This document shows, in pieces, positions 1-64,000 of a DNA stretch of 64,000 nt. Within the stretch, counting starts at the first letter, position 1; each line of letters starts with the position of its first letter. The notes below the pieces were generated by a model. The model did no database searches. It was not told where the DNA came from and saw nothing but the letters and a program-made list of their open reading frames with translations. The stretch lies in assembly GCF_000751775.1 (NCBI RefSeq), contig NZ_CCRF01000072.1, positions 1 to 64,000 of the forward strand, written 5' to 3'. Both the position numbers and the translations under genes were made by a program. The stretch comes from Caldibacillus thermoamylovorans. GTDB taxonomy: Bacteria > Bacillota > Bacilli > Bacillales > Caldibacillaceae.

Positions 1-130
1 ATATCCTTGCCCGCCAAACCTAAAATTTTCAACAAAAGCCGAGTTTTATAAAATTTTTTTTGAATCGGTTCGGTAGGATTTTTCGATCAGTCGACCCGGT
101 TTCTGCAATTTTATTTGCATGTTTCCATCT

Positions 131-3001
131 TTATAGAAGCTCCTTCAACTGGTCTAAATCGTTATTTGTCATTAATACATCACGCGGTTTACTACCCTTT
201 GCCTCCGAAATCATGCCTTTTTCTTCCATCAATTCAATAATTCGTGCTGCCCGATTATAGCCGATTCGAAAATGTCTTTGTAAACTTGATGTAGAGATAT
301 TTCCTTGTTCTAATGCATATTCACAAGCCTCATAAAGAAGTTCATCATTCTCGGCTAAATCAGATTTTTTAATAAGTTCTTCTTGTTCAAATAAGTAATT
401 CGGTTCACCTTGGGTCCGAACATGGTCAACCACTTTTTCAATTTCTTCATCTGTAATAAAAGCACCTTGAATGCGGACCGGTTTTGCCGTTCCGTTTGCC
501 ACAAATAGCATATCGCCTTTTCCAAGCAGACGTTCCGCTCCACTAATGTCAATGATCGTACGGGAATCAATTTGACTCGATACGGAAAAAGCAATCCGTG
601 TCGGTACATTTGCTTTAATCAAACCGGTAATGACATCAACAGAAGGTCGTTGGGTCGCAATCAACAGATGAATACCACATGCACGAGCCTTTTGGGCAAT
701 TCTGGCAATCGCTTCTTCGACATCAGCCGGTGCCATCATCATTAAATCAGCTAATTCATCAATAATAATCACAATATATGGTAATTTTTGTTCTTGCATT
801 TCACACTTCTCGTTAAATTTACTAATGTCACGTACACCGGAATGAGCAAACAATTCATATCGTCTTTCCATCTCATCGACCGCCCACTTTAACGCCTGGG
901 TTGCTGCTTTCACATCGGTAATGACGGGACTAATTAAGTGTGGAATGCCGTTATATGGAGACAACTCCACCATTTTTGGATCGATTAATAATAATTTTAC
1001 TTCTTCAGGTCTGGCCTTATATAAAAGACTGATAATAAATGTGTTAATGCAAACACTTTTTCCGGAACCTGTCGCACCGGCAATTAAACCATGGGGCATT
1101 TTTTTAATATCGGTCATAATCGGTTTACCCGTAATGTCGAGACCAAGAGCCGCTGTTAATGGAGAGTTTGCATCAATGAAACTCGGTTGATCGATGATGT
1201 CTCGCAGATAAACCGGCCGGCTGATTTTATTCGGTACTTCAATCCCGATTGTGTGTTTACCCGGAATCGGTGCTTCAATTCGAATTTCTTTCGCGGCAAG
1301 ACTTAGTTTTAAGTCATCCGTCAAGTTGGTAATTTTACTTACCTTCACTCCCATATCAGGGGATAATTCAAAACGAGTTACTGTGGGACCGACAGAAACA
1401 TCAACGACTTTCGCACCGACATGGAAACTCCGTAACGTATTGTTTAGAATCGCTTTTTGATCCTCAATCCACTCGTCATTGGATTGTTGAAAAGTAAATT
1501 TATTTAAAAGATTACGGGACGGGAATTGATAGTCCTGTTCTTCAACTGTATTGGTTTCTGTAGCGGCAGCAGCCATTTGTTGAAAAATTTGCTGTTCCGC
1601 TTTCTTTTTCAAAAATTCCCGGTCTTTTTTCAACATAAGAACATTGAAAGGAAGATGTTTTTTCGTTGTCGGTTTCGTCGCTTGTTCTTGATCGTTTCGT
1701 TTACCAGATTGTTTTTCTTTCGCAACATTTTCCTTATGTTCATTCATTGATTTTGCTTTTTGAATTTCTTTTGCCTCTACCTTTTCCATATTGTTATTTG
1801 TTGGGTCGATCTCCACTGTATCGGTTAATTCCTCGACAGTGACTGTTTCCTTATTCAAGTCATCATCCGGTTCTTTGGCAAATTCATCTTCTCGCATGAC
1901 CGGCTCTTGATTATTTTTTTCGAATTCAAGCGCTTCTTGTTGCTTGGAATCTTGATTTACAGTTGGGACATCTTGCAAATAGTGCTTCTCTGGTTTATCT
2001 GTTTCAATACTCCACTCGGTCAGTTGTATATCTTCCCCGGATTCAGCTGTTTCTGATGACGTTAAAAGGGGGGCTTCAGTCCTCTCCGCTTTCATGAAAT
2101 CATCGTTAATTTCTTGATTTTTTTCTTGTTCCGGAGTTGTTTCTTCCATTTTTCCGATTGCTTCCTGCGACAACGAAGAAAGATCTTGTGTTTCGGTGTC
2201 AAAGTCAGATTGTTTTGATTGGATCATATCCGGAAATGAGGTTGACTTATCACCATTATTTTCCGTCTGTACCTCTATTTTCATTGATAAGGAATTTTCT
2301 TTATCTGTTATCTGACTATTTGTGGCAGCCCATTGCTGACTATATTCCGGCTGATCCGGTTTTTCCTTCCTATTGGGAAGTTGATTGATTGTTATTTGTT
2401 CTTTTTCTTGACCATCCTCATATAAATTTGAATGATCTCTGCTTTGAACAGTTTCCCTTATCTCATCTTGGTCATCATGGAACTCGTGACCAGACAATTT
2501 TTTATTTTCTGCATTTCTCTCAAAAGTGGTCAGTTCAAATTCAATGATGTCATCCTGTTTTTTTCTCCTTTGAAACCCGTAAATAGGTGAAGGAATTTCA
2601 GTTGGATGAAATGGTCGCTTTTTATGAATCTTTTCTTGCCGAACCTCATGAACATCATTGCTAATTGCTTCAGATGCTTGATTATTTTGTTTTGAGGTGG
2701 GTCCCAATTGCGGTGCAGAGGATGTCTTTTCCTTTTTCTTTTCATACCGGCGAATATCAGCTTCGTGGCGCCGCTGTAAAAGATCACGGATATCGGACAT
2801 ACCTTCTTTCATGTTTGCACGATGATGCATGATATGTTTGCCCTCACCCTTTTCAATTAAAGGCCGATTCGTGGAACTTTTTGGATATTGATATGTTACT
2901 TTTGTCTTAAGCTCTTTGCTTTGAACCGCATCGTTAGTTGGGCCTAGCCATTCATCCTCATCATCTTGGTAAAAAGAAAACCATTTTTTATACCAATCCA
3001 T
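131..3001 (-). CDS. sftA: DNA translocase SftA (FtsK/SpoIIIE family)
   Basis: Septum-associated ATP-driven DNA pump that clears chromosomal DNA from the closing division septum. The protein has 956 residues from the ATG at 3001; ATG 3007 and GTG 3010 are also in frame, but only 3001 lies about 8 bases from the GAGAG ribosome site. Residues 1 to about 480 are acidic, Q/E/K-rich and low-complexity. The motor domain follows, with Walker [10 protein letters not shown] near residue 641 and Walker [11 protein letters not shown] near 744. A C-terminal winged-helix gamma domain ([19 protein letters not shown]) would read KOPS-like sequences. No membrane segments are visible, which separates SftA (YtpS) from SpoIIIE. 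Its place beside ytpR/ytpQ/ytpP matches B. subtilis. The long linker is expected to vary between species. Confidence 0.95.
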
Positions 3002-3073
3002 TTCCATCACTCTCTTTCAAAACATACAATAACATTTTACTATAAAATGAAGTTGAAAGGGGGTAAAACTAAC

Positions 3074-3169
3074 ATGACAATTGAAGCAGTCATTTTACAA
3101 GTTGATCATTTTTTTACATTTGCTCAGGAAATAGAAATTCCTCAACTAGGAAAGGGGGGTTCGCATTAA
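3074..3169 (+). CDS. Short ORF, possible truncated gene start, abutting a repeat array
   Basis: A 31-codon frame starts at an ATG 6 to 7 bases after GGGGG (AAGGGGGTAAAACTAACATG), so it has a plausible ribosome site. The peptide starts MTIEAVILQVDHFFTFAQE and ends GKGGSH. It stops 7 bases before the first unit of the 52-bp array. I do not recognise it. It may be a genuine small protein, or the 5' end of a gene whose remainder was replaced by the repeats. It is divergent from sftA, 73 bases away. Confidence 0.3.
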   Translation: MTIEAVILQVDHFFTFAQEIEIPQLGKGGSH

Positions 3170-3176
3170 TGTGACT

Positions 3177-3830
3177 GACGAGAGATTTGGCCTCGTCGCC
3201 AAAAACAAGCATTTTTCACCTTAAAACGGTGACGAGATTCAGGCTCGTCGCCAAAAAAGTGCGTTTTTCACCGGAAAATGGTGACGAGATTCAGGTTCGT
3301 CGTCAAAAATGGGCATTTTTCACCTTAAAACGGTGACGAGATTCAGGCTCGTCGCCAAAAAAGTGCGTTTTTCACCGGAAAATGGTGACGAGATTCAGGT
3401 TCGTCGTCAAAAAAGTGCGTTTTTCACCTTAAAACGGCGACGAGATTCAGGCTCGTCGTCAAAAATAAGCATTTTTCGCCTCAAAGTGGTGACGAGATTC
3501 AGGTTCGTCGTCAAAAATAAGCATTTTTCGCCTCAAAGTGGTGACGAGATTCAGGCTCGTCGTCAAAAATAAGCATTTTTCGCCTCAAAGTGGTGACGAG
3601 ATTCAGGTTCGTCGCCAAAGAAGTGCGTTTTTCACCATAAAACGGCGACGAGATTCAGGCTCGTCGCCAAAAAATCAAGATTTTCACCCAAATACGACGA
3701 CGAGAATAGGTCTCGTCGCCAAAAACAGGCACTTTTCACCTTAAAACGGTGACGAGATTCAGGCTCGTCGCCAAAAAAGAATATTTCTCGCTCCAAAATG
3801 TCAACGAGAACGTATTTCATCGATTTGATT
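3177..3830. repeat. Array of 13 units of a 52-bp hairpin repeat
   Basis: GACGAG recurs at 3177, 3231, 3283, 3335, 3387, 3439, 3491, 3543, 3595, 3647, 3699 and 3751, with a decayed unit at 3803. All steps are 52 bp except the first, which is 54. Each unit holds the hairpin GGYGACGAG-ATTCAGG-CTCGTCGCC; a frequent variant (TTCGTC) still pairs through a G-T wobble. A second small hairpin, CACC-TTAAAAC-GGTG, overlaps its foot. A-rich and T-rich runs (AAAAA and TTTTT around a GTGCG-like centre) can also pair. The period is not a multiple of 3, so the overlapping reading frames are not genes. The array fills the space between the short ORF and ytpR; 3831 to 3988 shows nothing else. The same family recurs at 23143. 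Confidence 0.93.
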
Positions 3831-3988
3831 GGTTTTCTAAAATGCAAAACTAAACCATTTTATTGTAATATTTGATTTAGGATTCTGCCTCTTATTTGAA
3901 AAGCGGAGTACCAGTGATAACACACTACCAGAATTTAAGACGCTTGAGTTGCAACTGCAGCCAATTTAATCTTGTTTTTTAGCTGCTT

Positions 3989-4597
3989 TTAATATTTAAA
4001 TTCAGTTCCTACCGTATATGTATCTTCCAGAACAAGAATCCCTTTTTTCTCCGGAGCATTTGGAAGTGCTAATTCCCGGGCTGAACAAATCATTCCTTGT
4101 GAAGATATACCGCGAAGTTCAGCAGGTTGGATAACAAGACCGCTCGGCATCACTGCACCAATTTTAGCTACAACGACTTTTTGCCCGGCATCCACATTAG
4201 GCGCACCGCAAACAATTTGTAATATTTCGGTTCCAACATCGACTTTACAAACACTTAATTTGTCTGCTTGCGGATGCTTTTCCTTTTCTTTCACATAACC
4301 GACAACAAATTTTGGTGAAAGATCAGCAGTTAACTGATCGGTGAATCCGTGACTGTTTATGATTTCATTTAATTTCGCCACCAATTCCTCCGTCAAGTCT
4401 ACAAGTCCTTTCGTCACAGTAAAAGAAACATAGTTTGAGGCATTGAAAAGGTTGAACCCTGCTGTCTCACCTGTCTCACTGTTTACGATTTTTACAACAT
4501 CATCTTTTTTCTCATATGTAAAATTTGCATGATTTACCGGCTTCAACGAAATTAAAAATATATCGCCGACTCCTTCTTTATTGTAAAAAATGTTCAT
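3989..4597 (-). CDS. ytpR: YtpR, tRNA-binding-domain (EMAP/OB-fold) protein
   Basis: A 202-residue protein related to the N-terminal tRNA-binding domain of the phenylalanyl-tRNA synthetase beta chain (EMAP-II/Trbp111 OB fold). The motif stretch runs from VVGYVKEKEKHPQADKL through CGAPNV to GMICSARELALP. The start ATG at 4597 (MNIFYNKEG) is preceded by AAAGGAG. That site is formed by the last two sense codons of ytpQ, so the two genes look translationally coupled. Family knowledge suggests RNA binding; no enzyme activity is established. The order ytpP-ytpQ-ytpR and the length agree with B. subtilis. The frame is open further upstream, but those codons lie inside ytpQ and lack a better site. 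Confidence 0.9.
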   Translation of the reverse strand: MNIFYNKEGVGDIFLISLKPVNHANFTYEKKDDVVKIVNSETGETAGFNLFNASNYVSFTVTKGLVDLTEELVAKLNEIINSHGFTDQLTADLSPKFVVGYVKEKEKHPQADKLSVCKVDVGTEILQIVCGAPNVDAGQKVVVAKIGAVMPSGLVIQPAELRGISSQGMICSARELALPNAPEKKGILVLEDTYTVGTEFKY

Positions 4598-4601
4598 TCG
4601 A

Positions 4602-5411
4602 TTACTCCTTTCTAATCGGCCGGTTTTTGGCCATAATAAAAATCGGTTCAAGTTTCCCATCTTCATAATAAAAAGAGAGGGCAGTAATTGGAATCGCCCC
4701 ATTTGTAAAAAAACTCATCGTCATTTGGGCCAATATATCATATCCGATATCATTTTTTATGTCAGCAAAAATCAAAACATCTTGATGGGGAATGGAGATA
4801 GCGAGTTTCCCTTCAACCTTTTCTTCCATTTCTTTCAATAAGTTTTCATTCAAAATCCGGCTCGCATCATATCCGTCATTCGTATTTAAAAAATAAAAGT
4901 CATTCCCGCGGACGGAGTCTTTTTTCAACGGATTAGCAAGTGATCGTAAATTAAACTTGGCCATTTCCCGGATCATGTTCGGCTCCCAATTTTCTTTTGC
5001 TAACATATTTTCATCAATTAGTCGATATGTATTGCCTAAATCTAGGGCATAATAAATCCTCGTTTCCGCGGTATGCTCATCCACTAACATTTCTCCACCT
5101 GTATCTGTTCTTTTCGGAAAAGAGGTGGAACGAATGACCGGAAAGATGTTTTTCTCCTGTCCGGTCAATTCGATTGATGACGTCATCGCTTTTAATGCTT
5201 CTTCTACATAATAGACAACTTCATCAATAGCATGATCCCGTTCTTTTTCCCATTTCCCGATAATTGGTGGTAAAGAAATATTAATTCCTTTTTTGATTTT
5301 TGTATCTTCCACCCTTAGTTCATCTTTATCACGATTGAAAGTAATTTTCCGATTATCGCCTGCTAAACGTTGTTCTAAAATTTTTTTCAAGGTTGTAACC
5401 GACATTTTCAT
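4602..5411 (-). CDS. ytpQ: YtpQ, DUF1444 family protein
   Basis: Conserved Bacillaceae protein of 269 residues, the length I recall for B. subtilis YtpQ. I chose the ATG at 5411 ([10 protein letters not shown]) because GGAG ends 8 bases before it; an in-frame GTG at 5420 lies inside that site. The protein is soluble, with no signal peptide or membrane segment. Family members are annotated DUF1444 and their function is unknown. It sits between the thioredoxin-like ytpP, 32 bases upstream, and ytpR, whose start is 4 bases past this stop. The three genes are probably one transcription unit. Confidence 0.88.
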
Positions 5412-5443
5412 AGGAATCACTCCATATTATGGACGTTCAGGAA

Positions 5444-5758
5444 CTACTTTAATGAATCCATAAATTTTTCCACTTCTTCTTTTGTTTTCCGATCTTTGCT
5501 GACAAAACGTCCGATTTCTTGACCTTCTTTAAAAGCAACAAAGCTTGGGATGCCAAAAATATCCAGTTCCCCGCATAAGTCGATAAATTCGTCCCGGTCA
5601 ACGGAAACAAAAGTGTATTCTTTATATTCATTTTCAATTTCCGGCAAAAACGGTTCAAGGAAACGGCAATCCGGGCACCATCCGGCCGTAAATAAAAAGA
5701 CATGACTTCCACTATTCTTTAGCGATTCAAATTGTTCAACGGATTGTAATTTTTCCAT
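5444..5758 (-). CDS. ytpP: Thioredoxin-like protein YtpP
   Basis: A 104-residue thioredoxin-fold protein. The redox site reads WCPDC at residues 27-31, with C28 and C31, instead of the WCGPC of true thioredoxin. The cis-proline loop GIPSF follows. It has no signal peptide, so it is cytoplasmic, and probably acts as a thiol-disulfide reductant or de-bacillithiolating protein; that role is inferred from the fold. GGAGG lies 9 bases before the ATG. It heads the ytpP-ytpQ-ytpR run. Confidence 0.9.
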   Translation of the reverse strand: MEKLQSVEQFESLKNSGSHVFLFTAGWCPDCRFLEPFLPEIENEYKEYTFVSVDRDEFIDLCGELDIFGIPSFVAFKEGQEIGRFVSKDRKTKEEVEKFMDSLK

Positions 5759-5972
5759 TTATAAACCCTCCAGCAATATTTAAAAATTTTGGTTGGAAAT
5801 ATTCTCTTATAGAGTTTAGCAAAGCAGGACAAGACTTTCCACTATCTTGTTTTTAGTACTTCTTTTGCAGCTTCCCTTGCGGAGGTCTCCAATGTGAAGA
5901 TGTTTTACCGCGTCAACTCGTTTTTATGCTTCTTTGAGTTTCAAAGCAACATATGGTACCAATTAGCTGTTA

Positions 5973-6482
5973 TTATCCCTTTAATTCAATAGAAGATACC
6001 ACTTTCATCATCGTTTCCGCATCTTGGGTCAATCGCTTCCTATCTGTCATGGTAGTCATTTTATAGCCGCCGATTCCGACCGTCAGTTCATATTCATCTT
6101 TTTTTGTTTCTTTTAAAAAAACATAACCGAACTTATTTTTATACGTAAATGTTTCAGTAAACGTATAGGAATTAGCTTCCTTTAACATCGCCTCGTAAAC
6201 AACCAGGCTATCCTCTTTTTCATTCTTATTGATGAATAAAATAAATATTTGGTCTCCTTTTGTAACAAGGATATTATTTGCATCCGATTCATTCATTTTC
6301 ATTGCGAAAGGTAAATAGAAACGAATATCATCGGTCTCTTTATTTGGTTTCTCACTTTCTGCCGTCACACTTGACTCCAACAGCTCTTTAACATCTTGCT
6401 GTTTATCCTGAAGTGAAGAAGTACAAGCAGATAAAAGAAAAACGAACAACAGTAATTGAATTACTTGTAATTTTCGAAGCAT
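5973..6482 (-). CDS. Predicted lipoprotein of unknown function
   Basis: A 169-residue secreted protein with a lipoprotein signal: K/R at residues 4-5, a hydrophobic stretch at 6-17, then lipobox LSAC with C20 as the lipid-modified cysteine. The mature part begins as a charged linker (residues 21-50), followed by a mixed alpha/beta domain with no motif that I recognise. The start is 2 bases after the DUF84 gene stop, and its GGGGG site lies inside that gene's end, so the two are co-translated. The DNA from here to ytpP (5759-5972) shows no gene. The function is unknown. Confidence 0.8.
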   Translation of the reverse strand: MLRKLQVIQLLLFVFLLSACTSSLQDKQQDVKELLESSVTAESEKPNKETDDIRFYLPFAMKMNESDANNILVTKGDQIFILFINKNEKEDSLVVYEAMLKEANSYTFTETFTYKNKFGYVFLKETKKDEYELTVGIGGYKMTTMTDRKRLTQDAETMMKVVSSIELKG

Positions 6483-6484
6483 GA

Positions 6485-7012
6485 TCAGCCCCCGTAACTT
6501 GTATTGTTGGCATAATCGAATTGCCCTTTTAACAATTTCACTACATGTGTAAACATCTCAACCCGGTTTACTTGGCCATCGGTAAAAATTCCGATTGCCC
6601 CTTCATGAGAACGAATATTTTCTTGTTGACAAAAGTCATCCATTACCGGTCCCAATTCTTCCCCATTTCTTAATCTCTGACTAATATAAGCAGGCAAAAC
6701 AATTCGTGCACCGCCGGCGATAAAAGGTTGTTCTGAAGATTCGCGTATAACAAGTGCTCCCCAATTACACAACATTAATCCGTGTGGTGATTCATTTACC
6801 CCTCCTTCCAAACCAATACCAATATCAGCATTTGTTTCAGCAATGGCATTTTTTGCTCGATTGATCGCTCCTTGGATCGTTTCCTCATCAGAAAATGGCT
6901 GATCGCTTACATTGGATGGAACTTTGCACGGAATTATATTCGCCCCATCATTAAATATATTATAAATAGCCTGCAATTTTGCCTGATTTGTTGTACCTGC
7001 CGCCAGTCTCAT
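6485..7012 (-). CDS. DUF84/YjjX-type inosine/xanthosine triphosphatase
   Basis: A 175-residue protein of the YjjX (DUF84) family, which hydrolyses non-canonical purine triphosphates such as ITP and XTP. Family features seen are the N-terminal AAGTTNQAKLQAI loop, SDQPFSDEETIQGAINRA, and the acidic GIGLEGGVNESPHGL segment that binds metal. The start is ATG 7012; ATG 7018 is also in frame but touches the AAAGAGGA site. It is followed directly by the lipoprotein gene. It has the length usual for the family. The exact substrate is inferred. Confidence 0.82.
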   Translation of the reverse strand: MRLAAGTTNQAKLQAIYNIFNDGANIIPCKVPSNVSDQPFSDEETIQGAINRAKNAIAETNADIGIGLEGGVNESPHGLMLCNWGALVIRESSEQPFIAGGARIVLPAYISQRLRNGEELGPVMDDFCQQENIRSHEGAIGIFTDGQVNRVEMFTHVVKLLKGQFDYANNTSYGG

Positions 7013-7122
7013 GATCATTCCTCTTTCTTTTAAAAAAATTTTTGTAAAAAAAGATAGGGTAAAAACAACAGTTCCTACCCGATGGCTTCATAATATATAA
7101 ATATAGAAAGAACTCAATGATT

Positions 7123-7160
7123 GGGGGCGTTTCCGGGTAAAGCGGAAAACGTGAGCCCCC
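7123..7160. other. Strong stem-loop between ytoP and the DUF84 gene
   Basis: GGGGGC at 7123-7128 pairs with GCCCCC at 7155-7160. Inside it, GTTTCCG pairs with CGGAAAAC around the loop GGTAAAG, with a GTGA bulge on one side. There is no T-tract on either strand, so it is not a standard terminator. It lies in the 248-base leader of the DUF84 gene and may be a structured RNA or a processing site. Confidence 0.55.
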
Positions 7161-7259
7161 TAAGAATAAGGATTTCAATTTACGATCTTATTCAGTTCCG
7201 CTGCTTGCGTAAATAGCTTTCGATTAAGCTTGATCAAGGAAATATACGCAAATCGATGG

Positions 7260-8336
7260 TTATACATTGGCTTTTATACTCGCAACCGTTGTTTTATCAG
7301 CGGCTTTGACAAGTTTGATAAGCAATTCTTTCGCTGCCAAATAATCATCAACATGAATAATGGATGCATGCGAATGAATATACCGTGCACAAATTCCGAT
7401 TACCGCACTTGGTACTCCTTCATTGGCAAGATGAACTTGACCCGCGTCCGTACCGCCACCGGAAACAAAATATTGATACGGTATATGATTCGATTCTGCC
7501 ATATCTAATATGAATTCCCGTAACCCCCGATGTGTGACCATGGTTGGATCATAAATGCGAAGAAGCACACCTTCACCCAGATGACCAAATTGGTTTTTAT
7601 CACCGGTCATATCATTTGCCGCACTGGCATCCAAAGCAAAGTATAAATCCGGTTTAATCATGTATGCGGAAGTTCTTGCCCCGCGTAAACCTACTTCTTC
7701 TTGAACGGTCGCTCCGGAATATAATGTGTTCGGCAATGTCACTCCTTGAAGCTCTTTTAAAAGTTCAATGGCAAGTCCACAGCCATAGCGGTTGTCCCAA
7801 GCTTTTGCCATGATTTTCTTCGGATTGGCAAGCGGTGTAAACGGGCAAATCGGGACAATTTGTTGCCCGGACTTAATTCCGATACGTAAAGCGTCTTCTT
7901 TATCGTCGGCACCGATATCAATTAATAAGTCTTTTATTTCTGTTACTTTGTTCTTATTTTCAGTACCTCTTAATAAGTGTGGGGGAATCGAGCCGATCAC
8001 ACCATCCACCGGCCCATTGTCCGTAAATATTTGGACGCGTTGTGCTTGTAATACTTGGGGTGACCAACCACCTAAAGGCTGAAAACGGATCATTCCGTTT
8101 TTTGTTATCGCTGTAACCATAAAACCGACTTCATCCATATGACCGGCGACCATAATCTTCGGACCGTCTTTTTCACTATGTTTTATTCCAAAAATACTCC
8201 CCAGACCATCTTGAACAATTTCATCCGCATATTTCGTCAACTGTTCTCGCATAAAATTTCGGACAAAATGTTCATTTCCGGAAGTTCCCGGAAGCTCAGT
8301 TAACACTTTAAATAAATCCATTGTCTCTTGATTCAC
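7260..8336 (-). CDS. ytoP: M42 family metallopeptidase YtoP
   Basis: A 358-residue cytoplasmic aminopeptidase of the M42 family (PepA/FrvX/cellulase-M group), expected to trim peptides with two divalent metals. Metal-site motifs are [24 protein letters not shown] with its catalytic Glu pair, the DASAAND aspartate, and HSHASI near the C terminus. The start is GTG 8336 (VNQETMDLF), 7 bases after GGGG and close to the B. subtilis protein length. The ATG overlapping it (8338) would read straight into TGA. An in-frame ATG at 8378 lacks a site. Confidence 0.9.
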
Positions 8337-8450
8337 ATGATTACCCCATTTCTTTAGGATTACGAAAAATATGTACATTGTTTATTTTACAGAACTTTTA
8401 TCGCTTATGCCATAAAATGAAACTTGAAGAAAATCGGACACTTACGATAA

Positions 8451-8600
8451 GTGAAACTCCTATCAGTGGGGTTTTTCCACTCCACTAATAGATAGTTAAA
8501 CCAATCGGACCTTTACGGGCAATTCCCCCATCTATCCTCTTTGTAAACTCGAAAATTTTAAGGTGGAGACTTGACTCGCCGTTAAGGTAGGATAAAAAAC
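8451..8600 (-). repeat. Copy A of the dispersed structured element
   Basis: On the minus strand this reads from TTATCCTACCTTAACGGCGA through CTCAAG-like and TCGAGTTTACAAAG to CCGATTGGTTTAACTA, then an imperfect CTATTAG.../CTGATAG hairpin and GAGTTTCACTT. It lies about 115 bases upstream of ytoP in the same direction. The rest of the 350-base gap between ytoP and ytzB holds only the probable start region of ytzB. Confidence 0.75.
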
Positions 8601-8687
8601 CGGTTTTCTTTATATACCAAACTAAAATTAGCTATAGTATTTTATCTGAAAACTAGGTATACTTTTTCATAGTAGGAGGCGAAATGA

Positions 8688-9002
8688 ATGAACAAAAAAA
8701 GTTTTCTTGCCGGGATCATGTGCGGAATCGCTTTTGGATTTCTCTCAAGCAAAGCAATGACAGAAAACCGCAGCAAATTTACATCTGAAGAAATTTTACA
8801 TCTCATAAAAAACACTGCAGGGGCAAATGGGAAAGTGACCGGATCATGGATTATGACTAAACCCGAAACTTTGAATCAAAACTCATTCACATATCAAGCG
8901 TACCGTGGCGGGATTACGAAAATAGAAGACAATGATGAAAAACATTTTGAATTTTTAGCCGATGCCAATACAGGGGAAATTTTGGAATGGTCAATCGTTT
9001 AA
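8688..9002 (+). CDS. ytzB: YtzB, PepSY-like small membrane-anchored protein
   Basis: A 104-residue protein. An N-terminal hydrophobic segment (residues 4-22, FLAGIMCGIAFGFL) is likely an uncleaved signal anchor. It is followed by a PepSY-like domain: EEILHLIKNTAG, then a YQAYRGGI strand and the ending FLADANTGEILEW. PepSY domains are thought to inhibit or modulate proteases; this role is inferred. GTAGGAGG lies before the ATG. The order ytoP-ytzB-ytnP agrees with B. subtilis. Two hairpins follow the stop. Confidence 0.85.
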   Translation: MNKKSFLAGIMCGIAFGFLSSKAMTENRSKFTSEEILHLIKNTAGANGKVTGSWIMTKPETLNQNSFTYQAYRGGITKIEDNDEKHFEFLADANTGEILEWSIV

Positions 9003-9018
9003 ACTACCACTAGGCTAT

Positions 9019-9116
9019 AGGCGTAAGGGTTTTACGCCCATTTTAAAAAAATTTCAAACCGGACATCTCAATATGATACGAAAACCCAGGATTGCTGAAA
9101 CATCCCTGGGTTTTTT
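9019..9116 (+). terminator. Two hairpins after ytzB, the second a rho-independent terminator
   Basis: GGCGTAA-GGGTTT-TACGCC lies at about 9018-9040. AAAACCCAGG pairs with CCCTGGGTTTTTT at 9081-9116. The second is bordered by an A-run and a T-run, so it can end both ytzB and the oppositely directed ytnP. Confidence 0.85.
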
Positions 9117-9166
9117 CTTGATAACTCAATCGCCGTTTTAAAGTAATTTTTGCGACAGGTTAAAAA

Positions 9167-10012
9167 TTAATTTTTTTGGATCGCAATCGACTGAACGATA
9201 TTCCCTTGAATATCCCATTTAAGCGCACGATAAACAGCATCATGATAAAAGGTAAACCAAGCATTATGTTCCTCTGCATAAGGAATCCACTTTTGCTTTT
9301 CAGCGATGGAGTTCATTGGATAATCGTCATAGGCCATTACCCAAAGTACATTTTGATGTGCATGTGTCGGTAACAGGTCAGCCAGATGGATGGCCGTTTC
9401 CCCCTCTGATTCCATGATTATAATTGCATGACCGTTACTGTGCCCGCCTGTATGAACCATGCGGATACCGGGTACAATTTCTAATTCATTATGAAAGGTT
9501 TCAACTTGGTCTTCAATTCCCTTCCAATTATTTTCCCAATAGGTTGATTTTGAGCGTATATTCGGATTCCGCATTTCATCCCATTCCGTTTCTGTACAAT
9601 AAATGATCGCATTTGGAAAACCGGGTACAAACTTATCTTCTTTTGGTAAAGTTAATCCACTCGCATGATCAAAATGAAGATGAGTCATCAATACCGCATC
9701 GATATCGGTTCTTTTCAATCCAAGTTCAGCCAATGATTCATCGATCTTAGATTCCTCTGTAACACCATAATTTCTTTTTTGCTTATCCGTTAATTTTCCA
9801 TTGCCGATTCCTGATTCGATTAAAAAACGTTTTCCATTTACTTCAACAAGAATTGGATCTGTTCGGCACTCGATTTGGTTTTTATCGTTAACTGCATATT
9901 TTTTCGTCCATAACGGTTTCGGGACAACCCCGAACATGGCCCCGCCGTCCAAATGGGTCACGCCACCATTCAGCCAAGTCAACCTTATTTTCCCAATATG
10001 TAATTGTTCCAT
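9167..10012 (-). CDS. ytnP: Quorum-quenching lactonase YtnP (metallo-beta-lactamase fold)
   Basis: A 281-residue MBL-fold hydrolase. The zinc motif HLHFDH lies at residues 111-116 (H111, H113, D115, H116). A further His is in [10 protein letters not shown] near 160-168 and an Asp in HLADLLPTH. In B. subtilis, YtnP is reported as a lactonase that degrades signalling lactones; that is established for the homologue and inferred here. There is no signal peptide. The GGGTGGGAG site precedes the ATG. The length matches the family. Confidence 0.9.
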
Positions 10013-10141
10013 TCTCCCACCCTTTCCGGAAAACCTTATTTATCAAAATATTAATCTAAAGTTAAATATTATTACAAGTAAAATCTATTTTCCGTCTAGG
10101 GGGGTTGGAAAAAAATTAGATTTTTACCAATGATTCGAAAA

Positions 10142-11014
10142 TCAATGAATGCTTTTCTTTTTGAATTGCCCACCTTTTACATCGCTAACATCCGACATAG
10201 CCAAAAAAGCATTCGGATCAAAATAGCGAACAATCGCTTTTAATTTTGCTTCCTCCAAGCGGGTTATCACACAATAAATGACCTTCTTCTCCTCTCCGCT
10301 GTAGCCTCCCTCACCGGTGAAATATGTAACTGTTCTCCCTAAACGATTCAACAAAGCTTCACCGATTTCTTTATATTTATCCGAGACAATCAAGACGGAT
10401 TTTGATTCATTCATACCAACAATAACAATATCAATAACTTTAAAAGCGATAAAGTAAGCAATTAACGAGTAAAATGTACTGTCAATACTAAATACGAAAC
10501 CGGCGCTACCAAGAATGAAAATATTAAAAATCATAACAACTTGTCCAACAGAAAATGAGGTTTTACTACTGATTAAAGTGGCTAAAATCTCTGTGCCGTC
10601 GAGTGCGCCATTATTTCGCAAAACCGTGCCGACACCGACCCCGAGTACGATTCCGCCAAAGATCGCTGCCAACAACGGATCGTCAGTGATTGGCTCAACA
10701 TGGTGAAATAATTCCGTAAAAATGGATGCCAAAATAATCCCGTATAAACTTTGGAATGCAAACGATTTCCCGATTTGCTTGTAGCCGATGAATAAAAAAG
10801 GAATATTTAAAACAACGAGGAAAATACTGAAAGGGATAGGTACAATGAGTTCATCTAAAATTAATGATATACCGACAACGCCGCCATCGATCACTTGATT
10901 GGGAACTAAAAATGTTTCCAATCCATAAGCAAATATAATTGCACCAATTGTTATAAATATATAATTCTGAAAAATCTCCTTGAATGAATTTTTTTCTTGA
11001 TAACGATCAGACAT
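10142..11014 (-). CDS. YitT family membrane protein (DUF2179 at C terminus)
   Basis: A 290-residue integral membrane protein. About five to six hydrophobic segments fill residues 17-200, including FITIGAIIFAYGLETFLVP with the family-typical VPNQVIDGGVVGIS loop and NNGALDGTEILA. A cytoplasmic C-terminal domain (about 205-285, EEKKVIYCVITRLEEAKL) has the DUF2179 pattern. B. subtilis has several paralogues (YitT, YpjC, YvjA, YqfU, YxkD) and I cannot tell which is the orthologue. The substrate is unknown. AAGGAAAGAAGGA lies before the ATG. Confidence 0.85.
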   Translation of the reverse strand: MSDRYQEKNSFKEIFQNYIFITIGAIIFAYGLETFLVPNQVIDGGVVGISLILDELIVPIPFSIFLVVLNIPFLFIGYKQIGKSFAFQSLYGIILASIFTELFHHVEPITDDPLLAAIFGGIVLGVGVGTVLRNNGALDGTEILATLISSKTSFSVGQVVMIFNIFILGSAGFVFSIDSTFYSLIAYFIAFKVIDIVIVGMNESKSVLIVSDKYKEIGEALLNRLGRTVTYFTGEGGYSGEEKKVIYCVITRLEEAKLKAIVRYFDPNAFLAMSDVSDVKGGQFKKKSIH

Positions 11015-11242
11015 AAAATTCCTTCTTTCCTTATAAAATAAACTTATCTTTATATACTATTATAAAACGAAACTTTTTTATAAGGAAAGAATTTATTATT
11101 AAATTTCCAAAAAAAATTTTATGAGCAATATTTTCGTTACGAGAAATAGTCGCTGAAAACTTTGTTTCTCCGTGGCACAGTAAACTTATTTGGCTAACTA
11201 ATCACACAGAAATCCAAACAAAAATCAAATCTATCTAAATTT

Positions 11243-11893
11243 TTATTTGCTAATTGTAGGAAATTGCACTTCACAACGATAAATCCGATTCCCTTTTTGT
11301 GAAAATTTCTCTTCATATTCGGTCATTATATTCCCTTGAAAATCACTATTGTGTAAATCAAGGCTAATATATTTCAATTTCAGTCCGTATTCAGAAAAAC
11401 TAATAAGGGAATATTCAAACAAAGCTTGATTATCTGTTTTAAAATGCAGTTCGCCTCCACTAACCAAAACCTTCGCGTACATGTCTAAAAATGATTTATA
11501 AGTAAGCCTCCGCTTCTCATGCTTATTTTTTGGCCACGGATCGGAAAAATTTAAGTAAAGACGGTCAATTTCACCCGGACCGAAAACATCAATCAATTTT
11601 TGGGCATTCATATTGAGCAATTTTAAATTCGGTACTTCAGCTTCAATGGCACGGTCCAATGCCGAAACAATCACGCTTGTATACGCCTCAATCCCGATAT
11701 AATTGATTTCAGGATTCGCCTTTGCCATTTCCGTAATAAAACGCCCCTTTCCCGTACCAATTTCTATATGAATAGGGTGATTATTACCAAAAAGGTCATG
11801 CCATTTTTCCTTCCACGTTTCCGGATGATGTACAACAAATTGCGGATAGTTCAACAATTTTTCTTTTGCCCACGGTTTATTTCTTAATCGCAT
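11243..11893 (-). CDS. trmB: tRNA (guanine-N7-)-methyltransferase TrmB
   Basis: A 216-residue SAM-dependent enzyme forming m7G46 in the tRNA variable loop. The SAM-binding motif is [10 protein letters not shown], and the family signature [14 protein letters not shown] is intact. The start is ATG 11893 ([13 protein letters not shown]), 7 bases after AGAGGTGG. The frame is open to 12007, but that extension is hydrophobic, is not family-like and has no site. It is the equivalent of B. subtilis YtmQ, next to ytzH and ytmP as there. Confidence 0.95.
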
Positions 11894-12108
11894 CTTGCCA
11901 CCTCTTTTGTTAAATGTATTACTTATTTTTGCATCAATCATTAAGTATAAAAACTGAAATTTGTTATATGATAAGAAAAACAGCAGCGCCAACTTAGCGA
12001 CGTACAAATCGATCGGCTAAAAGCGCAATGCTTTGTTGATACAGCTTAAAGGCCCTGACGCCGAAGTTTTCTTTATATTATAAAAGATCTCATCAAGGGG
12101 GAATCATG

Positions 12109-12387
12109 ATGCCTATCCAATACACTGATCAAATGAATTTGTTAAAAGATATTTTACAAAACCATTCTAAAGATTGCTGCGGATCTGTATCAGAATGTGA
12201 ACAAATTGAACGACTCGCCAAGGCTTTGATGGTTAATCAAAATATTGATCAAACCGGAAAAGCAATACTAAGCGAAATTTATTCATACGGTCAGAATGGA
12301 AAATATACCCAACATCTTGATGAACATATATCAAATCACCAAGATCAATTAAACTCTTGGGTAGACCAGATTAATCAATTCAGTTAG
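12109..12387 (+). CDS. ytzH: YtzH-like small protein
   Basis: A 92-residue soluble protein matching YtzH in length and in the CCGSVSECEQIERL and SEIYSYGQNGKY segments. The start is ATG 12109, 7 bases after AAGGGGG; the adjacent in-frame ATG 12106 is also possible. It is divergent from trmB and convergent with ytmP, with which it shares a two-way terminator. The function is unknown in the family. Confidence 0.85.
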   Translation: MPIQYTDQMNLLKDILQNHSKDCCGSVSECEQIERLAKALMVNQNIDQTGKAILSEIYSYGQNGKYTQHLDEHISNHQDQLNSWVDQINQFS

Positions 12388-12404
12388 TTCAATTCAGATA
12401 ACGT

Positions 12405-12442
12405 GAAAAAATCTCCCTGACTTCGAAATTAGGGAGATTGTT
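12405..12442. terminator. Bidirectional terminator between ytzH and ytmP
   Basis: AATCTCCCT at 12410-12418 pairs with AGGGAGATT at 12431-12439. An A-run lies on the left and TGTTT on the right. Confidence 0.88.
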
Positions 12443-12465
12443 TCAGTCGGTTTTCTTCGTACATC

Positions 12466-13239
12466 TTACTTGATTGTGTCTAAATATTCAAGCCAAAATA
12501 CACGATCTTTTTCATTTCCTTTACTATCAAAAAATTGAATCGATAAGAGCGTCTGATAATAAACATACCATTTTAAACGATTATAGATGGAATCAGTCAA
12601 GTATATCCCATAATTATTTAACCAATTTTCCCATTCATCCTCGGGTACGTACCAATATAATAACGGTCCAAGATCGAAAGCCGGATCCCCGATAATGGCA
12701 CTTTCCCAATCAATTAAAAATAATTCATTCTCATCGGTAATCATCCAATTATTATGATTCATATCTCCATGGCAAACTGCCCAATTATTCGGTCGTATTT
12801 CAGGTACATGTTGCTCCAAGTAACGAATCGTCTTGGAAATAGCGAATTCTTTTATTAAGTTCGCATTAAGTTTGCTCTGTAGTTGAGTAAGTAATATTTC
12901 AGGGGAAAAAGGTGTTTTTCCTAATCTTTTCATCATTGATAAAAGAGGCTTTGAACGATGAATTTTTTTTAATAATTTGGCAACATCTTCACCACTCATA
13001 TCATTCGGTTCAAGTTTTCTGCCCTTGATCCATTTTTGTGCAGTAAACACATCCCCACTTTCCGACCGCTTTGTCCAAATCAATTTGGGAACAATTCCTT
13101 CAGCAGAAAGCACGGCCAAAAATGGTGATGAATTTCGTTTTATAAATAGTTTTTTGTTTTCATGAGAAGCGATGAAAGCCTCACCTGTTAAACCGCCGGC
13201 CGGTTCTAACACCCAACCATTTTCAAGTATATGTTCCAC
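12466..13239 (-). CDS. ytmP: YtmP, APH/choline kinase-family phosphotransferase
   Basis: A 257-residue kinase-fold protein. It has an N-terminal lobe with the ATP lysine in LFIKRNSSPFLAVLSAEG, the catalytic loop CHGDMNHNNWMI (catalytic Asp in HGD) and the metal-binding LIDWESA. The start is GTG 13239 (VEHILENGW), after GAGGGTG, and this matches the B. subtilis MEH start; the frame is open to 13254. The substrate is unknown. The family includes aminoglycoside and choline kinases, but adjacency to the tRNA gene trmB gives no direct clue. Confidence 0.88.
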   Translation of the reverse strand: MEHILENGWVLEPAGGLTGEAFIASHENKKLFIKRNSSPFLAVLSAEGIVPKLIWTKRSESGDVFTAQKWIKGRKLEPNDMSGEDVAKLLKKIHRSKPLLSMMKRLGKTPFSPEILLTQLQSKLNANLIKEFAISKTIRYLEQHVPEIRPNNWAVCHGDMNHNNWMITDENELFLIDWESAIIGDPAFDLGPLLYWYVPEDEWENWLNNYGIYLTDSIYNRLKWYVYYQTLLSIQFFDSKGNEKDRVFWLEYLDTIK

Positions 13240-13443
13240 CGTGTTCACCCTCAATGCTGCTCTTTGGTCCCTAATAATGCATCGTATATAGAAAAGAAAA
13301 AATGATAAAGTTGCCGTTCAATAATAGTGACTTTATGATTGTATCCCTTTGTGAACGTTTGCGTCAAGTCAAAATTTCCTAAATCCTGCCATATGGAATA
13401 TATTTACACAAAAATGCGAGCGCAAACTTTGTAGTGGGATGAT

Positions 13444-14403
13444 TTAGTAAATTCTTGACTTGGAAACAGAATGACAATGAATAAGTAAAGCTCTGGCCGC
13501 TTTCAATTGTCCGTTTTTCATTGGTGCTTTAAATTCTCGCATTCTTTTAAACCATTCGGGATAGTTCCGATGGTCAACCAATGTAATTCCGTACGGAGCA
13601 GACGGAAAATCAATGAAACCGTTGCGGCTGATTAACACTTTTGATATTGGAAAATCAATATTCGCTTGCTTCCATATTCCCTTTATAATCGATTCCGTAC
13701 GATTTAGTGCAATAAGTGGGTTTAAAAATTTTTTCCGTTGATGATTAACCCTTTTTTCCCAAAAATGGTCTTCCAAGCCTATATAGACTGCTTGATCCTC
13801 TGATTCTATAAATTTTATACAAACAACTTCCAACGGGGTTAACAAAATGGTCTCCGTTTGAATCTCGGCCTTTTTTAAAGAAAATACCGGTTTATACAAA
13901 AATAAAAATGTATCCGGGAACCGTAACATAAAATATTTCAGGTTTTTTTCCAAAAAATAAGAAATGTCGACATTCGATTGTTCAAAAACGGTTGAACTTG
14001 CCCACTGAATTTGAACTTTAAATATTTCCTCCAAAAATTGGTACTTCAATTCGTCAACTGTTTTAGGCATTGTTTCAAACTGGAATGGAAATCTGTTCAT
14101 GTTCGCGTCTTCATCGTCTATTATTGTCCATTCCTTGACTTGACCCGCAGCATCTTCCTGCCATTCTTCTTTATTTTTTGTAAATACCGATTTCATTTTT
14201 CCCCAGATTTTTTCCTTCCCTAACGGTTCTTCTGTCGCTGTACTAATTATTTCAGGGCTTGAATGTACTAATACGCCTTCATCCCAAGCTTTATACAATT
14301 GCTGCCACTGCAATCTTTTCAAACGAATAAAGCGGGAAGGATATTTATATATATCCAGTTCATATCTGGAAACATAGTCTTGCAGCTTTATCAATTGTCC
14401 CAT
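13444..14403 (-). CDS. ytlQ: YtlQ-like conserved protein
   Basis: A 319-residue soluble protein starting MGQLIKLQDYVSRYE. The N-terminal quarter (about residues 55-95) is charged and linker-like. The rest is a mixed alpha/beta domain with VHSSPE, LLTPLEVVCIKF and FIDFPSAPYGITLVDHRN. I recognise it by similarity and position as the YtlQ type; no function is established and I see no catalytic motif that I would trust. AGGAAGGG precedes the ATG. It is upstream of thpR's neighbour ytmP, as in related genomes, but amyX and ytlR of B. subtilis are absent. Confidence 0.75.
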   Translation of the reverse strand: MGQLIKLQDYVSRYELDIYKYPSRFIRLKRLQWQQLYKAWDEGVLVHSSPEIISTATEEPLGKEKIWGKMKSVFTKNKEEWQEDAAGQVKEWTIIDDEDANMNRFPFQFETMPKTVDELKYQFLEEIFKVQIQWASSTVFEQSNVDISYFLEKNLKYFMLRFPDTFLFLYKPVFSLKKAEIQTETILLTPLEVVCIKFIESEDQAVYIGLEDHFWEKRVNHQRKKFLNPLIALNRTESIIKGIWKQANIDFPISKVLISRNGFIDFPSAPYGITLVDHRNYPEWFKRMREFKAPMKNGQLKAARALLIHCHSVSKSRIY

Positions 14404-14506
14404 TATTTCTACCCTTCCTTTTTAATACATCAGAAAAAATACTGAAGAACAGCCTATACATACGCTTTATTGTCCGGCCACAGACGGCATGTTCTTTTTC
14501 TTACCA

Positions 14507-15067
14507 TCAAGCATCCAGTTGAAACACATGATATTCTTTATATTTTGGCGTTTGATCAAGATGTGTTTCATATAAAACAATTTGATTAACAGAAAATGAA
14601 AAAGATTGCCGGAAGCTATACAGATCCAACAGGTTCATTTGGAAAGGATCGGTTCCACCCCATTTTCTGGCTAATGTAATATGAGGGCGGAATGGTTTTT
14701 TATCAAGTGAAAACCCGAGTTTTATACATTGATTATACACGTTTTTCTGTATACCTGTTAACCGTTCGCAAGTTTTAACATCCAGCCAAAAAATCCGCGG
14801 TTCCGTCGCCTTTCCAAATGTCCCCAACTGATGAAAAGTAAGCTCAAATGGTTTTTCTTCCTTTGCAATTTTCTCAACAGCAACGATTGCTCTTTCTAAC
14901 ATTTCTATTTCTTGATCCCCTAAAAAAGCAAGGGTGATATGATAATCTTCGGGATGGACCCAACGTTTAAACGGAAAATGCTCTTTATTCGTCATAACCC
15001 ATTGGTGAATAAATTTCTTCGCTTCACTCGGTAATTTTACGGCAAAAAAATAATGATTCCCTTTCAT
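14507..15067 (-). CDS. thpR: RNA 2',3'-cyclic phosphodiesterase (ThpR/LigT, YtlP)
   Basis: A 186-residue 2H-phosphoesterase. The two catalytic HxTx motifs are present as HITLAFLG (about residue 44) and HITLARKWGG (about 130). The enzyme opens 2',3'-cyclic phosphates at RNA ends; this is known for the family. The start is ATG 15067, 8 bases after GAGGGAG. An in-frame ATG at 15097 would add ten residues without a better site. Confidence 0.9.
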   Translation of the reverse strand: MKGNHYFFAVKLPSEAKKFIHQWVMTNKEHFPFKRWVHPEDYHITLAFLGDQEIEMLERAIVAVEKIAKEEKPFELTFHQLGTFGKATEPRIFWLDVKTCERLTGIQKNVYNQCIKLGFSLDKKPFRPHITLARKWGGTDPFQMNLLDLYSFRQSFSFSVNQIVLYETHLDQTPKYKEYHVFQLDA

Positions 15068-15222
15068 AATGGTACTCCCTCGTACATTTTTATTCATTAT
15101 TTATTGTACACCAAAAAAGGGAGTAGTACTCAAAGATTTATAAATAAACATACTGTAATTGTTAAAAAATTCTCTTATCTGGGCCATTCCGTTTCGTGTA
15201 GAAGTATATTTGTAAGAGACAA

Positions 15223-16089
15223 TTATTCCACCTTGCTTAAAAGATGACCACATTCATGCTCTATTTCTTGTTCAAATAATGTTTGAAGTTTTCTCGTTAC
15301 ATCCCCTGGCGTCCCGTTTCCAATTTTTACACCATCTACTTCAACAATCGGGATGATTTCCATTGTCGTACTCGTTAAAAACAGCTCGTCGGCATTTTGT
15401 AATTGTTCCACAGTAAAACCGGTTTCTTCATAAGGCAGTTGGTTGAAGTCAAGCAATGAAATTACTTTTTGTCTGGTAATCCCATTTAAAATAAATTGAT
15501 TAGCCGGATGAGTAAATAGCTTCCCGTTTTGAACCATCCATATATTGGTCGAACTACCCTCTGTAATGATGCCATCTCGATGTAAAATTGCTTCCAGACA
15601 GCCGGCATCCGTTGCTTTTTTCTTTGCCAAAACAGCTCCTAACAAACTGATCGACTTTATATCACAATAATGCCAGCGTAAATCCTCCGTAATAACGGCT
15701 TTCCCCCCGGTTTTCATTAAATCAACCGGACGAGTACCGGGCATAAGATAACCGATCAAGGTGGGTGAAACCGTTTCAGGAATAACATGATTTCTGGGAA
15801 CTACACCTCTTGAAATTTGCAAATACAGATTACATGTAGAAGCATTCTCTTGTTCAAGCAAATTGATAATTAAATCCGTTATTTCTTGTTTAGAATAAGG
15901 AATCTCCATATAAATTTTTTGGGCACTTGCATAAAGCCGATCAATATGCTCTTTTAATGTAAAAGGCTTTCCATTGTAAATCCTGATTACTTCATAAACA
16001 CCGTCACCAAACTGAAATCCGCGATCCTCAATATGAATGATCGCTTTTTCCCGATCAACAATATGACCATTAAAAATAACTTTTCCCAA
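15223..16089 (-). CDS. dat: D-amino acid (D-alanine) aminotransferase
   Basis: A 288-residue class-IV PLP aminotransferase that interconverts D-alanine and D-glutamate for cell-wall precursors. The PLP lysine is in WHYCDIKSISLL, the D-amino acid transaminase signature, and GSSTNIWMV binds the cofactor phosphate side. The start is TTG 16089 (TTG GGA AAA GTT) after AAGGGAG. Branched-chain and 4-amino-4-deoxychorismate lyases share the fold, but the IKS motif favours Dat. A second class-IV enzyme, at 46378, is the branched-chain type. Confidence 0.92.
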   Translation of the reverse strand: MGKVIFNGHIVDREKAIIHIEDRGFQFGDGVYEVIRIYNGKPFTLKEHIDRLYASAQKIYMEIPYSKQEITDLIINLLEQENASTCNLYLQISRGVVPRNHVIPETVSPTLIGYLMPGTRPVDLMKTGGKAVITEDLRWHYCDIKSISLLGAVLAKKKATDAGCLEAILHRDGIITEGSSTNIWMVQNGKLFTHPANQFILNGITRQKVISLLDFNQLPYEETGFTVEQLQNADELFLTSTTMEIIPIVEVDGVKIGNGTPGDVTRKLQTLFEQEIEHECGHLLSKVE

Positions 16090-16344
16090 TGTTCTCCCTT
16101 CCCTTCGTTGAAATCAGCCTACATTTAAGTGAAATCTCACCTTTGCTGGAAATTTATTCTTAAACGTATAAGAAAATAACCTATTACCATTCAAACATCT
16201 ATTGAATGAATTTCTTTGAATATTTTATAACATTATTCATATAATGGCAAAAAAGGAGGTGAATATTTTATTAGCTTTCTATTAAACTTCCGAAAATTTT
16301 ACGTAACTTTAGAAAAGACCGTCATTACATAATTCTTGACAATA

Positions 16345-16440
16345 GAGTGAGCCTTCCATCAGTGGGGGTCTCATCCTACTGATGGTTAGTTAAACCAATC
16401 GAGCACTTACGGCACTTATCTTCCCCTCCTTTCCATCTTT
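16345..16440 (-). repeat. Copy H of the dispersed structured element (partial)
   Basis: CCATCAGTGGGG pairs with CCTACTGATGG at 16356-16386, followed by TTAGTTAAACCAATCGAGCAC. The distal half, with the CTCGAAAA segment, is not recognisable. It is oriented towards dat, about 255 bases away. The remainder of the 870-base gap 16090-16961 holds a decayed ORF (16652) and AT-rich DNA, including an AAGGAGGTG site at 16254 followed by only eight codons. Confidence 0.7.
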
Positions 16441-16651
16441 GACTTTCTTTTACCCATAAGAGGAAGTTTTAGTGACCGTTTGTGCGGACAAATTTTACAA
16501 GATATTCAACAATTTGTTCAAAAAAATTTATTTTCTAATAATATAAAAAGACTGGCAATTTAAATGTCAATTCGTTATAATATTAGTATTACATTTTCCA
16601 TTTATCAGAAATCAATGTCATGAAACCTCATGATATAGCTATTGAGATGAT

Positions 16652-16949
16652 ATGAGGAAAAATATTTTCTTAGATATGAATGGTAAGCAAAAGTTTTTAG
16701 TCGAGCCTTATCCTAATGTGAAAGTAATTTATTGGAACATGCATTGTTAGTAAAAATCCTTATCAAAACAAATGGTTCTATGTGCTGTATTACTCCATTG
16801 AGAAGTTAGGTTTTACTAAAATGGAAAAGGTGCAATTAGAAGAAGTTTGCGTAGATAAGAACCTGCCGACGATAGTTGTGCAGAGTCTCAGAGAACAGGG
16901 ATGCTATTCCCCGTTGTCGTTTGCAGTTCGCCAATTAATAATTTTATAG
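16652..16949 (+). pseudogene. Possible frameshifted small gene upstream of ytzE
   Basis: ATG 16652 opens a 32-codon frame (MRKNIFLDMNGKQKFLVEPY...) that ends at TAG 16748. The next frame is then open from 16728 to TAG 16947 and reads as protein-like sequence (NPYQNKWFYVLYYSIEKLGF, then MEKVQLEEV). One base change in length around 16740 would join the two. I do not recognise the product. It could equally be two chance frames, so it is offered as a weak candidate. Confidence 0.28.
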
Positions 16950-16961
16950 GGGTGTGGTTTT

Positions 16962-17183
16962 TTGAAAAACTCAACAGACCGAATGCTAACTCGAATCAAA
17001 TCCGTATACATGTTTATTTATGAAAACGGAACGGTGTCAACACAGGAATTAGTTGACGAGTTTGGCACGACTCCTCGGACCATTCAAAGAGATTTAAATG
17101 TTTTGGCATATAATGGCTTAGTTACAAGCCCAAGCCGAGGCAAATGGACAACGACAGATAAAAAAGTGAGAACTTCATCTTAG
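16962..17183 (+). CDS. ytzE: YtzE, DeoR-type HTH protein
   Basis: A 73-residue protein that is essentially only the DeoR-family winged helix-turn-helix (VSTQELVDEFGTTPRTIQRD) with no effector domain, the length I recall for YtzE. The start is TTG 16962 after GGGGTG. It is convergent with ytzG and shares the terminator at 17203. The target is unknown. Confidence 0.88.
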   Translation: MKNSTDRMLTRIKSVYMFIYENGTVSTQELVDEFGTTPRTIQRDLNVLAYNGLVTSPSRGKWTTTDKKVRTSS

Positions 17184-17202
17184 ATATAAAGATTTATATA
17201 GG

Positions 17203-17229
17203 GATCGCCTTTAATTGGCGATTTTTTTC
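17203..17229. terminator. Terminator after ytzE
   Basis: GATCGCC-TTTAAT-TGGCGAT is followed by TTTTTT. It also lies past the end of the convergent ytzG. Confidence 0.85.
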
Positions 17230-17260
17230 AGCCCGCACTTCATAATTATAAAAAAACAGG

Positions 17261-17977
17261 TCATTGCCTATTTTTCAGAAGATCGATTTCTTCATCGGTC
17301 AGTTCTCGATATTCCCCTTCAGCTAAATCCCCATCCAGCTTAATCGGTCCCATGGAAAGCCGCTTTAGATAAACTACTTTTTTTCCTACCGCTTCAAACA
17401 TGCGTTTCACTTGATGAAATTTCCCTTCTGTAATCGTCAATTCAATTTCCGACCGAATTTCACCGCTCCGTAAAATATTGAGTTGAGCAGGCTTTGTGAC
17501 ATAACCATCATCAAGCTTAATTCCGGCTGCAAACGCTTTTTTGTCTTCCTCCGTAATGGTTCCATCCACTAATGCATAATACGTTTTCGGTACATGCTTT
17601 TTCGGTGACAACAGCTGATGCGCCAATCCCCCGTCATTCGTTAGAAGCAACAGACCCACTGTATCTTTATCGAGTCGTCCAACGGGAAAAGGCTCATAAA
17701 CAGCATCCTCCATTTCTAACAAATCAATCACGGTTTTCTCACGGTCGTCTTCTGTCGCAGAAATCACACCGGCCGGTTTATTCATCATTAAATAAATATA
17801 TTCTTTGTATTCAATTTTTTCCCCATAAACAGTCATTTTATCTTTTTTCGGGTCGACATGAGTTTTCGCATCTGTCACGGTCTCCCCATTTACAGTTACC
17901 ACCCGATTCTTCAATAATTTTTTCACTTCTTTCCGGCTCCCGTAGCCAATATTTGCCAAAATTTTATCAATACGCAT
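17261..17977 (-). CDS. ytzG: RsuA-family pseudouridine synthase YtzG
   Basis: A 238-residue rRNA pseudouridine synthase. It has an N-terminal S4 RNA-binding domain (residues 1-60, RIDKILANIGYGSRKEVKKL) and then the catalytic core, with the active-site Asp in GRLDKDTVGLLLLTNDG. KRLSMGPIKL is the family's C-terminal motif. RsuA-type enzymes act on small-subunit rRNA; the exact site here is inferred. AGGAGG precedes ATG 17977. The 490-base gap that follows holds the 66-bp repeats. Confidence 0.92.
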   Translation of the reverse strand: MRIDKILANIGYGSRKEVKKLLKNRVVTVNGETVTDAKTHVDPKKDKMTVYGEKIEYKEYIYLMMNKPAGVISATEDDREKTVIDLLEMEDAVYEPFPVGRLDKDTVGLLLLTNDGGLAHQLLSPKKHVPKTYYALVDGTITEEDKKAFAAGIKLDDGYVTKPAQLNILRSGEIRSEIELTITEGKFHQVKRMFEAVGKKVVYLKRLSMGPIKLDGDLAEGEYRELTDEEIDLLKNRQ

Positions 17978-18149
17978 TCAACAGCCTCCTAACGTTTTTC
18001 TGGTATAATAACATTCTTTCCATTTTTAAATAAAGAAAGATATTGGACCCTTTATTAACCACAAATTAGCCAATATACTCTTTCATCCACATGCAAATTT
18101 CTTAGCAAACGATATTTTTCGATTGCACATTAGGGTAAAAATTCTTAAA

Positions 18150-18395
18150 ACCATTCCCTAAATTTAAAGCAGACCATATATTTTTTTCCACGAATCAGGC
18201 TAAATTTTCTTAACTCCATTCCCAAAAATTTAAAGCAGATCATATATTTTTTTCCACGAATCAGGCTAAATTTTCTTAACTCCATTCCCAAAAATTTAAA
18301 GCAGATCATATATTTTTGCCCATACTTTAGACTAAATTTTCTTATCTCCATTACCAAAAACTTATTAAAGCAAACCACCTCTTTTTTAATCAAGA
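18150..18395. repeat. 66-bp tandem repeat, about 3.5 units
   Basis: AATTTAAAGC recurs at 18161, 18227 and 18293, with a diverged unit at about 18359; the period is exactly 66 bp. The two middle units are nearly identical. Because 66 is a multiple of 3, the minus strand has an 82-codon open frame with a 22-residue repeat (ELRKFSLIRGKKYMICF). That frame has no ribosome site, and I treat it as a by-product. Confidence 0.88.
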
Positions 18396-18432
18396 ATTAG
18401 GCATTCCAATCAGTCCCTTTTAGTTATATGCA

Positions 18433-18441
18433 CATACACTA
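18433..18441 (+). promoter_or_regulatory. Possible sigma-K -10 element
   Basis: CATACACTA fits the sigma-K -10 pattern CATAnnnTA and lies 31 bases before the start of the adjacent coat-like gene. No convincing -35 AC is placed, so this is a suggestion only. Confidence 0.35.
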
Positions 18442-18471
18442 ATTACTGAGATTATAGAGGAGGTTATGTTT

Positions 18472-18732
18472 ATGATTGATTACTACCGGCAATATCAATT
18501 TCCCGGCCAAGGACAATTTCCAGGAATGGATCAATTTCAAACCCCGGGACAATTTCCGGGACAGGGGCAATTTCAAACCCCGGGGCAAACCGGACAATTT
18601 TTCCCCGGCTTTCCGGGAACAGGTACACAAACCCGAATTGACAGATTAGAAAGGAATGTAAACCGTTTGGAACGGGAAGTCGACCGCTTGGAAAACCGAC
18701 TTCGCAGAGTAGAAAGACGTTTAGGTTTTTAA
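18472..18732 (+). CDS. Small Gln/Pro/Gly-rich protein with C-terminal coiled coil, possible spore coat component
   Basis: An 86-residue protein. Residues 1-50 are low-complexity repeats of QFPGQGQFPG and QFQTPGQ type. Residues 58-86 form an Arg/Glu/Leu heptad coiled coil (RLERNVNRLEREVDRLENRL). This layout is common among Bacillus spore-surface proteins; the role is inferred. The start is ATG 18472, 8 bases after GAGGAGG; ATG 18466 is too close to that site. A sigma-K-like -10 lies upstream. It is not in an operon: the next gene is convergent. Confidence 0.75.
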   Translation: MIDYYRQYQFPGQGQFPGMDQFQTPGQFPGQGQFQTPGQTGQFFPGFPGTGTQTRIDRLERNVNRLEREVDRLENRLRRVERRLGF

Positions 18733-18784
18733 TTTGAAAAGTTCAGGACACGCACCTAGAGACATCCAACCAGGTCAGCTAAAG

Positions 18785-18835
18785 ACATGATTCGTCAACT
18801 AACGATCAGCGGGGGAACGATTTCCTCCGCTGATG
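18785..18835 (+). repeat. Copy J of the dispersed element (hairpin half), likely terminator
   Basis: ATCAGCGG-GGGAACGATTTCCT-CCGCTGAT is preceded by TCGTCAACTAACG. Compared with other copies (AGTGG/CCACT) the stem here is AGCGG/CCGCT, a compensatory change. It lies between the convergent small coat-like gene and murJ and may end both. Confidence 0.65.
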
Positions 18836-18846
18836 TAAGTTTGACT

Positions 18847-20457
18847 CTAACTAGATAACTTCTTTTTCAAACTTTGCATTTGTTCAGGAAACAAGAAATA
18901 CAATAAGCGTGACTTGAAACTCAAGTAAAAATAAATAACCGCTCCAATTATTGTACAGACCAAAATAATCAGTAATGACATGGATTTTGTTTCCGGTGCT
19001 ATGAATAGGGTGATTAGTTTATAAAACAGAAAAACAGAAATACCCATAATTACATTAAATATAATAATCAAAATCCCCCGTCGGAATACAAGACGATATT
19101 TATAATTGGCAAAATATTTTATCACGATCAAATTGATTATGATTGTGACTGAATATCCGATAACGGTAGCATAAATCGCCCCGAACGTTTGAAATCGCTC
19201 AATCATCGGTGTATTTAAAATAAGTTTAAACAAAAGCCCTAACAACAAGCTGAACACCGTAAATTTTTGTTGATTTAACCCTTGTAAAATCGCAGCGGTT
19301 ACGGAAAATAGGGCAAAAAGGATGGCAACCGGTGCATATATCATTAAAATTTTGGTACCGAATGGATCCGGCTTATAAAAGAATGTATAAAACGGTTCGG
19401 CCAAAATAGAAATTCCAATCGATGCAGGCAATGTTAAAAACAATAACACTTGAAACGTTTGATTCATTTGTGATTTCAATTGCTTTTCACGATGATTAAC
19501 AAACGCATCGGTAATTGATGGGACAAGCGAAACGGAAAAGGCGGTCGCCAGTGATACAGGGATAATGACAATTTTATGTGAATTTACGTTTAAAGCTGCA
19601 AGACTTGCATCAGCAATTTTTGCCAAACCGATATTTGCCATTGCCTGATTATGGATTAACTGATCGACTAATTGAAATAAGGAATTCGCGATCCCAACGA
19701 CAACAAACGGAATTGCCGATATAAAAATCTCTTTATAAATCTCTTTTAAGGATATTTGAATAGTTCCCTTATCTTTTCGTAACAATTCATCCAAATACGG
19801 TTTTCGCTTATACCAATACCATAGTAAAACAATTAAACTGCCGATCGCACCAACAAAGGCTGCAAATGTCGCCACTTGGACAGCTGTAACAACAGAACCA
19901 TGAAATACTTTTAAAACGACAAGTGCCCCGATTAAAAGAAATGCAACCCGAACAATTTGCTCAACGACTTGTGACACAGCAGACGGTCCCATGGATTGAT
20001 GCCCTTGAAAGAAACCACGTATGAGACTCATAAACGGGACAATGATTAATGCAAAGCTGACTGCCCGAATAACTGACACAACATCATCAGACTTTATTAT
20101 TTGATCTTTATCTGCAATGATAATATCAGCAAATGTCGGAGCCAATAAATAAAGAATGATAAATGAAGCCAAGCCTGTCAAAAGCATGACAACCAAGCCT
20201 GACTTAAATAATTTCCGCCCAACACCATACTCTTCCAAGGCATTGTATTTGGAAATAAACTTGGAAACAGCTAAAGGAATGCCCGCCGTCGCAATACTAA
20301 TAAAAATCGTATACGGTACATATCCGTAATTATAGAGTGCGTTACCATTATCTCCAACCAATGCAAAAAAAGGAATTATGTATATTAAGCCAAGAAATTT
20401 TGAAATATATGTACCAAGGGTCAGAATAAACGTACCCCGCATAAATTTTGAACCCAT
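18847..20457 (-). CDS. murJ: Lipid II flippase MurJ (YtgP), MOP/MATE-like superfamily
   Basis: A 536-residue polytopic membrane protein with about 14 hydrophobic segments, starting MGSKFMRGTFILTLGTYISK. RGFFQGHQSMGPSAVSQVVEQ is typical of the SpoVB/YtgP group. B. subtilis YtgP is the lipid II flippase MurJ needed for wall synthesis, redundant with Amj. The position after ytzE-ytzG supports YtgP rather than SpoVB. The ribosome site before ATG 20457 is weak (TTAGGTTGGG); ATG 20442 is an alternative. It is divergent from ytfP across a repeat array. Confidence 0.88.
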   Translation of the reverse strand: MGSKFMRGTFILTLGTYISKFLGLIYIIPFFALVGDNGNALYNYGYVPYTIFISIATAGIPLAVSKFISKYNALEEYGVGRKLFKSGLVVMLLTGLASFIILYLLAPTFADIIIADKDQIIKSDDVVSVIRAVSFALIIVPFMSLIRGFFQGHQSMGPSAVSQVVEQIVRVAFLLIGALVVLKVFHGSVVTAVQVATFAAFVGAIGSLIVLLWYWYKRKPYLDELLRKDKGTIQISLKEIYKEIFISAIPFVVVGIANSLFQLVDQLIHNQAMANIGLAKIADASLAALNVNSHKIVIIPVSLATAFSVSLVPSITDAFVNHREKQLKSQMNQTFQVLLFLTLPASIGISILAEPFYTFFYKPDPFGTKILMIYAPVAILFALFSVTAAILQGLNQQKFTVFSLLLGLLFKLILNTPMIERFQTFGAIYATVIGYSVTIIINLIVIKYFANYKYRLVFRRGILIIIFNVIMGISVFLFYKLITLFIAPETKSMSLLIILVCTIIGAVIYFYLSFKSRLLYFLFPEQMQSLKKKLSS

Positions 20458-20640
20458 ACAATCCCAACCTAACAGTTTTTCTCTTTTAATAATATTATCT
20501 GCTCAACATTATGACAAATTTTTACGTTAAAATACACTAATCTAGTTTACATGTTTTTATATTGAATTGACAATTTACTTTTATATTTTTTGCGAACTTT
20601 TTAGGGATGAAGCAGATTGAACTGCTTTTTTTATTTTTCT

Positions 20641-20905
20641 GTCGAAATTCAAGTGATTTGTTGTTGAATTTTTCCTTCCGTAGTTGAATTTGAGGAATCT
20701 GCTGATGAATTCGATAGGTTGCTGTTGATTATAGGTGCCCTGCTGTTGAATTTTTCATTTTTACTATTGAATTAAGGCTTGTTTGCTGTTTATTTTTCTC
20801 TTTTTACTGGTGAATTAGATGGGGGGACTGTTGAATAAATTAAGATATCTTACGGTTGAATTCGGCAGCGGTACTGTCAAGTCGCCATGGGAACTGCTGA
20901 TTTCA
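20641..20905 (+). repeat. 21-bp-spaced array of the CTGTTGAATT motif, about 13 units
   Basis: GTTGAA or close variants start at 20641, 20663, 20683, 20704, 20724, 20745, 20766, 20788, 20809, 20830, 20855, 20876 and 20896. All steps are 20-22 bp except one of 25. The conserved part is about ACTGTTGAATT and the rest of each unit is unrelated sequence. The array occupies most of the 566-base gap between the divergent genes murJ and ytfP. The reverse-oriented twin is at 28125. Confidence 0.88.
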
Positions 20906-21023
20906 CCCTGTACGATCACCCACCTTGATCTATCAGTAAAAAAACTTAAATCCACTTTCTTTCTGATTTCCCCTTTTATATAATGAATGAAGTTATAACC
21001 TGATAATGAAAAAGGTGATTGTT

Positions 21024-22301
21024 TTGAATGTAGATGTATTCGTAATAGGTGGCGGTCCGAGTGGATTGATGGCGGCAATTGCAGCAGGAGAAACAGGGGC
21101 GAACGTGTTGCTTGTCGATAAAGGTGATAAGCTTGGTCGAAAGCTTGCTATTTCCGGTGGCGGGCGCTGCAATGTAACAAACCGTCTTCCGGTTGATGAA
21201 ATTGTTAAACATATTCCCGGGAACGGCCGCTTTCTTTACAGTGCCTTCTCTATTTTTAACAATGAGGACATTATAAAATTCTTTGAAAATTTAGGTGTGA
21301 AGCTGAAAGAAGAGGATCACGGACGAATGTTTCCGGTCACAAACGATGCAAAATCAGTCGTCAATGCATTACTGAACCGATTGAAAGAACTTGACGTAAT
21401 GATTAGAACAAATACCCCTGTTGCGGATATCAATTACGAAGACGGTCATGTGGCAGAAGTTATTTTAAAAAATGGTGAAAAAATAAAGGCCCGCTCTGTC
21501 GTTGTTGCGGTCGGCGGTAAATCGGTCCCTCACACCGGTTCTACAGGTGACGGATATCCTTGGGCGGAAAAAGCCGGACATACAGTAACTGAACTCTACC
21601 CGACAGAAGTTCCTTTACTTTCGGATGAACCTTTTATAAAAAATCGTACATTACAAGGATTATCGCTTCGAAATGTAGCTTTATCGGTATTAAATCCAAA
21701 AGGAAAACCGATTATTACCCATCAAATGGATATGATTTTTACCCATTTCGGTATTTCCGGACCGGCTGTTTTACGGTGCAGCCAATTTGTCGTTAAAGCA
21801 ATGAAAAAATGGAATCTGTCACATGTAACCATGAAACTGGACACAATTGTTGACCGGACCGAAGAAGAAATTTTTCAGGAAATTGTTTCTCATGTAAAAG
21901 AAGAAGCGAAAAAAGCGGTCAAAAATGCTTTGAAAGGTCTTTTACCGGAACGTTACCTTTTATTTTTATTGGAGCAAGCAGAAATTGACCAAGACCAGCC
22001 GATGAACACCATTGCAAAAGAGAAGCTCCGAAAGCTCGCTCAACTTTGTAAAGATTTCCGCTTTACTGTTAACGGTACCTTACCTTTAGAAAAAGCCTTT
22101 GTAACAGGCGGTGGAATTTCTATAAAAGAAGTCGAGCCAAAGACAATTGCATCGAAAAAAATGGAAGGACTTTATTTTTGCGGGGAAATTTTGGATATTC
22201 ACGGCTACACAGGGGGATATAATATTACGTCGGCTCTTGTCACCGGAAGACTTGCAGGCTTAAATGCGGCAAAATTTGCTTTAAAACTGGAAAACGAGTA
22301 A
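21024..22301 (+). CDS. ytfP: HI0933-family flavoprotein YtfP
   Basis: A 425-residue FAD-dependent oxidoreductase of the HI0933/YhiN/BaiN group. The N-terminal dinucleotide site is [12 protein letters not shown], the family stretch is [16 protein letters not shown], and C-terminal FAD contacts are [17 protein letters not shown] and ITSALVTGR. The substrate is unknown. I prefer TTG 21024, 6 bases after AAAGGTG, because the B. subtilis protein begins at the same point; ATG 21006 lacks a site. A strong terminator follows. Confidence 0.9.
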
Positions 22302-22333
22302 AAAACCAGGAGCACTGTGTTCCTGGTTTTTTT
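22301..22333. terminator. Terminator after ytfP
   Basis: AAAAACCAGGA-GCACTGTGT-TCCTGGTTTTTTT can work in both directions, between convergent ytfP and the cse60-like gene. Confidence 0.9.
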
Positions 22334-22337
22334 CAAC

Positions 22338-22523
22338 TCATTTCCGATAAATAACCATAGCCGAAAAACAATAGATTTGATCTTCATCATCTTCTTCATA
22401 CATTGCCGCAACATGATATTTAATATCTATTAGCTGATCTTCATCAAGTTTTCCTAAAAAATTATTCATTTCATGTTCCAAGTCTTTTTCATGTTCATAA
22501 TCGAATACCTTTACCTTGACCAT
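22338..22523 (-). CDS. Cse60-like small sporulation protein
   Basis: A 61-residue protein, MVKVKVFDYEHEKDLEHEMN..., ending IYCFSAMVIYRK. It resembles the small Cse60/YteV-type sporulation proteins (sigma-E controlled in B. subtilis). The match rests on length and overall pattern only. It is acidic and has no membrane segment. AAAGGAGTT and AAAGG lie before the ATG. Confidence 0.6.
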   Translation of the reverse strand: MVKVKVFDYEHEKDLEHEMNNFLGKLDEDQLIDIKYHVAAMYEEDDEDQIYCFSAMVIYRK

Positions 22524-22701
22524 TTTCCTTTAACTCCTTTTTTACAGTATAGGAAAATATAAAAATATTGGTGAAAAAGTAGACTAAGTTTTATTGTCCG
22601 GATTTACAAGAGAAGTTCCGCCAACAAACAAAGCACTTTCACTATTGTTATTTTCATCATGGCCAAGTTATCCGAATTTTATAACACTTTATTTAAAAAT
22701 T

Positions 22702-23016
22702 TTATGAATTTTGCTCATTCCATTCTAATTCACCGGTCCACTCAAGCATTCCGCCAATCATATTGACGACTTTATAGCCATGGCCTTCTAAAAATCCACA
22801 CACTTGCCCGCTCCGATTTCCCGAACGGCAAATGAAAATATATTCTTTATCTTTGTCAAGCTCTGTCATTCGTTCCGGAATTTGCATCATTGGGATATGT
22901 TTCGCACCCGGAACCATTCCTTCTGCTATTTCTTCTGGTTCACGAACGTCAATGATGTGCAGCTTTTCCCCTTTTTCTATTTTTACTTCAAGTTCTTCAG
23001 GCGTAATGACCTTCAT
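22702..23016 (-). CDS. ytwF: Rhodanese-like protein YtwF
   Basis: A 104-residue single rhodanese domain. The active-site loop is CRSGNRSG with the sulfur-carrying Cys near residue 64, and the early VREPEEIAEGMVPGAKHIP motif is typical. It probably carries persulfide sulfur; the acceptor is unknown. Position beside leuS matches B. subtilis. An AAAGGATGA site precedes the ATG. Confidence 0.9.
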   Translation of the reverse strand: MKVITPEELEVKIEKGEKLHIIDVREPEEIAEGMVPGAKHIPMMQIPERMTELDKDKEYIFICRSGNRSGQVCGFLEGHGYKVVNMIGGMLEWTGELEWNEQNS

Positions 23017-23142
23017 CTTCCATCATCCTTTGTAAAAAATATCATGCGTTCATTTTAGCATAATAGATTCCGTAACGAGGAATAGTTTGATTTGGTTAAT
23101 TAGTGATGAAATGCATGAATCTTTTATTAAAACAAAATTAGC

Positions 23143-23326
23143 GACGAGAAACGAGGCTCGTCGTCAAAAAAGAGCGTTTCTCACCGAAAAATGATGACGA
23201 GATCGGGTTTCGCCGCCAAAATAGAGCAGTTTTCACCTCAAATTGGTGACGAGAATAGGTCTCGTCGTCGAAAATGAGACTTTTTCACCCCAAAATGGTG
23301 ACGAGATTCGCCCTCGTCGTCAAAAT
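23143..23326. repeat. Second array of the 52-bp hairpin repeat, 4 units
   Basis: GACGAG starts at 23143, 23196, 23248 and 23300 (steps 53, 52, 52). Units carry GACGAG-AATAGGT-CTCGTC-type stems and the same TTTTTCACC...AAATGGTG linker as the array at 3177. They are more diverged from each other than in the first array. It fills most of the 343-base gap between ytwF and leuS. Confidence 0.9.
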
Positions 23327-23350
23327 AGGTCATCCGTAAAAGATGACCTT
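23327..23350. terminator. Probable terminator downstream of leuS
   Basis: AGGTCATC pairs with GATGACCT around CGTAAAA. On the minus strand it is followed by ATTTT, on the plus strand by TTTTT. Confidence 0.6.
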
Positions 23351-23359
23351 TTTCCAAAA

Positions 23360-25774
23360 TTAATTTGCCACGATATTTACCAATTTTCCCGGTACGGCAA
23401 TCACTTTACGGATTGTTTTCCCGGCCAATTGGGCTTGAATGGCTTCATCCGCTTTTGCCAATTCCTCCAATTGCTCCTTACTGCTATCCACCGGCACCAT
23501 TTTCTTAGCCCGAACTTTGCCATTCACTTGAATAACAATTTCGATTTCATTATCAACTAATTTACTTTCGTCAAAAGTCGGCCAAGTCGAAAAAGTAATC
23601 GATTCATGATGCCCTAATTTTGACCATAGCTCCTCAGCGATATGCGGGCAAACCGGTGATAACAATTGCAAAAATCCTTCCGCAAATTTCCGCGGTACTT
23701 CCCCAACTTTATAGGCCTCATTGATAAATACCATTAATTGGGAAATTGCTGTGTTAAAACGAAGGCCTTCATAATCCTCCGTCACTTTCTTCACGGTACG
23801 GTGATATGTTTTTTCCAATTCATCGCCAACTTTGTCGACAATCTTATCAGAAAGCGTGCCATCCTCGTTAACAAAGAGACGCCAAATCCGGTCCAAGAAC
23901 CGGCGCGAACCGTCAAGTCCGGTTGTTGACCAAGGTGCGGATGCTTCCAGCGGTCCCATGAACATTTCATACAAGCGCAATGTATCGGCTCCGTGGCTTT
24001 CCACAATTTCATCCGGGTTTACAACATTGCCTTTCGATTTACTCATTTTTTCATGATTTTCACCGAGGATCATCCCTTGGTTAACCAATTTTTGGAATGG
24101 TTCCTTCGTAGGGACTACCCCAATATCGTATAGTACTTTATGCCAGAACCGGGCATATAGCAAGTGTAGGACTGCATGTTCAGCTCCACCGATGTACAAA
24201 TCAACCGGCAACCAATATTTCAATTTTTCCGGATCTGCGATAAATTGATCATTGTTCGGATCGATGTAGCGGAGATAATACCAGCAGCTACCGGCCCACT
24301 GTGGCATTGTATTTGTTTCCCGACGTCCTTTTTTGCCTGTCACCGGATCAATGACTTCCAACCAGTCTGTCGCATTGGCAAGCGGTGATTCCCCGGTTCC
24401 GGACGGTTTAATTTCTTTCATTTCCGGTAAAAGCAGCGGCAATTCTTCTTCCGGAACAGTTGTCATGGTACCGTCTTCCCAATGAATAATCGGAATCGGT
24501 TCACCCCAATAGCGTTGACGGCTGAACAACCAGTCACGCAATTTGTATTGAACTTTTTTCTGCCCGATGCCTTTTTCTTCTACCCAAGCAATCATTTTTG
24601 CAATGGCATCTTGTTTATTCAAACCATCAAGAAATCCGGAATTTACATGCACGCCGTCACCGGTATACGCTTCTTTTTGAATATCCCCGCCGGCAACAAC
24701 TTCACGGATCGGCAAATCAAATTTTTTCGCAAATTCATAGTCACGTTCATCATGTGCCGGTACCGCCATAATTGCCCCGGTACCATAAGTGGCAAGCACA
24801 TAATCGGCAATCCAGATGGGCATTTTTTCACCGCTTGCCGGATTCACTGCATAAGCGCCGGTAAATACACCCGTTTTTTCTTTTGCCAAATCCGTCCGCT
24901 CCAAGTCAGATTTTGTTTGGACTTCTTTAAGGTACGCTTCAACTGCATCCTTTTGTTCAGCTGTCGTAATTTTCTCGACTAAACCATGTTCTGGAGCCAA
25001 AACCGCATACGTGGCACCGAACAAAGTATCCGGACGTGTTGTGAAGACGGTGAAAGTATCGTCGTGACCGTCAATTTGGAAGTTAATTTCTGCACCCTCT
25101 GAACGGCCAATCCAGTTCCGTTGCATTTCTTTAATACTTTCGGACCAGTCCAATTCATCCAAATCTTCCAATAGACGATCGGCATATTCAGTAATCTTTA
25201 ACATCCATTGTTTCATCGGTTTCCGAATTACCGGGTGGCCTCCGCGTTCACTTTTCCCATCGATGACTTCTTCGTTGGCAAGAACTGTTCCAAGCGCCGG
25301 ACACCAGTTAACCGGCACTTCATCAATATAAGCCAGCCCTTTTTCATACAATTTGATAAAAATCCATTGGGTCCATTTGTAATAATTCGGATCGGTTGTA
25401 TTCACTTCCCGCTCCCAATCATAGGAAAAACCTAGATCGTTTAATTGTTTCTTAAATGTTTGAATATTTTTTTCAGTAAATTCAGCCGGATCATTACCTG
25501 TATCAATTGCATATTGTTCGGCAGGTAATCCGAACGCATCCCAGCCCATTGGATGAAGAACATTATAGCCTTGCATTCTTTTCATACGTGCAGTAATATC
25601 AACCGCCGTAAAACTTTTCGGATGTCCGACGTGAAGACCTGCCCCTGATGGATAAGGAAACATTCCCATTGCAAAAAATTTCGGTTTATCTTTGTCTTCG
25701 GTTGTTCGAAATGTATGATGTTCTTGCCAATAGTTTTGCCATTTCTTCTCGATTTGTCTATGGTTGAAACTCAC
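23360..25774 (-). CDS. leuS: Leucyl-tRNA synthetase
   Basis: An 804-residue class-I aminoacyl-tRNA synthetase that charges tRNA-Leu. The HIGH motif is HVGHP within [13 protein letters not shown], the KMSKS motif is EKMSKSKGN, and the editing (CP1) domain contains [12 protein letters not shown]. The start is GTG 25774 ([12 protein letters not shown]), 8 bases after AAGGAGG and equal to the B. subtilis MSF start; the frame runs to 25801 without a site. Expression is controlled by the T-box leader just upstream. Confidence 0.97.
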
Positions 25775-25847
25775 TGAAATTGCCTCCTTTAACTTTTTCA
25801 ATTATCCTCCATTTTGACCAATAGCTTTCTTTTCAAAACATTCACAA

Positions 25848-26105
25848 ATAAAAATCCCCCCATCCCAAAACTGATTTGGGACGAGAGGATTGTCTCCCGC
25901 GGTACCACCCAATTTAATATATATCAGCATATAATGCCGAAATATATTCACTTGATTAGCCCGTAACGTGGGTCGAGCCGGCAAATATTACTCAATTCAT
26001 ATTTGCAACTCAGAGGCGAGTTCATGTTGCTGATGACTAACTCCCACCGACCGTTAGCTCTCTTTGAACAACAGCGGACATTACTACTCCTCGTCACCGT
26101 TTTTA
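25848..26105 (-). promoter_or_regulatory. Leucine T-box leader of leuS
   Basis: On the minus strand, the T-box sequence GGTGGTACCGCGGGA lies at about 25893-25909. It is followed by a terminator stem (CGTCCCAAA/TTTGGGATGGG) and TTTTT at 25853-25885. Upstream, the Stem I specifier loop reads ATGAA-CTC-GCC, so the specifier is the leucine codon CTC at 26018-26020. Uncharged tRNA-Leu should switch the terminator to the antiterminator. An open frame through it (25802-25984) is not a gene. Confidence 0.95.
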
Positions 26106-26194
26106 TCCAGTTAGTATGGCAATATTATAGTGAAAAATTTGGAAAAAAGCAAGCAAAGTTCGAGGAATTTCGATAATTCACCCCGCTCATTAAC

Positions 26195-26335
26195 AATCAA
26201 CAGGGGCCATCTATCTCTCACTTAGTAAAAATGAATCGGACATTTGCAAAATTGCTCTTTTCCTTCCCCTTATTATCCCGAGTTTTGAGACGGAAGTTTG
26301 ATTTGTCGTTAAACTCGGGATAAACTTACATTGCC
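26195..26335 (-). repeat. Decayed copy I of the dispersed element
   Basis: On the minus strand it reads TTATCCCGAGTTTAACGACA, then TCAAAACTCGGGATAA, then TGTCCGATTCA. This is recognisable only by order and partial matches. Together with the T-box it explains the 620-base gap between leuS and bioB. Confidence 0.4.
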
Positions 26336-26394
26336 ATGCTATCGGGATTAAACTTTGTCAGTGGTAGGTGACTGAGAACATAGTTTTTAAAAGC

Positions 26395-27387
26395 TTATCT
26401 GGTCGAAACGAATTGATAGTTAAAGTCAATTTCAAAACCGAGATCTTCCAACATTCGTAAATCGGCTGAATCTGCTTGACCTTCTGTAGTTAAATAGTCT
26501 CCAACAAAAATTGAATTGGCAGGATATAACCCGAGCGGCTGCAGACTGCGTAGATTTACTTCCCGACCACCTGCTACCCGAATTTCTTTTGAAGGATTGA
26601 CAAACCGCATCATCGCTAATACTTTTAAACAATACCGGGGATTTAATTCCTTTGTTCCTTCCAAAGGGGTCCCGCTTATGGCATTTAAGAAATTTACTGG
26701 AATGGAATCAGCATCTAAAGCTTTTAAACTGAAAGCCATATCAACGACGTCTTCTTTCTTTTCTTTCATACCAACAATAATTCCTGAGCATGGAGAGATT
26801 CCCGCCTGTTTTACCCTTTCAACAGTATGTATCCGATCTTGATAGGTGTGGGAAGTGGTAATTTCGGGATGATGTCTTTCTGATGTGTTTATATTATGGT
26901 TATAACGATCGACTCCGGCTTCCTTCAGTTTTACCGCTTGTTCCGGTTTTAAAATACCTAAGCATGTACAAATCGTTAACGGATATCGCTCCTTTATCTC
27001 CTTGACAGCTGCAGCAACGGTTTCAATTTCGCGATTACTTGGTCCTCTCCCACTTGCAACAATACAATACGTACCTATTTTCATATCATAAGCTTGTTTC
27101 GCACCGGCTAAGATTTCTTCTTTTGATAACATCGTATATTTTTCAATCGGTGCTTTGGAAATGCTTGATTGCGAACAGTAGCTGCAATTTTCCGGACAAA
27201 TACCTGATTTGACATTTTTTATTTTATTTAACTTCACTTTATTTCCATAATAATGGCGACGAATGATATATGCACCGTGAAGAAGTTCCAGTAATTGTTT
27301 ATCAGGTGTTAGTAATATTGTTAATGCCTCTTCATATGTTATTTCCTTGCCATTTAGTACTTCATATGCCAGTTCTTTCCAATCCAC
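26395..27387 (-). CDS. bioB: Biotin synthase
   Basis: A 330-residue radical-SAM enzyme that inserts sulfur into dethiobiotin. The 4Fe-4S cysteines are C64, C68 and C71 in GICPENCSYCSQ. Later motifs are YNHNINTSERHHPEI and the cluster-binding arginine region VAGGREVNL. The start is GTG 27387, after AAAGGAGG; the frame is open to 27432. It is 37 bases downstream of bioY and should be co-transcribed. The other biotin genes are not in the window, so the cell may import or salvage dethiobiotin. Confidence 0.96.
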   Translation of the reverse strand: MDWKELAYEVLNGKEITYEEALTILLTPDKQLLELLHGAYIIRRHYYGNKVKLNKIKNVKSGICPENCSYCSQSSISKAPIEKYTMLSKEEILAGAKQAYDMKIGTYCIVASGRGPSNREIETVAAAVKEIKERYPLTICTCLGILKPEQAVKLKEAGVDRYNHNINTSERHHPEITTSHTYQDRIHTVERVKQAGISPCSGIIVGMKEKKEDVVDMAFSLKALDADSIPVNFLNAISGTPLEGTKELNPRYCLKVLAMMRFVNPSKEIRVAGGREVNLRSLQPLGLYPANSIFVGDYLTTEGQADSADLRMLEDLGFEIDFNYQFVSTR

Positions 27388-27424
27388 AAAATTTCCTCCT
27401 TTTCCCCTTGTTTCTCTGTCAAAG

Positions 27425-28009
27425 CTATGCACCTAATTTCAATTTTTTGAATTGGCCTTTTGAAAGGATGGAAACCCGCATGCGATGAGCAAAGATTCCG
27501 GCAACTACTGCAAGAATAATGTCTTTAGGAAGCGGCGGCAACATCCAAAGCCATGCCAATCCATATGAAAATCCGTCCGGTGCATCTGCCCAAAATTTAT
27601 AAGCGAAATACATCCAGTTCGTCCCGAATAAATAATTAATCGCAGTGGCAACTAATGATGCAAAAACATACCATGATACAGTTTTTTTCTTTTCAATAAT
27701 TTTTCCGCCCACGTAAGCAGCCAAAATGAAAGAAAGTATAAAGCCAAAGGTTGGGCTAAGAAGTGAACCAAATCCACCGCTAAAACGGGCAAAAACCGGT
27801 AATCCGACAAGTCCCATAAATGCATAAACACTTGTCGTAATCGCACCTAGGCGACTCCCTAGTATTAAACCGGATAACACGGCAAAAAATGTTTGTAAAG
27901 TGATCGGCACCCCACCTACTACCGCAAAGGGAATAATGGATGTAATATTTGCCCCGATTGCAATTAAAACAACAAACATACTAACCAATGTGATTTCAAT
28001 AGTTTTCAT
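27425..28009 (-). CDS. bioY: Biotin transporter S component BioY
   Basis: A 194-residue membrane protein with six hydrophobic segments, the substrate-binding (S) part of an ECF biotin importer that shares the EcfA/EcfT module. GGVPITLQTFFAVLSGLILG and the LPKDIILAVVAG ending fit BioY. AAAGGAGG precedes the ATG. It is first in bioY-bioB, behind a BirA operator that overlaps the promoter. Confidence 0.93.
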   Translation of the reverse strand: MKTIEITLVSMFVVLIAIGANITSIIPFAVVGGVPITLQTFFAVLSGLILGSRLGAITTSVYAFMGLVGLPVFARFSGGFGSLLSPTFGFILSFILAAYVGGKIIEKKKTVSWYVFASLVATAINYLFGTNWMYFAYKFWADAPDGFSYGLAWLWMLPPLPKDIILAVVAGIFAHRMRVSILSKGQFKKLKLGA

Positions 28010-28042
28010 TCGCGTTACCTCCTTTAAACAGTTGATATTTTA

Positions 28043-28095
28043 AAAATAATGAATAAGGAGGTATTTGTCAACTTATTTTTAGTATTAGTTAACAT
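28043..28095 (-). promoter_or_regulatory. BirA operator overlapping the bioY promoter
   Basis: On the minus strand GTTAAC (28093-28088), 15 bases, then GTTGACA (28072-28066) forms a BirA-type operator. TTGACA is also the -35 (28071-28066), and 17 bases later TATTTT (28048-28043) is the -10. Biotinyl-AMP-bound BirA should block it when biotin is plentiful. Confidence 0.8.
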
Positions 28096-28124
28096 ATTTT
28101 AAAAATAATTTTTAGTTCGCCTAG

Positions 28125-28425
28125 TTCAACAATCTTACCCGGATTTAACAGTATAGGACCAATTTCAATAGTGACATCACGATATTTCAACAACAAGATT
28201 CCCAATTCAATAAACCCACCCTTGAATTTAACAGTAACCCCCGTCAATTCAACAGTAAAAGGGAAATATTCAACAGTAGATAGACGGGAATTCAACAGTA
28301 AATAGAAAAAATTCAACAGTGCACTCTTAAAATTCAACAGTACCCCCACCGATTTCAACAGTAAGATACCTTAATTCAACAGTGCACTTCTAAATTTCAA
28401 CAGTGCCATACCAAAATTTCAACGG
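28125..28425 (-). repeat. 21-bp-spaced array of the AATTCAACAGT motif, 15 units
   Basis: TTCAAC or near variants start at 28125, 28144, 28164, 28186, 28206, 28227, 28248, 28269, 28291, 28312, 28333, 28354, 28375, 28396 and 28418. The period is 21 bp (19-22). This is the reverse complement of the motif in the array at 20641. Since 21 is a multiple of 3, the minus strand stays open for 89 codons and reads as a heptapeptide repeat (LLNF/TVEF cores); there is no ribosome site, so I do not call it a gene. It lies between bioY and the MFS gene. Confidence 0.93.
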
Positions 28426-28428
28426 CAA

Positions 28429-28462
28429 AAAATCGCTGCCCGAAATGAGGCAGCGATTCAGT
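28429..28462 (-). terminator. Terminator of the MFS gene
   Basis: On the minus strand AATCGCTGCC-TCATTTCG-GGCAGCGATT is followed by TTTTG. Confidence 0.9.
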
Positions 28463-28472
28463 GAAGACAGCT

Positions 28473-29660
28473 TTACACAACTTTTGTCTGAAATTTTTTG
28501 TCCAAACCTTTATCATAAAAAATCGTTGTAAACATTGAAATAACGTACAGAAAAAATAAAATAATAATGAGGATAGACATCCCAAAATGATCGACAAGAA
28601 TACCACCTAAAATCGGTCCGACCATCCTTCCTGCGGTTGCAGCACTGTTAATAATACCTTGGTAAAATCCTTCTTTCCCTTTTGGTGCCAATTGATCTGC
28701 GATAGTCGGAATGGCCGGCCAAACGAGCATCTCTCCACAAGTCAAAATAATCATTGCAGACATAAAACCGCTGAAATGGTGAGAAACGGCAACAACACCA
28801 AAGGAGACCAAGAATATGAAAGTGCCGATGATAATTTGTATTTTTAATGATCGGGCAAACTTTTTCACAAATACGGCCAATAGCGGTTGTGCCAAAACAA
28901 TTAATGCACCGTTCACTGTCCATAGAAGGCTGTATTGCTCAAGGGAAATATGAATTTCTTGCGTGTACGTTGCAATTGTTGTTTGCCATTGAACATAGGC
29001 TATCCAGCAAAGCGCATAACCAATAGAAAGAATAAGTAAGGCACGCATATTCCGTCTATAATGATGTACATTTTCTCCTTGAATTTTTATGGAGGAGATT
29101 CCACTGACAGCCTCGTCGGAAATATTTCGATAAGACATAAATGCAATGATAAAAAAGATAAGGTATAAGACCATATTGGAAACAAAAATTAAATCAAAAG
29201 AAATAGATGCAATAAAGCCTCCCATTGCGGAACCGATAGCAACACCGATATTTGCCGCCACATACATCGCATTAAATGCTTTTCTGCCTCCATCTTTCCA
29301 TGCTGCACCGGCTAAAGCGTAAATAGAAGGGTTGACAATCCCGGATCCCAAGCCGATTAAAACAAGTAGAATCGCATAACTTGGCCAACCATGTGAAAAT
29401 GTTAGAGCAATTAATGCGGCCAGTGTAATTCCGGCACCGGTAATAATGGCCTTAAAACCACCAATTTTATCAAACAAATAACCGCCTAACAAATTCCCAA
29501 TGACCGAAGCTGCCGCATTTAACATTAAAACAAAACCTGCCAAAGATAACGATTTTCCTAAATAGTCGTGTAAATAAATGGTATTTAACGGCCATAAAAA
29601 AGAGCCTCCGGTAGTGTTGATCAAATGACCAATAAAAATAAACCAAAACGGACGAGGCAT
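28473..29660 (-). CDS. Major facilitator superfamily transporter
   Basis: A 395-residue, 12-segment MFS protein. The loop 2-3 signature appears as GGYLFDKIGGFKAI. It resembles drug or proton antiporters of the YttB/YfkF type, but the substrate cannot be read from the sequence. The start is ATG 29660 (MPRPFWFIF), 8 bases after AAGGAG. Unusually, that ribosome site belongs to the edge of dispersed element C. In-frame GTG 29669 overlaps the site. Confidence 0.85.
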   Translation of the reverse strand: MPRPFWFIFIGHLINTTGGSFLWPLNTIYLHDYLGKSLSLAGFVLMLNAAASVIGNLLGGYLFDKIGGFKAIITGAGITLAALIALTFSHGWPSYAILLVLIGLGSGIVNPSIYALAGAAWKDGGRKAFNAMYVAANIGVAIGSAMGGFIASISFDLIFVSNMVLYLIFFIIAFMSYRNISDEAVSGISSIKIQGENVHHYRRNMRALLILSIGYALCWIAYVQWQTTIATYTQEIHISLEQYSLLWTVNGALIVLAQPLLAVFVKKFARSLKIQIIIGTFIFLVSFGVVAVSHHFSGFMSAMIILTCGEMLVWPAIPTIADQLAPKGKEGFYQGIINSAATAGRMVGPILGGILVDHFGMSILIIILFFLYVISMFTTIFYDKGLDKKFQTKVV

Positions 29661-29668
29661 GAATAACA

Positions 29669-29790
29669 CTCCTTATAAAGTTTCATCCGTGGGATTATTC
29701 TCCCGCGGATAGTTAGTTGAACCAATCGGACCTTTATGGACATCTCAAAATCTTGAGGTGAGGTCACACTGCTCAATAAGGTGGGATAAG
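29669..29790 (-). repeat. Copy C of the dispersed element, forming the MFS gene leader
   Basis: On the minus strand it starts CTTATCCCACCTTATTGAGC, passes CCTCAAGATTTTGAG and CCGATTGGTTCAACTAACT, and ends in the stem ATCCGCGGGA/TCCCACGGAT. TTTATAAGGAG follows, and after 8 bases the MFS ATG. The stem differs from other copies but still pairs. With the terminator at 29926 it accounts for the 318-base gap. Confidence 0.8.
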
Positions 29791-29925
29791 AATTTTTTTA
29801 ACAAAATATTTAAGTTCACAAATTATTGTAGGAGTTTTTCTATAAACATGCAAAGAAAAGTTTTTTGTGCAATAATATTTCTTTTTACATCAAATCATAA
29901 ATATATTCAAAATCATTTCAAAAAG

Positions 29926-29971
29926 GGTACCTAGAGGAATAAAAAAATAATTCCTCATTCTAGGCACCCTA
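29926..29971 (-). terminator. Terminator after the ytzC-like gene
   Basis: GGGTACCTAGA-GGAAT pairs with ATTCCTC-TTCTAGGCACCC around AAAAAAATA, a long stem just past the stop. Confidence 0.85.
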
Positions 29972-29978
29972 AAGTTCA

Positions 29979-30245
29979 TTAATGATGGTCGAGCAATGTC
30001 ATTTCATTTTGCAAAGATTGGATCTGTAATCTCATCCGGTGAAGACGGTCTCTTTGCACGGCATTAGCACTCCTGTACACGGCCATTAGTTCATTATATT
30101 GGTCTTCCAGCCTTTGTTGTGCCTCACGATATTCCTGATCATGAAAATACCCTTGTTTTGAACCGTCAATTAACTGTTCTTGTGCAAATTCAACCGTTTG
30201 CTGACATTGGTAAAGAAAATCCTCCATAGACTTTCTTGTTGTCAT
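29979..30245 (-). CDS. ytzC: YtzC-like protein (DUF2524)
   Basis: An 88-residue, almost wholly helical, charged protein (QQTVEFAQEQLIDGSK, HRMRLQIQSLQNEMTLLDHH). Length and ending match B. subtilis YtzC (DUF2524). The function is unknown. GAGGAGGGGC precedes the ATG. It is divergent from ytqA, as expected for that neighbourhood. Confidence 0.8.
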   Translation of the reverse strand: MTTRKSMEDFLYQCQQTVEFAQEQLIDGSKQGYFHDQEYREAQQRLEDQYNELMAVYRSANAVQRDRLHRMRLQIQSLQNEMTLLDHH

Positions 30246-30319
30246 CCACGCCCCTCCTCAATACCATCATTCATGTCCTTTCACATTTATTTTCCTCGTT
30301 TCATTGTAAATATTGTCTC

Positions 30320-30418
30320 TCAATTAATGGGAAAATTGTCAAACACGATTTTTCCTTTAAGAACATGCAAGATATGAATAGGGATGATAAAATGAAAGTT
30401 ATGGAATAAGTTAGTCAT
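30320..30418 (-). CDS. 32-codon ORF behind element copy B
   Basis: ATG 30418 follows AAGGAG by 8 bases, the same spacing as at the MFS gene. The peptide begins MTNLFHNFHFIIPIHILHV and resembles nothing that I know. It may be a remnant or simply chance behind a copied ribosome site. Confidence 0.25.
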   Translation of the reverse strand: MTNLFHNFHFIIPIHILHVLKGKIVFDNFPIN

Positions 30419-30423
30419 AAAAA

Positions 30424-30556
30424 ACGCTCCTTATAAAGTGAAACTTCCATCAGTAGGGATTTGATGGTTAGTTAACCAATCAGACGCATGCGGGCATTTT
30501 CTTTGTAAACTATAATCTTGAGGGTGGGTCTTGACTCGCCGTTAAGATGCGATAAA
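30424..30556 (-). repeat. Copy B of the dispersed element
   Basis: On the minus strand it reads TTATCGCATCTTAACGGCGA, GACCCACCCTCAAGATTATA, TTTACAAAG, TTGGTTAACTAACCATCAAA, then the hairpin and TTTCACTTTATAAGGAG. It fills most of the 335-base gap between ytzC and ytqA and points away from ytqA. Confidence 0.8.
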
Positions 30557-30580
30557 ACTGAAAGGAAGTTACGTTACGCA

Positions 30581-32115
<1,535 letters not shown>

Positions 32116-32124
32116 GGGGGAAGT

Positions 32125-32160
32125 AAAAACCTTTTGGGAAGTAGCCAAAAGGTTTTTCTT
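32125..32160 (+). terminator. Terminator after mnmM
   Basis: AAAACCTTTTGG-GAAGTAG-CCAAAAGGTTTTTCTTT. Bases 32161-32324 show nothing further that I recognise. Confidence 0.9.
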
Positions 32161-32324
32161 TACTGTCTGATAGTGAGCACTCAAAAAGCTAATTGAATAT
32201 TTTCCGTGTTGCTAAATGGCCATTCGTCCTGTATCTACGTTAAAAAAACATTTTTCATCCTCTGTAGTGTAGCCCGCTACATGGAGACCTTGAGAATTTT
32301 ATCACAAAATCTATTCAGTACCAA

Positions 32325-33326
32325 TCAAAGCATCTCATCCGCAATCAACGCATATGACTTCAGCTTATCTTGAAAGTCATAAGTGATTGAAACGAGCATG
32401 ATTTCATCTGTTTGGTAAAGTTCACTTAATTCTTCAAGCTTTTGTTTGATTTTATTCGGATTCCCGACAATCATCCGCTTCCGATTTTCCTGAATTCGCT
32501 TAAGCTCAAAAGGACTGTACCGATAACTTATCGCTTTTTCCGGACTCGGTGTTCCTTTCGATTCCATACCTTGCTCCAACATAATCATACTTAAATCTAT
32601 ACTTGATGCAACTCGTTCTGCTTCTTCATCCGTTTCGGCACAAATAGCAAATACCGCTACCATATTTTTTGGCTTCTCCAAATAGTTTGACGGAGTGAAA
32701 TTATTTATGTAGTGATTCATGAACGATACCCCGCCCTCGCCATTAATAAAAAGGGCAAAATTGTAGGGCAACCCCATTTTTGCCGCCAACACAGCACTTG
32801 CCGGACTGGAACCTAACATCCAAAGCTCCGGTACAGTCTTAACCATTGGAGATGCCTTCAAGCCATATAAAGGGTTCGTCTCCGGAAGATCATCATATAA
32901 ATATTGCAGCAATTCTTCTACTTTTTCGGGATAATCATCGACATTCCGAGTACGACTTTTATTCAAAGCGATTGTTGCACGCGGCATTCCACCGGGAGCA
33001 CGTCCGACACCTAAATCAATTCGTCCCGGCGCCAATCCCTCCAATACGCGAAAATTTTCGGCAACCTTATACGGACTATAATGCGGCAACATCACGCCAC
33101 CTGAGCCGACTCGTATATGCTCAGTTTTTGCAGCCAAATATGCTAACAACACTTCCGGGGAAGAACCTGCTAAACTATACGTATCATGATGTTCTGATAC
33201 CCAAAATCGGGTGTATCCCCATTTTTCGGCAGATTGAGCTAATTCTACCGTATTTTTCAAAGCTTCCTCGGCACTTTGCCCTTCTGATACCGGTGATTGA
33301 TCTAAAATACTTAGTTTTAAAGACAT
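32325..33326 (-). CDS. Luciferase-like FMN-dependent monooxygenase (MsnO8/YwcH type)
   Basis: A 333-residue bacterial-luciferase-fold flavoenzyme. Family motifs are LSILDQSPVSEGQSAEEAL at the start, WVSEHHDT, RVGSGGVMLPHYSPYKVAE and RIDLGVGRAPGG. It probably oxidises an unknown small molecule with reduced FMN and oxygen. AAGGAGGATGG precedes the ATG. It is a single gene with no flavin reductase alongside. Confidence 0.87.
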   Translation of the reverse strand: MSLKLSILDQSPVSEGQSAEEALKNTVELAQSAEKWGYTRFWVSEHHDTYSLAGSSPEVLLAYLAAKTEHIRVGSGGVMLPHYSPYKVAENFRVLEGLAPGRIDLGVGRAPGGMPRATIALNKSRTRNVDDYPEKVEELLQYLYDDLPETNPLYGLKASPMVKTVPELWMLGSSPASAVLAAKMGLPYNFALFINGEGGVSFMNHYINNFTPSNYLEKPKNMVAVFAICAETDEEAERVASSIDLSMIMLEQGMESKGTPSPEKAISYRYSPFELKRIQENRKRMIVGNPNKIKQKLEELSELYQTDEIMLVSITYDFQDKLKSYALIADEML

Positions 33327-33412
33327 TTTTCCATCCTCCTTAAGCGTTTTTGTTCAAATGATATGAATTCGCATATAGTGGAAAATTTCAAGTTTTAAGT
33401 ATTAGTTCGCAA

Positions 33413-33489
33413 GCCGAAAAAATTTTATATTTTTTCGGTGACCAGAGACTTCGATAGCATTACCTCGCAAGCGAAAATGATTTTTCGCT
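33413..33489 (-). terminator. Two A/T-bordered hairpins downstream of ytpB
   Basis: CCGAAAAAA/TTTTTTCGG at 33414-33438 and GCGAAAATGATTTTTCGC at 33471-33488. Each is preceded by TCGCAAGC, so they look like a duplicated hairpin. Either may end ytpB transcription. Confidence 0.55.
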
Positions 33490-33512
33490 GATTCCGGCTC
33501 TCCTCCTACCTA

Positions 33513-34583
33513 TTACTGAGTTTTCCTTGCTTGATATTTTCGATAGGCTTTTGCATTTATATAAAAGAAGTAGCTTTTCGTACCACCTAATTTTAATAAT
33601 TTTTGTGACAGTTCCTTTAATGATTGTTGTTCATCAACTTTCCCGTCGGATAAATATAAACCAAGTAAGCCGCGATTAATTAACTGATGAAATTTCCGAT
33701 CCGGTAATTCCTTCGTATGTGTATCTGCCTCTTGTAAAAATAATCGAAACCTACGATACAGCTGTTCATGATTTTTATAATAAAAACAAAAGTTCAAATC
33801 ACCGCCTTCCCGATCTTCTTCCTGGTCAATGAAATAATCGAGGAGGATGTGGAGCCCCTGAATATATGGAAAATAACCGTTGCGAATGGCTAATCCATCT
33901 TTTTCGGTAAAATCATCCCGCGTCGCATAGGCAACTAAACAAAAAATCCCTAATGTTGAACCGGAACAAGCGGAAAATTCAAACCATTCCATTTCCGGGA
34001 GATTCGTTTTTGACTCGTTAAACCATTTTTGTAACCGGGGAATCCGCTCCTCTACTTTCACATGTTTATGTACCTGTAAATCACAGTAATACTGGCATAG
34101 CTCAATTAAATATTCTTTAATCATTGGGTAATGCTTTATTTTTTTCAATACATTTTGGCAAGTTGTTACCAATTCCTGCAAATAGTTGCCATCCTCTTGA
34201 TCATCCCGGTACCTGTAATAGTTCGTTCCCCCTTTTCCGACAGTCAATGCGGTTATCATGGATTCATGAAGTGCTCGAAAATCTGTCGGGTCTTGTGAAT
34301 TGGAACGATCACATAAATTATCCAAGTAATCACTGATTGTTTGATAAGCAATAATGAAGGATATGACTTCCGGATAGTTTTTCTCTGCCAAAAGAGCCAA
34401 TATTGATCCACCTTCACAATGGAATCGTTTATTCTTAATACTTAAAAGCGCCTGTTTTCGTAATTCTTCATTCGGTATTTCATTCGCCCGCTTTTTCCAA
34501 TAGTCTAGTTCCTTATGAACAGCTGGAAAAATTTTCTTATATGAATGAATCATTAACGTTATTGGGCCAGATGGAACTGCCAC
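33513..34583 (-). CDS. ytpB: Tetraprenyl-beta-curcumene synthase YtpB
   Basis: A 356-residue all-helical terpene synthase (DUF2600) that cyclises heptaprenyl diphosphate to the C35 tetraprenyl-beta-curcumene. The motifs TISDYLDNLCDR (about 100-111) and HILLDYFIDQEEDREGGDLNF (about 240-260) supply the acidic metal-binding residues. HCEGGSI is also family-typical. The start is GTG 34583 (VAVPSGPITLM) after GTGAGG; GTG 34604 is upstream in frame. The cyclase acting next (SqhC) is not in the window. Confidence 0.92.
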   Translation of the reverse strand: MAVPSGPITLMIHSYKKIFPAVHKELDYWKKRANEIPNEELRKQALLSIKNKRFHCEGGSILALLAEKNYPEVISFIIAYQTISDYLDNLCDRSNSQDPTDFRALHESMITALTVGKGGTNYYRYRDDQEDGNYLQELVTTCQNVLKKIKHYPMIKEYLIELCQYYCDLQVHKHVKVEERIPRLQKWFNESKTNLPEMEWFEFSACSGSTLGIFCLVAYATRDDFTEKDGLAIRNGYFPYIQGLHILLDYFIDQEEDREGGDLNFCFYYKNHEQLYRRFRLFLQEADTHTKELPDRKFHQLINRGLLGLYLSDGKVDEQQSLKELSQKLLKLGGTKSYFFYINAKAYRKYQARKTQ

Positions 34584-34784
34584 TTGATTCGCCTCACTTA
34601 TCACTTATTACAATATAGTTTTTTTATATAAAGTATATTATATCGAAAAACAACTTGAATTTGTAATGACCTGTTTTTCCGGCGTAGTTTTCTTTATTCT
34701 AACTTTACTCCTATGTTAAGCGTGAATAATTAATTATTTTCATGTAAAATAGACTAGTTAGATTTTCATGAAAGGTGGAGTTGG

Positions 34785-35309
34785 ATGTATAAAATATATC
34801 CCTATAAAGGGAAATACCCAAAGATTGCTGAAACGGCTTATTTGGCTGATTTTGTTACGGTAACCGGAGCTGTGGAAATCGGGGAATATTCCAGCGTGTG
34901 GTTTCAAACGGTAATTCGTGGCGATGTGGCGCCGACAAAAATCGGGAATAACACAAATATTCAAGACTTATGCATGCTTCATCAAAGTCCCGGTAATCCG
35001 TTGATTTTGGAAGATAATGTGACAATTGGCCATCAGGTTACCTTGCATAGTTGCATCATTCGTAAAAATGCGCTTGTCGGTATGGGCTCCATTGTTCTTG
35101 ATGGCGCGGAAATTGGCGAACATGCTTTTTTAGGTGCCGGAAGTCTTGTCCCACCCGGCAAAAAAATCCCGCCACATACAATGGCTTTCGGCAGACCGGC
35201 AAAAGTAATCCGGGATTTAACTGACGAAGATTATGAAGAAATGAATCGGATTTACAAAGAATACCGGGAGAAAGGGCAATATTATAAAAATTTAAGAGAC
35301 AATTACTAA
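34785..35309 (+). CDS. ytoA: Gamma-class carbonic anhydrase-like protein YtoA
   Basis: A 174-residue left-handed beta-helix protein built of hexapeptide repeats (VEIGEYSSVWF, TKIGNNTNIQD, VTIGHQVTLHSC, AEIGEHAFLGAG). Zinc ligand histidines are in CMLHQSP, IGHQVTLH. Family members include gamma carbonic anhydrases and acyltransferase-like proteins, and activity is unproven. GAAAGGTGGAG precedes the ATG. Confidence 0.9.
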   Translation: MYKIYPYKGKYPKIAETAYLADFVTVTGAVEIGEYSSVWFQTVIRGDVAPTKIGNNTNIQDLCMLHQSPGNPLILEDNVTIGHQVTLHSCIIRKNALVGMGSIVLDGAEIGEHAFLGAGSLVPPGKKIPPHTMAFGRPAKVIRDLTDEDYEEMNRIYKEYREKGQYYKNLRDNY

Positions 35310-35341
35310 AAAGACCGGATACCTCATTTCCCGGTCTTTTC
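35308..35341. terminator. Bidirectional terminator between ytoA and hmp
   Basis: AAAAAGACCGG pairs with CCGGTCTTTT between two convergent genes. Confidence 0.9.
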
Positions 35342-35353
35342 ATGCACTGCAAA

Positions 35354-36556
35354 CTATTGAATAAAGTCCACCTTTGGACCAAAGAACTCATAGCGAATAT
35401 GGTGTTCAGGCAAACCCATCTGATTTAATATTTGAACAACAGCTTTCATAAAGGGTACCGGTCCACATAGATAACAAATAGTATTTTTAGATACAACTTT
35501 TTGTAAAAATGAAAGATCGATATAGCCGATATGATCACAGTCGGTCTCCTCAAGATTTTTTTGTTCTAAAACTGTATAAACTTTTGCCTTATTTAGTTTT
35601 TTCGCAAGCTCCTTAACATAATCACCGAACGCTTGCACATTTTCGTTTTTGGCAGCTTGGATAAATGTGATTTCACGTTCGCTATTATCCTTAACCAATG
35701 TCTCAAACATGCTTAATAACGGCGTAATTCCGACTCCACCGCTAATGAATGCGACAGGTTCAGTTTCTTCCGTATTTAATACAAAATCTCCAGCCGGTGC
35801 ACTGATGTCTAGTTGATCCCCGACATGTACATGATCATGTAAATAATTCGATACCACACCCAACGGTTCACATTCATTTTCCCGTTTTACAGAAATGCGG
35901 AAATAATCATTCCCGGGTGCACATGATAAACTATAATGGCGATTATGTTTGAATTTTTCATCGGGTATGCTTAGGCGAACTGTTATGTATTGCCCGGGTA
36001 AGTAAGTTGGAATAGATGCGCCATCCGTTGGTTTTAAATAAAAAGATGTAATTGCTTCACTTTCTTTAATTTTATCAATAACTGTAAATGCTTTAAGGTC
36101 AGTCCAACCGCCTTTTTGTAAGCTGGCTTCCCGATACATTTCCCCTTCAACTTGAATAAATACATTGGCAATTTCCTCATACGCTTCTGCCCACGCTTGC
36201 AAAATTTCATCTGTTGCTGCTTCACCTAATACCTCTTTAATTGCGGCCAATAAGTTTTCACCAACAATCGGATAATGTTCCGGTCTAATGCTTAAAGCCC
36301 GATGTTTATGGGCAATTTGTTTTACTGCCGGTAAAATTATCTCTAATTCATCAATATGTTTTCCTGCAGCAATGACTGTGTTGGCTAAAGCAGTCGGTTG
36401 AGTTCCTCTTCGTTGGTTCACATGGTTAAAATAATTTAACAGTTCAGGATGATTTTGAAACATTCTTTTGTAAAATGTGCTTGTAATCGTTGTGCCATAT
36501 TCCTCTAATACAGGTACGGTTGATTTTACAATTTTGACTGTCTTTTCAGATAACAC
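35354..36556 (-). CDS. hmp: Flavohemoglobin, nitric oxide dioxygenase
   Basis: A 400-residue protein with a globin domain (1-140, heme-ligand His in IAHKHRALSIRPEHYPIVG), an FAD-binding ferredoxin-reductase domain (RHYSLSCAPG) and an NAD domain (FISGGVGITPLLSMF). It oxidises NO to nitrate using NADPH and oxygen. The start is GTG 36556 (VLSEKTVKIV), 9 bases after AAGGAG; the frame is open to 36592. NsrR-type operators lie just upstream, and nsrR is divergent about 440 bases away. Confidence 0.95.
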   Translation of the reverse strand: MLSEKTVKIVKSTVPVLEEYGTTITSTFYKRMFQNHPELLNYFNHVNQRRGTQPTALANTVIAAGKHIDELEIILPAVKQIAHKHRALSIRPEHYPIVGENLLAAIKEVLGEAATDEILQAWAEAYEEIANVFIQVEGEMYREASLQKGGWTDLKAFTVIDKIKESEAITSFYLKPTDGASIPTYLPGQYITVRLSIPDEKFKHNRHYSLSCAPGNDYFRISVKRENECEPLGVVSNYLHDHVHVGDQLDISAPAGDFVLNTEETEPVAFISGGVGITPLLSMFETLVKDNSEREITFIQAAKNENVQAFGDYVKELAKKLNKAKVYTVLEQKNLEETDCDHIGYIDLSFLQKVVSKNTICYLCGPVPFMKAVVQILNQMGLPEHHIRYEFFGPKVDFIQ

Positions 36557-36575
36557 TATTACCATCTCCTTTAAC

Positions 36576-36639
36576 ATGTAAATTAAATACATCTTTAATC
36601 TAAAATAATTCTCTCTTTAAAGCAATATTTAAAATACAT
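36576..36639 (-). promoter_or_regulatory. Two NsrR-like operators upstream of hmp
   Basis: ATGTAAATTAAATACAT at 36576-36592 is a near-perfect inverted repeat. A second, weaker site CAATATTTAAAATACAT lies at 36623-36639. Both fit the ATRTATTTTAAATATAT-type NsrR pattern known in Bacillus. Confidence 0.7.
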
Positions 36640-36669
36640 CTTTTAAAAAACGTTCACAATTAATAAACT

Positions 36670-36920
36670 GGTACTTTAATCGGTGGAAGAATTGATTGTC
36701 AGTTGAACTAATCAGATGTATGTGGGTACCCCCTCTCCTACCTATTTTCCTCGTTGACTATAATTTTTTGGGGCCTAACCTTGCTGTTATCTGTGGGATT
36801 TTCTCCATTCCCCACTCATGGTCAGTTTTGAACCAAACGGACGTATGCGAACAGTTCATCCTCTACCTTCTTTATAAACTCGAAAATATTGAGATAGGGA
36901 TCTTCCTGCCCGTTAAAATA
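36670..36920 (-). repeat. Copies D1 and D2 of the dispersed element in tandem
   Basis: D1, about 36670-36785, contains TCAGTTGAACTAATCAGATG. D2, about 36790-36920, contains GGTCAGTTTTGAACCAAACG, then TTTATAAACTCGAAAATATT and CTGCCCGTTAAAA. Both are oriented towards hmp and are more decayed than copies A-C. They fill the hmp-nsrR gap. Confidence 0.65.
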
Positions 36921-36993
36921 ATAAATGTAGTATAATTGAGATAGCCGTAGTGATAATAATCTATCCATGCAAAATCTATGATTGGTGATGATA

Positions 36994-37440
36994 ATGAAAC
37001 TGACTTCTTATACAGATTATTCTTTACGAACATTGATCTATTTAGCTTCACTTGAAACAGATAGACTTTGCAATATTCAGGAAATTTCAGATGCCTATGG
37101 TATTTCAAAAAATCATTTAATGAAAGTGGTTCATCACTTAGGAAAGCTTGGAATTATTGAAACCGTACGGGGAAGAAACGGGGGTTTTCGTTTGGCCCTT
37201 CCACCCGGCGACATCAATATCGGTAAACTTGTCCGGCAAACAGAAGATGGTTTTTATTTAGTTGATTGTTTTAATCCCGACACCCCGAATGCTTGTGTCA
37301 TTACTCCGGTTTGCGGACTTTCTCATATATTAAGAGAAGCTTTACAGGCGTATCTTCATGTTTTGGATAAGTATACACTGGCCGATATTGTAAAGTCGCC
37401 CGAGGCCTATCGGGAATTACTATTTAAAGAAATACAATGA
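36994..37440 (+). CDS. nsrR: Nitric oxide-sensing repressor NsrR (Rrf2 family)
   Basis: A 148-residue Rrf2 regulator. The winged HTH covers about residues 26-60 (ISDAYGISKNHLMKVVHHLG). The Fe-S cysteines are C92, C101 and C107 in DCFNPDTPNACVITPVCG, the spacing of NsrR. It should repress hmp and release it when NO attacks the cluster. The ATG at 36994 (MKLTSYTDYSLR) matches family starts; TTG 36982 and ATG 36988 are in frame. A GGTGAT site precedes it. Confidence 0.93.
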   Translation: MKLTSYTDYSLRTLIYLASLETDRLCNIQEISDAYGISKNHLMKVVHHLGKLGIIETVRGRNGGFRLALPPGDINIGKLVRQTEDGFYLVDCFNPDTPNACVITPVCGLSHILREALQAYLHVLDKYTLADIVKSPEAYRELLFKEIQ

Positions 37441-37525
37441 GTAGCAAACCATAGTTATACAAATCTAAAATCAATTTCTAAAATCTCTTTATTAGGATTT
37501 AACTTCTCCCATGGACTTTATAACT

Positions 37526-37581
37526 CAAGAAAGGGGCTGTCCAGAAAGTCATTTTTTCGACTTTTGGATGCCCCTTTCTTG
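37526..37581. terminator. Strong hairpin after nsrR, with MITE-like ends
   Basis: CAAGAAAGGGGC at 37526-37537 pairs exactly with GCCCCTTTCTTG at 37570-37581. The inner ends GGGGCTGTCCAGAAAGTC and GACTTTTGGATGCCCC resemble the ends of the element at 41156. It lies between convergent nsrR and metK. Confidence 0.85.
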
Positions 37582-37642
37582 TTTAAAAAACTTGATAAAT
37601 CAATATTTTAAATGATTCGATATTAGAAGTTCGCCACAATAG

Positions 37643-38839
37643 TTATCTCATTGCTGCTTTTTTCAATAACTCAGCTTTATCCGTTCGTTCCCACGGCAAG
37701 TTTATATCCGTCCGACCAAAATGTCCGTATGCCGCTGTTTGTTTATAAATCGGTCTGCGTAAATCAAGCATTTTGATAATTCCGGCCGGTCTTAAGTCAA
37801 AATGTTTACGGACTAGATCAACTAAAACTGCTTCATCAACTTGCCCCGTCCCGAATGTATCAATAGAAATTGAAACCGGTTGGGCAACCCCAATCGCATA
37901 AGCAAGCTGTACTTCACATTTATCGGCAAGTCCGGCTGCAACAATATTTTTCGCCACATAACGGGCAGCATAAGAAGCGGAACGATCCACTTTCGTCGGA
38001 TCTTTTCCGGAGAACGCACCGCCACCATGATGAGCATAACCCCCATATGTATCGACAATGATTTTTCTCCCCGTTAACCCGGCATCACCTTGTGGTCCAC
38101 CGACAACAAAACGGCCAGTCGGATTAATAAAAAATTTCGTTTTATCATCAATAAACTCGTTTGGAACAACCTTTTTAATAACGAATTCATGAATATCCTT
38201 TTTTATCTGATCCAAATTTACTTCCGGGTGGTGTTGTGTTGAAATAACAATTGTATCGATTCGAACCGGTTTGCCATTTTCATCATATTCTACAGTTACT
38301 TGAGTTTTCCCGTCCGGACGCAAATATGGAATAATTTCTTCTTTTCTAACTTCAGCAAGCCTCCGTGCCAGCCGATGCGCTAACGATATCGGAAGCGGCA
38401 TCAACTCACTCGTTTCATTGCAGGCAAAACCAAACATCAACCCTTGGTCACCGGCACCGATTGCTTCGATTTCATCATCAGTCATCAAGCCTTCGCGCGC
38501 TTCCAAAGCTTGGTTAACGCCCATCGCAATATCTGGTGATTGTTCATCGATGGCTGTCAATACGCCACAGGTCTCTGCATCAAACCCATATTTTGCCCGC
38601 GTATAACCAATTTCTCGAACCGTATCCCGCACTATTTTTGGAATATCAACATAAGAAGTTGTGGAAATTTCTCCAAATACCAGCACTAACCCGGTTGTAA
38701 TGGATGTTTCCGCAGCAACACGGGCATTCGGATCTTCGCTTAAAATCGCATCCAGAATCGCATCTGATATTTGATCGCAAATTTTATCCGGATGTCCTTC
38801 CGTTACCGACTCTGAAGTAAATAGATGTCGTGTCCCCAT
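37643..38839 (-). CDS. metK: S-adenosylmethionine synthetase
   Basis: A 398-residue methionine adenosyltransferase making SAM from ATP and methionine. Motifs are [32 protein letters not shown] and [16 protein letters not shown]. The start is ATG 38839 ([11 protein letters not shown]) after GGAGGAAAAT; the frame extends to 38872. A SAM-I riboswitch controls it. It is divergent from pckA, as in B. subtilis. Confidence 0.97.
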
Positions 38840-39017
38840 AATTTTCCTCCTTAAAATCGCGCTGGCATTCATTTTATAAAAGCAAAAGCCAGCTTTTTAT
38901 TTGAAACGGATACAAGCCAATGCCCAGGATCAACATCGGAACGTTTTTAAACGATCTGCTTTATTATATTAATAAGCATTCCCCATTCAAATTGGAGATA
39001 TAATTATACAAAAATCT

Positions 39018-39117
39018 AAAGAAAACTCGGCGACTGCCGAGCCATTAGGCGAAAGCAGAGCCGTAATTGCACTTATGCGTTAGGAAAGTAGAAATTGAAA
39101 AATTTCTACTTTCCTAT
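39018..39117. repeat. Inverted-repeat element in the metK leader
   Basis: It begins AAAACTCGGCGACTGCCGAG, passes GGCGAAAGCAGAGCCGTAAT and TGCACTTATGCGT, and ends in a perfect 15-bp stem, AGGAAAGTAGAAATT/AATTTCTACTTTCCT, with a GAAA spacer at 39082-39115. The first hairpin is the same as the ilvE terminator at 47457. From memory, similar sequences occur dispersed in Bacillaceae genomes. Confidence 0.7.
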
Positions 39118-39122
39118 TAGCA

Positions 39123-39277
39123 AAAAAAAACACCTTCCCATGAGGAAAGGTTGCGCACGTCTTCCTTTCACTCTTATCGTTCAAGGAATCACCTTGCATC
39201 GGTTAGCACCTTACTTGCAATAAGTAGGTTGCCGGGTTTCCTCGGGCCTGTCCCTCCACCATCTCGGGATAAGAGTA
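39123..39277 (-). promoter_or_regulatory. SAM-I riboswitch (S-box) of metK with terminator
   Basis: On the minus strand ACTCTTATCCCGAGATGGTG opens P1. It is followed by GGAGGGACAGGCCC, GAAACCCGGCAACC, GGTGCTAACC and the closing GATAAGAGTG (aptamer 39169-39277). The terminator is ACCTTTCC-TCAT-GGGAAGGTG and T9 at 39123-39151. SAM binding should stop metK transcription. It accounts for most of the 670-base metK-pckA gap. Confidence 0.96.
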
Positions 39278-39511
39278 TCCGTTATAGATAAATCATACAT
39301 GATATGAGAAATATGTCAATTGTTTTAAACAGAGATTAAAAAAGTTTTTTAGAAAACCAATTCAATTCCGTTATCTAAATTAGAAAAATGAGCTTAAAAA
39401 TGAATGGAAAATGGGGCAATTTTTTTCTTTGAATAGTATAGACTAATAAAATATATATGTTATACTATTTTTCGAAGGGTATGAGAAAATAACAAAGGGG
39501 AAGGTTTACTA

Positions 39512-41098
39512 ATGAAAATGGTAAGTAAGGTAAACAGTCTGTATGAATTAGTAAATGGAAATAATATTTTAGTACAATTATCCGTTCCACAGTTAATGGA
39601 AAAAATTATTAACAATAAAGAAGGCTTACTAACTGACAAAGGTGCAATCAGTGTAACAACCGGGAAGTATACGGGGAGATCACCGAAAGATAAATATATT
39701 GTTCAAGAAAACTCTGTGCTGAATAAAATCGATTGGGGCAGTGTCAACCAACCAATCTCAAAAAAAGTATTTAACAGATTGTATCATAAAGTTTTGCATT
39801 ATTTAAAACACAAGAAAGAACTGTACGTGTTTAAAGGATTTGCCGGCGAAGACAAATTATATCAACTGCCAATCCAGGTGATAACCGAATATGCATGGCA
39901 TAATTTATTTGCCCATCAGTTGTTTATCCGCCCAACCGAAGAAGAATTGAAAAATCACCAAAGTCAATTTACAGTTATTTTTGCACCGGATTTCAAAGCT
40001 GATCCGGTCATTGATGGCGTTAGATCGGAAACATTTATTATTATTTCTTTTGAAGAGAAGGTTGTTCTGATTGGTGGAACAGAATATGCCGGTGAAATGA
40101 AAAAATCAATTTTTACAATTATGAACTATTTGCTTCCCGAGCAAGATATTTTCTCTATGCATTGCTCTGCCAATGTCGGGGATGACGGGGATGTTGCACT
40201 GTTCTTTGGCTTATCCGGTACCGGTAAAACAACGCTATCAACAGATAAAAACCGGCGTTTAATCGGGGATGATGAACATGGCTGGTCGAATCACGGCGTG
40301 TTTAATATTGAAGGCGGATGCTATGCGAAGTGCATTCATCTATCCCGAGAAAAAGAACCGCAAATCTATGATGCGATTAAATTCGGGGCCGTTTTAGAAA
40401 ATGTTGTAGTAAACGAGAATACAAGAATACCGGATTTTGATAATGGTAGTTTAACGGAGAATACACGGGCCGCTTACCCGATTGATGCGATCGATAATAT
40501 TGTTCAACCAAGTGTAGCCGGTCACCCGTCAACGATTATTTTCTTAACGGCCGATGCATTCGGCGTACTTCCACCGATTTCAAAATTGACAAAAGAACAA
40601 GCCATGTATCATTTCTTGAGCGGGTATACAAGCAAACTTGCCGGGACAGAACGTGGGGTGACTGAACCGGAAGCGACCTTTTCCACCTGCTACGGTGCAC
40701 CGTTCTTACCTTTACCGGCCAAGCGTTATGCGGAAATGCTCGGCAAAAAAATTGATGAGCATAAGGTGCAAGTATTTTTAGTCAATACCGGTTGGACAGG
40801 CGGCGTTTACGGTGTAGGCAACCGTATGAAGCTTGCTTACACTAGGGCAATGGTGCAAGCTGCGATTGAAGGAAAATTGAAACATGTGGAGACCGTCAAG
40901 GATGAAATTTTTGGACTTCATATCCCGGTTCATGTTCCCGGTGTTCCGGATGAGGTGCTTTTACCGAATAAAACATGGAAAGATGAATTGGCCTATAAAG
41001 GAAAAGCAAAAGAATTAGCAGGGAAGTTCCGGGAAAACTTTAAGAAATTTACCGATATTGATGCGGAAATTGAGAAACTTGGAGGACCAATTGCGTAA
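39512..41098 (+). CDS. pckA: Phosphoenolpyruvate carboxykinase (ATP)
   Basis: A 528-residue gluconeogenic enzyme that makes PEP from oxaloacetate and ATP. The P-loop is [13 protein letters not shown], the metal and kinase-2 motif is LIGDDEHGW, and the substrate region is [12 protein letters not shown]. The length is usual. AAAGGGGAAGG lies 8 bases before the ATG. Several possible -35/-10 pairs in the 39425-39470 AT-rich stretch (TATACT at 39461) cannot be ranked. Confidence 0.97.
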
Positions 41099-41155
41099 TA
41101 ACTGATAGAAAAAACAAGGACCGGATATGGTCAGCAATCCACCGTTCACGTTTAC

Positions 41156-41387
41156 AGGGCTGTCCTAAAAGTACAACTTTCTAAATTTTATTGTTAAAAG
41201 AATAGATTCGGTTTATTTTCGTTTCAGTGGCGGACGCTTTCCGCGGGCACGGCCTCAGCCGCTTCGTCGCTCGTTACCTCGCTCCTGCAGGGTCTTCGGC
41301 TCGTGCTGTTCCCGCAGGAGTCGCCGCCACCTTCACTTCAATCAAACTATTCAAATTAAATTAATTTTTGACTTTCTATACAGCCCT
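41156..41387. mobile_element. MITE-like element with GC-rich palindromic core
   Basis: Terminal inverted repeats AGGGCTGTCCTAAAAGTA (left) and AGGGCTGTATAGAAAGTC (right, read inward) bound 232 bp with no coding capacity. The core 41226-41330 is GC-rich and self-complementary (GTGGCGG...CGCGGGCACGG against CGTGCTG...GCCGCCAC). The core type is one I recall as dispersed in Bacillaceae. No clear target duplication is visible. It explains most of the pckA to PH-gene gap. Confidence 0.75.
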
Positions 41388-41461
41388 GTTCTTTTAATTA
41401 CTCCCAACATGGAATATCATTTGTCATTCTTTTTGCCAAAGTCCATTTTCTTTCAGTCTAG

Positions 41462-41833
41462 TCATAGTAAAACCGCTTCGGCAATGAGCTTGTCGAGTTT
41501 ACGGATATCGACTCCTTTTTTTACATTCACTTTAATATGGCCGGCTCTTGTCCATAATTCTACTTCGGCATTAACATCCAAAAAAGTGCCTGCATTTTCA
41601 GTCGACCACATATTGATTGATGAATAAGGAAGCGAGTATATTTCAACCTTTTTCCCGGTTATTCCTTGAGCATCTCTGACAATTAATCTTTTGTTTGTAA
41701 AAATGGCACTGTCGCGAAATGTTTTATAAGCAGCAACAGCAACTTCCCCTTCCACCAAGATGTCTTGAACGTCATTTGGAATCGGACATTCGGAAATCAG
41801 CGTCCATTCCAAAATTGCTTGTGTTTCAGCCAT
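41462..41833 (-). CDS. Bacterial PH-domain protein (bPH_1, PF08000 type)
   Basis: A 123-residue single-domain protein. YKTFRDSAIFTNKRLIVRDAQG followed by KKVEIYSLPYSSINMWSTE and the closing helix DIRKLDKLIAEAVL fit the bacterial pleckstrin-homology fold. No membrane segment is seen. The function of this family is unknown. AAAGGAGG precedes the ATG. Confidence 0.8.
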   Translation of the reverse strand: MAETQAILEWTLISECPIPNDVQDILVEGEVAVAAYKTFRDSAIFTNKRLIVRDAQGITGKKVEIYSLPYSSINMWSTENAGTFLDVNAEVELWTRAGHIKVNVKKGVDIRKLDKLIAEAVLL

Positions 41834-41990
41834 AAATAATACCCTCCTTTTATTTTTTCATTCTAATTAGGATTGCAAATCGACTTCTGGAATTTTCCAT
41901 TTAAAAAAAGCATACCATGAAAAGTGTGACCCAACATATTGTTTTTGAGCGTTTTTAGAAAAACCAGCTTTTTTTGTGTTTACTTGTGCC

Positions 41991-42233
41991 TTAATTAATT
42001 GTTTTTAATGCTGTCAACCTGTATATGATCGTTGTTTTTCCTTCAGACCATTCCAGCTTGTTAATTACACCTGAGCCGACAATTTCATCATCTTCCATTC
42101 TTTTCACTATTAAAGATGTATCCAATGGAAAAAGATGATATCCTTCTTTGACAATTTGAAAATAGTTTTCTTTTAAACGTGTTTCTTTTCCTGTAATGAC
42201 AATTACCGACTCCAATTGAACCGGCATACCCAT
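41991..42233 (-). CDS. ytmB: YtmB (DUF2584) small protein
   Basis: An 80-residue beta-rich protein beginning MGMPVQLESVIVITGKE, of the same length and start as B. subtilis YtmB, with ytlA next to it as there. The function is unknown. AAGGAGG precedes the ATG. Confidence 0.85.
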   Translation of the reverse strand: MGMPVQLESVIVITGKETRLKENYFQIVKEGYHLFPLDTSLIVKRMEDDEIVGSGVINKLEWSEGKTTIIYRLTALKTIN

Positions 42234-42502
42234 AAAAAAACCTCCTTATTTTTGTTAGTTTTCCTTTATATAAAAAATGTGTAATCAAAGTTTGAAGACA
42301 ATCCGGTACATCTCAATTATATCATTTGTCATATTAAATATACGCCTTATCTGACAAGAATCCCTGCAATGATGTGGAATGCTAATGTAAAAGTCGTAAC
42401 TTTTCACATGCTCGTCCCTTTAAAAAAATAGGCATTCACACATTTTTTTCAACTTCATACAATAATGTAACAAATTGACTCAATCATTTTGGAGGAATGA
42501 GT

Positions 42503-43507
42503 ATGAATAAGTTGATGAAGAGAGGTTTGATCCTTCTTGTAACAGTAGTTGCTGCAATTGGATTAACGGCCTGTAAACAGGAAGATAAACATTTACAAAA
42601 AATTCGTATTGCCGAAGTTACCCGGTCCGTTTTCTATGCCCCACAGTATGTAGCCATTGAAAAAGGTTTTTTTAAAGAAGAAGGGCTCGATATTGAACTA
42701 ACAACTGTTCCGGGCGGTGATAAAACGATGACTGCCCTGATTTCTAACGGGGCGGATATTGCTTTGGTTGGAGCCGAAACGAGTATTTATGTAAACAGCC
42801 AAGGAACTGAAGATGCAATCATTAATTTTGCCCAACTAACACAAACAGATGGAACTTTTCTTGTTTCGCGGGAACCAATTGACAATTTTACTTGGGATAT
42901 GTTAAATGGTTCAACATTCCTCGGACAACGAAAAGGCGGGATGCCACAAATGGTCGGAGAATTTGTCTTAAAAAAACATCATATTGACCCGAAAAACGAT
43001 CTTGAACTGATTCAAAACATTGATTTTGCCAATATTTCCTCCTCCTTTGCTTCCGGTACAGGTGACTTTGTTCAACTATTTGAACCGACGGCCAGTATTT
43101 TTGAAAAAGAAGGAAAAGGTCATATTGTTGCTTCATTTGGAAAAGAAAGCGGCCATGTTCCGTACACCGTTTTTATGACAAAAGAAAGCTATTTAAAAGA
43201 AAACAAAGAAACAGTTGAAAAATTTACTCGGGCGTTATATAAAGCACAACAATGGGTTTATGAACATTCGTCAGAAGAAGTGGCAAAAGTAATTCAGCCA
43301 TTTTTTGAAGATACGGAACTGGACATCCTTACGTCCTCCATTGAGCGTTATAAAGAACAAAAATCGTTTGCGGAAAATCCGTTATTGGATAAAGAGGAGT
43401 GGAATCATTTACAAGATATTATGGAGGAAGCCGGAGAACTTCCGGAACGATTGGATCACAGTAATTATGTGAATACGGAAATAGCCGAAAAAATTACAAA
43501 CGAGTAA
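42503..43507 (+). CDS. ytlA: ABC transporter substrate-binding lipoprotein YtlA (SsuA/THI5-like)
   Basis: A 334-residue lipoprotein with signal residues 1-23 and lipobox LTAC (C24). The binding domain (RIAEVTRSVFYAPQYVAIEKGFF, NGADIALVGAET) is of the NMT1/THI5-like class that binds thiamine pyrimidine precursors or alkanesulfonates. The ligand is uncertain, and no TPP riboswitch lies upstream. The start is ATG 42503, 7 bases after GGAGG; ATG 42497 is too close. It is the first gene of ytlA-ytlC-ytlD. Confidence 0.88.
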   Translation: MNKLMKRGLILLVTVVAAIGLTACKQEDKHLQKIRIAEVTRSVFYAPQYVAIEKGFFKEEGLDIELTTVPGGDKTMTALISNGADIALVGAETSIYVNSQGTEDAIINFAQLTQTDGTFLVSREPIDNFTWDMLNGSTFLGQRKGGMPQMVGEFVLKKHHIDPKNDLELIQNIDFANISSSFASGTGDFVQLFEPTASIFEKEGKGHIVASFGKESGHVPYTVFMTKESYLKENKETVEKFTRALYKAQQWVYEHSSEEVAKVIQPFFEDTELDILTSSIERYKEQKSFAENPLLDKEEWNHLQDIMEEAGELPERLDHSNYVNTEIAEKITNE

Positions 43508-43686
43508 TATACATCAAACGAAAATTATCATTAGTTGCCGAAAGAACAATGAATCATGTGGATAATCTTTTATTTTTTATCCCAAAAATATTCTCGTTTA
43601 GTACTTTTATCCAATTATAAAAACCGTATTTGAATATATTGAAGTATCGGGAATTTTTTCAAAAAAAAAATAAGGAGGCTGAAAAA

Positions 43687-44466
43687 ATGAGCTTTTTGGA
43701 GATTCAAGATGTAACCCACAGTTATTTTTCGAAACAATCAAAGACGACAGCTCTTATTGATGTTAGCCTCTCCATTCAAGAAGGTGAATTCATATCTTTT
43801 CTCGGACCGAGTGGATGTGGAAAAACGACATTATTATCCATCATTAGCGGATTAATTGAACCAACTATTGGTCATGTTTTACTGGAAAATGAAAAAGTAA
43901 CCGGGACGAACAAAAAAACAGGCTATATGCTGCAACAAGATTACTTATTCCCATGGAAAACAATTGAGGAAAATATTTTCATCGGTTTAAAACTAACAAA
44001 GCAACTAAATGAAAAAACAAAACAAAATACTATTACCCTTCTTGAAAAAATGGGATTAAAGAATGTAAGTAAACAATTTCCCTCCCAGCTGTCGGGCGGC
44101 ATGCGACAACGGGTAGCACTTGTTCGTACACTTGCGACAAATCCGAAATTATTGCTTCTTGATGAACCATTTTCAGCACTGGATTTTCAAACAAAATTAA
44201 AGTTGGAAGATCTCGTTTTTTCGACATTAAAACAATTTCAAAAGACAGCTATCCTTGTCACTCATGATATTGGAGAAGCGATCGCAATGAGTGACCGAAT
44301 TTATTTATTTACTAACCGCCCCGGTACAGTCCACCGTGTCTTTCATGTACCTGATGAACTAAGAAGAGAAATCCCTTTTCATGCTAGAAGTCATGAGCAA
44401 TATTCGGATATTTTCCAGGAGATTTGGAAGGAGTTGGAAGAACTTGAGCAAACAAACGATGATTGA
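43687..44466 (+). CDS. ytlC: ABC transporter ATP-binding protein YtlC
   Basis: A 259-residue ATPase of the nitrate/sulfonate/taurine importer type. It has Walker [13 protein letters not shown]-loop [10 protein letters not shown], signature [11 protein letters not shown], Walker [13 protein letters not shown] and the H-loop in LVTHDIGEA. It powers import with YtlD and YtlA. The start is ATG 43687 after AAGGAGG. It overlaps ytlD by 23 bases. Confidence 0.93.
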
Positions 44467-45250
44467 ACAGCTCCATCGAGATTACAAAAGGTCATTGACC
44501 AGAAATAAGCGTTGGGTCCACTTTTTCCAGATTATTATCTTTCTCACATTCTTTGTTTTATGGGAAATTGCCAGTCGCTTTCACTGGATTGACCCGTTGA
44601 TTTTCAGCTCACCATCCAAGGTATGGGAATTATTAAAGGAAAATATTTTAGATGGTTCTATTTTTCCACATATTTGGACCACTGTATTTGAAACGATACT
44701 GGGCTTTATAATCGGGACGGTTGCCGGTACAATCTTGGCTGCGATTCTTTGGTGGTCACCGTTTTTGTCAAAGATTTTGGATCCATACTTAGTTGTGTTA
44801 AATGCGATGCCAAAAGTGGCAATCGGCCCGATCCTGATTGTTGCCCTTGGACCGACCATGACGTCTATCGTTGTCATGGGAGCGATCATTTCCGTTATTA
44901 TTACAACCATTGTCGTTTATACGTCCTTTCGGGATGTCGATCAAAATTATCTGAAGGTCCTGCAAACATTCGGTGCAACAAGATGGCAATGTTTTAAAGA
45001 AGCGATTCTTCCCTCTTCCTTTCCAACCATTGTTTCAACATTGAAGGTCAATGTGGGGCTAAGTTGGGTTGGGGTTGTTGTCGGCGAATTCCTTGTTTCT
45101 AAACAAGGACTCGGTTATTTGATTATATATGGATTTCAAGTGTTTAACTTCACCCTTGTCATGCAATCCCTATTCATCATCGTCATCTTTGCCACCATCA
45201 TGTATAAGTTGGTTGAATATATAGAGAAAAAAATCGTAAAAAACGGATAA
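44444..45250 (+). CDS. ytlD: ABC transporter permease YtlD
   Basis: A 268-residue inner-membrane permease with about six hydrophobic segments and the EAA-type loop ([21 protein letters not shown]). I favour TTG 44444 ([10 protein letters not shown]), 10 bases after AAGGAG inside ytlC; ATG 44459 lacks a site. It forms the channel for the YtlA ligand. The terminator follows at once. Confidence 0.9.
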
Positions 45251-45271
45251 CAATCGTTGTCCGTTTTTTTT
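45239..45271 (+). terminator. Terminator of the ytlACD operon
   Basis: AAAACGGATAAC-AATC-GTTGTCCGTTTTTTTT overlaps the ytlD stop. Confidence 0.92.
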
Positions 45272-45333
45272 AAAGTATACAAAATGGTGAACAGCTTTTT
45301 AAAAAAACTTTATCCGGACGATCTGGGCATTTC

Positions 45334-45807
45334 TTAAAGTACATGATTCTCTTTAATAAATGCAATACATGATTGGATGACTTCATCTTTCATAATGAAA
45401 CTATATTCATCCGTTAAACTTTCAGGTGTTAATGATGCCGAACTTAGAACCGGGCCATCCGTTTCAAAATATTGGTCATATTTTTCCATGCTTTTAGTTT
45501 TTGCATAGTAAACGTTTTTGACAAAATGCTCATTTGAGCCAATAACCTCATATTGACCAATATACAGTAAAGAATCGATTATTGCCCCGGTTTCCTCCTT
45601 CACTTCACGAATCGCCGCATCTTCGGGTGTTTCCCCTGGTTCCACCTTACCACCCGGAAATTCCAGTCCTCTTTTTTTATGTCTTGTAAACAACCACTGA
45701 TTTTTATAACGGCAAATGATCAATACATGTTTTGGTTCCATGGCAAAAGCCTTTTTGGAAAACGATAAGTGCACGGTATTTCCATTTACATCTTGAAACG
45801 TCTTCAT
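45334..45807 (-). CDS. ytkD: NUDIX hydrolase YtkD
   Basis: A 157-residue Nudix enzyme. The Nudix box GGKVEPGETPEDAAIREVKE-ETG spans about residues 52-74, with the metal-binding REVKEE. B. subtilis YtkD hydrolyses 8-oxo-dGTP and related triphosphates and is stress- and sporulation-related. The position next to ytlD and dps agrees. GAGGGACAGG precedes the ATG. Confidence 0.92.
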   Translation of the reverse strand: MKTFQDVNGNTVHLSFSKKAFAMEPKHVLIICRYKNQWLFTRHKKRGLEFPGGKVEPGETPEDAAIREVKEETGAIIDSLLYIGQYEVIGSNEHFVKNVYYAKTKSMEKYDQYFETDGPVLSSASLTPESLTDEYSFIMKDEVIQSCIAFIKENHVL

Positions 45808-45854
45808 TTCCTGTCCCTCTTTCCAACCTTATCCACATCATCTTATCATATAAA

Positions 45855-46181
45855 CTATAAATGGTCCGAATGATCGCTGTTTAGAACGCCCATTGATTGA
45901 ATATGATTTTTTGTTTCCTTGTCTCCAAGTTCATACAACAGCGAATACATTTCCTTTATTCCATTATCATATATCTCATTCTGTCTGTCATGATGATATT
46001 CTAAAAAAGGGATATGTGAACGGACAAACGTTGCTAAGTTCGCCTGATGAAGATTGTTAAATATTTCTCTTAATTTTTTTATATCACTATCTGCCGCATG
46101 GATTACATAATGATATGTATCCAATTCACTTTTACTTATTTCACCATTTACTATATCTATATAGTATTTTTGTGTTTCCAT
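45855..46181 (-). CDS. Conserved small Bacillaceae protein, function unknown
   Basis: A 108-residue soluble protein starting METQKYYIDIVNGEIS. The segments HQANLATFVRSHIPFLEYHHDRQN and ELGDKETKNHIQSMGVL recall a small Bacillaceae family often mislabelled hydrolase or acyltransferase; I see no catalytic motif. The start is ATG 46181 after GGGAG; ATG-like 46217 has no site. It is divergent from the transaminase gene. Confidence 0.75.
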   Translation of the reverse strand: METQKYYIDIVNGEISKSELDTYHYVIHAADSDIKKLREIFNNLHQANLATFVRSHIPFLEYHHDRQNEIYDNGIKEMYSLLYELGDKETKNHIQSMGVLNSDHSDHL

Positions 46182-46280
46182 CAATCTTTCACTCCCTGCA
46201 AATTTTTGCCTTTTCAAATATCATAACTAGTTTTACATCAAATAATTACACATTTCCTAAGTTAAAATTTTTAAAATTTA

Positions 46281-46309
46281 TTGACTAAATAATAAATCAG
46301 CTATAAAAT
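46281..46309 (+). promoter_or_regulatory. Sigma-A promoter of the branched-chain transaminase gene
   Basis: TTGACT, then 17 bases, then TAAAAT, about 70 bases before the start. No T-box or other leader structure is seen. Confidence 0.65.
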
Positions 46310-46377
46310 TATCATTACAAATAATTTTTGAAAATAACTTAGAATGATTTTATTTCATTTAGGAAGGAAGACAACAA

Positions 46378-47454
46378 ATGAATCAAGTCTCAAAAATTGA
46401 TTTTATCAAAGCAGAGAAATTAAAAGAAAAACCGGACCCGGATACGCTTCAATTTGGTAAAAACTTTACAGACTATATGTTCATGATGGATTTTGATGGA
46501 GAAAACGGTTGGGTAAATCCGATCATCAAACCGTTTGAGTCGATTACATTATCACCGGCATCTTTTGTTTTCCATTATGGTCAAGCTGTTTTTGAAGGGT
46601 TAAAGGCTTATAAAACCATTGATGAGCGTTCAGTCATTTTCCGACCGGAAAAACATATCGCTCGCCTGAATGCTTCTTGTAAAAGATTATGTATTCCACC
46701 ATTAGACTCTGAATTAGTATTGGAAGCCTTGACCACACTTGTAGAATTGGAAAAAGATTGGATTCCGGAAAAAGAAGGCACCTCATTATATATACGGCCT
46801 TTTGTCATTTCCACAGAACCATATCTCGGTGTTCGGCCTTCACACCATTATAAGTTTATGATCATCTTGTCGCCGGTAGGGGCTTATTATTCAGACGGAC
46901 AATTAAATCCGGTAAAAATTTACGTGGAAGATGAATATGTTCGTGCGGTTAAGGGCGGTGTCGGTCATGTTAAAACCCCGGGAAATTATGCAGCAAGTAT
47001 TTTGGCCCAAGAAAGAGCAAACGAGGTCGGCTATGAACAAGTACTTTGGCTCGATGGCAAGGAAAATAAATATATTGAAGAAGTTGGAAGTATGAATATC
47101 TTCTTTAAAATTAACGGAGAAATTTATACCCCGAAATTGAACGGCAGTATTTTACCCGGGGTCACGCGTGATTCCGTTATCCAAATTGTACATGATTGGG
47201 GAATCCCGCTCCATGAAGAACTAATTTCGATTGATGATCTTTATGAAACATATCAAAAAGGACAACTGGAGGAAGTATTCGGTACAGGAACGGCTGCAAC
47301 CATCTCACCGGTGGGAGAACTAAAATGGGAAGAACATGTGATGACGATCAATCATTTTGAAACCGGCGAATTTGCCAAAAAATTATATGAAACAATGACC
47401 GGTTTCCATTACGGTAAAATTGAAGATAAATTCGGTTGGATTAAAGAATTATAA
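46378..47454 (+). CDS. ilvE: Branched-chain amino acid aminotransferase
   Basis: A 358-residue class-IV PLP enzyme that interconverts Leu, Ile and Val with their 2-oxo acids. The PLP lysine is in GGVGHVKTPGNYAAS. GQAVFEGLKAYK and the late EVFGTGTAATISPVG are typical of the type-II BCAT (IlvE/IlvK, YbgE/YwaA). It is alone rather than in an ilv operon, so it may serve methionine recycling or degradation as well. An AGGAAGGAAG site precedes the ATG. Confidence 0.93.
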   Translation: MNQVSKIDFIKAEKLKEKPDPDTLQFGKNFTDYMFMMDFDGENGWVNPIIKPFESITLSPASFVFHYGQAVFEGLKAYKTIDERSVIFRPEKHIARLNASCKRLCIPPLDSELVLEALTTLVELEKDWIPEKEGTSLYIRPFVISTEPYLGVRPSHHYKFMIILSPVGAYYSDGQLNPVKIYVEDEYVRAVKGGVGHVKTPGNYAASILAQERANEVGYEQVLWLDGKENKYIEEVGSMNIFFKINGEIYTPKLNGSILPGVTRDSVIQIVHDWGIPLHEELISIDDLYETYQKGQLEEVFGTGTAATISPVGELKWEEHVMTINHFETGEFAKKLYETMTGFHYGKIEDKFGWIKEL

Positions 47455-47456
47455 TC

Positions 47457-47487
47457 AAGAAAACTCGGCGACTGCCGAGTTTTCTTT
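47457..47487 (+). terminator. Terminator after ilvE
   Basis: AAGAAAACTCGGC-GACT-GCCGAGTTTTCTT. The same hairpin begins the element at 39018. Confidence 0.92.
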
Positions 47488-47603
47488 AAATGGTGTTATA
47501 AGTTTGTTTATTTTTACATATAGATATAAAATATAGGTAGTAAGGCTGACAGATTGTTTGTTCGATGATTGCTCCCAATTACAGATAAAGGAGGTTTTGG
47601 ATC

Positions 47604-47855
47604 ATGAAGTTCGTCGATGAATTATATGATTTTTACAAAAAGAAATTGACTGCTGACGACGAAGATATCGAGATTTTAGTAAGTTCGATCATGCAGGAAT
47701 TATCCAAACAAGATATGTTAAACATTCTTTCCGAGCTGAATCAGCAGGAACTTTATCAAATAACCGGTACATATATAGCCTATAAATTGCGAGAAAAACT
47801 AGTCCAAGATCAACAATTAGGCTCAATTCATGACAAGGATACATATATTCATTAA
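47604..47855 (+). CDS. Small helical protein (DUF6154-like)
   Basis: An 83-residue acidic helical protein (MKFVDELYDFYKKKLTADDE). It resembles the DUF6154 family from memory. The function is unknown. AAGGAGG lies 8 bases before the ATG. It shares a long two-way terminator with dps. Confidence 0.7.
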   Translation: MKFVDELYDFYKKKLTADDEDIEILVSSIMQELSKQDMLNILSELNQQELYQITGTYIAYKLREKLVQDQQLGSIHDKDTYIH

Positions 47856-47862
47856 TAAAAAC

Positions 47863-47904
47863 GGCTGTTATTGGTAATAACAATACATATTACCAATAAC
47901 AGCC
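47863..47904. terminator. Bidirectional terminator between the DUF6154-like gene and dps
   Basis: GGCTGTTATTGGTAATA pairs with TATTACCAATAACAGCC around ACAATACA, a 17-bp perfect stem. Confidence 0.9.
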
Positions 47905-47916
47905 TTTGTCATTTGC

Positions 47917-48351
47917 TTATTTTCCTAAAAAAGCTTTAAACATCCAAATATGTTTTTGGAAGCTTTCACTGATTCCCAGTAATAAATCGGCGGTTCCTTC
48001 ATCATCACCGGCCAATTCCATTGTAGCTGTTAATTCCTTGTCTATCGTTTCTAAATCGTTAACAAGCTCTTCCACCATTTCAACATCGGTTCCGACTTTA
48101 CTTGCTTCTTTCACTGTAGCAAGATCGAGACATTCTTTTAATGTGGAAATTGGTTTTTCATTTAATTGCAATAACCGTTCAGCAATACTGTCGTTATGTT
48201 CGGTTACTTCATTATACAGTTCTTCAAATTTTGCATGTAAAGTAAAGAAGTTCGGGCCTTTCACAAACCAATGGAAGTGATGAATTTTCATATAAAGGAC
48301 ATTTAAATCCGCAACCAATTTGTTCATATTTTGTTTTAATTCTGCGTTCAT
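47917..48351 (-). CDS. dps: Dps-family ferritin-like DNA protection protein
   Basis: A 144-residue Dps/MrgA protein that stores iron and shields DNA. The ferroxidase-site motif is HHFHWFVKGPNFFTLHAKFEELYNEV, followed by DSIAERLLQL. B. subtilis Dps (YtkB) sits near ytkD in the same way. AAGGAGG precedes the ATG. TTACATAATTGTATCA about 60 bases upstream only loosely resembles a PerR box, and no sigma-B promoter is clear. Confidence 0.92.
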   Translation of the reverse strand: MNAELKQNMNKLVADLNVLYMKIHHFHWFVKGPNFFTLHAKFEELYNEVTEHNDSIAERLLQLNEKPISTLKECLDLATVKEASKVGTDVEMVEELVNDLETIDKELTATMELAGDDEGTADLLLGISESFQKHIWMFKAFLGK

Positions 48352-48566
48352 AATAATTCCTCCTTATTTATGACACATTTCTTTATATACTTTTTTCAGA
48401 ACATGATACAATTATGTAAGAAAAAAGCAAATAAAAAAATCATATTAGAGAATTAGGAAATTTTTACTAAGCAATCCTTAATTCTCCATAACTTTATTTT
48501 AAAACAATTACTTTGAACAAGCTATAGATATAATTTGAACATTTCCCAAAAAGGATGAAGCAAACA

Positions 48567-48857
48567 ATGTTAAAAAACATATTTATCGGGCTCATTCGTT
48601 TCTATCAAAAATTTATTTCCCCGGCGACACCACCAAGCTGTCGATTTTATCCTACTTGCTCCCAATACGGTTTGGAAGCAATTCAGCGATTCGGCGTATT
48701 AAAAGGCGGCTATTTAACGGTCAAACGAATTTTAAAATGCCACCCTCTCCATCCCGGTGGTATCGACCCCGTTCCACTTGAATGGTCGTTTCGGTCTAAA
48801 AAAGGAGATGCGAACGAAAAGAATTCGAACCCAAATATGAAAAAAGTTGAGAAATAA
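48567..48857 (+). CDS. yidD: Membrane protein insertion efficiency factor YidD
   Basis: A 96-residue YidD-family protein that assists YidC-type insertion. The hallmark [28 protein letters not shown] with its cysteines and [14 protein letters not shown] are intact. The C-terminal 20 residues are charged and variable. The start is ATG 48567; ATG 48555 is in frame but touches the AAAAAGG site. It is the YtjA equivalent. Confidence 0.9.
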
Positions 48858-48865
48858 AGAAAAAA

Positions 48866-48960
48866 GTTTCCCACCTTAACGGGCAGTAAACCCGCCCCAA
48901 GATTTTCGAGTTTACAAAAAAATAGGTGGGGGTTCAACTTAACCATCAAGACCCAAGTTT
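48866..48960 (+). repeat. Copy E of the dispersed element
   Basis: CCCACCTTAACGGGCAGTAA, CGCCCCAAGATTTTCGAGTT, AGGTGGGGGTTCAACTTAAC, CATCAAGACCCAAGTTTC. The main hairpin is shortened. It is co-oriented with the zinc-binding lipoprotein gene, whose promoter starts 18 bases later. Confidence 0.75.
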
Positions 48961-48977
48961 CTTTTTCAAATTTTTTC

Positions 48978-49006
48978 TTGCATAATGGAAAAAAATAAAT
49001 TATGAT
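48978..49006 (+). promoter_or_regulatory. Sigma-A promoter of the zinc-binding lipoprotein gene
   Basis: TTGCAT, 17 bases, TATGAT. The expected transcript start at about 49013 is followed at once by the first Zur box. Confidence 0.75.
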
Positions 49007-49017
49007 ATTAATATGCT

Positions 49018-49071
49018 AAATCGTAATGAATACGATTTATCTTAGAAACTAAATCGTAATTATTCCGATTT
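49018..49071 (+). promoter_or_regulatory. Two Zur boxes
   Basis: AAATCGTAATGAATACGATTT at 49018-49038 and AAATCGTAATTATTCCGATTT at 49051-49071 (one base over the 20 quoted by convention: core ATCGTAATNATNCGAT in both). They match the Bacillus Zur consensus with one or two changes. Zinc-loaded Zur would block transcription. Confidence 0.92.
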
Positions 49072-49101
49072 ATAAATCACCAATTATTTAAGGAGGAATT
49101 T

Positions 49102-50079
49102 ATGGGTAAAGGAAAATTAGCTATTCTCACACTCACTTTTATTTTTACCGTTATTTTAAATGGTTGTGGACCAGAAAATAAAACAAACTCTGCCGACACA
49201 AAATCAGATGGAAAAATTTCCGTTTACACGACCGTATTCCCGTTGGCTGACTTTACGAAAAAAATTGGCGGTGATTATGTTGATGTTCAATCCATCTATC
49301 CGCCCGGTGTTGATGAACATTCCTATGAACCGACACAAAAAGAAATTATTGACATGGCGAATGGCGATTTATTTTTTGCAATCGGATATAACCTTGAAGG
49401 ATTTGTTAAAAAAGCACAACCGATTTTAAAAGAAGAAGGAGTTAAGGTTGTTCCGGTTGGGGAACAAGTTCATCTGGCAACACATGAAAATGACAACGGG
49501 CATTCAGATCATGCAGAACATTCAGAAGATGAAGAGCATGGACATGATCATGGCGGCGTGGACCCTCATATATGGTTAGACCCAGTTTATTCCATTGAGT
49601 TGGCCAATGCAATTAAAGAGAACTTAATAGAAAAAATGCCCGAACAAAAAGAAACGTTTGAAAAAAACTTCGAATCATTAAAAACTCAGTTGGAACAGTT
49701 AAATAAACAATTTACAGAAGTTGCCAACCAGGCAAAAGTGAAAAAATTTATTGTTTCCCATGCAGCCTACGGATATTGGGAAGAACGCTACGGACTCGAA
49801 CAACTCAATATTTCCGGCATATCTACTTCTCAAGAACCGACGCAAAAGCAATTAATGGCAATAGTCGATGAAGTAAAAGCCAATCAATTGAAATATATTC
49901 TCGTGGAACAAAATGTCCACAATAAACTTGTTGATGTGATTCAATCTGAAACAAATATTTCAACACTACCGATTCATAATTTATCGGTTTTGACTGAAAA
50001 TGATCTGAAAAACGGTGAAGATTATTTCTCATTAATGGAGAAAAACTTGGAAACATTGAAAACAGCATTAAATGAATAG
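49102..50079 (+). CDS. Zinc ABC transporter substrate-binding lipoprotein (ZnuA/AdcA type)
   Basis: A 325-residue metal-binding lipoprotein with signal residues 1-21 and lipobox LNGC (C22). The cluster-9 binding domain has VFPLADFTKKIGGDYV, DEHSYEPTQ and PHIWLDPV with the metal His. A His/Asp/Glu-rich loop (about 130-155, HSDHAEHSEDEEHGHDHGG) is typical of zinc rather than manganese binding. Two Zur boxes precede it. No permease or ATPase gene is adjacent, so partners must be elsewhere. Confidence 0.93.
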   Translation: MGKGKLAILTLTFIFTVILNGCGPENKTNSADTKSDGKISVYTTVFPLADFTKKIGGDYVDVQSIYPPGVDEHSYEPTQKEIIDMANGDLFFAIGYNLEGFVKKAQPILKEEGVKVVPVGEQVHLATHENDNGHSDHAEHSEDEEHGHDHGGVDPHIWLDPVYSIELANAIKENLIEKMPEQKETFEKNFESLKTQLEQLNKQFTEVANQAKVKKFIVSHAAYGYWEERYGLEQLNISGISTSQEPTQKQLMAIVDEVKANQLKYILVEQNVHNKLVDVIQSETNISTLPIHNLSVLTENDLKNGEDYFSLMEKNLETLKTALNE

Positions 50080-50093
50080 TCCAATTAGCACTC

Positions 50094-50137
50094 AAAAAGG
50101 TCCCCGGAGAAATTATTATTCCCGGGAGACCTTTTTA
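50094..50137. terminator. Bidirectional terminator between the zinc lipoprotein gene and menE
   Basis: AAAAAGGTCCCCGG pairs with CCGGGAGACCTTTTT. It overlaps the last codons of menE. Confidence 0.88.
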
Positions 50138-51618
50138 TTGTTAAGCTTTTCTTTTAACACTCTGCGAAGGACTTTATTCGCTGCGTTTTTCGGTATTTCA
50201 TCCAATTCAATCCACCGCTTTGGAACTTTATACTTTGCTAATTTTTTTACACAAAATTCCTCCAACTCGATATTTGTCACTTGACAGCCATCTTTTGCGA
50301 CAAAAAATGCCACCGGAATTTGTCCCCAAAAAGAATCTTCCATTCCGACCACACTGACCTCTTTTATGGCAGGATGTCTATGAATCACGTTCTCAATTTC
50401 AGAAGGATAAATATTTTCGCCACCGGAAATAATTAAATCCGAACGTCGATCTAAAACAAACAAAAATCCTTCTTCATCCAAATAACCGATATCCCCGGTA
50501 TGAAACCAACCATCTTTTGTAAAACTTGTTTGATTCGCTTCATTTCGATTAAAATATCCCTTTGTCACATTCGGGCCTTTGACAACAATTTCCCCTACTT
50601 GATTAGGCGAGGCAATTTCGCCATCTTTTTCAATGCGAATATCACTAAAAAATAATGGCTTACCGGCAGAACCAAGTTTTCTAATACTATCTTCCGGTGC
50701 CAACGTAACAATTTGTGAGGAGGTTTCCGTTAATCCATAGGTCTGAAAAACGGGAATATTTTTCTGATTACATGTTTCTAAAAGGCTCAACGGAACCGGT
50801 CCCCCACCGGTCAACATACAACGAAATGAAGGATGATAATTTCGGCTGCCAAGTTGCTGAATCATTCGTTGGAGCATAGTGCTTACCACTGACATGATTG
50901 TTGCTTTTCCGTCAACTAATGCTTGATTAATTTTTTCCTCCTCAAATTTTTCAAACAATACAATCGGAATCCCGTATAAAACACTTCGAATTAAAGTGGA
51001 AAAACCGCTAATATGGAAAAGCGGTACAGCAGTCAACCAGGCATCGTTTTCCTGTAAACCTAAATTCAATGCAGAGCCAATTGCACTTGACCAATGATTC
51101 CCGTAAGTTTGCAAAACCCCTTTAGGTTTGCCTGTTGTTCCCGATGTATACATAATGGTGCAAACCTCATCAAACGGAAAATCAGCCACTTCTTCAAAGG
51201 ACATCCTTCCATAATGATGAAATTTTTCAATCCATAGTATCGGCTTAGAACAAAATGATTCTATTGCTGAACATTGGTCCGTGAAATCCGCTTCACTAAT
51301 TAAATATTGTGCACGACTGTCTGTAATTTGAAAAATCAGTTCATTCGCTTGAAGCCGACCGTTTAATAAAACGGCCGGACAACCAAGCAATTGTAAAGCA
51401 TGAAGAATAACGACCATATCTAGATGATTCTTTAGTAAAACCGCAACATGGTCACCTTTTTGCACTCCGGCACTATGGATTTTTTCCGCTGCTTCTTTTG
51501 CCTTTTCGTACAACGCTTGAAAAGTTATTTCTTGACCATTGAAATGGACAGCAACTCGGTTCGGAGTTAAATATGCCCGTTTCCGTAACCAGTTCGGAAT
51601 TGTTTGAAAACCTGTCAT
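50116..51618 (-). CDS. menE: o-Succinylbenzoate-CoA ligase
   Basis: A 500-residue ANL-superfamily enzyme that activates o-succinylbenzoate in menaquinone synthesis. The AMP-binding motif is TIMYTSGTTGKPKGV, then GLTETSSQIV, WFHTGDIGYLDEEGF and the late catalytic lysine in AANKVLRRVLK. Slightly longer than the 486 residues I recall for B. subtilis. GTGG lies before the ATG. It is 77 bases downstream of menB. Confidence 0.93.
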   Translation of the reverse strand: MTGFQTIPNWLRKRAYLTPNRVAVHFNGQEITFQALYEKAKEAAEKIHSAGVQKGDHVAVLLKNHLDMVVILHALQLLGCPAVLLNGRLQANELIFQITDSRAQYLISEADFTDQCSAIESFCSKPILWIEKFHHYGRMSFEEVADFPFDEVCTIMYTSGTTGKPKGVLQTYGNHWSSAIGSALNLGLQENDAWLTAVPLFHISGFSTLIRSVLYGIPIVLFEKFEEEKINQALVDGKATIMSVVSTMLQRMIQQLGSRNYHPSFRCMLTGGGPVPLSLLETCNQKNIPVFQTYGLTETSSQIVTLAPEDSIRKLGSAGKPLFFSDIRIEKDGEIASPNQVGEIVVKGPNVTKGYFNRNEANQTSFTKDGWFHTGDIGYLDEEGFLFVLDRRSDLIISGGENIYPSEIENVIHRHPAIKEVSVVGMEDSFWGQIPVAFFVAKDGCQVTNIELEEFCVKKLAKYKVPKRWIELDEIPKNAANKVLRRVLKEKLNNKKVSRE

Positions 51619-51660
51619 TTTTCCACCTGACTTTACTTTAATGCTTAAGAATGAAAATTA

Positions 51661-51682
51661 AAGGGGCTCAGTTCAGCCCCTT
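51661..51682 (-). terminator. Small hairpin between menB and menE
   Basis: AAGGGGCT-GAACTG-AGCCCCTT, followed by TAATTTT on the minus strand. It is a weak terminator or attenuator that could lower menE expression. Confidence 0.5.
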
Positions 51683-51695
51683 GTCTACTTGAGTT

Positions 51696-52514
51696 TTACG
51701 GAAATCTCGGGAATTGATCAAAATCCGGTTTCCGTTTTTCTTTGAAGGCATCCCGACCTTCTTTTGCCTCATCCGTTGTGTAAAATAATAATGTTGCGTC
51801 CCCTGCCAACTGTTGAATACCTGCCAACCCGTCAGAATCAGCGTTAAAGGCAGCTTTTAAGAAACGGATAGCTGTCGGACTCTTTTCTAAAATTTCTTCA
51901 CACCATTTCACAGTTTCGTCTTCCAACAGTTCTAACGGTACTACTGTATTGACAAGTCCCATTTCCAGTGCTTCCTGTGCATTATATTGGCGGCATAAAT
52001 ACCAAATTTCCCGCGCTTTTTTATGACCGACAATTCGGGCCAAATAACCGGCACCATATCCGCCGTCAAAACTGCCGACTTTCGGACCGGTTTGTCCAAA
52101 AATGGCATTGTCTGCAGCAATCGTTAAATCACAGACAATATGTAATACATGTCCGCCACCAATGGCATACCCGGCTACCATTGCAATTACCGGCTTTGGA
52201 ATTACACGGATTAGCCGTTGCAAATCCAAAACATTCAGGCGTGGAATATTATCTTCACCGACATATCCTCCATCCCCACGGACCTTTTGATCACCGCCGG
52301 AACAGAATGCTTTATCGCCGGCACCGGTTAAAATAATCACCCCGATTTTCGAATCATCACGGGCATAACTGAATGCGTCAATCATTTCTGTAACAGTTTT
52401 TGGTCGGAAAGCATTTCGAACTTCCGGACGATTGATCGTAATTTTGGCAATGCCATTATAGGTTTCATAAATAATATCTTCATATTCCCGTTCACGAATC
52501 CATTCTCTCGCCAT
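51696..52514 (-). CDS. menB: 1,4-Dihydroxy-2-naphthoyl-CoA synthase
   Basis: A 272-residue crotonase-fold enzyme that closes the second ring in menaquinone synthesis. [14 protein letters not shown] and [20 protein letters not shown] form the oxyanion and active-site region, and [15 protein letters not shown] is specific for MenB. AAGGAGG precedes the ATG. It should be the last-but-one gene of a menFDHBE operon, but no men gene lies upstream here. Confidence 0.96.
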
Positions 52515-53014
52515 TATAATCCTCCTTCTTTAACTGTATTCACGAAAATTTATTGGATATTTTAACAAAATGTCCATATTTATTTTACCAAACTTATCCC
52601 ATTTTTCCACGGGATTAACCCGGGGAAGAGCAAAATTTGATTTCCATCTTATTTTTTCATTTTTATGAGGGATATTTCTTGAACTTTTATCCTTTTATTA
52701 AAATTGCACGTTTTTACTATACTGATCCCGGTTTTCTACGTGATTTGCTTTTAGAATCTATCTCTTAAATTTGATACTTCCATTTAATATTGTGAGTTTA
52801 TGATCATTCTATTTCCCCGGAAACTTTTTTCGATTATCTGCTAAAGTCCGATGTTCTGATGTTCTTTACCGGATAATCTTATTTCCAACAATTACATACA
52901 GATTCGCTGAAAAAACTTGTCTATTTAATTGACACAATTGTACCGAATCCATAAACTGAAGATAGGGATGTTCACAAGTTTTTCAAAAATATTTCTTTTA
53001 GAGGAGAGAGTTTT
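52515..53014. other. 500-base gene-free gap between menB and menA
   Basis: AT-rich DNA with no open frame longer than about 40 codons and no repeat family that I recognise. In the related gene order that I remember, menF, menD and menH would be here. I could not identify any remnant of them by eye. The region must carry the promoters of both divergent genes (TTGACA at about 52931 on the plus strand). Confidence 0.6.
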
Positions 53015-53950
53015 ATGCAACCTAGGATTCAGTCAAATCAGGCAAACTTGAATCCTAATAAAAAGGAATGGCAAGTATGGTGGCAGCTGACGAGACCGCA
53101 TACATTAACCGCATCATTTGTGCCCGTCATTTTAGGAACGGTGATCGCCTATGAAATAACGCCAATCAAATTCGATCTGTTTCTTGCCATGCTAATTGCC
53201 AGTTTATTAATTCAAGCCGCTACAAATATGTTTAATGAATACTATGATTATAAAAGAGGGTTGGATAACGAAAAGTCCGTGGGAATTGGCGGTACCATTG
53301 TTCGTGAAGGAGTTCACCCAAAAGTAATTTTAAATCTTGCCATTACTTTAATTGCCCTGTCTGTTTTATTAGGGGTCTATATTTCCATGAACAGCAGTTG
53401 GTGGGTAGCACTCGTCGGGTCGGTATCCATTCTTATCGGTTATTTATATACCGGCGGACCTTTACCAATCTCATCAACACCCTTTGGCGAGTTGTTGTCA
53501 GGTTTATTTATGGGAATAAATATCATCTTGATTTCATTTTATATCCAAACGGGGACAATCACTGCAACAAGTATTCTTGTCTCTATCCCGACTACGATTT
53601 TAATTGGGGCTATTAATCTATCGAATAATATTCGTGATCTGAACGGAGACAAAGAACATGGTCGAAAAACCTTGCCGATTCTGGTCGGACGGGAAAATGC
53701 CATCAAAATACTGGCAGTTGCTTTTCTTATTTCTTATTTATGGATTCTTGCACTAATTTTATTTGCAGATTTATCTCCATGGTTACTTGTTGTCTTTCTC
53801 AGTTCACCAAAAGCTTATCAGGCAGTAAAAAAATTTATTGGAAAGACGATTCCCATTGAAATGATGCCGGCAATGAAAGCAACCGCCCAAACCAATACCT
53901 ATTTCGGATTCTTACTTTCAATTGGGTTTATTATTTCATATCTTTTTTAA
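53015..53950 (+). CDS. menA: 1,4-Dihydroxy-2-naphthoate polyprenyltransferase
   Basis: A 311-residue UbiA-family membrane enzyme that attaches the isoprenoid tail to make demethylmenaquinone. The two Asp-rich motifs are NMFNEYYDYKRGLD and DLNGDKEHGRKTL; about eight hydrophobic segments are seen. GAGGAGAG lies 6 bases before the ATG. It is divergent from menB. Confidence 0.95.
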   Translation: MQPRIQSNQANLNPNKKEWQVWWQLTRPHTLTASFVPVILGTVIAYEITPIKFDLFLAMLIASLLIQAATNMFNEYYDYKRGLDNEKSVGIGGTIVREGVHPKVILNLAITLIALSVLLGVYISMNSSWWVALVGSVSILIGYLYTGGPLPISSTPFGELLSGLFMGINIILISFYIQTGTITATSILVSIPTTILIGAINLSNNIRDLNGDKEHGRKTLPILVGRENAIKILAVAFLISYLWILALILFADLSPWLLVVFLSSPKAYQAVKKFIGKTIPIEMMPAMKATAQTNTYFGFLLSIGFIISYLF

Positions 53951-53976
53951 AACAATGGTTTATTCATATGCCCATC

Positions 53977-54036
53977 CAATTGGTTCAACTAACCATCAGT
54001 GGGGAAGAAAACCCCCACTGATGGAGTTTCACTTAC
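53977..54036 (+). repeat. Copy F of the dispersed element (hairpin half)
   Basis: AATTGGTTCAACTAACCATC, then the stem CCATCAGTGGGG/CCCCACTGATGG at 53993-54024, then AGTTTCACTTA. It lies between the convergent menA and the dehydrogenase gene and overlaps the end of the latter, and may terminate both. Confidence 0.8.
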
Positions 54037-55117
54037 TTTTGTTCTCCGTTACCATCTGAGTCAATATTTCTATCAATCGATCTCCTGTTTCAGTTGTAAG
54101 AGATTTCCCACCTAAATCCCTCGTTAAGTACCTTCCTTCTTTTAATAGGACTCTTATGGATTCAATAATATAATCTTTCCAATTACCTTCATGAAAATAT
54201 TCCATCATTTGAGCAACAGACCAAATTGCGGCAAGCGGGTTCGCAATACCTTTCCCGGCAATATCAGGTGCGGAACCGTGAATGGGTTCGAACATTGGTG
54301 GAAATTGCCTTTCCGGATTAATATTTGCACCAGCAGCAAGACCAAGCCCTCCAGTAATGGCAGCACCCAAATCTGTAAGAATATCGCCAAACAAATTGGT
54401 CGTTACAACAATTTCAAATCTTTCAGGTTCCTTTATAAAATACATACTCGCGGCATCAACTAAATACGAGTACGTTTTTACGTCCGGATATTCCTGACTA
54501 ATTTCATTGAACACTTGATCCCAAAATACCATTGAATAATTCAATGCATTTCCCTTACTGATACTCGTCAACGATTTTTTTTGGCGTCGTGCTTCTTCAA
54601 AAGCATAACGAATAATTCGTTCCGTGCCCTTTCGAGAAAAAACACTGGTTTGCAACACAACTTCTTCCGGGGTTCCTTTATTCATCCATTCACCAACGCC
54701 GGCATACTCACCTTCACTATTCTCTCTAATAACAAGAAAGTCAATATCTTCTTCACTTTTATCCTTTAATGGTGTTAATGATTGATTTAATAACGTTATC
54801 TCCCTTAAGTTGACATACTGATCAAATCCTTTTCGAATTTTTAACAACAAGTCCCATAATGACACATGGTCCGGGACGCTCGGATGACCCACTGCACCAA
54901 GATAAATTGCATCAAAATCTTTTAATTGTTCCAAACCATTATCGTCCATCATTTTTCCGTTCTTAACATAGTAATCACAGCCCCAAGGGAACTCTTCAAA
55001 TTCAAAAAATAAGTTATTATCGATTTTATCAATTGTTTTTAATACTTTTACACCCTCCTGAAGAACTTCTTTTCCAATACCATCACCAGGTATTAAAGCT
55101 ATTTTCAAACGTTTCAT
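54029..55117 (-). CDS. D-malate/tartrate dehydrogenase-like beta-decarboxylating enzyme
   Basis: A 362-residue member of the isopropylmalate/isocitrate dehydrogenase family, closest by eye to D-malate (tartrate) dehydrogenases such as YcsA/DmlA. Seen are IPGDGIGKEV, LREITLLNQ (substrate arginine), RENSEGEYAGVG, the metal-binding NLFGDILTDLGA, and EPIHGSAPDIAGKGIANP for NAD. LeuB is the main alternative, but the RENSEGEYAG form favours D-malate/tartrate. AAGGTGG precedes the ATG. It is last in the catabolic run. Confidence 0.82.
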   Translation of the reverse strand: MKRLKIALIPGDGIGKEVLQEGVKVLKTIDKIDNNLFFEFEEFPWGCDYYVKNGKMMDDNGLEQLKDFDAIYLGAVGHPSVPDHVSLWDLLLKIRKGFDQYVNLREITLLNQSLTPLKDKSEEDIDFLVIRENSEGEYAGVGEWMNKGTPEEVVLQTSVFSRKGTERIIRYAFEEARRQKKSLTSISKGNALNYSMVFWDQVFNEISQEYPDVKTYSYLVDAASMYFIKEPERFEIVVTTNLFGDILTDLGAAITGGLGLAAGANINPERQFPPMFEPIHGSAPDIAGKGIANPLAAIWSVAQMMEYFHEGNWKDYIIESIRVLLKEGRYLTRDLGGKSLTTETGDRLIEILTQMVTENKSK

Positions 55118-55206
55118 TATAAACCCACCTTGCGAGTTAATATTCGATTTTCTTTCAGTTGCAATGATATTCGGGAAAACTTAAGTATCATTAATTTCGA
55201 ACCGGA

Positions 55207-56199
55207 TTATCCAAACAATTGGTTATAATTAACCATTGTAGACGGTTTTTCCCCTTTTATCGTTTTTATTAAATTTTCCGCAATAATTTCTGAAGTCTTC
55301 CTTGCAGCTTCAACACTTATTCCCCCCATATGAGGAGTCATAATTACTTCATCCAATTCAAAAAATGGGTGATTTTTATTCGGGGGCTCTTCAGAAAATA
55401 CATCAATTCCCGCTCGAAAGATTTTTTTCTCTTTTAGTGCTTCATATAAATCGATTTCATTTATGATTCCGCCTCTTGCTGTATTAATAAGTACAGCAGT
55501 TGGCTTCATCATATGGAAAAATTCCTTGTTTATCATGTTCCTCGTATCGTTGGTTAATGGAATATGCAAGCTAACAATATCGCTTTCTTTAAATACTTCA
55601 TGAATTGATGTTGTTAGTTTCAAATCCAAAGATTTTGCTATTTCCATCTTTTTTTGGTTCATTTCACGGACATAGGCAATCACTTCCATATCAAAACCAA
55701 CACGCATAATTTTCGCAACTTTTTGGGCAATGGTACCGAAACCAACTAATCCAAGTGTTTTTCCCTTCACTTCATAAGTAAATTGACCATCACGGAAATT
55801 GAAATTCCCTTTTTTAGTTTCTTGATGAAATTGAATGAGATTTTTCATTGTTGCCAAAATTAAACATACCGTATGTTCAGCAGTTGCCTGACTATTTAAT
55901 TTAGGTGCATGTAGTACAGGAATACCTTTTTTCGTCGCATAGTCCACATCAATATTATCTAAACCAACACCTGCCCCTGAGATTGCCTTAACATTTTTAC
56001 ACGCATCAATGATTGCTCGGGTAATTTTTGCAGGCGCGCGCAAGATGATTCCATCAACATCCTCATTGTCATGTAAAAACCGAATAATTTCCTGTTCATT
56101 AAATGTAACAAATTTCGTTACTTTGGCACTCCTTTTTAAAATTTCTTCACCATGAACATGATACATGGGCAGAATTTGGAGAATATGGATTTCACACAT
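55207..56199 (-). CDS. NAD-dependent D-2-hydroxyacid dehydrogenase
   Basis: A 330-residue protein of the 3-phosphoglycerate/D-lactate dehydrogenase superfamily without the ACT domain of SerA. The NAD site is GLVGFGTIAQKVAKI. Catalytic residues: Arg in NTARGGIINEIDL, Glu in FSEEPP, His in MTPHMGGIS. The substrate is unknown; it may reduce a 2-oxo acid made by the neighbours. GGGAGG lies 6 bases before the ATG. Confidence 0.85.
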   Translation of the reverse strand: MCEIHILQILPMYHVHGEEILKRSAKVTKFVTFNEQEIIRFLHDNEDVDGIILRAPAKITRAIIDACKNVKAISGAGVGLDNIDVDYATKKGIPVLHAPKLNSQATAEHTVCLILATMKNLIQFHQETKKGNFNFRDGQFTYEVKGKTLGLVGFGTIAQKVAKIMRVGFDMEVIAYVREMNQKKMEIAKSLDLKLTTSIHEVFKESDIVSLHIPLTNDTRNMINKEFFHMMKPTAVLINTARGGIINEIDLYEALKEKKIFRAGIDVFSEEPPNKNHPFFELDEVIMTPHMGGISVEAARKTSEIIAENLIKTIKGEKPSTMVNYNQLFG

Positions 56200-56262
56200 A
56201 GAAAACCTCCCGTAAATTTATTGGAGCTTATAAACAATGGAATTTCCGGCAATCTTATTATA

Positions 56263-57450
56263 TTAATATAATGATTCTACAACAGTTGTAATTCCTTGCC
56301 CTCCACCAATGCAAAGTGTGACTAGACCGTACTTTTCTCCTCTTCTCTCCATTTCATACAGCAATTTTGTCATTAAAATCGCACCTGTAGCACCTATCGG
56401 GTGTCCGAGTGCAATCGCTCCACCGTTAACATTGACTTTATCCACGTTCAAATCCAGTTCTTTGATGACGGCTAAAGCTTGGGCTGCGAATGCCTCATTT
56501 AATTCGATTAAACCGATATCTGCCAAAGTTAACCCACATTGTTTTAAGGCTTTCCTTGTCGATTCAACAGGTCCGATTCCCATGATTTCCGGGGATACCC
56601 CACTTACGGCTTGTGCAATGATTTTTGCCTTAGGTTTCAGTCCATATTGCTTCACTTTTTCTCCACTCATCATTAAAATTGCAGCCGCACCATCATTTCT
56701 TCCGCTTGAGTTTCCTGCCGTTACCGAACCGTCTTGTTTAAACACTGCGGGAAGCTGTCTTAATTTTTCTGTTGATGTTAATCTGGGGTGTTCATCAACT
56801 TCAAACAATATTGTATTTTTTCTATTCTTTATTTCAAAAGGTACAATTTCATCTTTAAATCGTCCCTCTTTAATTGCCCGGTCGGCTAAAATTTGGCTGC
56901 GATGGGCAAATTCATCTTGCTCGTCACGGGAAATACGATATTTTTCCGCTAAGTTTTCTGCAGTAAGTCCCATTGTTAAGTTTCCATATTTCTCCCTTGG
57001 TTGTGAACAAGGCTGACTTTCTGTATTTGGATCAAGTAATTCACCGTTTCCGGCACGGTACCCAAATCTGGCATGACGCAAATAATAAGGTGCAGTACTC
57101 ATACTTTCCGCTCCACCGGCAATAATCACATGAGATAAACCGAGCATGATTTGCATATGTGCATTATTAATGGCTTGCAGTCCTGAACCGCATTGACGGT
57201 GAACAGTATACCCGGTCACGGTGACAGGCAACTCCGCACGTAATGCAGCTAACCGAGCTAAGTTCGATGTGTCGGCACTTTGTTTTGCTTGACCTAAGAT
57301 GACCTCGTCCACTTCCACCTCTTTTCCATATCGATATAAAACCTCTCGAATAACCTTCTCAGCAAGTAAATCGACGGTTACATCTTTCAATGTACCCCCA
57401 AGTTTTCCAATTGCAGTACGAACAGAACCAATGATATACGAATCTACCAT
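56263..57450 (-). CDS. Acetyl-CoA C-acetyltransferase (thiolase)
   Basis: A 395-residue thiolase that splits acetoacetyl-CoA into two acetyl-CoA. The nucleophile is C87 in HRQCGSGLQA. GNSSGRNDGAAA, NEAFAAQ, GGAIALGHPIGATGA (catalytic His) and LCIGGGQGI (catalytic Cys) are intact. It starts 5 bases after the acyl-CoA dehydrogenase stop, so both belong to one operon. Confidence 0.94.
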   Translation of the reverse strand: MVDSYIIGSVRTAIGKLGGTLKDVTVDLLAEKVIREVLYRYGKEVEVDEVILGQAKQSADTSNLARLAALRAELPVTVTGYTVHRQCGSGLQAINNAHMQIMLGLSHVIIAGGAESMSTAPYYLRHARFGYRAGNGELLDPNTESQPCSQPREKYGNLTMGLTAENLAEKYRISRDEQDEFAHRSQILADRAIKEGRFKDEIVPFEIKNRKNTILFEVDEHPRLTSTEKLRQLPAVFKQDGSVTAGNSSGRNDGAAAILMMSGEKVKQYGLKPKAKIIAQAVSGVSPEIMGIGPVESTRKALKQCGLTLADIGLIELNEAFAAQALAVIKELDLNVDKVNVNGGAIALGHPIGATGAILMTKLLYEMERRGEKYGLVTLCIGGGQGITTVVESLY

Positions 57451-57455
57451 TTCCT

Positions 57456-58613
57456 TTACCCCCGTCTTCTAAACTCTCTTAATAATTCATTGGCAATGAT
57501 GTTGCGCTGAATTTCTGAGGTACCTTCATATATTTTTGTGATGCGGGCATCTCTGTAATATCTTTCAATTGGATAATCTTTCATATAGCCGATTCCGCCA
57601 TGAATTTGTACGGCCAAATCCGCCACTTTATTATAGACTTCCGATCCATACAGTTTTGCAATGGCCGCTTCTTTTACCACCCGTTGTTTTTGGTCAGTCA
57701 TCCAAGCCACCCGGTACGTCATCGACCTTAACACTTCAATCATCATACTGATTTCCGCTAACATATGTTGAACGGCCTGAATTTCAATAATTGGTTTTCC
57801 AAACTGTTTTCGCTCATTTGCATAAGAAAGGCAATATTCCAATAGTTTTTCACAGGAACCGAGGTTTCTTGCAGCAAGACCGGCACGACCGTTTGCCAAT
57901 ATTTTTAATGCATTCACATACCCTTGCCCTTCTTCTCCAAGAACATTTTCGACCGGAACTTCCATATTTTCAAAAAATAACTCTGCTGAATGAGAGCCTC
58001 TTAAGCCCATTTTTCTTTCCACATTGCCTAATACAAATCCAGGAAAATCTTTTTCAACAATAAAAGAGGTAATTCCTTTTGCCCCTTTAGCCGGATCAGT
58101 GACAGCCATAACCGTAAAAACATCCGCCTCAACTGCATTGGTAATATAATGTTTTGAACCGTTGATAATATATTTATCTCCTTGTTTTACTGCTGTCGTT
58201 TTCAGGTTGGCAGCATTTGAGCCTGCTTCCGGTTCAGTTAATGCAAATGCACCGATCCATTCCCCCGATGCCATCTTCGGTAAATATTTCTGCTTTTGTT
58301 CCTCTGTCCCGAGCTCAACAATCCCGACAGTACCAATTCCCGTATGGGCACCAATTAATGTTGTGTATCCATTATGTGTTTTTCCCAATTCTTCATAAAT
58401 TGCACATTTTCCAACCATATCAAGGCCTAAACCGCCGTACTCTTCAGGAATACTAAGGCCAAAAAGCCCCATTTCTTTTGATTGATTAACGATATCTGCA
58501 GGAATTTCATCATTTTCTTCAATTTCCATCGCTCTCGGATCTACTATTTCTTTAACAAATTTACGAATATTCTCTCTTAAAAATTCAATTTCTTCAGGTA
58601 ATTGGAAATCCAT
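57456..58613 (-). CDS. Short-chain acyl-CoA dehydrogenase
   Basis: A 385-residue FAD enzyme that introduces the alpha-beta double bond of acyl-Co[16 protein letters not shown] binds flavin, and the catalytic Glu is in [15 protein letters not shown], the pattern of butyryl-CoA type dehydrogenases. Glutaryl-CoA dehydrogenases differ at this motif. A GGGAGG site lies upstream. It needs an electron-transfer flavoprotein, not present in the window. Confidence 0.93.
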
Positions 58614-58640
58614 GTGTTTTCTCCTCCCGTAAAAAAATAT

Positions 58641-59438
58641 TTATCTATTTTTAAAGTTTGCTTCCCGCTTTTCTATAAATGCTAATGTTCCTTCCTGTTT
58701 ATCTTCCGTTCCCAATGCAACAGCTTGTGATAATTTTTCTAGCCACAGTGCTGTATCGGTATCAATGTCAAATCCTTTATGAACGGCATATTTGGCAAGT
58801 TGAACGGCAATTGGTCCTTTTTTTATCACTTTTTCGGCAATTTCAGCCACTTTTGAATGGAGTTCTTCCTCATGTACATAATAGTTTGCTAAACCTATTC
58901 GTTCCGCCTCCTCACCGTCTATTATTCTCCCAGTTAAAATCATGTCGAGGGCACGACTTTTCCCGACTAAACGGGCCAGCCGTTGTGTACCGCCGGCGCC
59001 CGGGATAATCCCCAAGTTCAGTTCCGGTAAACCAAATTTCGCCTTATTCGATGCAATCCGGATATCACAAGCCATTGCTAATTCGCATCCCCCGCCCAGT
59101 GCATAGCCATTAACAACAGCAATTGTAACTTTTGGGAAATTTTCTATTTTCGAATATAATCCTTGCATTCCGGGGATAAGAGCTTCTAAAGGTTTCCTGG
59201 CATGCAATTGCTTTATATCTGCACCGGCGGCAAATGATTTTCCACCTGCACCTTCTATTATTAAAACTTTTACTTCATCATTTTGTTTTGCCTCATCAAG
59301 AGCCGTATCGATTTCAGCGAGCATGTTATTATCCAGTGCGTTACGAACTTCAGGACGATTTATGATAAGCCGGAATATTCCTTTTTCAATTTTAATTTCA
59401 ATGCACTCATAATGGTTTGATGGTTCAGTTGTATTCAT
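58641..59438 (-). CDS. Enoyl-CoA hydratase (crotonase type)
   Basis: A 265-residue hydratase that turns crotonyl-CoA into 3-hydroxybutyryl-CoA. KSFAAGADIKQL and GYALGGGCELAMACDIRIAS form the oxyanion hole and hold the first Glu; LPELNLGIIPGAGGTQRL holds the second. The start ATG 59438 follows GAGAGG and overlaps the end of the upstream dehydrogenase by 14 bases. Confidence 0.93.
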   Translation of the reverse strand: MNTTEPSNHYECIEIKIEKGIFRLIINRPEVRNALDNNMLAEIDTALDEAKQNDEVKVLIIEGAGGKSFAAGADIKQLHARKPLEALIPGMQGLYSKIENFPKVTIAVVNGYALGGGCELAMACDIRIASNKAKFGLPELNLGIIPGAGGTQRLARLVGKSRALDMILTGRIIDGEEAERIGLANYYVHEEELHSKVAEIAEKVIKKGPIAVQLAKYAVHKGFDIDTDTALWLEKLSQAVALGTEDKQEGTLAFIEKREANFKNR

Positions 59439-60270
59439 AAAAACCTCTCCCACTCTTTCTTCCTAGTCTTCCCGCTTTTACATATTTTACAAGAATAGGA
59501 GAAGGACGATATTTTTCCCCTAATGTTTGATATAAATACTCCATATTTCGAAGGCGTGTGTCTAATCCCACAAGATCGGCTAATTCAAGCGGACCCATCG
59601 GATGATTTAAGCCAAGCTTGATGGCTTTGTCGATATCCTTGGCACTGGCTACACCTTCCATCAGCATATTCATTGCTTCATTTCCAACAAGGCAATTCAT
59701 TCGAGAAGTGACAAATCCGGGAAATTCATTGACCTCAACATATTCTTTTTTTAATTTTGTTGCGACTTCTTTTGCGAATTGAACGGTTTCATCTGATGTT
59801 TCTAAACCGCGAACAATTTCAATCAGTTTCATTTTATGGACAGGGTTAAAGAAATGCATGGCAACCACTTTATCCGGTCTTGACGTTTGGGCGCCTATTT
59901 CTGTTGGACTCATTGTTGAAGTATTCGTTGCTAAAACAGCATCTGACTTACATAATTTATCAAGTTTTTGAAATACATCCGCCTTTATATCCATTCTTTC
60001 TATAACAGCTTCTACAACTAAATCAGCATCCTTTACCGCTGAGGCTAATTCCATATCGTACTGTAGGTTCTCCTTAGCCCGGGCATATTGGACCTCGGAC
60101 AAAAAACCTTTTTGGAAACTATCGTTAAGCAATTGATTAATATCCGCTTCTGCCTTTTGAAGTGCTTCTAAACGAATATCATTTAAAACCACTTGAAAGT
60201 TTGAGATGGCAAATGCATAGGCAATTCCCTTTCCCATGACACCTGCCCCTACAACCGTAACACGTTCCAT
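59425..60270 (-). CDS. 3-Hydroxybutyryl-CoA dehydrogenase
   Basis: A 281-residue NAD enzyme that oxidises 3-hydroxybutyryl-CoA to acetoacetyl-CoA. The NAD site is VVGAGVMGKGIAYAFA. The catalytic His-Glu pair lies in AMHFFNPVHKMKLIEIV, and SRMNCLVGNEA and HPMGPLELADLVGLD are family motifs. The start is ATG 60270 after GGGGAGG; the frame extends to 60327 without support. Confidence 0.94.
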   Translation of the reverse strand: MERVTVVGAGVMGKGIAYAFAISNFQVVLNDIRLEALQKAEADINQLLNDSFQKGFLSEVQYARAKENLQYDMELASAVKDADLVVEAVIERMDIKADVFQKLDKLCKSDAVLATNTSTMSPTEIGAQTSRPDKVVAMHFFNPVHKMKLIEIVRGLETSDETVQFAKEVATKLKKEYVEVNEFPGFVTSRMNCLVGNEAMNMLMEGVASAKDIDKAIKLGLNHPMGPLELADLVGLDTRLRNMEYLYQTLGEKYRPSPILVKYVKAGRLGRKSGRGFYEYN

Positions 60271-60380
60271 TGGTAAACCTCCCCGAATATGTATGGAATG
60301 AGCTGTTAAGGGCTGATTCCCAAACAATTTTCACTATCAAAAAAACCCTTTATAACTGTGCATGCCGGTAAAATTAGGTT

Positions 60381-61031
60381 CTAATTTCTTATTAATTCTT
60401 GGCTAATTGTAAAATTTGCGCCTGTGATTTTTTGTAATTCTTCTAAACTGATATCGCTTAATATCTCTACAAGCTCCACTCCTTTATTTGAGAACGTAAA
60501 TACCGCATGCTCTGTTACAAGCATATTAGCTTTTTTTCCACCGCTCGTAGGATATGTAAGCTTTTTTACTAATTTCGGGCTACCGTCTTTAGCCTGATGT
60601 GTTGAGGCAAGAATAATTTTTTTCGCTCCGGCAACGAGATCCATTGCTCCGCCGACACCAAGGACGTCTTTTCCCGGTACGGACCAGTTGGCGATTTCAC
60701 CAAATTCATCCACTTGAAGGATTCCCAGCACTGCAACATCAATATGCCCCCCGCGAATCATCACAAAGGAGTCGGAACTATCGAATAAAGAAGCACCTAT
60801 TTCCATTGTAATCGGTTTCTTACTTGCGCTGATTAAATCCATATTTACTTGCTGCGGTTCCGGAGTCGGACCCATCCCTAGAAGACCATTTTCTGATTGT
60901 AAATAAACCTTTTTATCTCCTAAATAATCCGGAATCAATGTGGGGATACCGACCCCCAGATTAACTATCTCCCCATCGGATAATTCTTGCGCGATTCTTT
61001 TGGCAATCTTAATCCGGGCTGATTGACTCAA
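60381..61031 (-). CDS. 3-Oxoacid/short-chain acyl CoA-transferase, subunit B
   Basis: A 216-residue beta subunit of a class-I CoA-transferase (ScoB/AtoA type). The catalytic Glu lies in LQSENGLLGMG; VNLGVGIPTLIPDYL is the N-terminal family motif. The start is TTG 61031, 8 bases after AGGAGG and within subunit A (overlap 23 bases). With subunit A it activates a short acid such as acetoacetate or butyrate using another acyl-CoA. Confidence 0.92.
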   Translation of the reverse strand: MSQSARIKIAKRIAQELSDGEIVNLGVGIPTLIPDYLGDKKVYLQSENGLLGMGPTPEPQQVNMDLISASKKPITMEIGASLFDSSDSFVMIRGGHIDVAVLGILQVDEFGEIANWSVPGKDVLGVGGAMDLVAGAKKIILASTHQAKDGSPKLVKKLTYPTSGGKKANMLVTEHAVFTFSNKGVELVEILSDISLEELQKITGANFTISQELIRN

Positions 61032-61704
61032 CGTACACACCTCCTACCTTCACATAGTGACTGGCCACCACATAGTCTACATAAACATGTGGCGTGACAA
61101 TTTCATAAGGTGACAAAGTTCCTGCCTCAACAATTTCATCAACTTCAGCAATAACAATTTTACTTGCTGTTGCCATAACAGGATTAAAATTCCTCGCCGT
61201 ATATTCGTAGACCAAGTTACCAAGGGTGTCCGCTTTCATTGCCTTTATTAAAGAAACATCTCCTTTGATTGCTTTTTCCAAAATATATTTTTCACCATCA
61301 ATCTCTTTTACTTCCTTACCTTCACCTATTTTGGTTCCGAGTGCCGTTTTTGTATAAAATCCGCCTATTCCGGCACCACCACATCTAATCGCTTCCGCAA
61401 GTGTCCCCTGTGGAATTAACTCAATTTCGAGGTGACCTTCTTTCCATGCTTTTATTGCATCCCTGTTTGTTGTAAAATACGATCCAACCGCTTTTTTCAA
61501 ACAACCGGAGAGAAGAAGTTTTCCAAGACCTTTTCCCGGCTCTCCCAGATTATTACTGACAACTGTTAAGTTTTTTAAGGATGACGAAGCTATTTCATCA
61601 ATCAAGGTCAGGGGTGTACCGGACAAGCCAAAACCACCAACAAGTAATGTATCTCCATCCTTTATTAATTTTAAGATATCAGAGCTTTGGATGAACTTTT
61701 TCAA
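61009..61704 (-). CDS. 3-Oxoacid/short-chain acyl CoA-transferase, subunit A
   Basis: A 231-residue alpha subunit (ScoA/AtoD type). LLVGGFGLSGTPLTLI is the CoA-binding glycine motif, and SNNLGEPGKGLGKLL and GTLAEAIRCGGAGIGGF follow. The start is TTG 61704 (TTG AAA AAG), 6 bases after GGAGG; TTG 61722 is in frame but lies before that site. The 256 bases upstream, to the aldehyde dehydrogenase gene, are AT-rich and probably carry a promoter, with another AAGGAGG at about 61747 that has no start codon. Confidence 0.92.
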   Translation of the reverse strand: MKKFIQSSDILKLIKDGDTLLVGGFGLSGTPLTLIDEIASSSLKNLTVVSNNLGEPGKGLGKLLLSGCLKKAVGSYFTTNRDAIKAWKEGHLEIELIPQGTLAEAIRCGGAGIGGFYTKTALGTKIGEGKEVKEIDGEKYILEKAIKGDVSLIKAMKADTLGNLVYEYTARNFNPVMATASKIVIAEVDEIVEAGTLSPYEIVTPHVYVDYVVASHYVKVGGVYVESISPD

Positions 61705-61960
61705 AATATCTCCTCCAAACAAAAGATTAACTCGTTGTTTGTCCTCCTTTTTAATTGTTTTTCCAAAATATTTATTTATTGAAAAAATATAAGTAACTTC
61801 TGAGGTTATCTTTTAAACGAATGGCAGACATCAAAGGTAACCGGGAACCCCAATTAAAGAAATTGCCCTTGACTAAGGTTTAAGTATTTTTCACCTGACA
61901 GTCTGTTGGATTATCCCCTTTATCAAGGGCTTTTTTTATCCTATATTTCCATGATTTTCC

Positions 61961-63451
61961 TTACTCTACATCAATCTGGGCCCGTTGTAATTTCCCACTA
62001 TAATCCACATAGACAGCTCTCCATTCGGTAAAGACATCAAGTGCTTGAATACCTGAGTCGCGATGTCCATTCCCTGTTCCTTTTGTCCCTCCGAACGGGA
62101 GATGAATTTCCGCACCTGTTGTTCCCGCATTCACATAAACAATACCCGTATCTAGATCACGCTGGGCCCTGAATACTTTGTTTACATCTTGAGTAAAGAT
62201 TGAACTGGACAAGCCAAATTCCACACAATTATTGACCTCAATAGCCTCTTGAAAACTTTTAACGGGTATTAGCGATACAACCGGACCGAAGATTTCTTCT
62301 TGAGCAATTCGCATCGTTCCTTTAACATCTGTAAATATAGTCGGGGCAAAATAGTTTCCTTTTTTCAAATCCCCTTCTATTAGTTCATATCCACCGGTCA
62401 GCAATCTTGCTCCTTCTTCTACACCAATCTCAATATACCGTTTAATTTTTTCAATTCCTCGTTTATTAATAATTGGACCGACTTTTACCTCCTCATTTAG
62501 CCCGTTACCGACCGTTAAATGTTTAATTTTTGCAAGCAATCTCGCTTCCAATTCAACCTTTACTTTCTCATGAACAATGACTCGGCTGCATGCGGTACAG
62601 CGTTGCCCACTCGTCCCGTAAGCACTCCAAATGATTCCATCCGCTGCCAATTCGAGATCCGCATCATCCATGACAATGACCGCATTTTTTCCACCCATTT
62701 CCAAAGAAACTTTTTTGAGCTGTCTTCCACATTCAGCAGCAATGTTGCGACCGATTTCATTGGAACCGGTAAAAGAAATGACTTGAATATTCGGGTGGTG
62801 TACCATTGCATCCCCAACAGTTGAACCCGAACCGAATACTAAATTCATCACTCCTTTTGGTAAACCGGCTTCTTCTAGAATTTTTGTCAGCTCATAGGCC
62901 ATCATTGGTGTTTCTGTTGCCGGTTTCCAAACCACTGCATTTCCGGCGACGATTGCCGGAAAAGATTTCCAAGAAGCAATGGCAATCGGAAAATTCCATG
63001 GTGTTATAATGCCTATTACACCAACGGGAACCCGCACACTCATCGCAAACTTATCTTTTAATTCCGACGGTGTCGTCTGGCCAAATAGTCTTCTCCCTTC
63101 ACCGGCCATATAAAATGCCATGTCTATTGCTTCTTGCACTTCTCCTCTTGCTTCTTCCAAGACTTTTCCATTTTCCATAGTTAATAATCGGGCTAATCTT
63201 TCTTTTTGCTCCCTTAATAAGGTACCGGTCCGGTAAAGAACTTCTGCACGTTGAGGAGCCGGGACAAGCGCCCATTCCTTTTGTGCCTTCTTTGCTGCTT
63301 GAACTGCTTTTTCCACATGTTGTTCACTGGAAAGCGGAACTTTAGCAATTTCTTCTCCGGTTGCAGGATTTATAACCGGTGCGGTATGTTCTGCCTCCAT
63401 CCATTCTCCGTTAATATAGTTGGCCAATGTTTTTGTATCCATTTGTTTCAT
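61961..63451 (-). CDS. NAD(P)-dependent aldehyde dehydrogenase
   Basis: A 496-residue ALDH-superfamily enzyme. ITPWNFPIAIASWKSFPAIV, FTGSNEIGRNIA, the general-base Glu in VSLEMGGKNAV and the nucleophile Cys in GTSGQRCTACSRVIV are intact. The C-terminal HLPFGGTKGTGNGHRDSG recalls semialdehyde and 2-oxoglutarate-semialdehyde dehydrogenases, but the substrate cannot be fixed. GGGAGG precedes the ATG. Confidence 0.9.
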   Translation of the reverse strand: MKQMDTKTLANYINGEWMEAEHTAPVINPATGEEIAKVPLSSEQHVEKAVQAAKKAQKEWALVPAPQRAEVLYRTGTLLREQKERLARLLTMENGKVLEEARGEVQEAIDMAFYMAGEGRRLFGQTTPSELKDKFAMSVRVPVGVIGIITPWNFPIAIASWKSFPAIVAGNAVVWKPATETPMMAYELTKILEEAGLPKGVMNLVFGSGSTVGDAMVHHPNIQVISFTGSNEIGRNIAAECGRQLKKVSLEMGGKNAVIVMDDADLELAADGIIWSAYGTSGQRCTACSRVIVHEKVKVELEARLLAKIKHLTVGNGLNEEVKVGPIINKRGIEKIKRYIEIGVEEGARLLTGGYELIEGDLKKGNYFAPTIFTDVKGTMRIAQEEIFGPVVSLIPVKSFQEAIEVNNCVEFGLSSSIFTQDVNKVFRAQRDLDTGIVYVNAGTTGAEIHLPFGGTKGTGNGHRDSGIQALDVFTEWRAVYVDYSGKLQRAQIDVE

Positions 63452-63504
63452 AATTGCATTCCTCCCAATTAATCTTTTTTTAAAAAAATCAAAGCAACTT
63501 TTTT

Positions 63505-63612
63505 ACCCCACCTTAACGGCGAGTCAAGAACCCAACCTCAGGATTTTCGAGTTTCCAAAGAGATAGTTTGGGGACGGGCTGCCCACATGTACCCGATTGG
63601 TTCAACTCTTAT
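63505..63612 (+). repeat. Copy G of the dispersed element
   Basis: CCCCACCTTAACGGCGAGTC, AACCTCAGGATTTTCGAGTT, CCAAAGAG, ACGGGCTGCCCACATGTACC, CGATTGGTTCAACT. It lacks the terminal CCATCAG hairpin. It lies between the aminotransferase and the aldehyde dehydrogenase genes, in the opposite direction to both. Confidence 0.8.
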
Positions 63613-63620
63613 CTTGGTTT

Positions 63621-64000
63621 CTAGAAAACTAGTGTTTTAAAACGCCGAATGACCTCATCCAGTTTTTCTTCTTTTACGGATAATGAGATCCTTATATATC
63701 CTTCACCCCCATTACCAAAAGCAGATCCGGGTGTGACGATTATTCCTGTTTCTTCAAGTAGTCGATTAGCAAAAGATGATGAAGTGTAACCATCCGGAAC
63801 TTTTACCCAAAGAAAAATGGAGCCTTTTGGTTTATCAGTCAATAATCCAATCCCATTTAATGCCTGATGAAGTTTTTCCATTCTCTTTTCAAAAATTAAA
63901 TTGTTTTTCCTGACGATGGTTAAATCACTTCGAAGTGCTGCAGCTGCTGCTTTTTGAATAGGTATAAACTGACTGGTGTCCATGTTGCTTTTTAATGTTG
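63621..64000 (-). CDS. Class I/II aminotransferase, C-terminal part (cut by window end)
   Basis: The last 126 codons of a PLP fold-type-I aminotransferase; the frame stays open to base 64000, so the start lies outside. LKSNMDTSQFIPIQKAA, KGSIFLWVKVPDGY and GEGYIRISLSVKEEKL (the carboxylate-binding Arg in YIRIS) resemble LL-diaminopimelate- or alanine-type aminotransferases. It may supply the aldehyde or oxo acid for the next gene; this is inference. Confidence 0.85.
   Translation of the reverse strand, partial: TLKSNMDTSQFIPIQKAAAAALRSDLTIVRKNNLIFEKRMEKLHQALNGIGLLTDKPKGSIFLWVKVPDGYTSSSFANRLLEETGIIVTPGSAFGNGGEGYIRISLSVKEEKLDEVIRRFKTLVF

Follow-up and report, generated by a model that had tools for sequence, protein, structure and literature searches.

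The window, by which we mean the whole stretch of 64,000 nucleotides of Caldibacillus thermoamylovorans DNA that was analysed (contig NZ_CCRF01000072.1), carries an array of short direct repeats, array 1, between two divergent genes that encode a MurJ/SpoVB-like flippase and an HI0933-like flavoprotein (YtfP) (Table 1). Both the gene arrangement and the 13 units had been described in a sequence-only reading of this DNA, and the array is real: its chain score is 122.9 with a motif model derived from the 13 other arrays in this genome, and no chain in 12 dinucleotide shuffles of the entire window exceeds 15.2. Twelve of the 13 units share at least 8 of 10 positions with CTGTTGAATT, and the remaining unit shares 6 of 10. 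The constant 21-bp spacing proposed by the same reading holds in a looser form; the spacings run 22, 20, 21, 20, 21, 21, 22, 21, 21, 25, 21 and 20, and are thus 20-22 bp in 11 of the 12 steps but exactly 21 bp in only six, with a single step of 25. Tandem Repeats Finder at score 50 does not report array 1, and an 87-aa ORF overlaps it. The terminator-like hairpin that ends 4 bp before the array (terminator scan score 8.5) sits between the two divergent genes and is possibly the end of a leader or of a small RNA.

Table 1. Repeat arrays, flanking genes and other features of the window (positions in the 64,000-nucleotide stretch).
Feature	Position	Strand	Details
MurJ/SpoVB-like flippase gene	18847..20457	-	flanks array 1
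Terminator-like hairpin	20610..20632	+	AAGCAG/CTGCTT with T-run; ends just ahead of array 1
Array 1	20637..20903	+	13 units; core (T)ACTGTTGAATT plus 8-13 nt filler
HI0933-like flavoprotein gene (YtfP)	21006..22301	+	flanks array 1
Array 2	28123..28427	-	15 units; core as in array 1; spacing 19-22
Terminator-like hairpin	28427..28459	-	with T-run; adjoins array 2 and the 3' end of an MFS transporter gene
52-bp tandem repeat	3192..3778		11 copies; hairpin arms CTCGTCGCC...GGTGACGAG
52-bp tandem repeat	23135..23328		about 3 copies
66-bp tandem repeat	18142..18364		3.4 copies
Small-protein ORF	18466..18732		FPGQGQF-type repeats
T-box leader	25874..26106	-	upstream of leuS

Array 2, the other array of the window, is better conserved (chain score of 173.7 with the same motif model), and parts of it are detected by Tandem Repeats Finder. 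Its adjoining hairpin has a terminator scan score of 11.5. No Rfam family was found at either window array. Elsewhere in the window there are two further kinds of tandem repeat, an ORF for a small repetitive protein and a T-box leader (Table 1); the arm sequence of the 52-bp repeat has more copies at two other loci, L063 and L064.

Array 1 had been treated as a single locus, which it is not: the 15 places read in this genome gave 15 arrays, two of them in the window, with 3 to 15 units each and 140 units in total. Exact TGTTGAATT pairs with a gap of 0-30 occur 12 times in the genome, all 12 at a spacing of 20-23 bp, and the reversed pattern occurs nowhere in it, which bears out the preferred genome-wide spacing that had been predicted, as against no preference at all. 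When up to three mismatches were allowed, two cores at 21-bp spacing gave 61 matches in the genome and none for the control. Across the 15 arrays 86 of the 125 spacings are exactly 21 bp and 118 are 20-22 bp, with a mean of 20.98 and a standard deviation of 0.93. About 12 positions of the unit carry much information, and the filler positions shown carry little (0.03-0.27 bits). The family, its phasing and a motif common to many loci are thus established, and the idea of two-turn phasing with a conserved core is supported over many loci.

No ORF of at least 200 aa overlaps any array of this genome. Only with that length limit can the arrays of this genome be said firmly to lie between genes, because shorter overlapping ORFs were set aside; with the limit applied, 11 of the 82 arrays surveyed keep an overlapping ORF, and all 11 belong to other genomes. 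The 29 genes scanned with Pfam at the flanks of the 15 arrays include those for transporters, P-type ATPases, regulators and enzymes, with one gene outside any family, and no initiator is among them. The layout of the flanking genes is tandem in five and four cases for the two directions, divergent in four and convergent in one, and so displays no polarity. Regulation of the neighbouring gene was rejected as a role, the genes scanned (29 here and 10 in the related genus g51) having no function in common. A coding repeat, in which 21 bp would stand for seven codons, was also rejected for the window arrays, as their spacing slips by one.

The filler is less free than had been supposed. Between arrays of this genome 58 pairs of fillers are at least 80% identical, compared with a mean of 11.0 (maximum 18) after shuffling of their letters; therefore the arrays here are partly copies of each other, and the claim of a conserved core with variable filler stands only with the reservation that the filler does not vary freely. 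By eye, several arrays appear to have a common order of G-rich and T-rich fillers, and a test of that order is suggestive only, being weak (15 common neighbour pairs against a shuffled mean of 4.7 and maximum of 13). In units matched by their filler, differences amount to 91 of 420 positions in the core and 30 of 319 in the filler; such pairs were chosen for likeness of filler and are biased, and cannot show that the core is free. As far as these comparisons go, this genome gives no sign of recent core-only selection, and its copies may be partly decayed. On an alternative reading, the arrays would have arisen from an ancestral multi-unit block that was copied to many intergenic places, gained and lost units by unequal exchange and is now mostly neutral here. 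The recurrence of filler, the apparent order and a core kept no better than the filler in the filler-matched pairs agree with this, as does the range of 4 to 86 units in the group g71. We consider it possible but on balance unlikely, given the weakness of the order test and the conservation of core alone in g51, described below, which it leaves unexplained.

Related arrays, often with a motif of their own, are present in other genera of the order. Among 40 relatives, 39 have no exact pair and one (G020) has a single pair; when mismatches are allowed, the sole congener in that set (G001) has a seven-unit array with the core ACTGTTGAAGTTT. Among 84,980 genomes exact pairs occurred in 27 stretches, and among 13 of the 27 stretches read, arrays lay in Salirhabdus sp. 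Marseille-P4669 (two) and Sporolactobacillus sp. THM7-4 (three). Salirhabdus is a genus of the Bacillaceae in the order Caryophanales (NCBI taxonomy), the same order as this genome. In one of its stretches (L096) an array of the family is followed, past position 7412, by a second and different kind of repeat, CTCCCCGCGAACGAGGGAA, with a unit of about 21 bp.

A three-unit pattern was run over 397 genomes of the order, and matches that look coding were excluded from the array counts. It matched 61 genomes, many with a single match, and gave at least four matches in 14. The reversed pattern gave at least four matches in 11 genomes; it is not a true control, because its matches proved to be arrays wherever they were read (G099, G145, G236, G241, G279 and G325). 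A scrambled pattern matched three of the 397 genomes, none with four matches or more, and the reverse of the scrambled pattern gave at least four in G011, G017, G037 and G231. The matches in G037 are probably its known arrays; those in G011, G017 and G231 (13, 6 and 7 matches) are perhaps 21-bp arrays of other motifs. We read 15 of the 25 genomes with at least four matches, the other ten being G079, G154, G242, G263, G270, G271, G284, G333, G345 and G365.

Written in the sense opposite to the core given for array 1, the consensus core is AATTCAACAGTAAA in this genome, AATTCACGAGTAAA in g71, AAAGTGGACAGTAAA in g51, AAGTGGCCAGCAAAT in G099 and GAGTGGTCAAATAAC in the group g44, a likeness between groups that is partly a product of the search, because the searches sought such words. 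Spacing is exactly 21 bp in 229 of 296 steps in g71, 66 of 69 in g44, 25 of 27 in G099 and 55 of 57 in Salirhabdus. The smaller share of 21-bp steps in g71, together with arrays of up to 86 units there, looks like satellite growth. The presence of arrays is patchy, four of the 11 g51 genomes (G052, G089, G118 and G194) having fewer than four matches to either form of the pattern; G145, G241 and G325 are array-bearing genomes of g51.

Core and filler were also compared in g51. All 25 loci chosen there, which come from three species (11, 7 and 7 loci) and include many orthologues, have arrays of 5-6 units, and all 117 spacings are exactly 21 bp, a regularity favoured by the choice of loci through a pattern with three units at 21. 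In nine orthologous array pairs changes were counted at 26 of 720 core positions (3.6%), 58 of 286 filler positions (20.3%) and 180 of 1716 flanking positions; the core differs from the filler with p of 6e-16 and the filler from the flank with p of 1e-5. The core had been defined by likeness among units, and the comparison between species is separate from that definition. One of the nine pairs (L168/L174) goes the opposite way, with 4 of 90 changes in the core and 1 of 36 in the filler. Core and filler are less clearly set apart in g44 (26 of 420 in the core and 18 of 168 in the filler), where one of five array pairs is clearly reversed (14 of 75 and 4 of 30). To judge from these alignments, it is the g51 core and not the filler that is under selection, as in a site bound by protein. 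Gap columns inside the nine g51 pairs number 0, 0, 21, 23, 0, 0, 2, 21 and 21, mostly whole units, and tandem duplication therefore plays a part.

The g51 result also bears on a plain minisatellite made by slippage, which we regard as improbable. Whole-unit differences between orthologues and the partial detection of array 2 by Tandem Repeats Finder are what slippage would give, and the filler-matched pairs of this genome, biased as they are, are compatible with equal divergence of core and filler. Yet array 1 escapes the same program, and the 15 loci have one core in common although their fillers mostly differ. In g51 the core is kept while the filler changes, which fits a bound site and not slippage. 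The preference of the sequence-only reading for a bound protein over slippage is thus upheld by g51, whereas the core and filler counts in this genome speak against it. In this genome the arrays may be in decay, as the remains of a system that selection still maintains elsewhere.

Position and direction differ between groups. A gene on one fixed side points at the array at 10 of 11 loci in g51, 17 of 20 in g71 and 5 of 5 in G099, at distances mostly below 100 bp (maximum 1011), and a terminator-like hairpin stands between that gene and the array at 8 of 10, 9 of 17 and 2 of 5 loci, respectively. Tandem gene pairs from all groups divide 32 to 9 between the two directions, and 27 to 4 when this genome and g44 are left aside, a choice made post hoc. 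There is no fixed polarity in g44, and the small Salirhabdus and Sporolactobacillus sets are mixed. For the complete chromosome of G339 the direction of replication was taken from the GC skew of 20 sampled stretches, and of the 11 array loci that could be placed, 10 point the same way relative to it. Clustering of arrays away from the origin of this chromosome is not claimed, as only 171 of its 347 motif matches lie in the stretches read.

Such an arrangement would suit a chromosomal roadblock or insulator, in which a host protein coats arrays behind genes and stops read-through RNA polymerase or marks boundaries, the motif drifting with the specificity of that protein. This would be one possible job of a bound array and is compatible with our preferred reading, given below. 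The fixed side of the gene, the intervening hairpins, the orientation in G339 and the lack of a common function among the 10 g51 genes scanned are in its favour, against which stand the absence of polarity in this genome and in g44, the mixed Salirhabdus and Sporolactobacillus sets and the patchy presence in g51; no candidate host protein was found. We consider it rather unlikely.

An element acting as transcribed RNA is very improbable. Array orientation relative to the neighbouring gene is fixed in some groups, and one array of this genome (L052) folds on one strand with a z of -6.0, but the other folding energies lie near those of shuffles on both strands (mean z by group and strand of -0.56 to 0.95 for 15 arrays here and 11 in g51), Rfam has no family at the two window arrays, and the hairpins, where found, lie between the gene and the array. 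A C-rich RNA for Rho binding was rejected as well, the g51 sense strand being, by eye, purine-rich. Resemblance to a Spo0A box, a CtsR box or parS was considered and set aside. The suggestion of a bent-DNA site, made for array 1, gains no separate support: its predicted curvature has a z of 0.8. The values are -1.3 to 3.4 in this genome and 3.0-5.6 for 11 g51 arrays, and curvature above shuffles is uninformative here because an in-phase repeat yields it by itself.

The layout of the arrays is that of iterons. These are mostly repeats of 17-22 bp to which Rep binds cooperatively, and cooperative binding is lost when two iterons are half a turn apart (PMC4980987). Direct repeats of that length in helical phase are what this genome has, with 118 of 125 spacings at 20-22 bp, and an initiator gene beside the repeats is what it does not have; no Rep_3 gene was found in this genome at all. 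A blastn search with a g51 array against 72,556 plasmid records returned four Tetragenococcus plasmids (E of 8e-9). In the two that were opened the match lies 67 bp upstream of the replication initiation gene, and the one read closely has four 22-bp repeats and a gene that is Rep_3 by Pfam. An E limit of 10 added 98 Enterococcus records (best E of 0.09) and 14 Rhizobium records; in one Enterococcus record the rep gene begins 212 bp past the match, and in another there is no annotated gene on that side and two Rep genes on the opposite one. In NZ_LR135245.1 the array match is at 76934-77005 and the gene at 75922-76662 is 59.5% identical to the Tetragenococcus Rep. The g51 core shares 14 of 15 bases with the iterons of Tetragenococcus and Enterococcus, and the reversed g51 array found nothing among the plasmid records at E up to 10.

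The match was restricted to g51, one of five motifs tested. For array 2 and for arrays of g71, G099 and g44, the plasmid records yielded no match or matches of the kind expected by chance, with the reservation that the simple-repeat filter may have masked some. Phages had no match to the g51 array, and viral contigs had one match to the motif of this genome and none for two other motifs. A perfect DnaA box within 300 bp is absent at the 15 arrays and equally at six Rep_3 comparison loci, and is uninformative.

We also inspected Rep_3 loci themselves. A tandem repeat of 18-24 bp is present at 20 of 21 loci of a first set, in some Bacillaceae with 21-bp units and degenerate filler, and at 9 of 13 loci of a second set, drawn from the g71 genus and the f46 family, in some with barely two copies; the two sets have two loci in common, and L229, where the record starts at the gene, and L215, from the 21-locus set, were left out. 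At none of the 13 loci, only one of which is from g51, do repeats match the g71, g51 or own core, and four have no such repeat. In a Mesobacillus foraminis plasmid (L218) the Rep_3 origin has two sets of 20-21 bp repeats, whose fillers appear to alternate much as in the chromosomal arrays. Rep_3 genes are rare, occurring in 5 of 36 genomes of the g71 genus and 5 of 34 of the f46 family, and among 44 genomes they occur in 2 of 24 with arrays and 2 of 20 without; therefore there is no association with arrays either way.

The reading that we prefer, with a probability of about 0.6, is that the arrays are phased, cooperatively bound and iteron-like; array 1 would probably be one member of a dispersed family of that kind. 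Direct repeats with a core of 11-15 bp set two helical turns apart would allow many molecules of one sequence-specific protein to line up along a single face of the helix. That protein would most likely be a winged-helix initiator of the Rep type, or a protein that binds like one, because the layout is that of iterons. One possible job would be to titrate or handcuff such an initiator, and we think it unlikely that holding a Rep-type initiator is what the arrays do. Titration of an initiator, a roadblock or insulator, and drifting copied repeats are mutually compatible.

A decoy for initiators is a related possibility, again as a job that a bound array might have: as mimics of iterons, the arrays would titrate or handcuff the Rep protein of plasmids that invade the cell, and so make the chromosome incompatible with those plasmids. 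The near-identity of the g51 core to Rep_3 iterons of Tetragenococcus and Enterococcus plasmids argues for it, and a chromosomal cluster of initiator sites that titrates RctB is known in Vibrio (PMC6090056). Against it are the plasmid match for a single motif, the Rep_3 genes, as rare without arrays as with them, the different iterons, or lack of any found, at Rep_3 loci in the g71 genus and f46 family, and the fixed orientation, which it leaves unexplained. We judge a decoy role unlikely. Still more doubtful is the wider proposal that chromosomal iteron mimics capture the initiators of incoming plasmids as an anti-plasmid defence made from DNA sites alone, intergenic, kept by selection, placed directly behind genes in some groups and with a motif set by the plasmids that each lineage meets. 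The chromosomal island SGI1, equipped with an iteron origin, can displace a plasmid (PMC7433901); because it acts by replicating, the parallel is a loose one.

If the g51 pattern is general, several genera of the order would carry phased, selected putative binding sites at many chromosomal places, in the form of plasmid replication-control sites, and these would make up either a system that organises the chromosome or a passive barrier to plasmids. The nearest literature concerns the direct-repeat origins of secondary replicons (PMC7671480 and PMC6090056), and among the matches listed from open-licence PubMed Central, judged by titles and the openings of abstracts, none describes initiator-free chromosomal arrays of this kind.

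Several known systems invite comparison. As in CRISPR arrays, a repeat alternates with variable intervening sequence; unlike in CRISPR, the repeats are much shorter and degenerate, with a core of 11-12 bp, occur at many loci and are sometimes off by one in spacing, and the fillers are short and recurring, whereas the repeats of a CRISPR array are nearly identical and each spacer is unique. Eukaryotic rDNA terminator arrays (Sal box/TTF-I, Reb1) also consist of repeated sites in fixed orientation behind a transcription unit, and the likeness is of layout only. On chromosome 2 of Vibrio cholerae a chromosomal cluster of initiator sites titrates RctB and has been compared with datA of E. coli (PMC6090056). 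The arrays may resemble these as clusters of initiator-type sites that lie on a chromosome away from the origin and have a putative holding role, with the difference that those clusters bind a resident initiator and that a search of this genome for a Rep_3 initiator found none. From the iterons of Rep_3 theta plasmids the arrays differ in being many, dispersed and without an adjoining initiator gene, and such Rep_3 repeats as were detected within g71 and g51 are unlike the array cores of these groups; the arrays are like the iterons in consisting of several noncoding direct repeats of about 21-22 bp and, in g51, in having the same core.
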